The translations under genes were made by a program, and so were the position numbers. A stretch of DNA of 40,431 nucleotides, taken from the IMG/VR virus record IMGVR_UViG_3300036944_000445, positions 1 to 40,431 of that record. The stretch is one strand, 5' to 3'. Shown piece by piece: positions 1-40,431 of this stretch (position 1 is its first letter; every line of letters begins with the position of its first letter). The notes below the pieces were generated by a model that saw only the letters and a list, made by a program, of their open reading frames with translations, was not told where the DNA came from and ran no database searches. This DNA is from a virus.

Positions 1-97
1 AAACATCGCCAGCTTTTCGTTTATTGGCGTTTGTTTTTGCAACAAGGTTCCCATCAACGTAGTCAAACAAGTTTTTCAGTTCTGTTTGGGTAATCAT
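1..97 (-). CDS. HNH homing endonuclease, N-terminal part (runs off window)
   Basis: Partial gene entering from the left edge; only about the first 32 residues are present. It starts MITQTELKNLFDYVDGNL, closely matching the start of the complete HNH protein at 20605-21084 (MITQDQANHLFEYRDGKL), and reaches the KAGD element that precedes the HNH core in this family. AAAGGA lies a few bases before the ATG at 97. The catalytic part is missing, so activity cannot be judged. Reading on into the right end of the window as if circular gives no HNH-like sequence and fuses into the DUF1289 frame, so the rest of the gene lies in DNA not shown here. Confidence 0.7.
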   Translation of the reverse strand, partial: MITQTELKNLFDYVDGNLVAKTNANKRKAGDV

Positions 98-417
98 TTT
101 TCATCCTTTGATCTTGCTCGGATGGCGTCAGCAAGTCCGTGCATCTCTGCAAAAAAAGGGGACTCTGAAAAGAATTGAAAAGCGCGGTCATCACACACCT
201 TCGCACACGCCTCTCGCTCGGCTGCTGCAATGCTGCGCTCGTACTCAGTCCAATGCTCTTGTGTCCATGTGCGGTTACGCTCATCAGCACGAACAAGGGC
301 TTCAAAGGTTTTGAGGGAATCTGTATTGCCCATGAAAAAGTCATTTCGCATTTCTGAGTCATAGTCACGCAGGTCTTTCCACCCAGCCTCACGGGCTATG
401 TCTATCGTGTCTCTCAT
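94..417 (-). CDS. conserved phage hypothetical protein, 107 aa
   Basis: No function recognised. The C-terminal half carries the pattern AAEREACAKVCDD followed by an ADAIRARS ending, common in small phage proteins of Proteobacteria. The protein is charged and probably helical, with no signal or membrane segment. The ATG at 417 overlaps the stop of the upstream 43-residue gene by four bases (ATGA), and its stop overlaps the next gene's start, so it is translationally coupled in the leftward early operon. The GGGGTTGAT just before the ATG supports the start. Confidence 0.75.
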   Translation of the reverse strand: MRDTIDIAREAGWKDLRDYDSEMRNDFFMGNTDSLKTFEALVRADERNRTWTQEHWTEYERSIAAAEREACAKVCDDRAFQFFSESPFFAEMHGLADAIRARSKDEK

Positions 418-545
418 ATCAACCCCAATTTAATTGCAAATGCCACAATAAAAATTGCGCTGCTTCCGTAAAACCCAAACCCTTTTGACATATGCGGCGC
501 AATCCAGATGCAACCAGCTAAAACAAGGAATTGATGGTCAGTCAT
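414..545 (-). CDS. small membrane protein, 43 aa
   Basis: A short ORF between two overlapping neighbours. It begins MTDHQFLVLAGCIWIAPHM and is almost wholly hydrophobic, with one likely membrane segment at residues 5-19 and another at 27-42. Both ends overlap neighbours by four bases in the ATGA arrangement seen throughout this operon, and GGGAGAAGAA precedes the ATG, the main reasons to think it is translated. Function unknown; it could be a small inner-membrane early protein. Confidence 0.6.
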   Translation of the reverse strand: MTDHQFLVLAGCIWIAPHMSKGFGFYGSSAIFIVAFAIKLGLI

Positions 546-682
546 TTCTTCTCCCTCAAACAAGTGCAAGTCCACCCGCTGCTGTCATAGCCTAAGCCTT
601 CACACCAAGGACAGTGTTCGTCAGTGACTGCTTTTGGTACAGGAGTGAACCAACGCTTGAGAAATTCAAGTATGGCGGTCAT
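542..682 (-). CDS. small CxxC-containing hypothetical protein, 46 aa
   Basis: The frame is open to 751, but the ATG at 682 (MTAILEFLKRWF) overlaps the stop of the upstream gene by four bases, so that start was chosen. The middle holds HCPWCEGLGYD and the end WTCTC, giving two cysteine pairs that could bind one zinc ion, as in a rudimentary zinc ribbon or DnaJ-type cysteine motif. It is coupled downstream to the 43-residue membrane gene. Function unknown. Confidence 0.6.
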   Translation of the reverse strand: MTAILEFLKRWFTPVPKAVTDEHCPWCEGLGYDSSGWTCTCLREKK

Positions 683-1212
683 GTGTTTTCCTTGAGTTTG
701 GCTTCGATGGCTCGGGCAAATGGTTCGGCTTCGCCTTTCACCTTGTACCAAAGTTCATGTATTTCCTCATCCGTCAGCCCAACCCATTGCCGCTGTGCTG
801 CAATCTCGGCGTATTCGTCTTCTGTGATCGCATCGGCTGCTGCGAGTAAGTCTTCCCACGTCCAGTCTTCTTGATCGGTCACATCGCGCATCGCTTGCGT
901 CATGCGCTTTGGCAGCAACACCATACCTTTTGGTACAGGTGTTTCGGGTTGAGTGTTCTTGCACTTCTTTCCAAGTTGGCAACGCACATTCCAACACCCT
1001 TGAGGGTCTTTGTCGCAAACAGGCTCCTGCACAGGTGCTGCGGGTGGGGTGGTGTATTTGATTGCGGCATTCCACGATCTGTGGCAACCCTCTTTAAAGT
1101 CTTCGTTGCCCCAATGCGCGTTGTCGTACCAGTCAAAGAACTCCACAGGCTCCTGCACAGGTGCTGAACAAGCTTGCTTGATGGCGTTTATTGCTGCTTT
1201 GGCTTTGGTCAT
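679..1212 (-). CDS. phage hypothetical protein with APVQEPV repeats, 177 aa
   Basis: Modular protein with three parts. The N-terminal half has two copies of APVQEPV (about residues 17-23 and 59-65) around a WYDNAHWGNEDF segment and a cysteine cluster (CDKDPQGCWNVRC..C). The middle has PKGMVLLPKRMTQAMRDV, and the C-terminal part has LTDEEIHELW ending in FARAIEAKLKE, a tail common in phage proteins from beta- and gammaproteobacteria. It looks like fused short modules rather than an enzyme. Overlaps with both neighbours are four bases. Function unknown. Confidence 0.75.
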   Translation of the reverse strand: MTKAKAAINAIKQACSAPVQEPVEFFDWYDNAHWGNEDFKEGCHRSWNAAIKYTTPPAAPVQEPVCDKDPQGCWNVRCQLGKKCKNTQPETPVPKGMVLLPKRMTQAMRDVTDQEDWTWEDLLAAADAITEDEYAEIAAQRQWVGLTDEEIHELWYKVKGEAEPFARAIEAKLKENT

Positions 1213-1490
1213 GCTGTGTACTCAATGGCTTGAAGTTTGGAGATCCGCTCATTGATCTCATTGACTGTCTTTTGATAGTCAGCCATGACTTTTTTCTTGT
1301 GCTTTTCAAGAGCTTCAATCTTCTGCGCCCTTGGGTCATAACTGTCAGGCACTTCAATCTCAATCTCTTGAGTACCGACATATGTCATATGCTCGGTGTC
1401 ATCTATTTTTAAGGAATAGACCTGAAATTTGGCTTCTTTTTCCCAAGAATATTGGGCGTGATAAATGTGGATTGTGGTTTTGACTTTCAT
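1209..1490 (-). CDS. conserved phage hypothetical protein, coiled-coil C-terminus, 93 aa
   Basis: The start is set at the ATG at 1490 because AAAGGAAATGCA precedes it; upstream in-frame codons to 1541 lack such a signal. Residues 1-50 look like a beta-rich domain (VKTTIHIYHAQYSW, IEIEVPDSYDPR). Residues 55-90 are a charged helix or coiled coil (KIEALEKHKKKVMADYQ). The EVPDSYDP followed by helix arrangement recurs in small phage proteins, function unknown. Coupled to the 177-residue gene by an ATGA overlap. About 75 bases of non-coding DNA separate it from rusA, a possible secondary promoter site. Confidence 0.7.
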   Translation of the reverse strand: MKVKTTIHIYHAQYSWEKEAKFQVYSLKIDDTEHMTYVGTQEIEIEVPDSYDPRAQKIEALEKHKKKVMADYQKTVNEINERISKLQAIEYTA

Positions 1491-1565
1491 TGCATTTCCT
1501 TTGATGCCGTCATTGGCAAGCCAATTATTCATTTGATTCACTTGAATTTGTATAGGGACTTACCC

Positions 1566-1988
1566 TTAGTCCATATCTTCTTTGACCAACACCTCTACCA
1601 AACCCACAGTCCCATACACCTTTGTGCTGTGCAATGAAACAACCTGGGTGTCATCGTCATAAACAATCCCATTCATGGCATCTAAGTAGGCTTTTAAGAT
1701 GTTATCGATGTCAGGCTTCTTGCATGGCCTCTCAAAGCCCTCTAAACAGGCTTTAAAGCGCTTTTTGGGGTATGACTGAGGGATAGGTACTGTGATGTAG
1801 ATATAAGCTGCTACAGGCGTTTTTAATGGCTCGTTGCTTCCCATTGCTTGTTTGGCAGCTTCACGGATCAGATCTTCGTAGTCACGGGTCTTGGTGGGTG
1901 TGTAGGTGGAGACAAAGTTGCCTCTACGGGCAAACTTGGGTCTACCTTTGCCAACAGGTGTGGCTTCAACTTGAAAAGTGATGTGCAT
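1566..1988 (-). CDS. rusA: RusA-family Holliday junction resolvase
   Basis: RusA proteins are homodimeric, metal-dependent endonucleases that cut four-way DNA junctions and are common in phages. At 140 residues it is near the usual family length. The active-site signature is visible: KPDIDN at residues 91-96, the helix LDAMNG at 102-107 and YDDDTQ at 110-115. The N-terminus (VEATPVGKGRPKF) is also typical. The ATG at 1988 forms a TAATG overlap with the preceding 30-residue gene; a GTG at 1994 is less likely. It sits downstream of the helicase and initiator genes, and with the ERF protein on the opposite operon it completes a recombination set. Confidence 0.9.
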   Translation of the reverse strand: MHITFQVEATPVGKGRPKFARRGNFVSTYTPTKTRDYEDLIREAAKQAMGSNEPLKTPVAAYIYITVPIPQSYPKKRFKACLEGFERPCKKPDIDNILKAYLDAMNGIVYDDDTQVVSLHSTKVYGTVGLVEVLVKEDMD

Positions 1989-2080
1989 TACCACGGTGCT
2001 GGCTCCGGTGTGAAGGGGATTTCCTCTGGCTTAACGGGGTGACCGTTACGGATAGGGAAAGGCCATAGTGTCTTTTTCAT
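1988..2080 (-). CDS. 30-residue hypothetical peptide
   Basis: Tiny ORF (MKKTLWPFPIRNGHPVKPEE at its start) that exactly fills the gap between the 58-residue gene and rusA. It overlaps the upstream stop by four bases (ATGA) and its TAA overlaps the rusA ATG. It is proline-rich and probably unstructured. It may be a real micro-protein or serve mainly to carry ribosomes to rusA. Confidence 0.45.
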   Translation of the reverse strand: MKKTLWPFPIRNGHPVKPEEIPFTPEPAPW

Positions 2081-2253
2081 TCTCGTTTTCCTTCCATAAA
2101 TTCTTTGAAGTAGGCGTGTATTCGTCTGACGGCATCGGGTTTGTGCCACTTGATTGATCCCTTGATAAGCTTCAGAGTGTTTTCTCTGTCTTGCAAGGTT
2201 TCGTGAGTTCTCCATATCTCTCTGGCTCTGGCAATCTCTTCTTGAGGGTTCAT
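2077..2253 (-). CDS. small helical hypothetical protein, 58 aa
   Basis: Start taken as the ATG at 2253, which overlaps the helicase stop by four bases. The product (MNPQEEIARAREIWRTHETL at its N-terminus) is mostly charged helix with a basic middle (LIKGSIKWHKPDAVRRIHAYF). No domain recognised. Its position directly after the helicase suggests a role in replication, possibly as an accessory or loader-like factor, but this rests on context only. Confidence 0.65.
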   Translation of the reverse strand: MNPQEEIARAREIWRTHETLQDRENTLKLIKGSIKWHKPDAVRRIHAYFKEFMEGKRE

Positions 2254-3233
2254 GTCGCCAGATGGGGATAGTTGACAAACCACATGGGTCTGTCTTTGGG
2301 TTGACCAATGTACTGTTGGGCATCCCTGTGAAACCACAACTTGATGGTTGGTTCACCCTCAACCGATCCTTCGTAGTTGCGTTGTTTACGGCAAAGAAGG
2401 TAGTGGTCAGGGTCTTCAGCAGACTTGGCAAAGCTGCCTTCAGTCTTGATGTCATCCTCTTTGGACTTGTTACGCCAAACCAGCATCACGTTATCAACTT
2501 GATCGGTGATAGCACCCGAGCCTTTGTTGTCATGCTTGTCAGGCATGGAGTATTCGTTGGCTGGTTTCTTCAGGTGGTGGACAAGGTGGATGTGAATGTC
2601 GTAATCACGGGCAATACTGGTCAACTCGTCAACAAAGACCTTTTGACCGTTGTAGTCGTCTTCACTCTTAACGCATTTGGCAAGGTTATCAATGAAGATG
2701 TGGTTGATGCCAAGTTCTTTGGCACAGTACCTAGCCATCCCAATAACGGTTTGGGCATCTGCTGTTCCTGTTTGGTCGTAAAGCCACATTGTTCCATCGG
2801 TCCATGTGCCAAACTGGTCGTACATATCGTCTAAAGCTTCAATGCCTTTGTCACCCTGGAACTCAGGCATGAAAGGGTTACACCCAATCCACATACGTGC
2901 CATACGCTGTAGGGTGACTGGTGGCTTCATCTCAAAAGACGCAATGCAGACCTTCTCACCTTGGCCGATCAGGGATAAGGCAATCTGGGAGGTCATCAGG
3001 GACTTACCGTGACCGTTCTGTCCTGACCACAGGGTTACTTCACCCTTTCTGAACTCAAAGTTTTCCTTGGTGTGGTCCCAGGGTAAGTAGGAAACCTTCT
3101 GGTCCTTCTTGGTTCTCAGTCTGTCTTTGATGTAATCAATGTAGTCTGATGCCTTCTTGACCTTGGTTTGGTTGTCGGTTTCTTTGAGGTACTTGGTGAA
3201 GTCAATTGTGTCTGGAGTTATTACAAGTGCCAT
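2250..3233 (-). CDS. DnaB-like replicative DNA helicase (RecA-fold ATPase)
   Basis: 327 residues with a single RecA-type ATPase core, matching the C-terminal half of DnaB-family helicases. Walker A is GQNGHGKS at 71-78, Walker B is IFIDNL at 179-184, the HLVHHLKK motif is at 216-223 and the GSGAITDQVDNVM motif at 238-250 corresponds to the conserved DnaB SGAI..AD element. The first 65 residues are too short for a DnaB N-terminal or primase domain, so priming and loading must come from elsewhere. The ATG at 3233 follows the upstream stop by one base; a longer frame to 3290 would run into that gene. It probably unwinds phage DNA together with the initiator at 3557-4213 and the host polymerase. 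Confidence 0.88.
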   Translation of the reverse strand: MALVITPDTIDFTKYLKETDNQTKVKKASDYIDYIKDRLRTKKDQKVSYLPWDHTKENFEFRKGEVTLWSGQNGHGKSLMTSQIALSLIGQGEKVCIASFEMKPPVTLQRMARMWIGCNPFMPEFQGDKGIEALDDMYDQFGTWTDGTMWLYDQTGTADAQTVIGMARYCAKELGINHIFIDNLAKCVKSEDDYNGQKVFVDELTSIARDYDIHIHLVHHLKKPANEYSMPDKHDNKGSGAITDQVDNVMLVWRNKSKEDDIKTEGSFAKSAEDPDHYLLCRKQRNYEGSVEGEPTIKLWFHRDAQQYIGQPKDRPMWFVNYPHLAT

Positions 3234-3234
3234 T

Positions 3235-3570
3235 TCATTTTCCAATGTAAGTTTGTGACCATCCGGTCTGCTTGAAGTATGGTTGTCCAAGCAAAAGAAC
3301 GGAACTGGTGATTACCCTTGCTTTGCAATCAATGAGCTTTTGGTGGATTGCCTTGGCTCTACGCTCATCAAAGCTTGTCAAGAATACTGTTAAGCCAATG
3401 ACAAACCGTAGGTCAAGGGTATGAAGGTCATCCTTGACCACACAGATGGTTGGTGAGTCATTCCACTCATGCCACTCATGGGCATTGAGGGACTTGTGGT
3501 CTTCAATGGAGATGTACTGGGGTGCTTTCCCAGACATCCGCATTTTGATCAAAGGTTCATGGCCGAGCAT
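3235..3570 (-). CDS. conserved phage hypothetical protein, 111 aa
   Basis: Begins MLGHEPLIKMRMSGKAP and contains LHTLDLRFVIGLTVFLTS and RAKAIHQKLIDCKARVI. I recognise this as a widespread but uncharacterised family of proteins found in phages and prophages of betaproteobacteria next to replication genes. No catalytic motif is evident; the pattern suggests a mixed alpha/beta fold. The ATG at 3570 is 14 bases inside the end of the initiator gene and has AAGGATG upstream. Gene order initiator, this protein, helicase suggests a replication accessory role. Confidence 0.75.
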   Translation of the reverse strand: MLGHEPLIKMRMSGKAPQYISIEDHKSLNAHEWHEWNDSPTICVVKDDLHTLDLRFVIGLTVFLTSFDERRAKAIHQKLIDCKARVITSSVLLLGQPYFKQTGWSQTYIGK

Positions 3571-4213
3571 TTGCCATCCTTTTCATTTTTTCTGCTGCTG
3601 TCATAGGAGGAGCGGCAATTTCATCTTCCCAGCGCTTACCGTTTAGCCAAGTACTGGGGTGTGGGATGTATTGGACATCCTTGTCTTTCCAGATGGTACG
3701 GGTTTGGATGCTCAGTGATCGTAGGATCTTGTCTAGCAACTCTTGGTCAACCTTAAGCTTTGCAAAGACCCGTTTGGCAAATTCTTTGTTGGTCTTCTTG
3801 GGATAGGCTTTCCAGAACGTATCGAATAAGGGATTACCCTGTCCAACAATAGTATCTGTGTTTATATATGTATTAGATGGTTGATCAGATTTAACTTCCC
3901 GATTGATCAAATTTGATGAATCGATAATTTCTACTGAATACCACTTCGTATGGTCGTAGGGGTTGGCGTTGTAGTTGCCAATTTTCATCATTCCAGCATC
4001 TTCCAAACGCTTTAAAGCTCGTTGTATTTGCTGTTGTGACGCATACGGGAAAAGTTTGGTAAAGGCCTTGGCACTGTTGTAAGTCCAATACCGCCCATCA
4101 TGTAGATGGCGACCGTTTGCTTTGTTTTTTGCTACCCACCAACGTATGTTGGCAAGCAATACTGCTTCAAGAATGCCATATTGCACGGCATCCACCGGAT
4201 CAAAGGTGTGCAT
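3557..4213 (-). CDS. winged-helix phage replication initiator (O-like/DnaD-like)
   Basis: 218 residues in two parts. Residues 1-95 look like a winged-helix DNA-binding domain (YGILEAVLLANIRWWV, then SQQQIQRALKRLEDAGMMKIGNYN), the pattern of phage replisome organisers. A polar linker at 100-128 leads to a C-terminal domain with FDTFWKAYPKKTNKEFAKRVF (130-150) and YIPHPSTWLNGKRWED (182-197), a module typical of phage O or DnaD-like replication proteins that contact the helicase. It lies two genes upstream of the helicase. GGGGTAAAACC precedes the ATG. Many such initiators bind an origin within their own gene; here a better origin candidate lies at 35.3-35.6 kb. Confidence 0.75.
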   Translation of the reverse strand: MHTFDPVDAVQYGILEAVLLANIRWWVAKNKANGRHLHDGRYWTYNSAKAFTKLFPYASQQQIQRALKRLEDAGMMKIGNYNANPYDHTKWYSVEIIDSSNLINREVKSDQPSNTYINTDTIVGQGNPLFDTFWKAYPKKTNKEFAKRVFAKLKVDQELLDKILRSLSIQTRTIWKDKDVQYIPHPSTWLNGKRWEDEIAAPPMTAAEKMKRMANARP

Positions 4214-4314
4214 GGTTTTACCCCAAGTTGAACCCCTAAAAGAAACTCACCGGAAGTGGGGGTCAGCACTTGTCAGTCGGGTAATTAGTCCGACCTATCC
4301 GGGGTTTCAAAACA
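4214..4314 (-). promoter_or_regulatory. intergenic leader with two hairpins before the initiator gene
   Basis: About 100 bases between the zinc-ribbon gene and the initiator. GTCGG at 4276-4280 pairs with CCGAC at 4290-4294 across nine bases. A second stem joins AAGTG (4254-4258) with CACTT (4267-4271). Neither is followed by a clear T run, so they are not obvious terminators. They could attenuate or stabilise the leftward transcript ahead of the replication genes. Confidence 0.35.
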
Positions 4315-4515
4315 TTATGAACGATCCCAAATGAAGTTGCAAGAGTCGCACTTCTTATGGGAATGCCATTTCTCGTAGTCCTTGAAATGCTTCTCCTGGC
4401 ACTTGTCAGAGGCACATACAGGACACTTTAACTTCTTACCAAAGATGGCGTCAAAGTTGTTTGCATATATTTTGTGATCAACCTCAAAAGGACGAGGGCT
4501 TGAACCTTTGCTCAT
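4315..4515 (-). CDS. small zinc-ribbon protein, 66 aa
   Basis: Starts MSKGSSPRPFEVDHKIY at the ATG at 4515, which overlaps the upstream stop by four bases; the frame extends to 4572 without a better start. It carries CPVC in the middle and CDSC near the end, separated by a charged segment rich in K and H, a classic four-cysteine zinc ribbon spacing. Such small phage proteins often bind nucleic acid or RNA polymerase, but no specific family is recognised. It is the last gene before the leader of the replication genes. Confidence 0.65.
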   Translation of the reverse strand: MSKGSSPRPFEVDHKIYANNFDAIFGKKLKCPVCASDKCQEKHFKDYEKWHSHKKCDSCNFIWDRS

Positions 4516-4718
4516 GCTTCCCTCGCTTTCAGCATGGCATCGGCCACTTTGTATGCCCTTGCAGCAGCCCAAGCAAAATCATTTTCATGTATGCCATCAG
4601 TCATGTCTGCCGCCATCGCCTTGGCTGCAAAGTAGTCGCGCAAAGTCATGCCTTCTTCAAAGCGTCCCCAGCCACTGTCAATGTGCGGAAACGCTGGCCC
4701 ACCTGTGTTGTTAGTCAT
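4512..4718 (-). CDS. conserved phage hypothetical protein (GGPAFP/TLRDYFA family), 68 aa
   Basis: Contains GGPAFPHIDSG, then GMTLRDYFAAKAMAAD and AYKVADAMLKAREA at the end. This combination is a very common small protein in phages and prophages of Proteobacteria, always hypothetical. It is predicted to be helical and soluble. ATGA overlaps couple it to both neighbours. Confidence 0.75.
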   Translation of the reverse strand: MTNNTGGPAFPHIDSGWGRFEEGMTLRDYFAAKAMAADMTDGIHENDFAWAAARAYKVADAMLKAREA

Positions 4719-4873
4719 AAGTCACTCCAACCTTCATCAAACTCACGCTGACGCTCTTTACGATCATAGTAAGCATCCAGTAAGGCAGCCTTTTGTTGGT
4801 CAACAAGGTAAGACCCATCAGGCTCTGGTGTCAGACCAGCACGGGGAGCATCATATTGGAAGTCATTTTGCAT
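4715..4873 (-). CDS. small hypothetical protein, 52 aa
   Basis: Start chosen at the ATG at 4873 with AAAGGCAAAACCAA in front. The N-terminal half is flexible (MQNDFQYDAPRAGLTPEPDG) and the C-terminal half a charged helix (LLDAYYDRKERQREFDEGW). It overlaps the 4512-4718 gene by four bases. No family recognised. Confidence 0.6.
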   Translation of the reverse strand: MQNDFQYDAPRAGLTPEPDGSYLVDQQKAALLDAYYDRKERQREFDEGWSDL

Positions 4874-5021
4874 TTGGTTTTGCCTTTGAGTAGTAGTGGG
4901 TGGTTTTACGGTCCATGCTTTTGGCAACAGCAAAACTGTTCATAGATGCTCTTTCGGCACTGGTGAACAGTGTGGGCTTCTTTGCTGCCCAATCAAACGG
5001 ACTTGGTTTCGTAGATTTCAT
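4863..5021 (-). CDS. small basic hypothetical protein, 52 aa
   Basis: Open frame beginning MKSTKPSPFDWAAKKPTLF and ending in a basic stretch (HYYSKAKPNAK). It fills the space between the genes at 4715-4873 and 4993-5187, overlapping the first by 11 bases and the second by 29. AAAGG lies about 12 bases before the ATG, rather far for a strong site; an internal ATG (MNSFAVAKS) is an alternative start. Without it the operon would have an unusual gap of about 120 bases. Function unknown. Confidence 0.5.
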   Translation of the reverse strand: MKSTKPSPFDWAAKKPTLFTSAERASMNSFAVAKSMDRKTTHYYSKAKPNAK

Positions 5022-5187
5022 GGATGGGTTTTACCTTTCGATAACTTGCAATTTCAACGGCTTTAATTAAAGCACCAACGATGGCTGCTTCCCAGTCTTC
5101 CTCGTTCAGGTGCATAGATAGTCGGTCAGTGGCAAGAATGATCATGTCAAACGCCAAGGCTTCTTCAATAGTGTCAGGGTGGCTCAT
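4993..5187 (-). CDS. first gene of the leftward early operon, hypothetical, 64 aa
   Basis: Acidic, mostly helical protein (MSHPDTIEEALAFDMIILAT at its start, then HLNEEDWEAAIVGALIKAVE). No cysteine clusters or membrane segment. It is the promoter-proximal gene of the leftward early operon and starts about 35 bases from the palindromic operator at 5223-5237. Such first genes often act in regulation or early host takeover, but nothing in the sequence shows a function. Confidence 0.65.
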   Translation of the reverse strand: MSHPDTIEEALAFDMIILATDRLSMHLNEEDWEAAIVGALIKAVEIASYRKVKPIHEIYETKSV

Positions 5188-5295
5188 ACGGTGAGCCTAA
5201 CAAAAAAAGATGAACAAACAACTAGGGCAAACCCCTATGTTTTATTTTAAAAATACAAGTTACAGTCACCTCCCTTGCTCAACGAAAGGAAATCA
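5188..5295. promoter_or_regulatory. divergent early control region
   Basis: The 108 bases between the leftward operon (start 5187) and the rightward operon (start 5296). It contains the perfect inverted repeat TAGGG CAAAC CCCTA at 5223-5237 followed by a very AT-rich stretch (5240-5257). No unambiguous -35/-10 pair is visible on either strand, but AT content and location make it the likely site of back-to-back early promoters with the palindrome as shared operator. Confidence 0.6.
5223..5237. promoter_or_regulatory. palindromic operator, copy 1
   Basis: TAGGG-CAAAC-CCCTA is a perfect five-base inverted repeat with a five-base core. It sits 73 bases before the ATG at 5296 and 36 bases from the leftward start at 5187. 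Two relatives occur at 35954-35968 and 38195-38211, sharing the flank CAAC on one side. A dimeric regulator of phage or host origin is the simplest reader. Confidence 0.55.
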
Positions 5296-5448
5296 ATGAA
5301 CACGCAAGCTCTTACTAAGGTCCGTCAAATGTATTGTGTTGATGGTGTGCCAACGCACATACAGCGTCACAACTGCCGTCAATGGATCAGATCAATTCGC
5401 TACCTGGGCGACAAATGGCTTCTGGCAAAGAAGGTGCAACGAGTATGA
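5296..5448 (+). CDS. conserved small phage protein, 50 aa
   Basis: First gene of the rightward early operon, with a strong AAAGGAAATCA before the ATG at 5296. The product starts MNTQALTKVRQMYCVDGV and ends with IRSIRYLGDKWLLAKKVQR, a pattern I associate with short basic proteins in betaproteobacterial phages. The high Arg/Lys content suggests nucleic-acid binding. Its stop overlaps the next start by four bases (ATGA). Confidence 0.65.
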   Translation: MNTQALTKVRQMYCVDGVPTHIQRHNCRQWIRSIRYLGDKWLLAKKVQRV

Positions 5449-5753
5449 ACAACGTCATCAAAACATCGTTTGTGGGTCGTAACCCATTCAAACCAGTTGC
5501 CCAGATTGATGTCTCTACCATCAAGGTAACAAACGACAAGCCCAAGAAACGCAAGCCTGTCAGCTTCAAGTACGAGGGACTTTTTTCCCAACTTGATATT
5601 GGCAAGTCATTGTCTTGCTTGCCTCAAGACTGTGACAAGGTTGGTCAAGCATTGCGTGACTACATCCGGCGTAATGAATTGAATTGGACTGTCAAGGTCC
5701 AAAGCAACTACACCAAAACAACAGGTCGAGTTTTTGTATTGGAGAAATCATGA
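5445..5753 (+). CDS. hypothetical protein, 102 aa, possible DNA-binding
   Basis: The ATG at 5445 overlaps the previous stop by four bases, so it is preferred over the open frame from 5382. Basic N-terminal segment (NDKPKKRKPVSFKYEGLF), then SQLDIGKSLSCLPQDCDKVGQALRDYIRRNELNW and a beta-like end (TVKVQSNYTKTTGRVFVLE). The layout resembles small phage proteins with a core that helps DNA metabolism, but no family is recognised. It lies three genes upstream of the ERF annealing protein's partner and could act with it. Confidence 0.65.
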   Translation: MNNVIKTSFVGRNPFKPVAQIDVSTIKVTNDKPKKRKPVSFKYEGLFSQLDIGKSLSCLPQDCDKVGQALRDYIRRNELNWTVKVQSNYTKTTGRVFVLEKS

Positions 5754-5944
5754 AAGACTTTTTAGAACAAGCCAAAGAAGATCTCAAGGGTGTTGAGTAC
5801 TGCCCTTACTGCATGGAGCCACGCAATGACAAGCGCTCGTGCTGTGGTGAGAACCACTTCATCAGCTTTGAAGACCTTGATGATGACACCCAAAAAGACA
5901 TCATTCAAGATGAATACGACTTGGCTAACGGAAACAAATCATGA
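5750..5944 (+). CDS. small zinc-finger-like protein, 64 aa
   Basis: Starts MKDFLEQAKEDLKGVEYC at the ATGA overlap at 5750. Cysteines occur as CPYC (residues 18-21) and CCG (around 31-33) with a following NHF, enough ligands for one zinc site. The rest is very acidic (FEDLDDDTQKDIIQDEYD). Function unknown. Coupled upstream and downstream by four-base overlaps, immediately before the ERF gene. Confidence 0.65.
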   Translation: MKDFLEQAKEDLKGVEYCPYCMEPRNDKRSCCGENHFISFEDLDDDTQKDIIQDEYDLANGNKS

Positions 5945-6576
5945 ATGTTTATCAAAAACTAAATGCTGCTCGTGGTGACTTTCATAAAACTAAACTCAAG
6001 AAGACGGGTCACAACAAGTTTTCCAACTACTACTATTTTGAGTTGGGTGATTTTTTGATCCCTGCTTTGCAAATTTTTGCGGATCATGGCTTAGTAGGAG
6101 TCATAAGTTTTGGCAAAGAAGAAGCATCTATGACCATCATTGACGTTTACAAGCCAGAGGATCGGATTGTCATTAGCAGTCCCATGTCTACAGCGGCTTT
6201 AAAGGGCTGTCACGAGGTTCAAAACCTTGGGGCAGTACAGACCTACCTCCGCAGGTATTTGTGGGTTGCAGCGCTTGAAATTGTTGAACACGATGCCTTG
6301 GACTCTTCCCCCCAATTAACAGAGGAGGGGGCCAAGAAAAAAGGAATGGCTCCAGTAGTTACACCCCGTGGTGGCATTGGTGATGACCTTCCACAAGACA
6401 TTAAAGAATTCCTGACTGACTTGGCAGCAGGAGCAACAGAGTTGGTTGACCAGGGTAAAGCAAAAGAAGCGCTTGCCATGATTGACGAACAGGCATTGGA
6501 GGCCGATCAGCGTGTCTGGTTGGCAAACCAAATGTCTTCCACCGTGCGTTCTGCACTCAAAAATGCAAAAGGATAA
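5941..6576 (+). CDS. erf: ERF-family single-strand annealing protein
   Basis: ERF proteins form rings on single-stranded DNA and promote annealing in phage recombination and genome circularisation (family founder: P22 Erf). At 211 residues it has the usual size. The N-terminal signature VYQKLNAARGDFHKTKLKKTG followed by YYYFELGDFLIPALQ is diagnostic, with the core running through CHEVQNLGAVQTYLRRYLW at about residues 91-109. The C-terminal third (linker from about residue 125, then helices) is the variable region. The gene overlaps the previous one by four bases and is followed after three bases by a probable ssDNA-binding partner. Together with RusA this gives an annealing and resolution pathway. 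Confidence 0.85.
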   Translation: MNVYQKLNAARGDFHKTKLKKTGHNKFSNYYYFELGDFLIPALQIFADHGLVGVISFGKEEASMTIIDVYKPEDRIVISSPMSTAALKGCHEVQNLGAVQTYLRRYLWVAALEIVEHDALDSSPQLTEEGAKKKGMAPVVTPRGGIGDDLPQDIKEFLTDLAAGATELVDQGKAKEALAMIDEQALEADQRVWLANQMSSTVRSALKNAKG

Positions 6577-6579
6577 ATA

Positions 6580-6831
6580 ATGGCTGAATTCGACAATACA
6601 AACCGTGGTTCCTTGTTCAAAAACGACAAGAAAACGGAAGAAAAGCACCCCGACATGAGCGGTTCTATCAACATCGATGGGACTGAATACTGGATCTCTG
6701 GCTGGAAAAAGCAGAGCAAAGCAGGTACAGGCTTCATCAGTCTGTCAGTGCGTCTTAAAGAACAGACACGGCAATCCAGCCAACCAACATCAAAAGCCAA
6801 AGCTCAAGACTTTGATGACTTGGACTTTTAA
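6580..6831 (+). CDS. putative ssDNA-binding/DUF736-like protein, 83 aa
   Basis: Sequence NRGSLFKNDKKTEEKHPDMSG, then INIDGTEYWISGWKKQSKAG and GFISLSVRLK, is a short OB-like beta pattern found in phage proteins placed directly after ERF or RecT genes. It ends in an acidic, aromatic tail (AQDFDDLDF) resembling the C-terminal tip of single-stranded DNA-binding proteins, which recruits partner proteins. No full-length SSB exists elsewhere in the window, so this is the likeliest functional substitute. That role is inferred from tail, size and context. Confidence 0.65.
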   Translation: MAEFDNTNRGSLFKNDKKTEEKHPDMSGSINIDGTEYWISGWKKQSKAGTGFISLSVRLKEQTRQSSQPTSKAKAQDFDDLDF

Positions 6832-6840
6832 GGAATTGCT

Positions 6841-6990
6841 ATGGGATTGATTATTGGCATGGCTTGCTTTTTTGCATGGTTAACTCACATCTTCACATGC
6901 TTCAGTGATGGTTTATGGGGGTTCCTGTTAGCAGGTGCAATATTTTTTCCCATAGGAATCCTTCACGGCTTTTGGCTGTGGCTTAATTAG
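6841..6990 (+). CDS. small membrane protein, 49 aa
   Basis: AAGGAATTGCT precedes the ATG. The product begins MGLIIGMACFFAWLTHIF and has two strongly hydrophobic segments, about residues 2-19 and 26-47, separated by CFSDGLWG. The ending GAIFFPIGILHGFWLW is a pattern seen in small membrane proteins of many phages. Possible role in superinfection exclusion or envelope change, unproven. Confidence 0.65.
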   Translation: MGLIIGMACFFAWLTHIFTCFSDGLWGFLLAGAIFFPIGILHGFWLWLN

Positions 6991-7006
6991 TTTATCGGGG
7001 AAAGCG

Positions 7007-7092
7007 GATGCTGTTAGTGCCACTTCAATTGAGGTGGTCGTCATATGCAAACAGACGCAGCGAGTACCTGATCTTTATTTAAAGGAAATGCA
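7007..7092 (+). promoter_or_regulatory. intergenic with inverted repeat; possible 24-residue ORF
   Basis: CCAC-T-TCAATTGA-G-GTGG at 7020-7037 is an 18-base near-perfect palindrome. A micro-ORF starts at the ATG at 7009 (GGGGAAAGCGG before it) and encodes 24 residues beginning MLLVPLQLRWSSYANRRSEY; the palindrome lies inside it. It could be a leader peptide, an RNA hairpin controlling the mazG-like gene, or chance. Confidence 0.3.
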
Positions 7093-7398
7093 ATGAGTTT
7101 TGCAAACGTAGAAATGAAGGTCATCCAATGGGGTGAAGCCAGAGGCATTGTTCAAAACAGCAACCCCAAAGCACAGGCCAAGAAAACACTTGAAGAAGTG
7201 CAAGAGTTGTTTGATGCAATTGAGGCAAATGACAGAGATGCCATGATCGATGCATACGGCGATATTCTCGTTACCCTTGTCATGGGTTGCGCCACTGCTG
7301 ATTTGGACCTTGTGAGCTGTTTTAATCACGCCTATGAGCAGATTAAAGACCGCAAGGGTTATCTGACTCCAGAAGGCATCTTTGTAAAGGAGGCGTGA
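7093..7398 (+). CDS. MazG-like nucleotide pyrophosphohydrolase
   Basis: MazG-type enzymes hydrolyse nucleoside triphosphates to monophosphates and pyrophosphate. In phages they are thought to adjust nucleotide pools or alarmone signalling. At 101 residues it matches the single-domain phage form. Metal-binding signature: EEVQE at residues 34-38 and DAYGD at 53-57, the EExxE and ExxD-like helices of the all-alpha NTP pyrophosphatase fold, followed by HAYEQIKDRKGYLTPEGIF, a common family ending. AAAGGAAATGCA precedes the ATG. Its stop overlaps the next start (TGATG). Confidence 0.82.
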   Translation: MSFANVEMKVIQWGEARGIVQNSNPKAQAKKTLEEVQELFDAIEANDRDAMIDAYGDILVTLVMGCATADLDLVSCFNHAYEQIKDRKGYLTPEGIFVKEA

Positions 7399-7709
7399 TG
7401 TCTTGTCTAAAATGCAAGTCACCAACACATTGCGCCAATATTGGGCGATGCTTTGAGACAACAACAGCACTACCAGTTGAAACTGTTTATGTGTCTGCCC
7501 TTGAAAAACAAGTCTCTGGCAGTCACTACAAAGACAAAGGCATCCAGCCTATCGTCTACATTCACGCCAACAATCTGGGTTTTTGTGAGGGGAACGTCAT
7601 CAAGTACGTTACCCGTCATAAAGATAAAAATGGTGCAGCCGACATCAAGAAGGCAATCCACTATCTAGAACTGCTGCTTGAGTTGGAGTATAAAAATGAA
7701 GTTTCGTAA
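7398..7709 (+). CDS. DUF3310 protein
   Basis: The core SGSHYKDKGIQPIVYIHANN (from about residue 41) followed by EGNVIKYVTRHKDKNGAADIKKAIHYLELLLE is the DUF3310 signature, a family widespread in phages, sometimes labelled nucleotide kinase without proof. The N-terminal 35 residues add a cysteine cluster (CLKCKSPTHCANIGRC) that could bind zinc and is not part of the usual domain. The ATG at 7398 overlaps the MazG stop. Proximity to MazG fits a nucleotide-metabolism module. Confidence 0.8.
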   Translation: MSCLKCKSPTHCANIGRCFETTTALPVETVYVSALEKQVSGSHYKDKGIQPIVYIHANNLGFCEGNVIKYVTRHKDKNGAADIKKAIHYLELLLELEYKNEVS

Positions 7710-7932
7710 AAAACCCGTAGTTATTGAAGCCTCGCAGTTTGTGATTAACACACCAGACGGTTGGCCTTATGGTGTTTACAGAGATTCCTCATCACCAACT
7801 GGATATGCAATCGAAACGCTGGAGGGCTGTCACCAAGTGTCCGAGGGCGACTGGATAATCACAGGCGTGAAGGGTGAGCAATACCCATGCAAGCCCGACA
7901 TCTTTGAGATGACTTACGAGGCAGCAGAATGA
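7696..7932 (+). CDS. KFRKKPV-type conserved phage protein, 78 aa
   Basis: Begins MKFRKKPVVIEASQFVI and contains IETLEGCHQVSEGDWIITG, then GEQYPCKPDIFEMTYE. This is a very common small phage protein (resembling the PGDYG-type family) with an all-beta pattern; its function is unknown. The ATG at 7696 overlaps the end of the DUF3310 gene by 14 bases and is preferred over the frame opening at 7678 because the family always starts K(F/Y)RKKPV. Confidence 0.78.
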   Translation: MKFRKKPVVIEASQFVINTPDGWPYGVYRDSSSPTGYAIETLEGCHQVSEGDWIITGVKGEQYPCKPDIFEMTYEAAE

Positions 7933-8129
7933 CTCCACTGCCGTTTGATTACAGCAGGTGTAAGCCAGAGTTACCAGACTCACACTGCAAGAACTGCCGT
8001 AGATGGTTTCATCACCCTGAACAGGTGAACAATCCTTATGGTCAGTCTATTTTCAGTGTGGAGTCCAGCAGCTCAGAGGCTTGCGTATACACGCCAATCA
8101 GCCTTCTAGAACGTCCAAAACGTGCTTGA
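7929..8129 (+). CDS. small cysteine-containing hypothetical protein, 66 aa
   Basis: Last gene of the rightward early operon. ATGA overlap with the previous gene. Contains CKNCRRWFHHPEQ at residues 20-32, plus single cysteines near 11 and 52, a possible zinc site. Its 3' end runs 32 bases into the convergent endolysin gene, so the two operons collide without a spacer or visible terminator. Function unknown. Confidence 0.65.
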   Translation: MTPLPFDYSRCKPELPDSHCKNCRRWFHHPEQVNNPYGQSIFSVESSSSEACVYTPISLLERPKRA

Positions 8130-8697
8130 TATGCTTGATACGGTCATCCAAACCTATCACACCGCCATTGATCTTCTTAGTCATGGCGGTATAGTCTTTT
8201 GCATCTGCCTCTTTGTTAAGACCTCGCTTATTCCAGAACCACGCTGCTGAAAGTGCTGCATACTTTGGAGCAAGAATCAGGTCAGGGGAATGGATAAAGT
8301 CAACAGCAAGAGCATCACCGCACAGGGTGTAGTTGTCCTTGCCTGTCAATTGAATCAAGCCACGGCCCTTGTATAGGCTGCCATCACCTGTTTCTTCAGT
8401 ACCGTTGCCCATACGGCCACCATAGACCTTGTTGGCAATCTTGTCAGGGTTGCGGTGATACGGTTGAGCAGCTTCCAAGTTTGGAAAGCGTGAAGGCCAC
8501 ACACGGCACAGACCTTCAGCAGAGTAATTCAGGTTCTCTTGCAGGGTCTTGAAGTTGCCAGATTCATGGGCACACTGACCAATGAAAGCAGCCATCCTCA
8601 AAGGAGTATTGATCTCGTAACGCTGCATGGCCTCATTCAAAGACTCCAGCCAGTCCTCAGCGATGTGCAGTTCTTTGAGTTGCTCGGCGGTAATCAT
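8098..8697 (-). CDS. GH19 endolysin (chitinase-like lysozyme)
   Basis: Glycoside hydrolase family 19 enzymes cut the glycan chains of peptidoglycan when used as phage endolysins. Features: catalytic acid E45 within CAHESGNFKTL, the second acidic region at 101-107 (EETGDGS), the family hallmark YKGRGLIQLTGKDNY at 109-123, and the C-terminal AAWFWNKRGLN. At 199 residues it is a single domain with no signal peptide or wall-binding domain, so a holin is needed for release. It is the last gene of the leftward late operon and overlaps the holin gene by four bases. Confidence 0.92.
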   Translation of the reverse strand: MITAEQLKELHIAEDWLESLNEAMQRYEINTPLRMAAFIGQCAHESGNFKTLQENLNYSAEGLCRVWPSRFPNLEAAQPYHRNPDKIANKVYGGRMGNGTEETGDGSLYKGRGLIQLTGKDNYTLCGDALAVDFIHSPDLILAPKYAALSAAWFWNKRGLNKEADAKDYTAMTKKINGGVIGLDDRIKHIKHVLDVLEG

Positions 8698-9191
8698 TTC
8701 ATGCCTTTCATAAGAGCTTCGGTCTTGTCCTTGCTGGACTTGCTGGAGCCAAAGAAGAAGTTAAAGAAGCCGGTCAGCACAGTGCCAATTAAGACCCCGA
8801 GAATGGTATCGGCCATTCGGACACCGCTCTCAGGCACAGTACCAAAGGTGACGAACGCAAAGTACATCATGGCAAACACGGACCAGACAGCAGTGAAAAG
8901 GTAGATGAAGTTTTTTGCAAGCCAATCGTCTTGTTGCAGCGCAACGATCTGCATGGCCCGAGCGCCGTCACGGTCTTTGACCTCGGCTTCAAATTGCTTC
9001 AAGTCGATCTCCGCAAGTTTTGCAGCCGCTTCAGGGTCTGCTTGGATAGCCTGCGTGACTGACTCGACAGTATCCTCAACGCCCAGCTTTTCAGCGATTG
9101 CCTTAACTGCCATGCCACCCAGAGGGCCAGCAACAACCGTTGCCAAACCGGGGGCGACGTTCTTCAAAAGTCCTGCAAGTAGCTCGTTCAT
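8694..9191 (-). CDS. 3TM-type phage holin
   Basis: Resembles the GTA/phage three-TM holin family. Residues 10-32 are weakly hydrophobic, 35-92 form an acidic helical region (TQAIQADPEAAAKLAEIDLK and QFEAEVKDRDGARAMQI are family hallmarks), and two clear membrane segments follow at about 94-116 and 128-148. The tail is polar and basic (GSSKSSKDKTEALMKGMK). Holins collect in the inner membrane and open it at a set time to release the endolysin, encoded immediately downstream with an ATGA overlap. Confidence 0.82.
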   Translation of the reverse strand: MNELLAGLLKNVAPGLATVVAGPLGGMAVKAIAEKLGVEDTVESVTQAIQADPEAAAKLAEIDLKQFEAEVKDRDGARAMQIVALQQDDWLAKNFIYLFTAVWSVFAMMYFAFVTFGTVPESGVRMADTILGVLIGTVLTGFFNFFFGSSKSSKDKTEALMKGMK

Positions 9192-9808
9192 CAGTTACCT
9201 CTTTTTGTCAACATGGCGCTGGCGATCTCCAGCATGAATTTCACTTGCTCAATGTTCTCTGGTTGCTGTGACCAGCCCACAGTGACTTGCCCAACAAATC
9301 GATGGCTGTCAGGTGGAACACTCACACGGCAAGTAAAGGTCACACCCTTTTCGATGTACCACAGACCAACTTCAGACTGAGCGTAGCGGTACTCACTACA
9401 AGGAATCTGGTTGGTCATCAAGGCAATCACATCGTTGTTGTTGCCAGTGTTTTGTGAGAACAAACCGACATCAATGTCCTCAATGCTCTTGTCCCTACCA
9501 TCCTTGGTATATGCCTTGTAAAGCACGCGACTGTTGAACAAAGGGTTGACCTTAAACACGGCCACAACAGTTGCCCCAGTTTTCTTAAACAACATGGCTG
9601 CTGTTTCGTCTGACCTGCTGGTGTTGATCTCTGGCAGCTTCTTAGATTCCTTGTAGGCATCAAACATAAACTCTTGGTTCTGCCAAAGGAAATAGCCAGC
9701 AAAAGCTACAACACCCATGATGAGGATTGCAAACAACTTAAATGGGGAGTCAACATACCCCAGAATCTTGTCAAGCGTAGAGTTTGCGTTTAGATTTTCA
9801 TCGGCCAC
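9191..9808 (-). CDS. membrane-anchored protein of the lysis cassette, 205 aa
   Basis: The start is taken as a GTG at 9808 (VADENLNANSTLDKIL) because it overlaps the upstream stop by 11 bases and has GAGGTC in front; upstream codons to 9847 have no support. One membrane segment lies at about residues 24-42 (FKLFAILIMGVVAFAGYFL), followed by roughly 160 residues probably in the periplasm with two cysteines (IPCSEYRYA and FTCRVSV) that could form a disulphide. Its location suggests envelope disruption or holin control. It is not a recognised spanin. Confidence 0.6.
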   Translation of the reverse strand: MADENLNANSTLDKILGYVDSPFKLFAILIMGVVAFAGYFLWQNQEFMFDAYKESKKLPEINTSRSDETAAMLFKKTGATVVAVFKVNPLFNSRVLYKAYTKDGRDKSIEDIDVGLFSQNTGNNNDVIALMTNQIPCSEYRYAQSEVGLWYIEKGVTFTCRVSVPPDSHRFVGQVTVGWSQQPENIEQVKFMLEIASAMLTKRGN

Positions 9809-10289
9809 ATTTGACCTCTCGGCAGTAGTAGACGATCTCAAGGCCAACCCACATCAGGATGACAAAGACAAACAACGCCAATGCGATAGCGGTCCACAAT
9901 TCAAATGCAGCCTTGCGCTTCTTACGCAGTTGGACAGCAGCATCAGCAGCCCTTCTACGCTGTGCCTTGTCATCCTCGTCCATTTGCTTACGGCGACTGA
10001 CAATCTTCTCCCACACATCCATGTTGTGAGGGAAGAACAACTGCTTGACCTGTTCTTCAAACTGACGGGCATTCTCAATAGCCAGTTCCAGTTCAACAGC
10101 CTTACCCATGTTGGAGCCAGCAAAGCCACCCTTGTTGGCCTCTTCAAGCACCTTGACAGCATCAGCCTTGGCATCAAAGTACTTGCCCAAGACAGGACCA
10201 AGACTGCGAACATCGTCAACAGTCTTGACAGCTTTCTTAACAAGGTTTACTGCGGCAGATACCGCAGCGAGTGCCGTTAGGGGGTCCAT
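9798..10289 (-). CDS. C-tail-anchored membrane protein, 163 aa, lysis region
   Basis: Starts MDPLTALAAVSAAVNLVKKA, an amphipathic N-terminal helix found in a family of uncharacterised proteins placed near lysis genes in marine and freshwater phages. The middle (95-125) is strongly charged and likely coiled coil (RRKQMDEDDKAQRRRAADAA). A single membrane segment lies at about 130-154 (LWTAIALALFVFVILMWVGL), then a short tail with two cysteines. Topology resembles a membrane-bound coiled-coil rod. Role in lysis or DNA entry is inferred from position only. Confidence 0.6.
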   Translation of the reverse strand: MDPLTALAAVSAAVNLVKKAVKTVDDVRSLGPVLGKYFDAKADAVKVLEEANKGGFAGSNMGKAVELELAIENARQFEEQVKQLFFPHNMDVWEKIVSRRKQMDEDDKAQRRRAADAAVQLRKKRKAAFELWTAIALALFVFVILMWVGLEIVYYCREVKCGR

Positions 10290-10375
10290 AAAACCTCAAC
10301 CAAAACTTTGGCTGTCCAGATAATGATGCCGACAATCAGAATTGCCGAGACAAAAGCCTCGACAAATTCTTTCAT
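10277..10375 (-). CDS. 32-residue single-TM protein
   Basis: Tiny ORF beginning MKEFVEAFVSAILIVGIIIW, with one membrane segment at residues 9-29. The ATG overlaps the upstream stop by four bases, AAGGCTGATAAACC precedes it, and its 3' end overlaps the next start by 13 bases. Size and topology would fit a pinholin-like or holin-regulating peptide. No family match can be claimed. Confidence 0.55.
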   Translation of the reverse strand: MKEFVEAFVSAILIVGIIIWTAKVLVEVLWTP

Positions 10376-10596
10376 GGTTTATCAGCCTTGCCGTCCAGCT
10401 TATCAAAGATCTGTTTCAGAATTGATTTGATTTCACTGATGTCAGAACGATAGTCATCTTTTGTGACATAAGAATGTGGAAGATCATTAATCTTGTCTTC
10501 CAGCTTCTGGATCGTCCGTGTGAGGTTGTTCAGCACGTATACGGCCAAGAACCCAGCAATGGATACTACGACATTGAAAAGTTGTTGGTTGTCCAT
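10372..10596 (-). CDS. small membrane/coiled-coil protein of the lysis cassette, 74 aa
   Basis: N-terminal membrane segment at residues 6-25 (LFNVVVSIAGFLAVYVLNNL), then a heptad-like charged region (TIQKLEDKINDLP) and a second helix (DISEIKSILKQIFDKLDGKA). This N-in anchor followed by coiled coil is the plan of many small phage lysis proteins, including inner-membrane spanin-like and antiholin-like ones, and related sequences are common in freshwater phages. It follows the 489-residue gene by three bases. Confidence 0.65.
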   Translation of the reverse strand: MDNQQLFNVVVSIAGFLAVYVLNNLTRTIQKLEDKINDLPHSYVTKDDYRSDISEIKSILKQIFDKLDGKADKP

Positions 10597-10599
10597 GAT

Positions 10600-12069
10600 T
10601 TATCTCATATAGGCAGATGGAGGAGCGATGCCACGACCAGCACCGACTTTACGAGTATATTCTTGATCTTGGCGGAGCTTTTTGGCTTGTGGTGATTGAG
10701 CATAAGGACTGCCCAACAACATAGCCGCATCCATGCTAGGAACATTGCCAGAACCTTCACCAGCACCACCCATCATAAAGCCTGGGGGCAAGACAGCTTC
10801 AAGCAAGTTAGCCCCTGCCATAGCTCGTTGACCACCAGAATCTGCCTTTGCAAGGTCACTGATAGCCATCAAAGCACCCAAAGTACCTGCTACCCGTACA
10901 GGCTTTGTACCAGCACTGGTTTTTTTGGTGATGCCGGGAGTAATCTCAGCAGGAGCAAGACCAGCAGCAGCCGCTTCAGCACGAGTAGCCCTGCCCAACA
11001 TTCGATTGATGTCCTTGGATTCTTGGATAGCCATCTCGTTTGTCAACGGGAAGGGTTGATTGGTATATGCCTTGGTGTACTCAGCCTGACCAATATTCTG
11101 ACGGGGAGTGTCAATGTATTGAGCGCCTGGAACAAATGCCATCCCACGAGGAACAGCATTGATGTCTGCATATTCAGGTTTCAGCTTTGGCTGACCGCTC
11201 TTGTTCAAAGCAGCCTCTGGACCTTGACCAGCAAATGCAGGTTTACCAGTGCCTGTACGCAACTCACCGGGAGGGGCAACAGGTTGGTCAGCTTGATGCA
11301 TCAAATCCTTGATTTCATCAACAACAGTTTCTGTAACGGCAGATCCTGGACCTGCACTAGGCTTGGGAGCAGGAGCATCTACAGGAGCAGATGACAAAGG
11401 CGTGGAGATCGGCTCACCTCGGAAGGCGGCTGCGATCTCTGCATCAGTCATAGGCACTGGTGCAACATAAGCAGGGGCTTGAGGCGCAACAGGTGCAGGA
11501 GGCACAACAGGTTGAGATGTCTTCAAAAGATCAGCACGAGCCTGAAGGTCTTCAGGAGTCAAGTTTGTTTGTTGTGGCAATGCTGTTGGCGCAATTGAAG
11601 GATTGGCCACAGTGGCTTGAGAAACAACTGGAGCCTGAGTGGCAACTGGTGCTTGAGGGGCCACAGGAGCTTGAGGGGCCACAGGAGCCTGAGGAGGGTT
11701 ACGCAAATAAGCTGGAGAGTTATAGGCGTTGTAATTTGGTCCAGCAGGAGTCGTAGAAGGCACAGGTCCGGGAGCTTGTGATCTGTTTTTAGATGCTTGA
11801 TACAAACCGTATGCAGTAGCAAGACCACCCAGAACACCAAGTGCCGGGAATCCATACTCAACCAGTGGATCACTGATTTGAGGAGCGCCCATTTGCTCTT
11901 GAAGTTGAGCAGTTTTATTTGCCAAAGCCTCAGTGTCAACTGGTTTGGGAGTTGGCTTGTTTTGAGACTTTGCAGACATCCTACGGTCATTGATCGTAGA
12001 CTTCTTTGCAGGTTTAACCTCTGCTGTATCAGAAGAGGTCAAGTCACTGTAATCAATATCATCGAGCAT
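10600..12069 (-). CDS. Pro/Ala/Gln-rich putative virion (ejection) protein, 489 aa
   Basis: Low-complexity protein. The N-terminus is charged and disordered (SSDTAEVKPAKKSTINDRR), then comes a short hydrophobic stretch at 75-90 (FPALGVLGGLATAYGLY) that could insert in a membrane. Residues about 125-210 hold tandem APVAPQ repeats, encoded by GC-rich near-identical DNA around 11630-11700. The rest is polar. Located last among the structural genes and before lysis, it occupies the slot where P22-like phages often encode ejected proteins. Unfolded, membrane-tropic character fits ejection with the genome, but this is inference. Confidence 0.6.
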   Translation of the reverse strand: MLDDIDYSDLTSSDTAEVKPAKKSTINDRRMSAKSQNKPTPKPVDTEALANKTAQLQEQMGAPQISDPLVEYGFPALGVLGGLATAYGLYQASKNRSQAPGPVPSTTPAGPNYNAYNSPAYLRNPPQAPVAPQAPVAPQAPVATQAPVVSQATVANPSIAPTALPQQTNLTPEDLQARADLLKTSQPVVPPAPVAPQAPAYVAPVPMTDAEIAAAFRGEPISTPLSSAPVDAPAPKPSAGPGSAVTETVVDEIKDLMHQADQPVAPPGELRTGTGKPAFAGQGPEAALNKSGQPKLKPEYADINAVPRGMAFVPGAQYIDTPRQNIGQAEYTKAYTNQPFPLTNEMAIQESKDINRMLGRATRAEAAAAGLAPAEITPGITKKTSAGTKPVRVAGTLGALMAISDLAKADSGGQRAMAGANLLEAVLPPGFMMGGAGEGSGNVPSMDAAMLLGSPYAQSPQAKKLRQDQEYTRKVGAGRGIAPPSAYMR

Positions 12070-13480
12070 TTACTGCCTCCCAATCATCGTTGACCCACTT
12101 TTGCAGACGGTTGTTGCGGTTAACGTAAACAGCGCCTTCTTCACGTTCAGGTTTCTTGCCTTTAGCACGATCAAGCTCATAGTCGTATGTGCGATTAATG
12201 GCCTTAAATGTCTGTGTACTTAAGAATTTATCTCGCAACTCACCAATGGCTTCAGGGTTAATGTTACGAATGTTTGAGTGCATCTGCTTGGCAAGATAGT
12301 TGTTCCATGCAACATTCAAAGCATTGTTGCGTTGGAAATCAATATCGTGCGAAACAACATCCATCCTGCTGTTCAACAGTGGGTTAACAGGAGCCAAAAC
12401 TTTAGCACCCGGAGCCATGTCTTCAGGCTTCATGCTTGCCAAGGCATTACTTAACAAATCAGATGTCTGGACCAATGATTGCAAGGAGGCAAACTGTTGA
12501 GGAGTAGAGATAGCGCCCTGAGTAATACGGGAAATTTCACTCAAGACGTTTTGCTGAACGCTGCTTGATGTGCCAGCAGTAGTTCCAGCCAAAACACCAG
12601 AAGTGCCAGTAGCACCAGCTTGAGTCATTCCACCAGCAGTTCTTGAACCAGAAATGCCAATGTTTGGAACAACAGCACCGGGAACACCGCCACCACCAGG
12701 AACAGCAATTGTGTCTGCACCAATGCCAACCTTGCCCCCTACAGTGCCTTGCACGTTTGAACCACGCAAGACGTTTGCAGATTCAGATCCTGTTTGCTCA
12801 CTGGTCTGTCCTGTAGTCTTGCCAGTCTGAGAAGAAACAAAACCAAAGAGTTTTTGTCTATCAACAGCAGGAAGCTTTGAGACAACTTCAAGCACTGGAG
12901 CCATTGTCTTGTCAGCAACCAAGCGGCGGCGAGTCTCAAGAGCATCACGCAAGGCAGAACCCTGTTGAGCAGTAGCCACAGATTTTGCATACTGGTCAGC
13001 AATAGGCTTTGCCAAGCCAGTCATAAATGCTTTTTGATTCTCACTGGCAGCAGCATAAGCACCAGTAGCAAAAGCAGTACGGTCTGAATTGCCAATCAAG
13101 CCACCAGATTGGTCCAAAGACTTAATGGTGTCTGCATTTAGTTCTTTACCGTTTTGGTCAAAGATGCGACCAGTAGGACCACGAGAATTGTATTCACGCT
13201 GAAAACGACCAAGGGTTGGATGAATGGCATCTTCAATACGAGTTGAACCACCGTTGTAGTAGTTGTACGCCTCTTTCAAATTGCCGCCAATCAAAGCGCC
13301 AATCATTGGCATCCATTGCGTCTGCGTGTTGATGTGGCCTTCTGTGTCGTTGGTGATCTTTTTGTTCACCAAGTTGGCAGTCTGAATTCGGTCATCACTT
13401 GTGGAGTTTGGAGACACGGCTCTAGCCATGATTTGGATAGAACCCAAATCTGCTTCTGGTGGTTTTACTGGTTCGGCCAT
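12059..13480 (-). CDS. glycine/threonine-rich putative virion protein, 473 aa
   Basis: Start set at the ATG at 13480 (MAEPVKPPEADLGSIQIM), with GGGAGGAATAATC before it; two bases separate it from the upstream stop. Residues about 1-220 look helical (IDAIHP-like segment, then AFATGAYAAASENQKAFMT and DALETRRRLVADK), 225-325 are Gly/Ser/Thr-rich and probably flexible, and 330-473 are helical and charged. It overlaps the next gene by 11 bases. Likely a minor virion or ejection protein by position; no family recognised. Confidence 0.6.
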   Translation of the reverse strand: MAEPVKPPEADLGSIQIMARAVSPNSTSDDRIQTANLVNKKITNDTEGHINTQTQWMPMIGALIGGNLKEAYNYYNGGSTRIEDAIHPTLGRFQREYNSRGPTGRIFDQNGKELNADTIKSLDQSGGLIGNSDRTAFATGAYAAASENQKAFMTGLAKPIADQYAKSVATAQQGSALRDALETRRRLVADKTMAPVLEVVSKLPAVDRQKLFGFVSSQTGKTTGQTSEQTGSESANVLRGSNVQGTVGGKVGIGADTIAVPGGGGVPGAVVPNIGISGSRTAGGMTQAGATGTSGVLAGTTAGTSSSVQQNVLSEISRITQGAISTPQQFASLQSLVQTSDLLSNALASMKPEDMAPGAKVLAPVNPLLNSRMDVVSHDIDFQRNNALNVAWNNYLAKQMHSNIRNINPEAIGELRDKFLSTQTFKAINRTYDYELDRAKGKKPEREEGAVYVNRNNRLQKWVNDDWEAVNAR

Positions 13481-13482
13481 GA

Positions 13483-13806
13483 TTATTCCTCCCAATCCGA
13501 GATCATCCCATCGCCGTCTTTATCAACAGGCATTGGCTTATTTGAAGAAACAGCAGGTACACCGGGAACAACAGCAGCACCACCTTGAAAGGTTTTTATT
13601 GCACCCATGACGTTTCCTTGACCAAGCTGAGTGCCAACATCAGAAACACGTTGACCAACTTGCGTCATTGTTGGAGAGATTGGACCCATACCACCAGATG
13701 ATGGAGGAGCAATTCCAATCATGGGTTTATTTGCATCAAACCCAGCATATTTAGTCCAGTCAGTAAACCCTTTTGGGTCACCAAAGTTAATTCCAAATTG
13801 AGCCAT
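13483..13806 (-). CDS. small virion-region protein with C-terminal EF-hand loop, 107 aa
   Basis: Start at the ATG at 13806 (MAQFGINFGDPKGFTDW) with GGGGTTAAAC in front. Glycine- and proline-rich, probably flexible, with MTQVGQRVSDVGTQLGQG in the middle. The last residues contain DKDGDGMISDWE at 95-106, a perfect EF-hand calcium loop (Asp at 1, 3 and 5, Gly at 6, Ile at 8, Glu at 12) or a dockerin-like half. There is no room for the exiting helix, so it may act as a lone Ca-binding loop. Function unknown, probably a virion component. Confidence 0.6.
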   Translation of the reverse strand: MAQFGINFGDPKGFTDWTKYAGFDANKPMIGIAPPSSGGMGPISPTMTQVGQRVSDVGTQLGQGNVMGAIKTFQGGAAVVPGVPAVSSNKPMPVDKDGDGMISDWEE

Positions 13807-13808
13807 GT

Positions 13809-14531
13809 TTAACCCCATTTAGGCGCTTGAACCCCAAAGCCTTTGCTAGACCCTGTAGCACCTTGAGTACCAGAAAAGTTTGGCGTTGTAGAAGCTTGCG
13901 GTGTACCGTAAACAATAGATGCGTACTTGCTCAAAACATCTTGTGGAGTTTGAGCCAAGCTAACACGGCCAGCAGCAGCTTGTTGAGCAGCAGACAAACC
14001 AGCTTGACCAGCACCCAGCAAGGACTCGGAAGCCCGTTGACGGCGCTCTTCAATGCCAGCAGATGTTTGGGCAGCAACTGAACCCATACGCTGTTCACCA
14101 AGTTGCTTCAGGTTTTCCCGAGCCAACAAAGCACGGGTAGAGCCAGCACCACCAGCACCACCAAACATAGCGTTCTGAGAACCCACCTGTTCACGAATCT
14201 CTTCACGAGCAGGTTGCAACGATGCTTGGATTTGCTGTTCCTTGTACTCAGGACTAAACAAGCTAGTAAGGCCCTGCATACCAGTCAGATACGACTGAAC
14301 GCCACCAGCCTCTTGCAAAGCACCAGCACGGCCAGAAACATCCATTGCCGTTTGAGCAGCAGTTGTTGCAGCAGGGTTTACCTGACCATAGACATCACCA
14401 GCCATACCAACTGTCTTTTGGTACGCTGGCATAAACGTGTTTTCAAGCGCATCAGTCTGTACGGCAAGAACCCGTTTTTGTTCAGGAGTTAGTATCGCCG
14501 CTTGTGTGCTACTAGATTTACCGCCGCCCAT
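13809..14531 (-). CDS. putative ejection/internal virion protein, 240 aa
   Basis: Starts MGGGKSSSTQAAILTPEQKR, a beginning shared by many podovirus structural proteins. It is almost wholly helical with high Ala/Gln content (about residues 20-190), including AREEIREQVGSQNAMFGG and STRALLARENLKQLGEQRM, then a Gly/Ser/Thr-rich end. Length and composition match the smaller ejected proteins of P22-like phages, which help form a channel across the envelope. Three bases separate it from the disordered gene upstream. Assignment rests on composition and position. Confidence 0.6.
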   Translation of the reverse strand: MGGGKSSSTQAAILTPEQKRVLAVQTDALENTFMPAYQKTVGMAGDVYGQVNPAATTAAQTAMDVSGRAGALQEAGGVQSYLTGMQGLTSLFSPEYKEQQIQASLQPAREEIREQVGSQNAMFGGAGGAGSTRALLARENLKQLGEQRMGSVAAQTSAGIEERRQRASESLLGAGQAGLSAAQQAAAGRVSLAQTPQDVLSKYASIVYGTPQASTTPNFSGTQGATGSSKGFGVQAPKWG

Positions 14532-14533
14532 AA

Positions 14534-14821
14534 TTAGCCCTTGCCTTTCCCGCCACTATTACGTGACTGCTGAGATTGAATAGACGCATTATCCCACTGT
14601 CCAACAGTATTGGGATACATATTTGGTTGACCCATCTTGGGCTGACCACCTTGACCAGGATAGGTCACATTGGACCCTTTGCCTTGAGGCTGCTGCAACT
14701 GATCAACCGGAGTCATCGTTTCAGCAAACTTTCCATCAACAGCATTGGGTTGAGCAGGAGATGCAAACCCCTTGCCTTGTGGTTGAGTAGACGATACTAC
14801 TTGTGCTACTGGTGATCCCAT
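14534..14821 (-). CDS. intrinsically disordered protein, 95 aa
   Basis: Rich in Gln, Gly, Pro, Ser and Asn with repeats of QPQGKG (about residues 13-18 and 44-49) and GQPKMGQPNMYPN, ending SGGKGKG. No regular structure, membrane segment or cysteine is expected. It sits between the tail assembly chaperone and the internal virion protein, with three-base gaps, and is probably a minor virion or assembly factor. Confidence 0.55.
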   Translation of the reverse strand: MGSPVAQVVSSTQPQGKGFASPAQPNAVDGKFAETMTPVDQLQQPQGKGSNVTYPGQGGQPKMGQPNMYPNTVGQWDNASIQSQQSRNSGGKGKG

Positions 14822-14824
14822 TAC

Positions 14825-15241
14825 TTACTCCGGTTGTGTAGGCCAAACAACATTAAACGGATAGCCTGATTGTGATGTTATGTCCCGCAATTGTTGGCGA
14901 TAAACAGCCCACTCTTGTTGTTGCTCAGAAGTTAACGGACCGTTTGGAATCTGTGTCCAATCAGAATTAATCAGCAAACTGCTTCTTTTTTGCATTATTT
15001 GCAATATTAATTTTGGCTCATTAACAACCCAAGAATGAGTTTGATAATCGTAGTCATAAAACCAATCTGGCTTTTCTGATTTATTTACGATTGATTGTTG
15101 AGAAATGTATTGAGTTTCATCGCTGGCAGTGCCTTCAATGAAGCCCTCTCCAGCATTTAACTGGCTTTCAATCATGTTTTCTGGACAAGAGATATTCCTT
15201 GTAATTTCACCAGTATCTGATTTATACAGAATATAGTTCAT
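14825..15241 (-). CDS. phage tail assembly chaperone-like protein, 138 aa
   Basis: The C-terminal part RSSLLINSDWTQIPNGPLTSE followed by QQEWAVYRQQLRDI at about residues 88-123 is the signature of the phage tail assembly chaperone family (PF16778-like), which usually follows a tail fibre gene and helps fold or attach the fibre. The N-terminal 85 residues are a variable domain (MNYILYKSDTGEITRNI at its start). It overlaps the upstream fibre gene by four bases. Confidence 0.75.
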   Translation of the reverse strand: MNYILYKSDTGEITRNISCPENMIESQLNAGEGFIEGTASDETQYISQQSIVNKSEKPDWFYDYDYQTHSWVVNEPKLILQIMQKRSSLLINSDWTQIPNGPLTSEQQQEWAVYRQQLRDITSQSGYPFNVVWPTQPE

Positions 15242-16659
15242 CGCTTTGTCTCCAAGGCGTACATTGATCTGTTACTAATAGTTGGAGTAACTTCACCAGC
15301 ACCACTTGTATCGTATGGATTTAATATTTGAAGAAAATAATTGTAAGTATTGGGAGTTGGGCTATCTGTGATATTTAATGCCGGATTTCCAACAGAGTTT
15401 GTTGTTAAACCAGTTGGTGTACCGCCTGAAGCTGGTGCTCTTGAAATTCTAAAAGAGGCATTGTATGTACCAATACCAACAGCAGTACCCTGAGTCGCAG
15501 AACCAGATGTGGTTATGTAAATTGGACTTCCGTCTGCTGTAAAAGTTATTTCTTGAACAGTTTTCCAACTGGTTGTTAGGTTATTAAATGCAGCTATTGA
15601 ACCCACTGTAAAAGCACTAATTGGAATTGTTACGGCTTGACCAGCAATCTGCAAAGTATCAACTTGAGCAGTGCCAATCTTTGCGGTAGTGATTTCAGCG
15701 TTACCAATTTTTGCAGTTGTAATCGCAGCATCAGCAATTTTTGCATTAGTAACTGCGGCATCAGCAATAGCGGCATTGCCAGCAGTAATGCTGTTTGCAG
15801 CCATGTTAGCGGCAGAAATTGTTGAAGCAGCAATCTGGGATGCTGTAATGGTGTTTGCAGCAATGTTTGAGGCCGTAATCGTATTGCCAGCAATGTTTGA
15901 CCCTGTAATGGTATTTGCGGCAATCTGAGAGGCTGTGATGGTACTGGCAGCAATGTTTGCAGCAGTGATCGTGTTGGCAGCAATGTTATTACCGACAATA
16001 CTGTTAGCAACAATCAGGTCACCAGTGATGTACTTTTGGAAAACAGCCCATCCGGTGGTGTACTTGTAGACAATGGACGCAATGCCACTGTTGTAGTTGA
16101 TTGTGCAAAGGTCACCAGATATTGGAGTTCTTCCAATAGCAGCAATACATTCAGCATCAGTAGGTGGACCAGAGTTGTTTGCTGCACGGATAACAACAAA
16201 GTTGGCGACAGAGCTAGACGCTGTGGTGAAGTCCAAATCAATGGCCGTACCTGGGTCAATGAACCAACCAGTATTTGGGACTGCTGTAGCAACAGCAAAT
16301 TGAATGGTTCGACCACCCGTAGTGATGTAGTACAGGAACTTGGTTGTACCAAATCCACCAGTTACTGTATTCCAAACATAATCAACAGGATTGGTTGATT
16401 CAACAGAACTGTCAGAGTTACGGATGCCGTAATACAGTCTGTTTGTCGGGGTATTGGAGAAGTTTAAAGTGCCATCAAAACTGTCGGCATACTTGATTGA
16501 GATGTACTTGTACAAATACCCTGTAACTTCACCAGACGGACCAACAACTTGCCCTGTCCCTTGATCAGCAACAACGGTATCGTTTAAGTTCGCAAGGACA
16601 TAGTTAACAGCCTCCGAGATTTCTCCCGGAGTTGGGTTCCCGTCAAGAAAGAATGGCAT
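15238..16659 (-). CDS. tail fibre/spike protein with pentad repeats, 473 aa
   Basis: N-terminal domain (1-210) for attachment, then about 110 residues (215-325) of near-perfect five-residue repeats such as NTITA-SQIAA-NTITG-SNIAG, switching to NAKIADAAITTAKIGNA. Such pentads form a right-handed beta helix or triple-stranded fibre shaft. The C-terminal domain (340-473) is beta-rich and polar, probably the receptor-binding tip. The DNA coding for the shaft (15670-16000 region) is itself a degenerate tandem repeat. The tail assembly chaperone gene follows with a four-base overlap. Confidence 0.75.
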   Translation of the reverse strand: MPFFLDGNPTPGEISEAVNYVLANLNDTVVADQGTGQVVGPSGEVTGYLYKYISIKYADSFDGTLNFSNTPTNRLYYGIRNSDSSVESTNPVDYVWNTVTGGFGTTKFLYYITTGGRTIQFAVATAVPNTGWFIDPGTAIDLDFTTASSSVANFVVIRAANNSGPPTDAECIAAIGRTPISGDLCTINYNSGIASIVYKYTTGWAVFQKYITGDLIVANSIVGNNIAANTITAANIAASTITASQIAANTITGSNIAGNTITASNIAANTITASQIAASTISAANMAANSITAGNAAIADAAVTNAKIADAAITTAKIGNAEITTAKIGTAQVDTLQIAGQAVTIPISAFTVGSIAAFNNLTTSWKTVQEITFTADGSPIYITTSGSATQGTAVGIGTYNASFRISRAPASGGTPTGLTTNSVGNPALNITDSPTPNTYNYFLQILNPYDTSGAGEVTPTISNRSMYALETKR

Positions 16660-18272
16660 TAGAAAGCGTCCTCAACAATGGTTGCTTGCCAGTTCAATGC
16701 CGTCATGTTCCAAGCATCAGTGGCATCATTAGATTCAACTTTAACGGAAACAGTCCGAACAGCATTTTGCTGAGTTGTCACCCAAGGATTGTCTGTGTCA
16801 ACAGAAACAGTCCCAGAAGCCCCGTAAACAGGTGTTTGCTGAGTGGAGTTAGCACCACCAACAGTAATGTCAACCTTGCCACTCCCTGCAATCTCAGGAA
16901 GCATTCGGTGAACATAAACTTTTGACGAATAAGGAACCGGACCCTTATCAGACTGCAAGACCAAATTGGTACGCTCAAACAAGGTAGGGATAGCAGAACC
17001 ACGGAAAGCATTGGTTCTGTTGGTCTGGATGGGCTTAGAAGACGCTGTATTGCCTTGGGCATACACAACAGTGCGTGATGCGTATTTGAACGCTCCAGAC
17101 ACGAATACGGGGCCTTCTGTACCCATGCAAGCATTGGCAATACTCTTAGGAGCATTCCACACCTGCAAGTCATATCTCCAGGACAACATCTTGTTGCACC
17201 AACCAGTAGATGTCAGATCAGGGTAATAGATCTCAATCTGGTTCTTCTGGGTGTTGTTGACCATAAAGATACGGTCAGAATATGTTGGGGACAGGTTGGT
17301 GAAAAAGTAATCTTTGACCTTTTGGTTGCCCAATGAGGAAAATTCAGATCCGTTGAACACCCAAATGTCTCGGCTATCAACACCATAGACGTTTGAATCA
17401 GTGTTTGACCAGCAGTTGTTGTTGATCAACCCACGACCCTGGTTAAACAATCGGATACCAAAAACAGGTGCTGTACTGTTTTGATAGGAGATGGGAGACA
17501 TTACTGCCGTATCCCAATAGGAACACAGGTAAAAGTTGGCTCCCAAGAAAAAGCCGTCAATCAATGGACCACGAACAGGGACTTCTTGTTCGTTAGCTAC
17601 GTTGTTCAGTGTAGGCATCCATGTTTCAGGAACACCAGTATTTGCAAAAGCTTGTGACCAACGAACGGTGGTTGGGTAATTAACCGTAGTACCAGTAGAA
17701 AAGTCTTTTGTCAGGTTGCCGGAAACCAGAATGTTGCCTACGTTTGGAGAGCAGAAGTTGCGAACAAAAGCGGCTCTTGTGGCAGTAACGCCAACATCGT
17801 AGTTCCAGACATAGTTATCAGGAGCAGTGTCGTAAATGTTGATTTCTGTCCTTGTTGGCAGAAAGTACATTGGTGAACGCAATCCATCGTTGATAAAGAA
17901 AACACTACCAACCCAAGAAGCTGTAATGTTCACATTGTCTGAATAACCAGACAAAGCTACGTTTGGATTTGCACCAACACCGGGGGTGATATTAGTAATG
18001 CCACCAGAGGTAAGCATGTACCACTTACCTTCACGAGTAGCTGCAATGTAGACCCAAGTGGCTTCAGAGCGAAAACCGCCTTCATAAAAGACAACATTAC
18101 CAGGAATGGCAGAGAGAATTTCTTCTTCCCCACCAACCTTTTTAATGCCCCGAACATTGGCTTCAACATTCAAGCCGTTGCTGTATTCGGTTGTACCAAG
18201 AGCGTTACTAGGCACATCAGGCGTAAACGACATTGATGTAAATGGAGTACGTAGACGGCTGTAATCGCTCAT
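16659..18272 (-). CDS. tail hub/stabilisation-like protein (P22 gp10-like), 537 aa
   Basis: A large all-beta protein. Segments such as WVYIAATREGKWYMLTSGG (73-91), SWVGSVFFINDGLRSPMYFL (119-138) and DSRDIWVFNGSEFSSLG repeat at intervals expected for beta-propeller blades, resembling podovirus tail hub or DNA stabilisation proteins of the P22 gp10 type. The N-terminus SDYSRLRTPFTSMSFTPDVP is also typical. It would cap the portal channel and anchor the fibres. Its stop and the fibre gene start coincide at 16659. Annotation rests on pattern and synteny, not on a tested homology. Confidence 0.65.
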   Translation of the reverse strand: MSDYSRLRTPFTSMSFTPDVPSNALGTTEYSNGLNVEANVRGIKKVGGEEEILSAIPGNVVFYEGGFRSEATWVYIAATREGKWYMLTSGGITNITPGVGANPNVALSGYSDNVNITASWVGSVFFINDGLRSPMYFLPTRTEINIYDTAPDNYVWNYDVGVTATRAAFVRNFCSPNVGNILVSGNLTKDFSTGTTVNYPTTVRWSQAFANTGVPETWMPTLNNVANEQEVPVRGPLIDGFFLGANFYLCSYWDTAVMSPISYQNSTAPVFGIRLFNQGRGLINNNCWSNTDSNVYGVDSRDIWVFNGSEFSSLGNQKVKDYFFTNLSPTYSDRIFMVNNTQKNQIEIYYPDLTSTGWCNKMLSWRYDLQVWNAPKSIANACMGTEGPVFVSGAFKYASRTVVYAQGNTASSKPIQTNRTNAFRGSAIPTLFERTNLVLQSDKGPVPYSSKVYVHRMLPEIAGSGKVDITVGGANSTQQTPVYGASGTVSVDTDNPWVTTQQNAVRTVSVKVESNDATDAWNMTALNWQATIVEDAF

Positions 18273-18280
18273 GGTATGCC

Positions 18281-18427
18281 TTATTGCACAGGTTCTTCTT
18301 TAGGGATTTGAGCATCTGCTTGTTCTTTGATCTTGACAATCAAAGGGAAACAGCCAGTTTTGCTTGGCAATTCACCCAATACTTGCAAGATAAAGTTGAT
18401 CTCATTCGCATCCAGTTTCAATTCCAT
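18281..18427 (-). CDS. conserved small phage protein, 48 aa
   Basis: AAGGAATTGAA precedes the ATG at 18427. Sequence MELKLDANEINFILQVLGEL and PSKTGCFPLIVKIKEQADAQ match a common short phage family, with a beta strand, a helix ending LGELP.K, then a second helix. The frame extends to 18478 but that region lacks a start signal. Unknown function. Located among tail genes, it may be an assembly helper. Confidence 0.65.
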   Translation of the reverse strand: MELKLDANEINFILQVLGELPSKTGCFPLIVKIKEQADAQIPKEEPVQ

Positions 18428-18465
18428 TTCAATTCCTTGTATATAAGGCAAATCGCCCTTATGGA

Positions 18466-18762
18466 TTATGCCGTCCAAGGTGTGCCAGTGGCAACCACAG
18501 GGTTCTTTTGCAAGGCAATCTGAGCCGCCAAAGCAGCTTCAGTAGCGTCTTTGTCAACGCCAGAAGACCAGCACCAGCCCAAAACTTCAGCCTCAGTCAC
18601 ATCAGCGTAAGGAATGGTTGGAGTACCAGTAGCCCAAGAGCAGGTGGAGTAGATAGAGGCAGTGTAGTCACCGTCCACAGCAGTGGCAGTCCAGTGGGCG
18701 GTGGTGATAAAGTTGTCCGAGGTCAGACGGTCGCATTGTGTGATTGTCCAAGTGGTGGTCAT
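18466..18762 (-). CDS. conserved phage hypothetical protein (DUF7936-like), 98 aa
   Basis: Starts MTTTWTITQCDRLTSDNFI and contains TAHWTATAVDGDYTASIYST, a small beta-rich protein, then a helical region ending in QIALQKNPVV. I recognise this as a frequent protein in tail clusters of aquatic phages, usually next to fibre genes with S74 domains, as here. Its role is unknown; a fibre-tip or assembly accessory is plausible. Confidence 0.7.
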   Translation of the reverse strand: MTTTWTITQCDRLTSDNFITTAHWTATAVDGDYTASIYSTCSWATGTPTIPYADVTEAEVLGWCWSSGVDKDATEAALAAQIALQKNPVVATGTPWTA

Positions 18763-18771
18763 GGTGGTTCC

Positions 18772-19677
18772 TTAAGGATGGGTTGATTTGTATGCGTCAA
18801 ACTCAGCTTTGAGTTCTTGGATGGCAGCGGTCAGTGTGGCAACAAGGAACGATGTGTCGATGCCTTGGTACTTGGGGTTGCCCTCGGCATCCACGGCGTC
18901 TTTATCGCCTGATACGCACTGAGGAACAACTTCAGCCAGTTCATGTGCAATGAAGCCTTCACCGTCAAATCCACTAGAGTTCCATTTGTATGTGCAAGGC
19001 TTGAGCAATGCCACCTTTGCCAATGCGCCTGTCATTGGGGCAATCGAGTTTTTCAAGCGATAGTCGGATGAAGTGTTGTAAGAAGTCGATGAATCGCCAA
19101 TAACAATGCTTCCAACTTCCGTGTTGTCGTTTCTTCGGAACGAAACCATTTTTCCAGAAAAACCGCTCAGACCACGACCGTGACGCATGTAAATGCCGAT
19201 GGTGTCGGATGAGTTTGTGTGCCAGAACTGTGCAACATTTGATGACGCATCCACCTCAAGTTTTGAAGAAGTGGTTGCGCTTGTTTTTCCCAACAAAAAG
19301 TAACCGCTGGTGTCAAAGCGGCCACGTTCTGTGTCATTTGTACCAAACCGCAATGGGTGGTTTGACCTTGAGCCAACAGTAACTTCAGCAGAAGCGGATG
19401 CAAGAAGTTGACCAGTGCACGTTCCATTGCTCCAAAGAATTGAGCCAATACTTGAATTTTGAACTTGGAAATTTACACCACCAAAATTTGATGGCGAACT
19501 CGTACCAATACCCACGTTACCCGCAGATGTCACCGTCACGAGGTCGGTGGTTGTGCCGCTGTTGCCGTTGGCAAGGCGTACTGTGCCGTCAGGAGATGCC
19601 GGTTGGTACAGCGTGAAGTTTTGTGCAGCAGTACCGGATGTGCCGACCTGCACGTTCTTTGCGATTACGGTACTCAT
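18772..19677 (-). CDS. tail fibre with S74 chaperone domain, copy A, 301 aa
   Basis: The N-terminal part (1-60) is the fibre attachment region (FTLYQPASPDGTVRLANG, GNVGIGTSSP), followed by a beta-rich shaft and head. Residues 203-301 are a peptidase S74 intramolecular chaperone domain as in endosialidase tail spikes: SSDYRLKN at 203-210 has the Ser-Asp cleavage site, FIAHELAEVVP (242-252) carries the catalytic-dyad region, and DTSFLVATLTAAIQELK is the C-terminal helix. The domain trimerises the fibre and then cuts itself off. The closest relative in the window is the next gene upstream (19674-20579). Four-base overlap with it. Confidence 0.85.
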   Translation of the reverse strand: MSTVIAKNVQVGTSGTAAQNFTLYQPASPDGTVRLANGNSGTTTDLVTVTSAGNVGIGTSSPSNFGGVNFQVQNSSIGSILWSNGTCTGQLLASASAEVTVGSRSNHPLRFGTNDTERGRFDTSGYFLLGKTSATTSSKLEVDASSNVAQFWHTNSSDTIGIYMRHGRGLSGFSGKMVSFRRNDNTEVGSIVIGDSSTSYNTSSDYRLKNSIAPMTGALAKVALLKPCTYKWNSSGFDGEGFIAHELAEVVPQCVSGDKDAVDAEGNPKYQGIDTSFLVATLTAAIQELKAEFDAYKSTHP

Positions 19678-20579
19678 GCTTGTCCTTTCAGGGCGGCGAT
19701 CTCTGCGCCTTGTGCATCAACGATGGCTTTGAGTTCTTGGATGGCTGCGGTCAATGTGGCAACTAAGAAGCTGGTGTCGATGCCTTGAGGCTTGATGGAG
19801 CCGTCTTCATTGATGGCATCTTTCACCCCGGAAACAGCCGATGGGCAAACCTCTTGAAGCTCGTGTGCAACGAAGCCCTCGTCAGTTTCGCCTGTCGCTT
19901 TCCATGTGTATGTACATGGTTTGAGGGCTTGCACCTTTGCCAACGCACCCGTCATCGGGGCGATGTTTTCTTTCAGTCGGTAATCGGACGATGTGTTGAA
20001 GGATGTCGTTGTTCCGTTTGTGCTAATGCTTCCTGTGTTTGTAGCCCCAGAAAAGAAGATGACAGGGGTTGAAGAACCCGCTGCGCCAGCAATGAAAACA
20101 CCATATGTTGAGGCGTGAACTACATTTAATCGGGCAGGATTACCTGATCCTCCAATTTGCAAGTTACCGCTGGCGTCGATACGCATCCTAGTCGCACTGT
20201 TGGTTACATCATAGAACGACAAACCTGTATTACTGGTTCCAACATCACCAGCAACAATTTCAAACGTCTGACCACTAGCGCCAGTGTTTGCAATTTGAAG
20301 ACGGCTCAAAGATTGATCGGTTGTTTTAATAATCAATTTGCCTTGATTAACTTCAAGTTTTCCACCCGGCGAAGTCGTCCCAATACCCACGTTACCGCTG
20401 GCATCAACAGCCACAGAAGGTACTGGAGCAGATGCGTTTACGCTGATAGCGCCAGAGCCAGTCAGCAAAGTGCCGGTTTGGTCAGGCAGTGTCAGTGTGC
20501 GGTCCGAGTTTGTGTTGGGAGCAGCAATCGTCAGGGTTCCAGTACCTGATGCGTTGCCTTGAATTTTTACGAGACTCAT
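19674..20579 (-). CDS. tail fibre with S74 chaperone domain, copy B, 301 aa
   Basis: Start at the ATG at 20579 (MSLVKIQGNASGTGTLTI) with AGGAACACAACC before it; the frame to 20621 has no such signal. The N-terminal anchor (TIAAPNTNSDRTLTLPDQTG) is the form common in phage fibres with S74 domains. The chaperone domain starts at SSDYRLKEN (197-205), with HELQEV at 239-244 and a C-terminal helix nearly identical to copy A (DTSFLVATLTAAIQELKA). Its middle differs from copies A and C, so the genes share ends but not receptor-binding cores, as expected after recombination. Confidence 0.85.
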   Translation of the reverse strand: MSLVKIQGNASGTGTLTIAAPNTNSDRTLTLPDQTGTLLTGSGAISVNASAPVPSVAVDASGNVGIGTTSPGGKLEVNQGKLIIKTTDQSLSRLQIANTGASGQTFEIVAGDVGTSNTGLSFYDVTNSATRMRIDASGNLQIGGSGNPARLNVVHASTYGVFIAGAAGSSTPVIFFSGATNTGSISTNGTTTSFNTSSDYRLKENIAPMTGALAKVQALKPCTYTWKATGETDEGFVAHELQEVCPSAVSGVKDAINEDGSIKPQGIDTSFLVATLTAAIQELKAIVDAQGAEIAALKGQA

Positions 20580-20604
20580 GGTTGTGTTCCTGTTTAAATT
20601 GATT

Positions 20605-21084
20605 TTATTCTTGGAATGCAAAGTCGCCGTGATATTTCGATCTTGCTTCTTTTGCCACCAAGTCGGCTAGTTCCAAGTCTTCAAAATTCCCAATAAACTT
20701 GCTTTTTCCTTTTATTCTGATGTGAACAGAATATTTGTTCCTGCCTTCTTGTTTTGTGACATTTCTGCACCCGCTTCTTGCCCCACGTTTAGACTGACTG
20801 TTTAGCCCATTTTTACTAGCATCTGCCGCCCGTAAGTTTTCAATGCTGTTGTTTCTTGTATTTCTGTCTGCATGATCCACCAGCTTTGGCAGATCTCCGT
20901 GGTGCATAAGATAAATTATGCGATGAGCAAGATACTGTTTATTTCCAACAGTGACTTTTATGTACCCCGGACTGTCTTGACACCCTGCTTCTTTGCCATT
21001 AAGCGATGGTCGCTTGGAGTTTTTCCAAAGTAACTTTCCGTCCCTGTATTCAAAGAGATGGTTGGCTTGATCTTGGGTAATCAT
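20605..21084 (-). CDS. HNH homing endonuclease with AP2-like C-terminus, 159 aa
   Basis: Free-standing intronless homing endonuclease. Residues 53-85 form the HNH core: AHRIIYLMHHG then LVDHADRNTRNNSIENLR, with His71 and the Asn residues in the expected places. The C-terminal part (100-155) resembles an AP2-type DNA-binding domain (NKYSVHIRIKGKSKFIGNFE). It is inserted between two S74 fibre genes and overlaps fibre copy C by four bases. Such enzymes spread by cutting homologous loci in co-infecting phages and can drive exchange of nearby fibre genes. Confidence 0.88.
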   Translation of the reverse strand: MITQDQANHLFEYRDGKLLWKNSKRPSLNGKEAGCQDSPGYIKVTVGNKQYLAHRIIYLMHHGDLPKLVDHADRNTRNNSIENLRAADASKNGLNSQSKRGARSGCRNVTKQEGRNKYSVHIRIKGKSKFIGNFEDLELADLVAKEARSKYHGDFAFQE

Positions 21085-22130
21085 GGCTGGCTCTCTAAGG
21101 CTTCAACTCGGGCGGTCAAAGCGGTGATGATGGCTTGCTGTTCTTGGATTGCGGCGGTCAAAAGAGGAACCAATTTCGACTGGTCAACCATTTGGTAGTT
21201 TGGCGTAACGCCGTCACTGCACATGGCGTCTTTTTCACCACTCACGGACTCTGGAACAACCTCGTCTAACTCGTGAGCAATAAACCCAGAAACCACACCA
21301 ACTTCAGGCGAAACTTTCCAAGTAAAAGTTACAGGGCGCAAGGTCAAAAGTTTGGACAATGCACCACTCATGTTGGTCACGTTGTCTTTCAAACGATAGT
21401 CTGAGCCACTGTTGTATTGAGTTGAGTTCCCGCTTGATCCAATAAATCCAACACGGGCTGACTGGCTTGAGTTATAAAAACTCATTAACGTGTTTGGAGA
21501 ACCCGTATTGTAAACAGCGCATTGACCCGATAGTTGAGTTATAGCCCCAGCTGTAACGTCAAAAGTAGAAGTCGTACCCACCAGCCAATTGCCGCCAGAT
21601 GTGATGCGGGCACGTTCGGAGTTGTTTGTTCTCAAAAGTATGTTTGACGCAGAAGCCGCCGCGATACCCAAATCGCCGGTAGACTGAAAAACTGTGTCTG
21701 TTGTATTTGAGCCATTCAATCGCAAACTATTGAAATAGCCGTTACCCCGAACATCAAGCGGGCCTTGAGGAGAACTCGTCCCAATACCAAAGTTGCCGCT
21801 GGAGTCGATATAAGCCTTGTTTGAAAAGCTCATCAGGCCCGCATAAGTAACCCGGATATAGCCAGTCTCTGTTGTAACAGGGTTGTTTGTAAATTGAATG
21901 GCCCCAGCCTGCGCAGTGGCGTTTCCACGAACCCGAATGGCGTAACCAGCGGTAGTGTCTGCGGATGCAACTTCCAAGCGATAGCCGGGATCAGTTGCAC
22001 CAACGCCCACGTTGCCGCCAGTCGTGGTGACCAGCGTGTTCGCGGGGGTTGTGTCGGCAAAGACTATGCCATCGCCTGTGTAGCCACCATCGTTGGTGAT
22101 ACCTGTTGTCCCATTAAGCGTAATCGTCAT
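21081..22130 (-). CDS. tail fibre with S74 chaperone domain, copy C, 349 aa
   Basis: The most diverged of the three S74 fibres. N-terminus MTITLNGTTGITNDGGYTGD leads to repeats of GN(V/F)G(V/I)G motifs at 39-44 and 112-117, a beta-rich body, and an S74 domain from GSDYRLKDN (242-250) with FIAHELDEVVPESVSGEKDA and a long C-terminal helix (LLTAAIQEQQAIITALTARV). The cleavage-site Ser-Asp is present. It is followed by the HNH gene with a four-base overlap and preceded by the collagen-like fibre. Probably a homotrimeric receptor-binding fibre. Confidence 0.85.
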   Translation of the reverse strand: MTITLNGTTGITNDGGYTGDGIVFADTTPANTLVTTTGGNVGVGATDPGYRLEVASADTTAGYAIRVRGNATAQAGAIQFTNNPVTTETGYIRVTYAGLMSFSNKAYIDSSGNFGIGTSSPQGPLDVRGNGYFNSLRLNGSNTTDTVFQSTGDLGIAAASASNILLRTNNSERARITSGGNWLVGTTSTFDVTAGAITQLSGQCAVYNTGSPNTLMSFYNSSQSARVGFIGSSGNSTQYNSGSDYRLKDNVTNMSGALSKLLTLRPVTFTWKVSPEVGVVSGFIAHELDEVVPESVSGEKDAMCSDGVTPNYQMVDQSKLVPLLTAAIQEQQAIITALTARVEALESQP

Positions 22131-22143
22131 GTTTTTTCCTTAT

Positions 22144-24309
22144 CTATACCACGGTCCACACGGAGCCGCTTGATACCGTCACCGTCACACCAGAAGCAAC
22201 AGAAACTGGGCCGAACGAACCACCGTTGTCTCCTGTGGCAATCGTGTAGTCCGATGAGATTGTTGCGCTGTTAACCACAATGCCGTTACTAGCTCTTGGA
22301 GCTTTAACACTCAACTCACCAGTGCTTGGCTTAAACAGGTACTGAGCGTTACTTGTGTATACAGTTGTCGGTGTGCCAGAAGTGGCAGCCGCAAACATGG
22401 GATACAGGTTTGTAGCTGTAGTAGTGTCATTACTCAGGCTTGCACCAGCCACAATTGAAGCCCAGGAACTGTTTGTGCCATCAGTGGTCAGGTATTTGCC
22501 TGAGTTACTAGTTTGGCTAGGTGCTAGGGCATTGAAAGCGGCATTAGCGGTTGTTTGACCTGTACCGCCATTAGCAATAGCCACTGTGCCTGTAAGGATT
22601 GAGGCAGGAACAGTTAATGGCGTTGTTTGCTTGACGTAAATCTTGCCAGTTGAAGAGTTGACAAAAGTCACTATGCCAACTTGAACAGTGATGCCTGTTG
22701 GAGGCAATGTGTTCATCAGTTGACCAGCAGAATAAGGGCTGAGATACAGCACTTGTCCAACAGTAAATGTTCCAGTGTTTACGTTGTCAATGTTGCCAAT
22801 TGAAGTGACGTAACCCGCTGCACCGTTAGCAATTGCACCGTCTGTCAAACCAATAACTGACGATGTGGCTGCTACGTCAGCCCTTGCCAAAGCCACGTTT
22901 GGATATGTTTGGCCGCTTGATGTGCCTGTAATGTAAACAGGCGATCCATTAGGAATTGTTGATCCCGTGTTGTTGATGACTTTAAATTGCAGGTCATGTC
23001 CAACATGGATTTGTACGCCAGAAACATCGTTGTAGTAAGACAGAGCTTTTGCAGTGCTGTCGTACCATGTTCGACCTTCAGCATATGTCGGTGCTGCCCC
23101 TGGCGTGTAATCAAGGTAAGTTCCAATGATGTCGCCAGAGTGAGTAACGCCCGATTCTGTGCCACCAGTAATAGCAACAGAGTTAGCATTCTGAGTAGAC
23201 ATAGTGCCCAAGCCACTAATGTCTGTGTTTGACAAGACAACAGCACCTGTACGACCTGCAACAGAAGTCACCAAGTTGGTCTGGTCAAGCTTTTGCCAAG
23301 CAGCACCGTTAAAGATTACCCAATCGCCAATTTCCCAATCAGTAATGCCATTGAGGTTGGTTGAGCCAGCAACACTGACAATGTAGTAATAGCCGTTTGT
23401 GCCAACACTAGATGTCAGAGTGGGAGTATTGGCTGAAGCATTCCAAGTGCCTTGGTAATCCAAGCCACCAGTGATGGTTGTCCAAGTAGTGTCGTAATCT
23501 GCACCACTTGCCTTAGTCAAAAACTGACCAGCAGAACCACCAGAGTTAACACCAGCACCACGAGGAATGGTGAAGTCAAATACAGCAGCAGAAGATGTGC
23601 CAGAGTTGGTTACCGAGGCAGATGTACCGGGACTGGAGGTTGTCGTGGTTCCAGCAGCAATAGTAGCTGCCGTCCCTGTAGCACCTGTAGCGCCTGTAGG
23701 ACCAGTTGGGCCAACATCTCCACGAGGAATCGTGAAATCAAAAATTGCTGCGTTGGATGTGCCTGAATTGACAACAGTTGCAAAACTGCCTGGAGCGCCA
23801 GTAGTTGTTGTTCCAGCCGCAATAGTGGCAGCAGTACCGGGAGCGCCAGTAGCACCAGTTGCACCTGTATCACCACGAGGAATGGTAAAAATCAGGTTAG
23901 GATTGGTTGCTGTACCAGTGTTGACAACAGCAGCATTGGTTCCGGGACTGCCTGTGATAACAGTGCCAAAGGTAATGTTAGGAACAACACCAAACAAACC
24001 CGGAACAGACCAAACCAAGCCAGTTGTTGAGCGTGAGTTAACCAGAGCAATGGATACCCAAACTTGGTTAACAGGTGCTGATGGCGGTTGCAGTGTCCAG
24101 CCTGATGGAGGGGTTCCTGTGTTGGTTCCAAAGCTCCAAGAGCCACCAGTAGGGGTTGCTGGCTGACTTGCTGCTTCTTGGAAGATAAACCACTCAAAAT
24201 AAGTGCCGCCAAAGCTGGTTGTGCTTCCATACAAGCCAGAAGATTCTGCACCAGGAGTTGCAACTAGAGCGCCAGTGCCGCTGTTTCCGTAAAGTCCACC
24301 AGTAGCCAT
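22144..24309 (-). CDS. long collagen-like tail fibre, 721 aa
   Basis: Largest fibre in the cluster. Residues 1-120 look like an attachment domain. From about 125 to 255 there are three near-repeats of a module ending in FTIPRG followed by Gly-X-Thr collagen-like stretches (DTGATGATGAPGTAATIAAG and DVGPTGPTGATGATGTAA), which should trimerise. The C-terminal 450 residues are beta-rich (DYQGTWNASANTPTLTSSVG, GRTGAVVLSNTDISGLGT, FKVINNTGSTIPNGSPVYI), typical of phage fibre shafts and tips. There is no S74 domain, so folding help may come from elsewhere. It is flanked by a GIY-YIG-like gene and fibre copy C. Confidence 0.8.
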   Translation of the reverse strand: MATGGLYGNSGTGALVATPGAESSGLYGSTTSFGGTYFEWFIFQEAASQPATPTGGSWSFGTNTGTPPSGWTLQPPSAPVNQVWVSIALVNSRSTTGLVWSVPGLFGVVPNITFGTVITGSPGTNAAVVNTGTATNPNLIFTIPRGDTGATGATGAPGTAATIAAGTTTTGAPGSFATVVNSGTSNAAIFDFTIPRGDVGPTGPTGATGATGTAATIAAGTTTTSSPGTSASVTNSGTSSAAVFDFTIPRGAGVNSGGSAGQFLTKASGADYDTTWTTITGGLDYQGTWNASANTPTLTSSVGTNGYYYIVSVAGSTNLNGITDWEIGDWVIFNGAAWQKLDQTNLVTSVAGRTGAVVLSNTDISGLGTMSTQNANSVAITGGTESGVTHSGDIIGTYLDYTPGAAPTYAEGRTWYDSTAKALSYYNDVSGVQIHVGHDLQFKVINNTGSTIPNGSPVYITGTSSGQTYPNVALARADVAATSSVIGLTDGAIANGAAGYVTSIGNIDNVNTGTFTVGQVLYLSPYSAGQLMNTLPPTGITVQVGIVTFVNSSTGKIYVKQTTPLTVPASILTGTVAIANGGTGQTTANAAFNALAPSQTSNSGKYLTTDGTNSSWASIVAGASLSNDTTTATNLYPMFAAATSGTPTTVYTSNAQYLFKPSTGELSVKAPRASNGIVVNSATISSDYTIATGDNGGSFGPVSVASGVTVTVSSGSVWTVV

Positions 24310-24318
24310 ATTGCCGCC

Positions 24319-24894
24319 TTATTTGAAAGAGGCTGGTTCAAAAATCCAGCCTTTACGTGGGTTTGCGAATTTTTCTTGGCCTTTGTATTTGTACTTGTAC
24401 CCATACACGCCATAGTGAATGTTCTGCAAAGATGTGCCATGAGCATCAGCAGCGCTTTTTAAGCTATCAAATCTTCCAAGTGGCGTTACATACCAGCCTT
24501 TAAAGCTGGAGTGGTTAATGCCAAATTTCCCAAGTTGATTTTTTGCAGAGTGCTGTCTCATTTTCGCACGAACATCATCTCGTTTTGATACGTTTGTATC
24601 TCCGGCTGATGCTCCTTGCAATCCTTCTTCCAGAACCATATTTGCCCATTGTTCAGACTTAACAACATCGTTGTCTTGACAAAACTTTGTGGCAAAATTT
24701 TTCAATCGCTCTTTGTCTTGCCAAATTCCCAACAATTCTGTTGTGTAGTCATTGCCATGAATTTTAAGGTGTCTGCGCCAATGAATCCCGCTTCCTTTGT
24801 AAGTGTGGATTCGTGAAAGGCACGTTGTTTTCCCAAAGTATTTAAACCCTGTTTTGTTATGCGTCTTGACGTACAAAGCAGTTGCTTTAAACAT
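24319..24894 (-). CDS. GIY-YIG-like homing endonuclease, 191 aa
   Basis: Residues 7-45 carry a GIY-YIG variant: ALYVKTHNKTGFKYFGKTT followed by YKGSGIHWRRHLKIHG, as in phage Seg-like and related free-standing endonucleases, though the classic motif is degenerate. The C-terminal half has two likely DNA-binding regions: RDDVRAKMRQHSAKN, and a repeat-like part (GRFDSLKSAADAHGTSLQNI), the NUMOD-like helix-turn-helix common in homing enzymes. Inserted between the head-tail adaptor and the fibre genes. Activity is uncertain. Confidence 0.75.
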   Translation of the reverse strand: MFKATALYVKTHNKTGFKYFGKTTCLSRIHTYKGSGIHWRRHLKIHGNDYTTELLGIWQDKERLKNFATKFCQDNDVVKSEQWANMVLEEGLQGASAGDTNVSKRDDVRAKMRQHSAKNQLGKFGINHSSFKGWYVTPLGRFDSLKSAADAHGTSLQNIHYGVYGYKYKYKGQEKFANPRKGWIFEPASFK

Positions 24895-24902
24895 ACTCTA
24901 GA

Positions 24903-25889
24903 TCACTTAAAAGCATAGCGATACGTGCGAGGCTGATACTCACTTGTCAGATGTTGATCGCCACCACGCCACTTGCCTTTGTAGTTTTGATCTTCAATCA
25001 AGCCGTAAGAATCATCAAAACGGACTTGCCATTTTTGAGCTTCTTCCACGTTTTTGTTCTTGTCGTAGTAGCACTGCAATGTGCCATACAAGTAGCCTTC
25101 AGGGAAAGATGCCAACACGCCATTGTTCTGAACAATAGGGATCAGTTCATCTTCCGTTGGGCTAAACAAGAATGGGAATGTGCGTTGGTAATACGCTTTG
25201 ATTGTCACGTTGTCACCGGGGTTTGGCGTAAACACATAGTTAGGACCGACTTCAGAGAAAGAAGCCCGGATAACCCGTGGAACACCAAAAGGACGGATAT
25301 ACAACTGGTCAATCATCCTGCGGCGAATGATTTCACGGTCACCAACCCTGTCATACACAATCCAAGGGCCTAAAGACGATGCTCCTGGCGGTTGGTTGGA
25401 TGGAGGGCTTTCTTGGAAGAACAAGATAGGGAACACCATATCTGATGGGATAGGCGCCATACCTTGAGCGTTGGTTGTCAAGATTGTTGGGTCTACAGGA
25501 TCGTAGGGATTGGTTCTCAGGGCAGGAAGCTCAAGTGTTCGCATCTTGAGTTCGCACATTTGAATGCAAGACCGGATCTCAACAGAAGATTGTGTTGGGA
25601 TCTTGATGATGGCAGTAGGCAGTGTTGCCAACTCCCAAACACCATCAGGGTCGTCCACTGTAATTGTCGTAGAAGACACAGCGGTAACCAAAGTAAAGGG
25701 GCCTACAACTGACGAGCCAATGAAGTCACCAACCATAACAAACGCTGTTGCATTTGATGCGGTGGTGATAACGCCAGTTGAAGAATTAAACGCTGTTGCG
25801 TTAATGCCAATGCTATTTGCGATTGCCCCCACCCATTGAGCCACTCGACTTACTAGGGAATTGGCTGATTGGATGAATAGAGCAGACAT
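24903..25889 (-). CDS. putative head-tail adaptor / connector protein, 328 aa
   Basis: Starts MSALFIQSANSLVSRVAQWV after GTAAGGATGCCTA. Residues 40-95 form a beta domain (VMVGDFIGSSVVGPFTLVTA), and then come a helix typical of adaptor proteins (SSVEIRSCIQMCELKMRTL at 100-118) and alternating strands. The C-terminus (YGTLQCYYDKNKNVEEAQKW) resembles the last helix of podovirus tail-accessory or gp4-like connector proteins. It sits between capsid and fibre genes, where the adaptor ring normally lies. It is longer than P22 gp4 (166 residues), so the identity is tentative. Confidence 0.6.
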   Translation of the reverse strand: MSALFIQSANSLVSRVAQWVGAIANSIGINATAFNSSTGVITTASNATAFVMVGDFIGSSVVGPFTLVTAVSSTTITVDDPDGVWELATLPTAIIKIPTQSSVEIRSCIQMCELKMRTLELPALRTNPYDPVDPTILTTNAQGMAPIPSDMVFPILFFQESPPSNQPPGASSLGPWIVYDRVGDREIIRRRMIDQLYIRPFGVPRVIRASFSEVGPNYVFTPNPGDNVTIKAYYQRTFPFLFSPTEDELIPIVQNNGVLASFPEGYLYGTLQCYYDKNKNVEEAQKWQVRFDDSYGLIEDQNYKGKWRGGDQHLTSEYQPRTYRYAFK

Positions 25890-25898
25890 TAGGCATCC

Positions 25899-26393
25899 TT
25901 ACTTGGTCGGTATTGCTGGATTATACGGAATAGGGATCTTTCCGCTAGGGTGGCAGACGAAATCAGAATAGTATTCGTTGACGATTGCATAGAACAGGAT
26001 CTTGTCCTTTTTATCTTGCTTGATCAACTCCCAGGGGCGGTTGTTAAACCACTTTGAACTGATTTCGTGAGCAAAGCATTTAGGCAGTTGCATCATGTGA
26101 GCAGTGCCAGCAAAGAAAGGGTTTTCAGTGCCGTGAACCTTGTAAAACTCACGCTGCTGTTTACAGAACTCTTTGACACCCTCTACGTTTTTTTGTTCGT
26201 ATTGGACATATCGATTGCCGTCAATTGCACCGACTTTATAGTCAATGTTGTCTGTTTTAAATGTTTGCGACCAAGTACCAGACTTGACCTCATTAAACAG
26301 CTTGTCGTTATGACGGAATACACCGTCAATACCAGCCTCAAGAATACCCTTTGAATAGTATTCTTCGTTGATTTTTACTTCGTCATCGGTCAT
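25899..26393 (-). CDS. conserved virion-region protein, 164 aa
   Basis: The ATG at 26393 (MTDDEVKINEEYYSKGILEA) has GGAGAAAGCA before it, better than the ATG at 26405. It is charged and aromatic-rich with EVKSGTWSQTFKTDNIDYKV, KEFCKQQREFYKVHG and CFAHEISSKWFNN. The alternating pattern suggests a compact mixed fold without membrane segment. It lies just after the terminator that follows the capsid gene, so it may be expressed at lower level. No function recognised; possibly head completion or a virion decoration. Confidence 0.6.
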   Translation of the reverse strand: MTDDEVKINEEYYSKGILEAGIDGVFRHNDKLFNEVKSGTWSQTFKTDNIDYKVGAIDGNRYVQYEQKNVEGVKEFCKQQREFYKVHGTENPFFAGTAHMMQLPKCFAHEISSKWFNNRPWELIKQDKKDKILFYAIVNEYYSDFVCHPSGKIPIPYNPAIPTK

Positions 26394-26440
26394 TGCTTTC
26401 TCCATGCTTTACCAAAGGAACCCCTTGCGGAGTCCCTTCA

Positions 26441-26466
26441 GAAAAGCCCCGGAGGGCTTTAATTAG
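26441..26466 (-). terminator. intrinsic terminator after the major capsid gene
   Basis: Reading leftward, AAAGCCC, a short loop and GGGGCTTTT form a GC-rich hairpin followed by a short T run ending in CT. It begins directly after the capsid stop codon. Leaky termination here would give more capsid than downstream tail products. Confidence 0.7.
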
Positions 26467-27620
26467 GCCAAGTAACGCTGGACTTGTGTGGAAGGACGGG
26501 GAGCCGTCACAGCCGCACCAGTTGGGCTGATGTTAGCCAACACAGCAACACCTGCTGGGTTACGAACAATCAGTGTACCTTCCATGATGTACTGATCCAA
26601 GGAAGCGTCAGCAGAACTGAACACTTCGTTGTTTGGACCCAGTTCACGCAAGCTACCCCACTGGATAACGTCAGGGTTCAGGAACAGGGCAGAAGTGTTA
26701 TCTGCGCCAGTTTGGTCCATAACCCAAGAGTCATCGATCTGGTAGGTGTAGTTGAAGTCACCTTCGTAAGTACCAATCGTGTCGCCCTTGTCAGCAGGGT
26801 TAAAACGGTTGATCGAACGGCTGGTAGGCATCATGTCCGAGATGTGTGTACGCATGGAAGTGGGCACAACCATGTTAGTGATCTTGGCATTGAAGCGCTG
26901 TTCAGCAGTGGTAACCAATTGCTTGTACAGGAAAGGGCTGAACTGTTGCAGGGTAACACCAGTGGAGAAGGTGAAGTAACCCAAGCCAGCGTTGCTCAAC
27001 AAGCCGTTGAAAGGCTGGTTAGTAGCAGTGGCAGAAGTCACATCGTTACCATCGCTGGTAGCCAAGTTCAGAACGGAAGTGCCGTCTGTTTCGTTGCCGG
27101 AACGAGTACCAGCGAACGAATACAACGAGCCAAAACGGCGACCGTTGTTTGGCGATGCACCTTGAGTGGCAGCTTGGCCGCTGTACTTGATGGAAGCGCC
27201 GTCAGCACGAACCATTTGCAGTTCAACGTCAAACATGATCTCAGTCAATTGCTTGACTTCTTGGTAGGCTTGTGGATCGCCACCAGCTTGTTCAACAGCA
27301 CGGGCAGTACCTGTAGCACCAATCACAGTCGTAAAGATCTGTGTGTAGTTACCGCAGTTAGCACGGGTGTTGCTGTCAGCAGAAGAGGCCGAAACAGCAG
27401 CGCCTTCCAGCTTGGCGTTCAGAGCGGGAGTACGGTAGTAATCCACGGGCCAGATGTGCAGAGTCGAGTTGACTTTGCGCTTCTTGCTCATTGCCATGTT
27501 GGTCAGGGGGGTACGGTCTTTAACATAGTTAGAGACAGTCATATCGAGGTCTTTGACCACGATGTCGGTGGTATACGAGCCGTTGCCGTTACCGAGGTTT
27601 GCAGAGGTGATGGTAGCCAT
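26463..27620 (-). CDS. major capsid protein (SU10/DUF5309-like), 385 aa
   Basis: Start at the ATG at 27620 (MATITSANLGNGNGSYTTDI) with AGGAGTTTCAA, the strongest ribosome site in the window. Sequence hallmarks of this HK97-fold family: VKDRTPLTNMAM near the N-terminus, STLHIWPVDYYRTPALNAKL around residues 50-70, then EGAAVSA, and a C-terminal part VDQYIMEGTLIVRNPAGVA-like (the last 60 residues include LDQYIMEGTLIVRNPAGVAV). Usual size for the family. It follows the scaffold gene and precedes a terminator. No protease gene or cleavable delta domain is evident. Confidence 0.88.
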   Translation of the reverse strand: MATITSANLGNGNGSYTTDIVVKDLDMTVSNYVKDRTPLTNMAMSKKRKVNSTLHIWPVDYYRTPALNAKLEGAAVSASSADSNTRANCGNYTQIFTTVIGATGTARAVEQAGGDPQAYQEVKQLTEIMFDVELQMVRADGASIKYSGQAATQGASPNNGRRFGSLYSFAGTRSGNETDGTSVLNLATSDGNDVTSATATNQPFNGLLSNAGLGYFTFSTGVTLQQFSPFLYKQLVTTAEQRFNAKITNMVVPTSMRTHISDMMPTSRSINRFNPADKGDTIGTYEGDFNYTYQIDDSWVMDQTGADNTSALFLNPDVIQWGSLRELGPNNEVFSSADASLDQYIMEGTLIVRNPAGVAVLANISPTGAAVTAPRPSTQVQRYLA

Positions 27621-27633
27621 TTGAAACTCCTGT

Positions 27634-28749
27634 TTAACGCTTGCGTTTATTTGCTGCAAGCATGGTTGCTAAAAGATCGCGTGCTGCACTCTTATCGCCG
27701 GACTTAGCTTGCTTTTGAAGTTTTTCCATCTCATTATCTGGAGCGGTTTTGGCCTTTGCAACTGGACGACTAGCAGCAGCTAGAGATCCACCAGCATTTT
27801 TGACCTTTGGACCTTCACGGAACTTCATACCGTCCCGAACAAGACCCAGCAGATATTCATCACTGGAAACCAAATCAATGTTTGGCACACCAGGAACAAA
27901 CGAACTGCTTGCACCTTTCCAGTCCTTACTGAGCTTCTCACGAATTTCAGTAAAGACAGCCTTGTTGCTCAACTCTTTATCAGTAAACGACTGCCTAGCT
28001 TTTTCCAAGGATTCTTGGACCATTGCAGTGCGGTGCTGATAGAACTGTTCAACTTTAGGCCGATTCGAACGAATGAACTGCGACTTTTCTTCAATCAACT
28101 GAGCGTTTTGACGCATTGCTGCTTCAGCACGGCTCCGTTCAGCGGGATCAGTCGTGTTTTGATAGATTTGCTCCCATCGCTGGTTATATTCTTGGATCGT
28201 AACCAGTTCATCAGCAACAGTTTGCAACTGAGGAACGATTGTCAACTCCAAGCCTATTTGCAAACCATCAAGTTCACTCTTACGCTTCGATTCATATTCT
28301 TCAAAATCTGCTTTTTCAGCTTTAAGCTTACGAGCATTTTCATGGATAGCACTACCTTGACCCAGAATAGAAGCTGCCTTCTCTGCTGTCAATTCAATAA
28401 AGCCGCCTTCTGCGTCCTTATTAGGAATCTTCAACATTACGTCAGGATTCTCTTTCGCAAATTCAAGGAAATCGACTGCTTCGTTTACTCCAGAGGAGGA
28501 CTCGGCTTCAACTTCTGACTCTGCGGCATCCGACTCAACTGAACTGCCATCTTCAGGTTCGACCCCTTCAACAGGAGCCGCCTCCGGGGATTCAGCTTTC
28601 GCTTCTTCTTGTCCGGCTGGTGGTGGAGAACTGCCATCGGGTTGCTGACTGTTACGCTTGTTAGCGGCAATCATTGCAGCGATAGCATCGGCGGGATTCG
28701 CCACACCAGTTTGCTCAGGGGCGGTCACTTGCGTGATTACGTCTGACAT
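27634..28749 (-). CDS. capsid scaffolding protein, 371 aa
   Basis: Composition is that of a P22/T7-like scaffold. The N-terminal 100 residues are acidic and Pro/Ser-rich (EEAKAESPEAAPVEGVEPED), the middle is a long helical or coiled-coil region (KLKAEKADFEEYESKRKSEL, QRWEQIYQNTTDPAERSRAE), and the C-terminus is strongly basic (MEKLQKQAKSGDKSAARDLL through ANKRKR), the usual coat-binding end. A repeated AAMIAANKR/ATMLAANKR occurs near both termini. Gene order portal, scaffold, capsid supports the call. It would be needed for procapsid assembly and then leave. Confidence 0.8.
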   Translation of the reverse strand: MSDVITQVTAPEQTGVANPADAIAAMIAANKRNSQQPDGSSPPPAGQEEAKAESPEAAPVEGVEPEDGSSVESDAAESEVEAESSSGVNEAVDFLEFAKENPDVMLKIPNKDAEGGFIELTAEKAASILGQGSAIHENARKLKAEKADFEEYESKRKSELDGLQIGLELTIVPQLQTVADELVTIQEYNQRWEQIYQNTTDPAERSRAEAAMRQNAQLIEEKSQFIRSNRPKVEQFYQHRTAMVQESLEKARQSFTDKELSNKAVFTEIREKLSKDWKGASSSFVPGVPNIDLVSSDEYLLGLVRDGMKFREGPKVKNAGGSLAAASRPVAKAKTAPDNEMEKLQKQAKSGDKSAARDLLATMLAANKRKR

Positions 28750-28765
28750 AGTTTACTCTCTTTGG

Positions 28766-29083
28766 TTAAGTGTTAGATTTCTGAGCCACTTTTCCAAGAT
28801 ATTCAGTTTTTTCGATAAAACCGATGAAATCTCGTACTCCAGCAACATTAAATGCGTTTTCAATACGCTCTGGATCAGTTCGGCAATCTTCCAAACGACC
28901 CAATAGATCAAACCTATAAAGGTTGAACAGCAATGCAAAATCCTCATTCTTGATGAGGCGGGAAGCGCACTCCCCATTCTCAATAGCTAAAGTTTTACGA
29001 TGTACATCGGCCTCCTTGTGTGAATCAGCAGCACGAGTGCGCCGATTAAAGTAACTTCTGATATTCAATACCAAGCTTTGCAT
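28766..29083 (-). CDS. hypothetical protein between portal and scaffold, 105 aa
   Basis: Basic N-terminal third (MQSLVLNIRSYFNRRTRAAD) followed by FALLFNLYRFDLLGRLEDCR and NAFNVAGVRDFIGFIEKTEY. It is largely helical with no clear motif. Nine bases separate it from the portal stop and about 16 from the scaffold start, so all three are cotranscribed. Proteins in this slot of P22-like phages vary; this may be a small head-assembly factor. Not recognised. Confidence 0.65.
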   Translation of the reverse strand: MQSLVLNIRSYFNRRTRAADSHKEADVHRKTLAIENGECASRLIKNEDFALLFNLYRFDLLGRLEDCRTDPERIENAFNVAGVRDFIGFIEKTEYLGKVAQKSNT

Positions 29084-29092
29084 AACAATTCC

Positions 29093-31255
29093 TTAATCAA
29101 CTTGAACGGAAGTCAGTTTGCCCCGTTTAGCTGCCAATGCTTCAAACATATTGTCTGTATCAATGTCTTCAGCCTTCTTCTGAGTAAACATTGTATTTGC
29201 AATTGTTTCTTCAGTCTTGGCTTTATTCAAATCCGTCTTAGATTGAATTTCTTGCTGTTCTGGACTTGGACCTTTGGCCGCTTGAGCTTCCATAAGTTTG
29301 GCAGCTTCATCCAAAGTCGGCAAATAAGCATCTACATCCTTAACACCCAGAACACGCAGAGTGTCTTCAAATGGACGGCGAATCTTGGAGAACAACTCTG
29401 GGACGCTAGGGTCCAAACTCATCATGGCCTGGGCAAACTGCTGCTGGGCTTGACCAATCAACTGCTGACGGGTCAAACGGTTCTCGTCAGACAAGAAACC
29501 CAAGGCCAAATCAATGTTGATCAGCTTGCGGTCAATGAATTCATAGTTTTCCATTGACAAGGCATCCATGAATGGAGCGCCTTTACCGCAAACACCAGCC
29601 AATTGCTGAATGTTGTAGTCATCAGAGTACTGGATCAGCGTCTTCCAGACAATGTAGATCATGTCCCGCAAACCGATAGCGCAGTTCTTGACCATTTCAT
29701 CTTGAATGAGTTGGTTCGGACCCATAGCCAGTTGCAGCTTGAAGCCTGAGTTGCCGTCTTTCATCACTTCAGGGTTTAGGACATCGTTAGGGCTGGTCAT
29801 GCCGATCATTGCCATCTTGTCGGCTTCAAACCGCTGCATGGACGATTGGACATAAGCCAAGTTGCCTTGCATGGGTGCAAATTCGTAGATGTGCTTGGCA
29901 GGATCAAACTTGCGGTCCAGAATGAACATGGCAGACACGCCACGCTGGATCTCTTCAGCATCCATAAACTCTGGGTTCACGCCAATACGAGGCGTAGATG
30001 ACTGCATGGCAAAAGCCATCTCAGCACGGGCAATCGATGTAGCGTATTCCTGCATTGGCACAAGGCGTTCTGCAAGGGAGTAGCCAAAGAAGTTGCCAGT
30101 GATTGGCTTGGGGCACATTGCAGCCAAAGGAATAAAGTCCACTTCCTTGACGTACAAAACATACGAGCCAGAGAAGCAAACTTCAACGATTTCCTCTTCA
30201 CCGTCACCGTCAACGTCTTTGCGAATCCATGCGGTTGTCAGCATGATGACTCGGCTGTAACGATCAGCGCCAGCAGAAGCAATTACACCTTGGCCGGGAA
30301 CAGGAGTGGAATCACGAGCATGCAGAGCAAGATCATTCTCCAATGCACCTGCTTGATAAGCACCAGCAGGACCGTAGGCAGCGTGTTCAGCAAGTTTCTC
30401 AAGGTCAACATACGGGAATTGCGCTTTGCACTCATGGATTGTCATTGGATCGTAGAAGCCAACGAAATCTTGGTCCTGAATGCCGGGGATTGTGGGGTTG
30501 CACACAAAGTAGTGTTGGGCAACATGCTTGATACGAACGGATGTTGAGAAACCCGTCATCTTGTACTTGGCACGGTAGATGGTGTTGGCTGCGATAGAGC
30601 TTGCAACTTCTTCTGGCGACTCCTCCATGCCAGCTTCGCTCTCAACCATCTCTTGCATGACACCTTCAAGGTTTACGTCAATCTTACGCATGTTCTGGCG
30701 CTTGACTGTCAGACCTTTCTCAGCGGCCATAGTCTCAAAGACTCGCAACTGGTCCCGTGTGCCTTCAACTTCTTTGTATTGGGTAATAGGTTCACGCACT
30801 GGTGACACCATCACGATACCGTTCTTGTGAAGCAACGAATCTTGCGCCCAATCACGGATACAGGCGTAAGAATCATTCTTTGAGTTGATCATGTACTTGA
30901 CCATCTCAGTAGCTTGATTGGCTTGTGCGCTGTCAGACTCGCTGAACCGCTCAAACTCAAAGTTAACCTTGCCGTTGGGCATCAAGCACTTGGTGATGAT
31001 GGCCGTTGCGTAATCAACGCCAGGGGTAACCACGGGGTGGATGTAGTCAATGCCTCGGATTGGCTCAGTAGAGTTACTGACGGCAATATTGAGGTAGTGG
31101 TAATCAGAAAGACGGTTGAAAGTGTTTTTGGCTTGCGTCAATCGCAAGTAATCCACCATCTTCAAATACACCTCATGGGCGACTTGGAAAACAATCCCTT
31201 TGTTGCCAGCAGGTGCTTCAATGTATTCAACAATTATGTTCTGTTTATCCAGCAT
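29093..31255 (-). CDS. P22-type portal protein, 720 aa
   Basis: Portal rings of 12 subunits form the DNA entry vertex and bind terminase. Length and layout match P22-like portals: an N-terminal wing and stem region (DYATAIITKCLMPNGKVNFE at about 80-99, MVKYMINSKNDSYACIRDWA), a crown-like segment with DVDGDGEEEIVEVCF around 350-365, the conserved FFGYSLAERLVPMQEYATSI, the NDVLNPEVMKDGNSGFKLQL region, and a long C-terminal helical part with coiled-coil barrel-like sequence (EQQEIQSKTDLNKAKTEETI). It starts two bases after the terminase stop. Role: DNA packaging motor docking and genome exit. Confidence 0.9.
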   Translation of the reverse strand: MLDKQNIIVEYIEAPAGNKGIVFQVAHEVYLKMVDYLRLTQAKNTFNRLSDYHYLNIAVSNSTEPIRGIDYIHPVVTPGVDYATAIITKCLMPNGKVNFEFERFSESDSAQANQATEMVKYMINSKNDSYACIRDWAQDSLLHKNGIVMVSPVREPITQYKEVEGTRDQLRVFETMAAEKGLTVKRQNMRKIDVNLEGVMQEMVESEAGMEESPEEVASSIAANTIYRAKYKMTGFSTSVRIKHVAQHYFVCNPTIPGIQDQDFVGFYDPMTIHECKAQFPYVDLEKLAEHAAYGPAGAYQAGALENDLALHARDSTPVPGQGVIASAGADRYSRVIMLTTAWIRKDVDGDGEEEIVEVCFSGSYVLYVKEVDFIPLAAMCPKPITGNFFGYSLAERLVPMQEYATSIARAEMAFAMQSSTPRIGVNPEFMDAEEIQRGVSAMFILDRKFDPAKHIYEFAPMQGNLAYVQSSMQRFEADKMAMIGMTSPNDVLNPEVMKDGNSGFKLQLAMGPNQLIQDEMVKNCAIGLRDMIYIVWKTLIQYSDDYNIQQLAGVCGKGAPFMDALSMENYEFIDRKLINIDLALGFLSDENRLTRQQLIGQAQQQFAQAMMSLDPSVPELFSKIRRPFEDTLRVLGVKDVDAYLPTLDEAAKLMEAQAAKGPSPEQQEIQSKTDLNKAKTEETIANTMFTQKKAEDIDTDNMFEALAAKRGKLTSVQVD

Positions 31256-31257
31256 GA

Positions 31258-32850
31258 CTATATCCTTTGCACCTTGCCATCAACAGGAGTTGGACGGCGA
31301 TATTGGAAGTTGTTGGTCCGACTGACCATAGATTCCCCGTGACCTTGAATTAACGCCAAGATGCCAATACGGGCTGAGTCAATGTGATCGTCTGGATCAC
31401 TAAATCTGCCAGCATCATCAATAGCGTAATTTCTAGCCTCGTCAAGGAAATCCACACACGATTCGTTGATCATCAGTGTGCCACGCTCCATTCCCATCCG
31501 CATTATATTGATTCCGTAGGACTTATGGTTGGTTACCTTGCCTTGGTCGTTCACAGGGTTCAATATAGCACCGGGAATACAGTTTAGGCCATAGTTATCC
31601 TCAAACACCTCCCGAACCGACTGTTCAGTCAAGGTATACCGACCAGCTTGGGTGGCATCATGCGGCAAAGCAATCGGAGTGCCCTTGGATTCCCTGTCCA
31701 TCAAATAATGGACGTATTCATCAGGAGTTTCGCCCTGGGGGATCTTAATCTGGCGGTGCAGGTAGATAATTTCTTCCACAGGATTGCGGAAAAAGAAGCT
31801 GATCACCGTTGGGTCATTCCTGATACCCAAGTCAAAGGAAATCAAACGCTCCATCTTTGGATCGTTCTTCAGATCAACATCAATTGACTTGTATGTCGGC
31901 CAATTAAGGATTGGGAACACCACACCCTTGCCAACCAGCGGAATACCCTTCATACGGCAATCACGCTCCCAAGGCATAAAGTCTCGGGACAACTGGTCAC
32001 GCTCTTCTTGGCTAAAAAACTTCTCACCCCATTCGTTTTCGTAGGGGATGTCATCCCAGGTCACTCGGACATGGGTGTAGCCATCAATCTTGTCCCAGAA
32101 CTTACGCACAAGTCCTGACATACCCTTGAGCGGGGTAAATGAACACATGACCTGCCCATTTCGCTGTGCTGTTCGCACAACAAGCTCTGAGAAAATCTCG
32201 TCTGGTGGCTGTTCATCCAAGACAACAAGGTCAAGCTCAAAACCCTGCAAGTGACGCACTTGTTGGGTGTAGTTTGAGAAATACAGTTTTGATTTGCCAC
32301 CGGAACTATGCCAAACTTCAATAGACAGGACGTTGGCCCCATCTGTTCGGTATGACTTCTCGTCAATACACTCAAGCGGGATAGAGCCTGTTCCTAATTT
32401 GTACGATTGCTTGATGTCATCACATCCAAGCAGTTTGCTTTGCAGTGTCTTAGCCACCTGCTCCCAAGATTCACCAGAACACATGGCAATGATGGGTTTG
32501 TCCCACCTTCTGCCTTTCCAGTTCTTGGGGTATCTGCCTGTCAAGTGGTAGGCAGTCTCGTAGGTTGAGGCGATTGTCTTACCGGCACGGTTGGCAGCAA
32601 TCATTCCTCTACGGGAGAAGTGAGCGCCAGTCTCAAAGAACTCAGTTTGGTACTTGAATGGCCGAAACCACTTCAAGGTATTGAACTGCATATCCTTTGC
32701 AATGACATCCATTGCGCCCTTCATCTTGCGGAGTTGGTCAGCATCAAGGTGCTTGATTGCAGCCTTGCCACCAGCCAACTTCACTAGATGCTTTAAAGCC
32801 CGATCCTTGTAGATGGGCAGTATGTAATCACTGGCTTCACTTTTTGCCAT
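31258..32850 (-). CDS. terL: terminase large subunit
   Basis: The packaging ATPase and nuclease. Residues numbered from the ATG at 32850: Walker A AANRAGKT at 85-92, Walker B LVVLDE at 208-213, coupling motif SFTP (237-240). The nuclease domain has acidic residues in ISFDLGIRNDPT (337-348), PHDAT (396-400) and PDDHIDSAR (486-494), the RNase H-like triad arrangement of Terminase_6-type enzymes. At 530 residues the length is normal. An alternative GTG start at 32859 adds three residues. It overlaps the 62-residue upstream gene by 14 bases. The packaging strategy cannot be read from this. Confidence 0.93.
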   Translation of the reverse strand: MAKSEASDYILPIYKDRALKHLVKLAGGKAAIKHLDADQLRKMKGAMDVIAKDMQFNTLKWFRPFKYQTEFFETGAHFSRRGMIAANRAGKTIASTYETAYHLTGRYPKNWKGRRWDKPIIAMCSGESWEQVAKTLQSKLLGCDDIKQSYKLGTGSIPLECIDEKSYRTDGANVLSIEVWHSSGGKSKLYFSNYTQQVRHLQGFELDLVVLDEQPPDEIFSELVVRTAQRNGQVMCSFTPLKGMSGLVRKFWDKIDGYTHVRVTWDDIPYENEWGEKFFSQEERDQLSRDFMPWERDCRMKGIPLVGKGVVFPILNWPTYKSIDVDLKNDPKMERLISFDLGIRNDPTVISFFFRNPVEEIIYLHRQIKIPQGETPDEYVHYLMDRESKGTPIALPHDATQAGRYTLTEQSVREVFEDNYGLNCIPGAILNPVNDQGKVTNHKSYGINIMRMGMERGTLMINESCVDFLDEARNYAIDDAGRFSDPDDHIDSARIGILALIQGHGESMVSRTNNFQYRRPTPVDGKVQRI

Positions 32851-33025
32851 ATGCGTCACGCATGGTCAGCAAGAGGTCAGCAGCAGAAGCAAGGTAGTAA
32901 ACATCTTGTGGAAGCAATGACCGATCCCCTTGGAGATCCTTTTGCAACCACTCTAATGTTTTCCTTGCACAAGCTTCTGCTTGAGCCGACAACTTTTGAC
33001 GGAAGATAGTTGAATGGTCTTCCAT
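32837..33025 (-). CDS. small helical protein upstream of terL, 62 aa
   Basis: Start at the ATG at 33025, whose TGATG overlaps the previous stop. Helical protein (FRQKLSAQAEACARKTLEWL, DVYYLASAADLLLTMRDAYG). It lies where a small terminase often sits but is far too short for one and has no DNA-binding motif. It may be a terminase accessory. The better TerS candidate is at 34226-34717. Confidence 0.65.
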   Translation of the reverse strand: MEDHSTIFRQKLSAQAEACARKTLEWLQKDLQGDRSLLPQDVYYLASAADLLLTMRDAYGKK

Positions 33026-33666
33026 CACGCCCACGGGTTAGTGACGTTCTTCTCTGCAATGTTCATCAGGTTACGGTCAATCAAAGTCCAGATTCCGCCA
33101 CCCTTTTCACCAACACAGAACGCATACAAGCCACGGCCCTTTTCAGTAAAAGTGCCATCAGCACGGCGCAGCATGATCTCCTCTGTGCGAGGGTCAAGCC
33201 ACGAATACTTCTCGGGCTGCTTTTGACCAAACTTGTTGATGCGCTCACCAATAGCAATCTGCTCAATAGGACCAGTCACTTGGAAAGTGATCACGCCATT
33301 GTCGTACTTGCGGAAGTTGATTTGCACCTTGCGATCAGACTGAGGGTCTGTCGGGTGGGGCATGTTTGTCGCACCAAAGAAATGGACTTGCGAGCCAGTG
33401 TCAGGCAGATCTGCTGGGCGAGGAGGAAGGGTCTTCTTCTCGTCAACAGGAATCAATTCCTTACGGTCAATGTAAGGGTTCAATTCTGTCTGGAAATCAG
33501 CAGGAACCTTTTTGCCTTCCAGAGCATTACGAGCGACCATGTACTGGTCTTCTTTTGGCTTGCCTACCAAGTCCAAAGAGATGCCCGTCTTGTCATAGAC
33601 AAACTGAGCAAGGTCTTTGGCGGTTGGGAGGTCTGCCTTCAGTGCTTCAATATCATACGTTGCCAT
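33025..33666 (-). CDS. conserved phage hypothetical protein, 213 aa
   Basis: Well-structured protein starting MATYDIEALKADLPTAKDLA. Two parts: residues 1-60 are helical (FVYDKTGISLDLVGKPKEDQ, YMVARNALEGKKVPADF), and 85-213 are beta-rich with HFFGATNMPHPTDPQSDRKV, PEKYSWLDPRTEEIM and GLYAFCVGEKGGGIWTLIDR. I recognise this as a conserved unknown carried with terminase genes in several aquatic phages. The rather strict conservation I remember suggests a virion or packaging role. No catalytic motif stands out. Confidence 0.7.
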   Translation of the reverse strand: MATYDIEALKADLPTAKDLAQFVYDKTGISLDLVGKPKEDQYMVARNALEGKKVPADFQTELNPYIDRKELIPVDEKKTLPPRPADLPDTGSQVHFFGATNMPHPTDPQSDRKVQINFRKYDNGVITFQVTGPIEQIAIGERINKFGQKQPEKYSWLDPRTEEIMLRRADGTFTEKGRGLYAFCVGEKGGGIWTLIDRNLMNIAEKNVTNPWA

Positions 33667-33675
33667 GCTATACCT

Positions 33676-33906
33676 TTAAACAATTTTTGGGAGGTCGGGG
33701 GTGGTGAACTTCTTCTTCGCATTCACGTTGATGTTATTCAAGTGCTGGTCAGAAAGAGGGTTTTGGTTGAAAGCCTTGCCAACAGCAGTAGCCAAAGCCT
33801 GACCACGCTTGTGGCCTTCTTCAAAGCCTTTGAGCTTGCCGTTGATGTTTTTGGTCAGACCACTTGTCATGGCCTTGCCGCCAGAGATTACTTTGCCGTA
33901 GGACAT
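33676..33906 (-). CDS. small basic hypothetical protein, 76 aa
   Basis: Starts MSYGKVISGGKAMTSGLTKN; glycine- and lysine-rich, then a helix (KLKGFEEGHKRGQALATAVG) and a basic C-terminus (NVNAKKKFTTPDLPKIV). High positive charge fits nucleic acid or acidic protein contact. It lies between the 213- and 88-residue genes with gaps of a few bases. Function unknown. Confidence 0.6.
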   Translation of the reverse strand: MSYGKVISGGKAMTSGLTKNINGKLKGFEEGHKRGQALATAVGKAFNQNPLSDQHLNNINVNAKKKFTTPDLPKIV

Positions 33907-33909
33907 GAT

Positions 33910-34176
33910 TTACCCCAGGTAGTTTTTGGTTGATTTGTTCATGTAGCCATCATTCTTGCATGAGCCACAGTAATCAGCGTGGGTGCTGACCTGAACCTTT
34001 TGATTGCGACTAGCAATGTTGCCAGTAGCTTTAGGAGCGCCTTGTTGACCAGTAGGACCGGACACGCCATGCTTGGGGCCAGTCACATTGGTAGCGCCAC
34101 CAGATTTGGTTGGGCAGTGTTTGGACATGTTGCCAGTGCGGTTAGGCGATTGGGCATACAGGAAGTTTGTAGACAT
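33910..34176 (-). CDS. Gly/Thr-rich hypothetical protein with CGSC motif, 88 aa
   Basis: Mostly low-complexity (GGATNVTGPKHGVSGPTGQQ), probably disordered, with a C-terminal CGSCKNDGYMNKSTKNYLG. One further cysteine lies at residue 21. It may bind a metal at the tail end or be a flexible virion component. It follows a gap of about 50 bases from the putative small terminase. Confidence 0.55.
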   Translation of the reverse strand: MSTNFLYAQSPNRTGNMSKHCPTKSGGATNVTGPKHGVSGPTGQQGAPKATGNIASRNQKVQVSTHADYCGSCKNDGYMNKSTKNYLG

Positions 34177-34225
34177 ACTAACCTTTCATGAAAGTATCAG
34201 GATTATCACACTTTACGCAAAGCCG

Positions 34226-34717
34226 TCAAACTTTTCTTAAAGCCGTCAAGAAGTCATCCAAAGCATCTTCAGCCGATACCTCTTCATCCTTGTTCACATT
34301 GTTCACATGCTCAATAGAGATGATAGGCGCTCTTGACGATTCAAACGGAGCCAGCTTATCAGCAATCCTGGCCTTGTCTTTGATGTCAATCTCATCAGAC
34401 TGCATAGCATCAATCAAGACCTCCATAGCCGTTTTCAATGGAGCCAAGCCTTTGGCAACCCGCTCATCGTTTAACTTGTTAAACAAAGCACCGTACTCAG
34501 TAACCCTGTTCACAATCGATTTGGGTCTGCCAATAGTTGCAGGTTCTTTGGGCATTTTTGGAAACTTCTCACCAGTAGCCAAACCCATAGCCTTCTTTTG
34601 ATCCCGCTTCATTTTCTGATACTGCTTCTTGTATTCAAGCTTTTCAGCATCAGTCAATATCGAACCTTCTGGCCGAATCTCGCCAAACAAAACATCAGCA
34701 TCTTTAGGAACTCTCAT
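34226..34717 (-). CDS. putative terminase small subunit, 163 aa
   Basis: Contains ATIGRPKSIVNRVTEYGALF (about residues 60-79) and NDERVAKGLAPLKTAMEVLI, then the helix KDKARIADKLAPFESSRAPI leading to a beta strand ending ISIEH. That last combination is typical of TerS-like and DUF5681-type phage packaging proteins, which recognise the packaging site and load TerL. N-terminal 60 residues are charged and helical (DAEKLEYKKQYQKMKRDQKK). It lies at the promoter end of the late operon. Moderate confidence, since no helix-turn-helix is obvious. Confidence 0.5.
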   Translation of the reverse strand: MRVPKDADVLFGEIRPEGSILTDAEKLEYKKQYQKMKRDQKKAMGLATGEKFPKMPKEPATIGRPKSIVNRVTEYGALFNKLNDERVAKGLAPLKTAMEVLIDAMQSDEIDIKDKARIADKLAPFESSRAPIISIEHVNNVNKDEEVSAEDALDDFLTALRKV

Positions 34718-35259
34718 TGAATACCTTTCATGGCGTCTTCTGTTCTAACCCAAGCATATGAGCCATTAACTCTAAATCCACGCTTTTTGTGAATTCTCAT
34801 AAACCCATCATGCTCACTTCGAATACTGGTCGAACAAATAACCGGAATACTCCAAGCATTTGCCCACAATATATGTTGGTCAATCATCTGATTAATTAAC
34901 CGAACTCTTTGTTTGGCAGGAAGAGTCAAATCAATATGATGAAACTTGGCGTTACTGATCTCTTCATTTGAGTAAGTCGTATACCCACCACGGTCAAACC
35001 AACAGTAAGCCAACAGCTTGTTTCCAAAGAAGTCGCCATGCTCATCCTGCCCCGCAATAGAAACATATTCACCACGACAAACAGCCAAGAACTCACGACC
35101 CTTGTCAAACAACTGATGCGTAGCAGTCAACGTCACGTTCTTACGAAACACGTTCCTGTCTCTCGTAACAATCCCATCAGCCTCAACCCCAAACACACTA
35201 TCAGCCATCTCCACAATGTCATCAACATCATGCAGCGGATGTGCAAGCGTCCATTCCAT
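34714..35259 (-). CDS. GNAT-like acyltransferase, first gene of the late operon, 181 aa
   Basis: Start set at the ATG at 35259 (MEWTLAHPLHDVDDIVEMAD), where TTGGAGATTGAC gives a good ribosome site; the open frame to 35430 would run through the DnaA boxes. The pattern fits a phage GNAT-like fold: GREFLAVCRGEYVSIAGQDE and GNKLLAYCWFDRGGY as central strands, AKFHHIDLTLPAKQRVRLIN, and a C-terminal GFMRIHKKRGFRVNGSYAW, which resembles the acyl-CoA fold end. Several P22-like phages carry such a gene near the terminase. The substrate is unknown. Confidence 0.55.
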   Translation of the reverse strand: MEWTLAHPLHDVDDIVEMADSVFGVEADGIVTRDRNVFRKNVTLTATHQLFDKGREFLAVCRGEYVSIAGQDEHGDFFGNKLLAYCWFDRGGYTTYSNEEISNAKFHHIDLTLPAKQRVRLINQMIDQHILWANAWSIPVICSTSIRSEHDGFMRIHKKRGFRVNGSYAWVRTEDAMKGIQ

Positions 35260-35347
35260 GTCAATCTCCAAGCAATACGATGCCCCCATTCTAGCAACCA
35301 TCAAAAAGTTTTGAGCAAAAAATTTTATACAGGATTTACCTCTGAAC

Positions 35348-35642
35348 TTATCCACATACATAAAACAACTTATCCACAGTACTACATCTGAAACAGGCTT
35401 ATCTTGGTAAAACCCCGTGATTTTCCGCACTTTTAAGCTTTCAGCACCGTTTATGTAATACGTTCGTTTAGATCAAGTTGCAGTTGTTAGTAGTGGTGAA
35501 AAAAGTTTTTGGAAAAAATTTGGGGATGGGTGAGTGGGCCCCCTGTTTTTCTCCAGGTTCCAGTCCTACCCCCTCCTTTATCTAGGGGGGTTAAATCCAT
35601 TTAAACGCGATTCTAGGGGGGTCTGTGGATTCCTAGGGGGGT
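35348..35642. other. candidate replication origin: two DnaA boxes and three CTAGGGGGGT iterons
   Basis: TTATCCACA, a perfect match to the DnaA box consensus, occurs at 35348-35356 and again at 35370-35378, same strand and 22 bases apart, about two helical turns. The downstream 250 bases are alternately A-rich and G-rich, and CTAGGGGGGT repeats three times (35582-35591, 35613-35622, 35633-35642). Host DnaA or the phage initiator (3557-4213) could bind here. The repeats and boxes are seen; origin function is inferred. Confidence 0.5.
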
Positions 35643-35914
35643 AGTAGCCATCTGTGCTTATTCTCTCACTGTAGAGGCTATGCTTTTGTTTGCTTGAGGG
35701 TGCCCGGTCACTTTGGGGTTTTCCAGTAGTTTGAAGTGTTTTAGTCTGTGGTGTTTCGCTGGAAATCCTTGATCTTGTTTTAGTGTCTGTCTCTCTCTGT
35801 AGGAGAGCTAAAACACCACCGGGATATCTCTCTTTTTTCTTTCGTTTTGGGCTTTGGAAAGCACCTATCCATGTAAGCATAAAAACACCCTGTCTTATAA
35901 GCTTTCCGCATATA

Positions 35915-35952
35915 CACTTGATTAAAGATTTCAAGTGAAATAGTTGATCAAC
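35915..35952. promoter_or_regulatory. inverted repeat and adjoining palindrome before operator copy 2
   Basis: CACTTGA (35915-35921) and TCAAGTG (35931-35937) are perfect seven-base arms around nine bases; GTTGATCAAC at 35943-35952 is a perfect ten-base palindrome. Both end just before the TAGGG operator, about 110-145 bases ahead of the first gene of the accessory operon. They look like extra regulator sites rather than a terminator, because no T run follows. Confidence 0.4.
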
Positions 35953-35953
35953 C

Positions 35954-35968
35954 TAGGGTAAACACCTA
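35954..35968. promoter_or_regulatory. palindromic operator, copy 2
   Basis: TAGGG-TAAAC-ACCTA, one mismatch from perfect dyad symmetry and differing from copy 1 at two positions, with the same CAAC-side and TATG-side flanks. TTGACA follows at 35980-35985 and TAAAAT at 35991-35996, too close to each other to be one promoter. It lies 91 bases before the start of the first accessory gene at 36059. Confidence 0.5.
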
Positions 35969-36058
35969 TGGTTTTTGTGTTGACAATGCATAAAATTGAG
36001 CTTGTCAGGTGCAAAGCCTGATAGCACATCAACCTAATGAAATTCAAAGGATGTCGAC

Positions 36059-36157
36059 ATGCAAACGTCAACCATCATTCACTTAGCAGCTCTTCACGTG
36101 TTCATCATCGTGGGCTGTATCGCTCTCTTAGTGTCTGAAATTAAATCCCGCATCTAA
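36059..36157 (+). CDS. 32-residue membrane peptide
   Basis: AAAGGATGTCGAC precedes the ATG. The product starts MQTSTIIHLAALHVFIIVGC and has one membrane segment at about residues 6-26 with a short basic tail (KSRI). First gene of the rightward accessory operon and immediately downstream of the operator cluster. Small membrane peptides expressed early often alter the host envelope or block other phages; no proof here. Confidence 0.5.
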   Translation: MQTSTIIHLAALHVFIIVGCIALLVSEIKSRI

Positions 36158-36167
36158 GGAACAAACC

Positions 36168-36308
36168 ATGTTTGAGATCATTTGGTCAACAAGGAATGAT
36201 GCTTACATCATTCGGCCTGTTTGCACCTATTCAACGATCAAGCCTGAATTTATTGGCTCTTTTGAAGAGTGCAAAAAAGCCATCAAAAACCATCAGCCAT
36301 CTATTTAA
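36168..36308 (+). CDS. small hypothetical protein, 46 aa
   Basis: AAGGAACAAACC lies before the ATG at 36168. Sequence MFEIIWSTRNDAYIIRPVCT then a helix EECKKAIKNHQ; a beta-beta-alpha pattern. Another reading frame is also open over the same DNA but starts without a ribosome site. It is separated from its neighbours by about 10-13 bases. Function unknown. Confidence 0.55.
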   Translation: MFEIIWSTRNDAYIIRPVCTYSTIKPEFIGSFEECKKAIKNHQPSI

Positions 36309-36321
36309 CAAGGAATTCATC

Positions 36322-36603
36322 ATGTACAAGCATCAAACACCCCCAGATATTTGCGTTGAATTTGAACACCAAATCCGAAATGATTTTGTGATGGTTAAGG
36401 GTCACGCCTGGGGTGATCAGGATGGAATCTACAAAACCCGTATCGCTGATGTCACTCTAGAGGGTGTCAGTGTTATAGGCTTGCTCACCGAAGATGATTT
36501 GTCAGATATCGATGACGCTATTGAACCCGCTGTCCATGCTGATGCATCAGAGCGTAGAGCTACAGGCTCTGACACTATTCCGGCCCCATTTCCTACATTG
36601 TGA
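36322..36603 (+). CDS. hypothetical protein, 93 aa, acidic C-terminus
   Basis: Start chosen at the ATG at 36322 (MYKHQTPPDICVEFEHQIRN), after CAAGGAATTCATC; the frame open from 36172 belongs to a shadow of the previous gene. N-terminal 60 residues look beta-rich (NDFVMVKGHAWGDQDGIYKT), followed by an acidic patch (LTEDDLSDIDDAIEPAVHAD), reminiscent of DNA-mimicking acidic tails. Not recognised. It could be an inhibitor-type accessory protein, but this is speculation from charge. Confidence 0.55.
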   Translation: MYKHQTPPDICVEFEHQIRNDFVMVKGHAWGDQDGIYKTRIADVTLEGVSVIGLLTEDDLSDIDDAIEPAVHADASERRATGSDTIPAPFPTL

Positions 36604-36609
36604 GACAAC

Positions 36610-36708
36610 ATGAAAAACGAAAAGCTTTTAGATTTTTTAACCGCTATTGGTTTGGGTTTGGTGCTTTGTTGCTTTGCCCTTGCTTATTTTGACGTTTTAA
36701 CCAAATAA
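36610..36708 (+). CDS. 32-residue single-TM protein
   Basis: MKNEKLLDFLTAIGLGLVLC opens a 32-residue product with one membrane segment at about residues 9-28 containing a Cys-Cys pair. The gene begins seven bases after the previous stop and has no strong ribosome site, suggesting coupled or weak translation. Membrane role inferred only. Confidence 0.4.
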   Translation: MKNEKLLDFLTAIGLGLVLCCFALAYFDVLTK

Positions 36709-36719
36709 AGGAACCCATT

Positions 36720-36836
36720 ATGACAAATGACGAAATCAGACACTATTACGATACTCATTTGAATATGACATTAAAAGAATTGTCACAAATGACAGGAAAA
36801 ACAATAAGTGAGCTTAAGAAAATCATCTTAAGTTAA
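36720..36836 (+). CDS. small helix-turn-helix-like protein, 38 aa
   Basis: AAAGGAACCCATT precedes the ATG at 36720. Short sequence MTNDEIRHYYDTHLNMTLKE followed by LSQMTGKTISELKKIIL. The TLKELSQMTGKTISELKKI stretch looks like a recognition-helix pair, as in tiny phage regulators. It is a candidate for binding the dyad operators or RNA, but at 38 residues it could only act as a dimer. Confidence 0.45.
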   Translation: MTNDEIRHYYDTHLNMTLKELSQMTGKTISELKKIILS

Positions 36837-36869
36837 TCATCAATTTAATATATTCACGAAATCATCAAA

Positions 36870-37628
36870 ATGAAAAACCCCTACAAAATCATTCTCAAAA
36901 CCTTAGGCTTGCCATACAAAACAATTCTGGGCGAATCATCGGCCAAAACTGTTAAGGGCGAAAAGATAGGTTACCTGACGGGAATTGTTTATCTCAAACC
37001 TGATCACAAAATTTGCTCTATGGCAAAGCTTGCTGGTTGCATGATGGGCTGTTTAGAATCCGCTGGTAGGGGTGCTTTTAATTCTGTGCAGCAAGCTAGA
37101 ATCAGCAAAACCCGTTTTTATTATGACAATCAGCAAGCTTTTTTGCTGTCGTTTGCGGCTGATGTTTGGACACTACAAAACAAAGCCAAAAAACAAGGGT
37201 TCACACCTTTGGTTCGCCCCAATGGGACATCAGACATCCCTTATGAGAATCTGATCGTATGGGAAAACAAAAACATTTTTCAATTGTTCCCTGATGTACA
37301 GTTTTACGACTATACAAAGCACCCAGGCCGAAATCTGACAGGCAAAACAGCCGGAAATTACGATCTGACGTATTCATTTAGTGCCATCACACCCAAACCC
37401 ATCACCATCAAAGGATTGCAAAATCCAAACAATTCCAGGGTTGCTGTCGTATTTCAAAAGCAAGCAGATATCCCTGTGAATTTTAGGGGTTGGCCTGTCG
37501 TAGATGGTGATGATACTGATGTAAGACATATAGAACCAAAGCGGGTTGTAGTGGCTTTATATGCCAAAGGCAAAGCCAAAAAAGATACATCAGGGTTCAC
37601 ACAAATTTTAGGGGTTCACTATGCATGA
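36870..37628 (+). CDS. GP88-family phage protein, 252 aa
   Basis: Matches the GP88 family named from a mycobacteriophage gene, now seen in many phages. Signature: KIGYLTGIVYLKPDHKICSM then AGCMMGCLESAGRGAFNSVQ at about residues 32-72, with C48, C57 and C61 spaced like a metal- or iron-sulphur-binding cluster, followed by ARISKTRFYYDNQQAFL. The middle (100-170) is helical then beta-rich. Function is not established; it probably handles nucleic acid or performs a modification. It dominates the accessory operon; the preceding 33 bases are AT-rich and lack a strong ribosome site. Confidence 0.75.
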   Translation: MKNPYKIILKTLGLPYKTILGESSAKTVKGEKIGYLTGIVYLKPDHKICSMAKLAGCMMGCLESAGRGAFNSVQQARISKTRFYYDNQQAFLLSFAADVWTLQNKAKKQGFTPLVRPNGTSDIPYENLIVWENKNIFQLFPDVQFYDYTKHPGRNLTGKTAGNYDLTYSFSAITPKPITIKGLQNPNNSRVAVVFQKQADIPVNFRGWPVVDGDDTDVRHIEPKRVVVALYAKGKAKKDTSGFTQILGVHYA

Positions 37629-37770
37629 AACAGCAAATGACAGGTTCCCAGGGGAATCAGCAAGCCGAATAGAACACCTGATGCTGATCTATCACTGGGG
37701 TAAGTTTGAAGCACAGTGTTATTTTTTTTATGAGGCATTCGATCCAATCGATTGGATTGACTATGAGTAA
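37621..37770 (+). CDS. small hypothetical protein, 49 aa
   Basis: The ATG at 37621 lies inside the end of the GP88 gene and has AGGGG about six bases before it. Sequence MHETANDRFPGESASRIEHL then LMLIYHWGKFEAQCYFFYEA, ending in an acidic FDPIDWIDYE. Helical with a strongly aromatic end. Overlap of eight bases with GP88 suggests coupling and a shared role. Not recognised. Confidence 0.55.
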   Translation: MHETANDRFPGESASRIEHLMLIYHWGKFEAQCYFFYEAFDPIDWIDYE

Positions 37771-37843
37771 GCTTTTAGCCCTTATTGCCCGTGCCCGTTT
37801 GATTCTGATTGCAGAGGAAATCAGGCAAAACTTGAAACGCTAA
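37763..37843 (+). CDS. 26-residue basic/hydrophobic peptide
   Basis: MSKLLALIARARLILIAEEI starts a 26-residue amphipathic helical peptide. Its ATG overlaps the preceding gene by eight bases and the terminator follows three bases after the stop. Such a peptide could contact the membrane or be a chance ORF at an operon end. Confidence 0.35.
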   Translation: MSKLLALIARARLILIAEEIRQNLKR

Positions 37844-37845
37844 TT

Positions 37846-37866
37846 AAGCCCTTCGGGGCTTTTTTG
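37846..37866 (+). terminator. intrinsic terminator of the accessory operon
   Basis: AGCCC-TTCG-GGGCT with a stable TTCG tetraloop, followed by a run of six T. Textbook Rho-independent terminator, three bases after the last stop codon. Confidence 0.9.
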
Positions 37867-38090
37867 CTTTGCTGGGTTTGATTTTTTTGGTGCTTTGCAT
37901 CAGGGCAAAGCTTTGCCTGTCGTTTTTTGGCTTGTCTTGCCTGGGTGATGGCTTTGCTTTGCCTGTCGTTTGCTGGGTGCTTTGCCTTGCTTACTGGGTT
38001 TGCTTTGCCTGATCAGGTGCTGGGTTTTGCTTTGCTTGCTGCAATCAATGGGGGTTGACTGTCTGACAGGGTTAAAAATGATCCATAAAA

Positions 38091-38107
38091 CCCGTTTAAC
38101 GGGCTTT
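38091..38107 (+). terminator. weak terminator-like hairpin
   Basis: CCCGTT-T-AACGGG, a compact stem followed by CTTTTGG. The T run is short, and AAAA precedes it on the other strand, so it could act weakly in either direction as a backup to the main terminator at 37846. Confidence 0.35.
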
Positions 38108-38194
38108 TGGTGCGATTTTCTGGGTTGCAGCTACCTGTGGTGCATCTATAGGCGATATGCGATTGTGCGCTGTTCTATGCGATTTTCCAAAATC

Positions 38195-38211
38195 TATGGG
38201 GGTTTACCCCT
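38195..38211. promoter_or_regulatory. palindromic operator-like copy 3
   Basis: On the minus strand this reads TAGGGGTAAACCCCCAT with the CAAC flank also present, matching copies 1 and 2 but with one extra base in the core. No gene starts immediately beside it in either orientation, so it may be a decoy, an origin-linked site or a remnant. Confidence 0.4.
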
Positions 38212-38352
38212 AGTTGCCCCCCTCGTTGACCCCCTTGGATCACCTTCTGGCGATGAAATTTTTCCAGAATAAAAGACCCCCCCTCCCCAAAAAATTTAGA
38301 CCTCTCTAAAAAAATCAGGCCATTTTTCAGGATTTCCCACAGCTTTTTGTCC

Positions 38353-38380
38353 AAAAAAAAGACCCCCTTTCGGAGGTCTA
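38353..38380 (-). terminator. intrinsic terminator of the leftward operon (38401 upward)
   Basis: Reading leftward: AGACC TCC GAAA GGGGGTCT and then a run of eight T. Strong GC-rich stem with a GAAA loop, about 20 bases after the stop codon of the 38401-38763 gene. Nothing comparable is seen at the other end of that operon. Confidence 0.9.
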
Positions 38381-38400
38381 AGGTCCAACTCTCAAGGAAA

Positions 38401-38763
38401 TCACTTCAAGAATTTGAGCTTGTAAATCGTACTGTCAATCAAGTCAGCAATCTCGTCAATGGCATTTTGGATCTCAGTGTCCTGCGGTAGCAATTCCCGT
38501 TCGTCTTTCACAAAGTCTTTCAGGGATCGCAACTCATCCAGGGCGTTGTCCATTGGTGGGTAGTAGTCAACAGGATATTCAATCAACTCTTCTGTAATGC
38601 CTTGAATACCCTCTGCAACCACATCAACCAAGCCTGGTAATGCTTCGTAGAAAGCCCCCAAAGCCATGTGTTCAGCATAACTGGTGCTTTTCAAGTGCAA
38701 CAGGTGCGTGTTGGTAGCTGCATGGAGCAGCGTCAGTATGAATTGACCAACATCTTTGTTCAT
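38401..38763 (-). CDS. DUF5856-like (ferritin/Dps-like) phage protein, 120 aa
   Basis: Four-helix pattern: helix 1 FILTLLHAATNTHLLHLKST (7-26), helix 2 EHMALGAFYEALPGLVDVVA (31-50), helix 3 DNALDELRSLKDFVKDEREL (71-90), helix 4 DEIADLIDSTIYKLKF. The first two helices resemble the DUF5856 phage family and, loosely, Dps/ferritin-like four-helix proteins that meet DNA or store metal. The His and Glu pattern (THLLHL and EHMALGAFYEA) is suggestive but not diagnostic of a di-iron site. Last gene of the leftward operon, coupled by a four-base overlap. Confidence 0.6.
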   Translation of the reverse strand: MNKDVGQFILTLLHAATNTHLLHLKSTSYAEHMALGAFYEALPGLVDVVAEGIQGITEELIEYPVDYYPPMDNALDELRSLKDFVKDERELLPQDTEIQNAIDEIADLIDSTIYKLKFLK

Positions 38764-39056
38764 ATCAAGCCCTTGTCTTTCAAAATCTGTCGGGATTTAA
38801 CCATTGCCATTGTAAAAGCATCTTCAACATTATCCAAGGATAGATGTTCTGGGCGTTTTCTTTGTCTGTCGTACACCTGATGACAGGCATAACAACCATA
38901 AGCCCCATGCTGATCTTCTGCCTTCTTGCCCATCCCTTTGCCATGTTCGTATCGATTACTGTGACACCAGACAACAGTCTCGGGGTTGTAGTTGCAAACA
39001 CCAGAAAGGTTGATTGTGCAATCTTCCCCTCTAGCGCTCTGTCTGATCTTACTCAT
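38760..39056 (-). CDS. DUF1364/YbcO-like HNH-type nuclease, 98 aa
   Basis: Matches the family typified by YbcO-like phage nucleases: R-x-SARGEDCTINLSGVCNYN with ETVVWCH, then GMGKKAEDQHGAYGCYACHQ and VYDRQRKRPE. Cysteines and histidines (C13, C21, CH at 31-32, CYACH near 55-59) form a zinc-stabilised beta-beta-alpha nuclease site. At 98 residues it is the normal length. It probably cuts phage or host DNA during recombination or replication. Overlaps of four bases with both neighbours. Confidence 0.82.
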   Translation of the reverse strand: MSKIRQSARGEDCTINLSGVCNYNPETVVWCHSNRYEHGKGMGKKAEDQHGAYGCYACHQVYDRQRKRPEHLSLDNVEDAFTMAMVKSRQILKDKGLI

Positions 39057-39379
39057 GGAAGATTTTTAAGTTCTTGGCGCTTGGAATACTCTTGGGTCTT
39101 CCAGGTGTCATGGCGCATTTGAGCAGCCAACAGCATGAACTTCAGACTCTCTTCCTCTTCTGTTGCAGCTTGCAAACCCCTTAGTTGGGCTTCGTAGTCA
39201 GGATGAGCATAGGCATAAGCTTCTTTGTTGCCAAGAGTACCCTCCTCTTGGCTCATCAAACGGCTCTTGATTGTCCTCAAGTAGTTTTCGATAAACACCC
39301 GCTCTGCCTTTGCTTTTGCAAATTTAGGGGCGTTTTCCATGATGTATGCCACGCATTTGTTTGGGTTTATTTCATTCAT
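39053..39379 (-). CDS. helical hypothetical protein, 108 aa
   Basis: All-helical, charged protein: YIMENAPKFAKAKAERVFIE, NYLRTIKSRLMSQEEG, YEAQLRGLQAATEEEESLKF. It matches a recurring unannotated phage family found beside YbcO-like nucleases, but no function can be given. The start shares a base with the previous stop (TAATG or similar tight junction at 39379). Confidence 0.65.
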   Translation of the reverse strand: MNEINPNKCVAYIMENAPKFAKAKAERVFIENYLRTIKSRLMSQEEGTLGNKEAYAYAHPDYEAQLRGLQAATEEEESLKFMLLAAQMRHDTWKTQEYSKRQELKNLP

Positions 39380-39654
39380 TACGATTCCAATTTTTCATCA
39401 ATTAATTTCTGTACACCAGCACTCAGGTCACCTTCACCCATGTCCATCAGGAGAAGATATTGCATCCTGGTGTGATTGATGTACACCTTTGCGTCATAGG
39501 GTCTGTCTCTTTTCTTTCCAGCCCCTTTACGCCTACCACCCCACTTACCAATAGGTCGGCCAAGGCGCTTTGCTCTGGCTTCCCTACGTTTCTCACGTTC
39601 CTCAAGTACCAGCCACTCTGGTTTCTTGTAGACAAACGGGTCATCTATTTCCAT
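39379..39654 (-). CDS. basic hypothetical protein, probably DNA-binding, 91 aa
   Basis: ATG at 39654 overlaps the previous stop in TGATG. Arg/Lys-rich middle (EEREKRREARAKRLGRPIGK, WGGRRKGAGKKRDRPYDAKV) and a helical C-terminal end (RMQYLLLMDMGEGDLSAGVQ). The ARRLGRP / GAGKK pattern could be an AT-hook-like or nucleic acid contact. Function not known. Confidence 0.65.
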   Translation of the reverse strand: MEIDDPFVYKKPEWLVLEEREKRREARAKRLGRPIGKWGGRRKGAGKKRDRPYDAKVYINHTRMQYLLLMDMGEGDLSAGVQKLIDEKLES

Positions 39655-40184
39655 CAAACTTGCTCCTCAAAAACAAATTTAATCGGAATTTGTTTTGGCT
39701 TTCTCTTTGGAGGCTCACCAATAATTGGTCGTGCTTTCCTCATTCGCATCTCTTCTTGCACAATGAACAATGCTTGCTCCATGTCTCTTACAGAACAGTT
39801 GTCCAGTTGGACATCATGCAGATCCATTACCAACTTGACAGCATTCATCTCTGGACCAGTAAAAACAAAATTGTCTCTCTCAACACCACGCTTACCCATC
39901 GTGTAAATAGCGTCTTGTGCTGTTCTGATCTCTTCAGCCCAGTCTCGTCCCAAGTCTTCACGGATTCGAATTAAGGCTTCACTCATGTTGACAGAGGCAA
40001 TCAGGATGTCTACGTGATCTCTTGTTCCTTGTCCTTTTAAAATGGAGTCAAGTGCTTCATGGTTCTTGAGTTTCAATGCAACACCAGCAGCAGGGAGTGT
40101 TCCTACCTTTTTCATACCAGCAACAATCCAAGTTAGATTGTCGTAACGAACACCACGGGGTTTGTATTTGCTTTTCTTTCTCAT
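39654..40184 (-). CDS. conserved phage hypothetical protein, 176 aa
   Basis: N-terminus RKKSKYKPRGVRYDNLTWIV then GMKKVGTLPAAGVALKLKNH is a recurring phage family of unknown role; the middle is helical (RIREDLGRDWAEEIRTAQDA, EMNAVKLVMDLHDVQLDNCS) and the end is basic (PPKRKPKQIPIKF). The ATG at 40184 overlaps the DUF1289 gene stop by four bases. Its conserved place in such operons points to regulation or DNA metabolism, but no motif shows it. Confidence 0.65.
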   Translation of the reverse strand: MRKKSKYKPRGVRYDNLTWIVAGMKKVGTLPAAGVALKLKNHEALDSILKGQGTRDHVDILIASVNMSEALIRIREDLGRDWAEEIRTAQDAIYTMGKRGVERDNFVFTGPEMNAVKLVMDLHDVQLDNCSVRDMEQALFIVQEEMRMRKARPIIGEPPKRKPKQIPIKFVFEEQV

Positions 40185-40375
40185 TTCACTCTGTCCTTGT
40201 ATCTGTTATATCGCCAAGCTGTTGCTTCTTTGTCAATGCGCTTCCAGATGATTTCACGCTGTTCTTCAGGTAAGAAATTCCACTCTGCAACTTCCATGTA
40301 TGTACGGCCACATCCATCACAGGTTTCTGTGTAAAGCGTAGTGCAAACAGCAATACATGGGCTATCTGGCCGCAT
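40181..40375 (-). CDS. DUF1289 protein, 64 aa
   Basis: Short protein starting MRPDSPCIAVCTTLYTETCD followed by GCGRTYMEVAEWNFLPEEQR, exactly the DUF1289 signature with four cysteines (CIAVC and CDGCG) likely binding zinc. The ATG at 40375 lies inside the end of the partial upstream gene, with GGAG eight bases before it; a longer start at 40396 lacks family support. Function unknown; the family is common in bacteria and occasionally in phages. Confidence 0.8.
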   Translation of the reverse strand: MRPDSPCIAVCTTLYTETCDGCGRTYMEVAEWNFLPEEQREIIWKRIDKEATAWRYNRYKDRVK

Positions 40376-40431
40376 GGATGAATCTCCAATCACCACAACG
40401 GGCGCAACGATATGCTGGACGATCTTTGTTA
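40362..40431 (-). CDS. C-terminal fragment of a gene running off the window, CxxC-containing
   Basis: The last 22 residues of an open frame entering from the right edge: NKDRPAYRCARCGDWRFIHA then AR and stop. CARC suggests a zinc finger or ribbon end. It overlaps the start of the DUF1289 gene by 14 bases, the same coupling as elsewhere in the operon, so it is likely genuine. Not enough sequence to name. Confidence 0.45.
   Translation of the reverse strand, partial: NKDRPAYRCARCGDWRFIHAAR

Follow-up and report, generated by a model that had tools for sequence, protein, structure and literature searches.

The described systems closest to the site reported here are phage cos sites, the replication origin of phage lambda, and bacterial oriC together with DnaA-regulated promoters. 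A lambda-type cos (cosQ-cosN-cosB) is a single-copy, non-coding site of about 150 bp upstream of the terminase genes, in which an imperfect dyad lies near three short repeats (R3, R2 and R1) and the DNA is A-tract-containing and bend-prone. Within lambda cosB, R2 has the opposite orientation to its neighbors R3 and R1, and an IHF site separates it from R3 (PMC4669245). Pseudomonas phage PaP3 (Bruynoghevirus) is also a cos phage, whose TerS binds its 20-nt cos (PMC9611059), whereas the genome of its relative tf, a LUZ24-like phage, ends in direct terminal repeats of 186 bp (PMC3517423). The lambda origin has its iterons inside gene O, and oriC and DnaA-regulated promoters carry consensus R-type DnaA boxes in A-tract-rich intergenic gaps.

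We analyzed an IMG/VR contig of 40,431 bases (the window), which has genes for SU10-type portal and major capsid proteins and for a Terminase_6N large terminase. A gene-free gap of 768 bp (35293 to about 36060) separates a leftward late operon, 27 kb long, from a rightward operon, and a first-pass annotation had read a block within this gap as a host-DnaA-assisted origin with two DnaA boxes and three iterons. This block resembles a lambda-type cos in its size and non-coding character, in occurring once and upstream of the terminase genes, in its imperfect dyad (GAGnGGGCCCnCnC) near three short repeats, and in its A-tract DNA, but there is no sequence similarity between the two. It also differs from cosB in having three direct repeats after one inverted box, rather than an inverted R2, and in having these repeats on its far side as seen from the terminase genes. 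The PaP3 TerL is distantly related to that of the window (about 30% identity for the Bruynoghevirus group), and the PaP3 genome as deposited ends about 2 kb upstream of its terS-terL-portal operon, on the same side as the conserved core described below. Like that core, the PaP3 cos has a GC-rich GGCCCC (GCCGGCCCCTTTCCGCGTTA); direct comparison of the PaP3 genome ends with the block yielded only this short resemblance, which is a lead only, and no alignable DNA. The closest cultured terminases (about 30% identity) come from cos (PaP3) or direct-terminal-repeat (tf) phages in which the genome end is upstream of terS-terL.

Coordinates of the features discussed, in window numbering
Feature	Position	Strand	Remarks
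Replication initiator (winged-helix/primosomal type)	3557..4213	-	Relatives' versions carry iterons in the linker
Two iteron-like AAATYTGATCAAYC copies, initiator-gene linker	3879..3914	-	22 bp apart; candidate in-gene origin, weak alone
Large terminase (Terminase_6N)	31258..32859	-	Belongs to the module that co-occurs with the core
Conserved 163-aa protein	34226..34717	-	Best small-terminase candidate, by position only
Late operon gene 1	34714..35292	-	192 aa; no family match; homologue in 21/21 relatives
Second A-tract module copy (82%)	35303..35324	+	Directly precedes late operon gene 1; also kept in relatives; overlooked in the first-pass annotation
DnaA box 1 TTATCCACA	35348..35356	+	Exact match; enriched in relatives
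DnaA box 2 TTATCCACA	35370..35378	+	22 bp from box 1, start to start
Core, A-tract half AAAAGTTTTTGGAAAAAATTT	35501..35521	+	From alignments and per-column information
Core, G/C half GGGGATGGGTGAGTGGGCCCCC	35522..35543	+	Imperfect dyad GAGnGGGCCCnCnC lies within it; occurs once, in constant orientation to the late operon
Second conserved box CCAGTCCTACCCCCT	35560..35574	+	Overlooked in the first-pass annotation
Repeat 1 CTAGGGGGGT	35582..35591	+	Exact; inverted relative to the CTACCCCC box
Repeat 2 CTAGGGGGGT	35613..35622	+	Exact
Repeat 3 CTAGGGGGGT	35633..35642	+	Exact

The best-conserved part of the block is neither the DnaA boxes nor the CTAGGGGGGT repeats. We collected relatives through the neighboring gene, the core pattern and TerL, and compared 20 near-full contigs and the public circular genome MW202484. 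Alignments of the relatives and their per-column information define a 43-bp core (35501-35543), previously overlooked, with the consensus AAAAGTTTTTGtAaAAATTTtGGGaAtGGGkGAgtGGGCCCCC. This core was found in 81 distinct contigs of the phage group in addition to MW202484. It is present in all full-length relatives examined, in one copy each where copies were counted, and its orientation relative to the late operon is constant. It lies between 8 and 1476 bp from the first late gene, with additional sequence in the interval. After the core comes a (CCAGyC)CTACCCCC box, with 22-24 nt to TACCCC in 72 of 80 contigs. An A-tract module, AAAAAGTTTT...AAAAATTT, occurs twice, within the core (about 35500-35521) and again at 35303-35324, where the second copy possibly marks the late promoter region. 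The core was absent from the 84,980 bacterial and archaeal genomes searched, and in the phage collection only MW202484 contained similar DNA. At the block we found no Rfam match, no unusual fold (z -0.29), no tRNA and no intrinsic terminator, and a long mechanical ORF in the gap (35578-35934, minus strand) has no homologue in 21 relatives. Judged by these comparisons, the block is a real and, we infer, functional single-copy cis element that is shared across the phage group and has host DnaA sites.

Other non-coding signals lie around the same region. An operator-like motif, CTAGGGNAAACNCCTATG, is shared by positions 5222-5239 and 35953-35970, one before each rightward operon, and motifs resembling it also occur in relatives' contig ends (for example L255 and L232). 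A second gene-free stretch, at 37860-38240, contains short repeated words (GGCTTTGCTTTGCCTG) right after a terminator-like hairpin (AAGCCCTTCGGGGCTTTTTTG); relatives have comparable repeat-rich stretches roughly +1.6 to +3.2 kb from the core, but the words differ from one relative to another.

The three exact CTAGGGGGGT repeats are present in the gap as originally described. Their starts are spaced 31 and then 20 bp apart, and allowing up to one mismatch adds one further copy in the window, a count that is reached in 3/100 shuffles. Spacings of 20-21 and 31-32 bp hold in the window's subclade and vary in the wider group. In 46 of 72 relatives, plus-strand G-tracts of six or more lie within 160 bp after the core, against a background of 0.0044 per 110 bp, and the three CTAGGGGGGT copies are the subclade's version of this feature. 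Across the group, the core and the CTACCCCC box are accompanied by one to three such inverted G-tract repeats. A replication initiator and a DnaB-like helicase (2250-3290) of the phage's own, both claimed in the first-pass annotation, are confirmed, and no polymerase was found among the window ORFs scanned, again as claimed. The interpretation of the repeats as iterons did not survive comparison with sister phages. In the closest relative, G001 (IMGVR 3300047564_001471), the intergenic block, repeats included, is nearly identical to that of the window. The initiators of the two phages share a C-terminal part (86/93 identical), whereas their N-terminal DNA-binding halves gave no BLAST hit at E<=10. 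Because the repeats remain nearly identical while the DNA-binding half of the G001 initiator is unrelated, the iteron reading fails; the block is decoupled from the initiator. The initiator genes themselves (3557-4213; also L153:4443-5099) are chimeric, with the DNA-binding half and the linker repeats exchanged, and between the window and G001 the C-terminal part is 92% identical despite this exchange.

The same comparison bears on where replication starts. The linker of the G001 initiator gene carries four copies of AGCCAGAATCG, spaced 22, 23 and 32, an arrangement that 0/60 codon shuffles reach; weaker three-copy iterons in the G014 and G009 linkers are reached in 7/60 and 4/60 shuffles. These repeats, 22-32 bp apart in an initiator-gene linker, recall the lambda origin most clearly in G001. 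The window differs in having two degenerate AAATYTGATCAAYC copies only, not significant alone, whose position matches the linker iterons of the relatives; the candidate in-gene origin would lie there, not at the block. The cumulative GC-skew minimum did not fall at the block either: in 22 genomes it lay mostly 7-11 kb to the right of the core, near the replication genes, with transcription as a confounder. Because relatives' initiator genes carry iterons, the skew minimum lies near the replication genes and the core follows the packaging module, a lambda-like position inside the initiator gene is the more likely site of the origin, and the earlier placement of the origin away from that gene is probably wrong.

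The DnaA boxes have fared better. Both exact boxes, 22 bp apart, are as first described; each is embedded in a 12-nt exact repeat, AACTTATCCACA, and the relative G002/L085 has an identical pair at identical spacing. The 40-kb window, where shuffling predicts 6.7 matches to TTWTNCACA, has none besides these two; what is unusual is their clustering, not their number. Among 21 relatives, 11 of the 20 exact TTATCCACA copies lie within 500 bp of the core, compared with a mean of 0.23 for permuted control 9-mers. Four of these controls also reach 11: three match the core (CCCAAATTT, TCCCAAATT and TTCCCAAAT) and the fourth, CATTCCATA, resembles the beginning of late operon gene 1, so that their counts seemingly derive from other conserved sequence. 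In 78 non-redundant relatives, 39 exact boxes fall in the 86 kb around the core (0.94 expected) and 12 in 1.1 Mb elsewhere, an approximately 41-fold enrichment within 600 bp of the core. Most one-mismatch variants are not enriched there. Only TTATGCACA (5 vs 0.55) and TTATACACA (3 vs 0.55) are mildly so, and both are still TTATNCACA-type boxes. Box offsets from the core are many, ranging from -492 to +558 on either side with no fixed distance, and in 47 of the 78 relatives no exact box comes within 600 bp of it. The block thus shares consensus R-type boxes and an A-tract-rich gap with oriC and DnaA-regulated promoters, but its boxes number one to three, vary in position and are absent in most relatives, and it lacks a fixed spacing between box and melting site such as oriC would have. 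Because of the enrichment around the core, host DnaA very probably binds at the block, in what is probably an accessory role. Of the host-DnaA-assisted origin first proposed, the involvement of DnaA is well supported and the origin with iterons is not.

It is the terminase and structural module, not the replication module, that the core accompanies. Late-module proteins occur in 21/21 relatives at 67-90% identity, whereas initiator homologues occur in 7/21 and helicase homologues in 7/21, other relatives carrying different primosomal-type proteins. The core sits upstream of terminase and portal. A small terminase was not found by PHROGs, Pfam, PDB sequence or PaP3/Lyrsu01 profile comparison; the positional candidate in the table has no family match, and its AlphaFold model, which is helical, is of low confidence (pLDDT 62). 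Among 80 TerL-anchored contigs, about 7 have an end no more than 100 bp from the core, where about 0.8 would be expected. Because these ends fall at varying bases and relatives have a second hot spot of contig ends, at 33331-33551, 500-700 bp upstream of TerL and without special features, the pile-up is weak support; sequencing dropout at the G/C tracts could have caused it. The second hot spot falls inside a conserved coding gene for a 213-aa protein of unassigned function. The assemblies of several relatives are circular and closed at places other than the core, which fits concatemers or headful packaging without pointing to the core. Fixed terminal repeats were rejected: the k-mer-sized end overlaps of several relatives look like assembly circles, and their positions differ. 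Elsewhere in the window, three paralogous tail-fiber genes (18772-22130) each match phrog_18345, two of them separated by an HNH endonuclease gene.

Several explanations of the block have to be set against these data. Chance or an assembly artefact might be suspected, since the motifs are short and the G tracts of low complexity, but this is refuted by conservation, with the core kept throughout the contigs and in MW202484 and the boxes far above expectation; we give it practically no credence. The original model, an origin of the phage's own with the CTAGGGGGGT repeats as initiator-bound iterons, drew its appeal from a gene-free gap in which three spaced repeats stand next to DnaA boxes. That model is largely refuted already, by the same repeats accompanying initiators with unrelated DNA-binding halves, by the four iterons inside the G001 initiator gene, and by initiator homologues in only a third of the relatives that all have the core, and we regard it as very improbable. 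An origin dependent on host DnaA rather than on the phage initiator would account for more. DnaA would bind the boxes, the A-tract core would melt, and a phage primosomal protein would load the DnaB-like helicase; the interchangeable phage 'initiators' would then be helicase loaders, not origin binders. The enrichment of exact boxes in many placements, pairs included, is consistent with such an origin, as are the A-tract in the core, the repeat spacings of 20-21 and 31-32 bp, and the match of several relatives' initiators to 'primosomal protein' families. Yet most relatives lack a nearby exact box, the boxes keep no fixed distance, the GC-skew minimum usually lies at +7 to +11 kb, relatives have in-gene iterons, and the core co-travels with packaging genes, all of which make this origin unlikely.

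Late-gene control is the other serious alternative. A single late promoter or antiterminator-utilisation site (lambda pR'/Q-like) might govern the leftward operon under additional regulation by DnaA, and a core that occurs once, keeps its orientation, precedes a single long late operon, is inherited together with the late genes and is echoed by an A-tract module beside the first of them would suit that role. But no sigma-70-like promoter was found in the core in the leftward orientation, no Q-like gene was recognized, and 43 bp plus a box spaced at 22-24 nt is long for a single operator. Moreover, because the distance to the first late gene drifts so widely, with sequence inserted, the core is unlike a promoter element of that gene, and we consider late-gene control doubtful.

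Terminase recognition fits best, because the site is inherited with the terminase and structural genes and located upstream of them, in an orientation that is constant and at a spacing that is free to change. We therefore put forward the block, tentatively and as something plausible rather than probable, as a candidate compound cis-acting site for terminase recognition, of a cos/pac-like kind, that borders the packaging/structural module on its upstream side. The core and its C/G-tract array would be where the phage terminase recognizes concatemeric DNA and starts packaging, in a cos- or pac-like manner, with the small subunit encoded among the first late genes. The DnaA boxes would provide an accessory host-protein input, for example by tuning the flanking divergent promoters or the local DNA architecture, and the origin used by the phage initiator would lie inside the initiator gene, lambda-style. 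A packaging site by itself leaves the enrichment of DnaA boxes unexplained. It is conceivable, although we think it unlikely, that the core is instead a switch responding to host DnaA, or a genuine DnaA-driven origin, and that it is inherited along with the packaging module and not with a phage initiator. If so, the replication state of the host would be coupled to phage replication or packaging, and DnaA boxes would have come and gone repeatedly around a core that stayed in place.

Overall, the origin-like look of DnaA boxes and iterons can mislead when the repeats fail to co-vary with the initiator. What emerges is a group-wide, near-invariant non-coding element that is now defined for a large uncultured phage lineage, and through its core the packaging start or the origin can be sought directly in phages with SU10-type portal and capsid proteins. 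The box statistics show, in addition, that phages can retain host DnaA sites near such an element.
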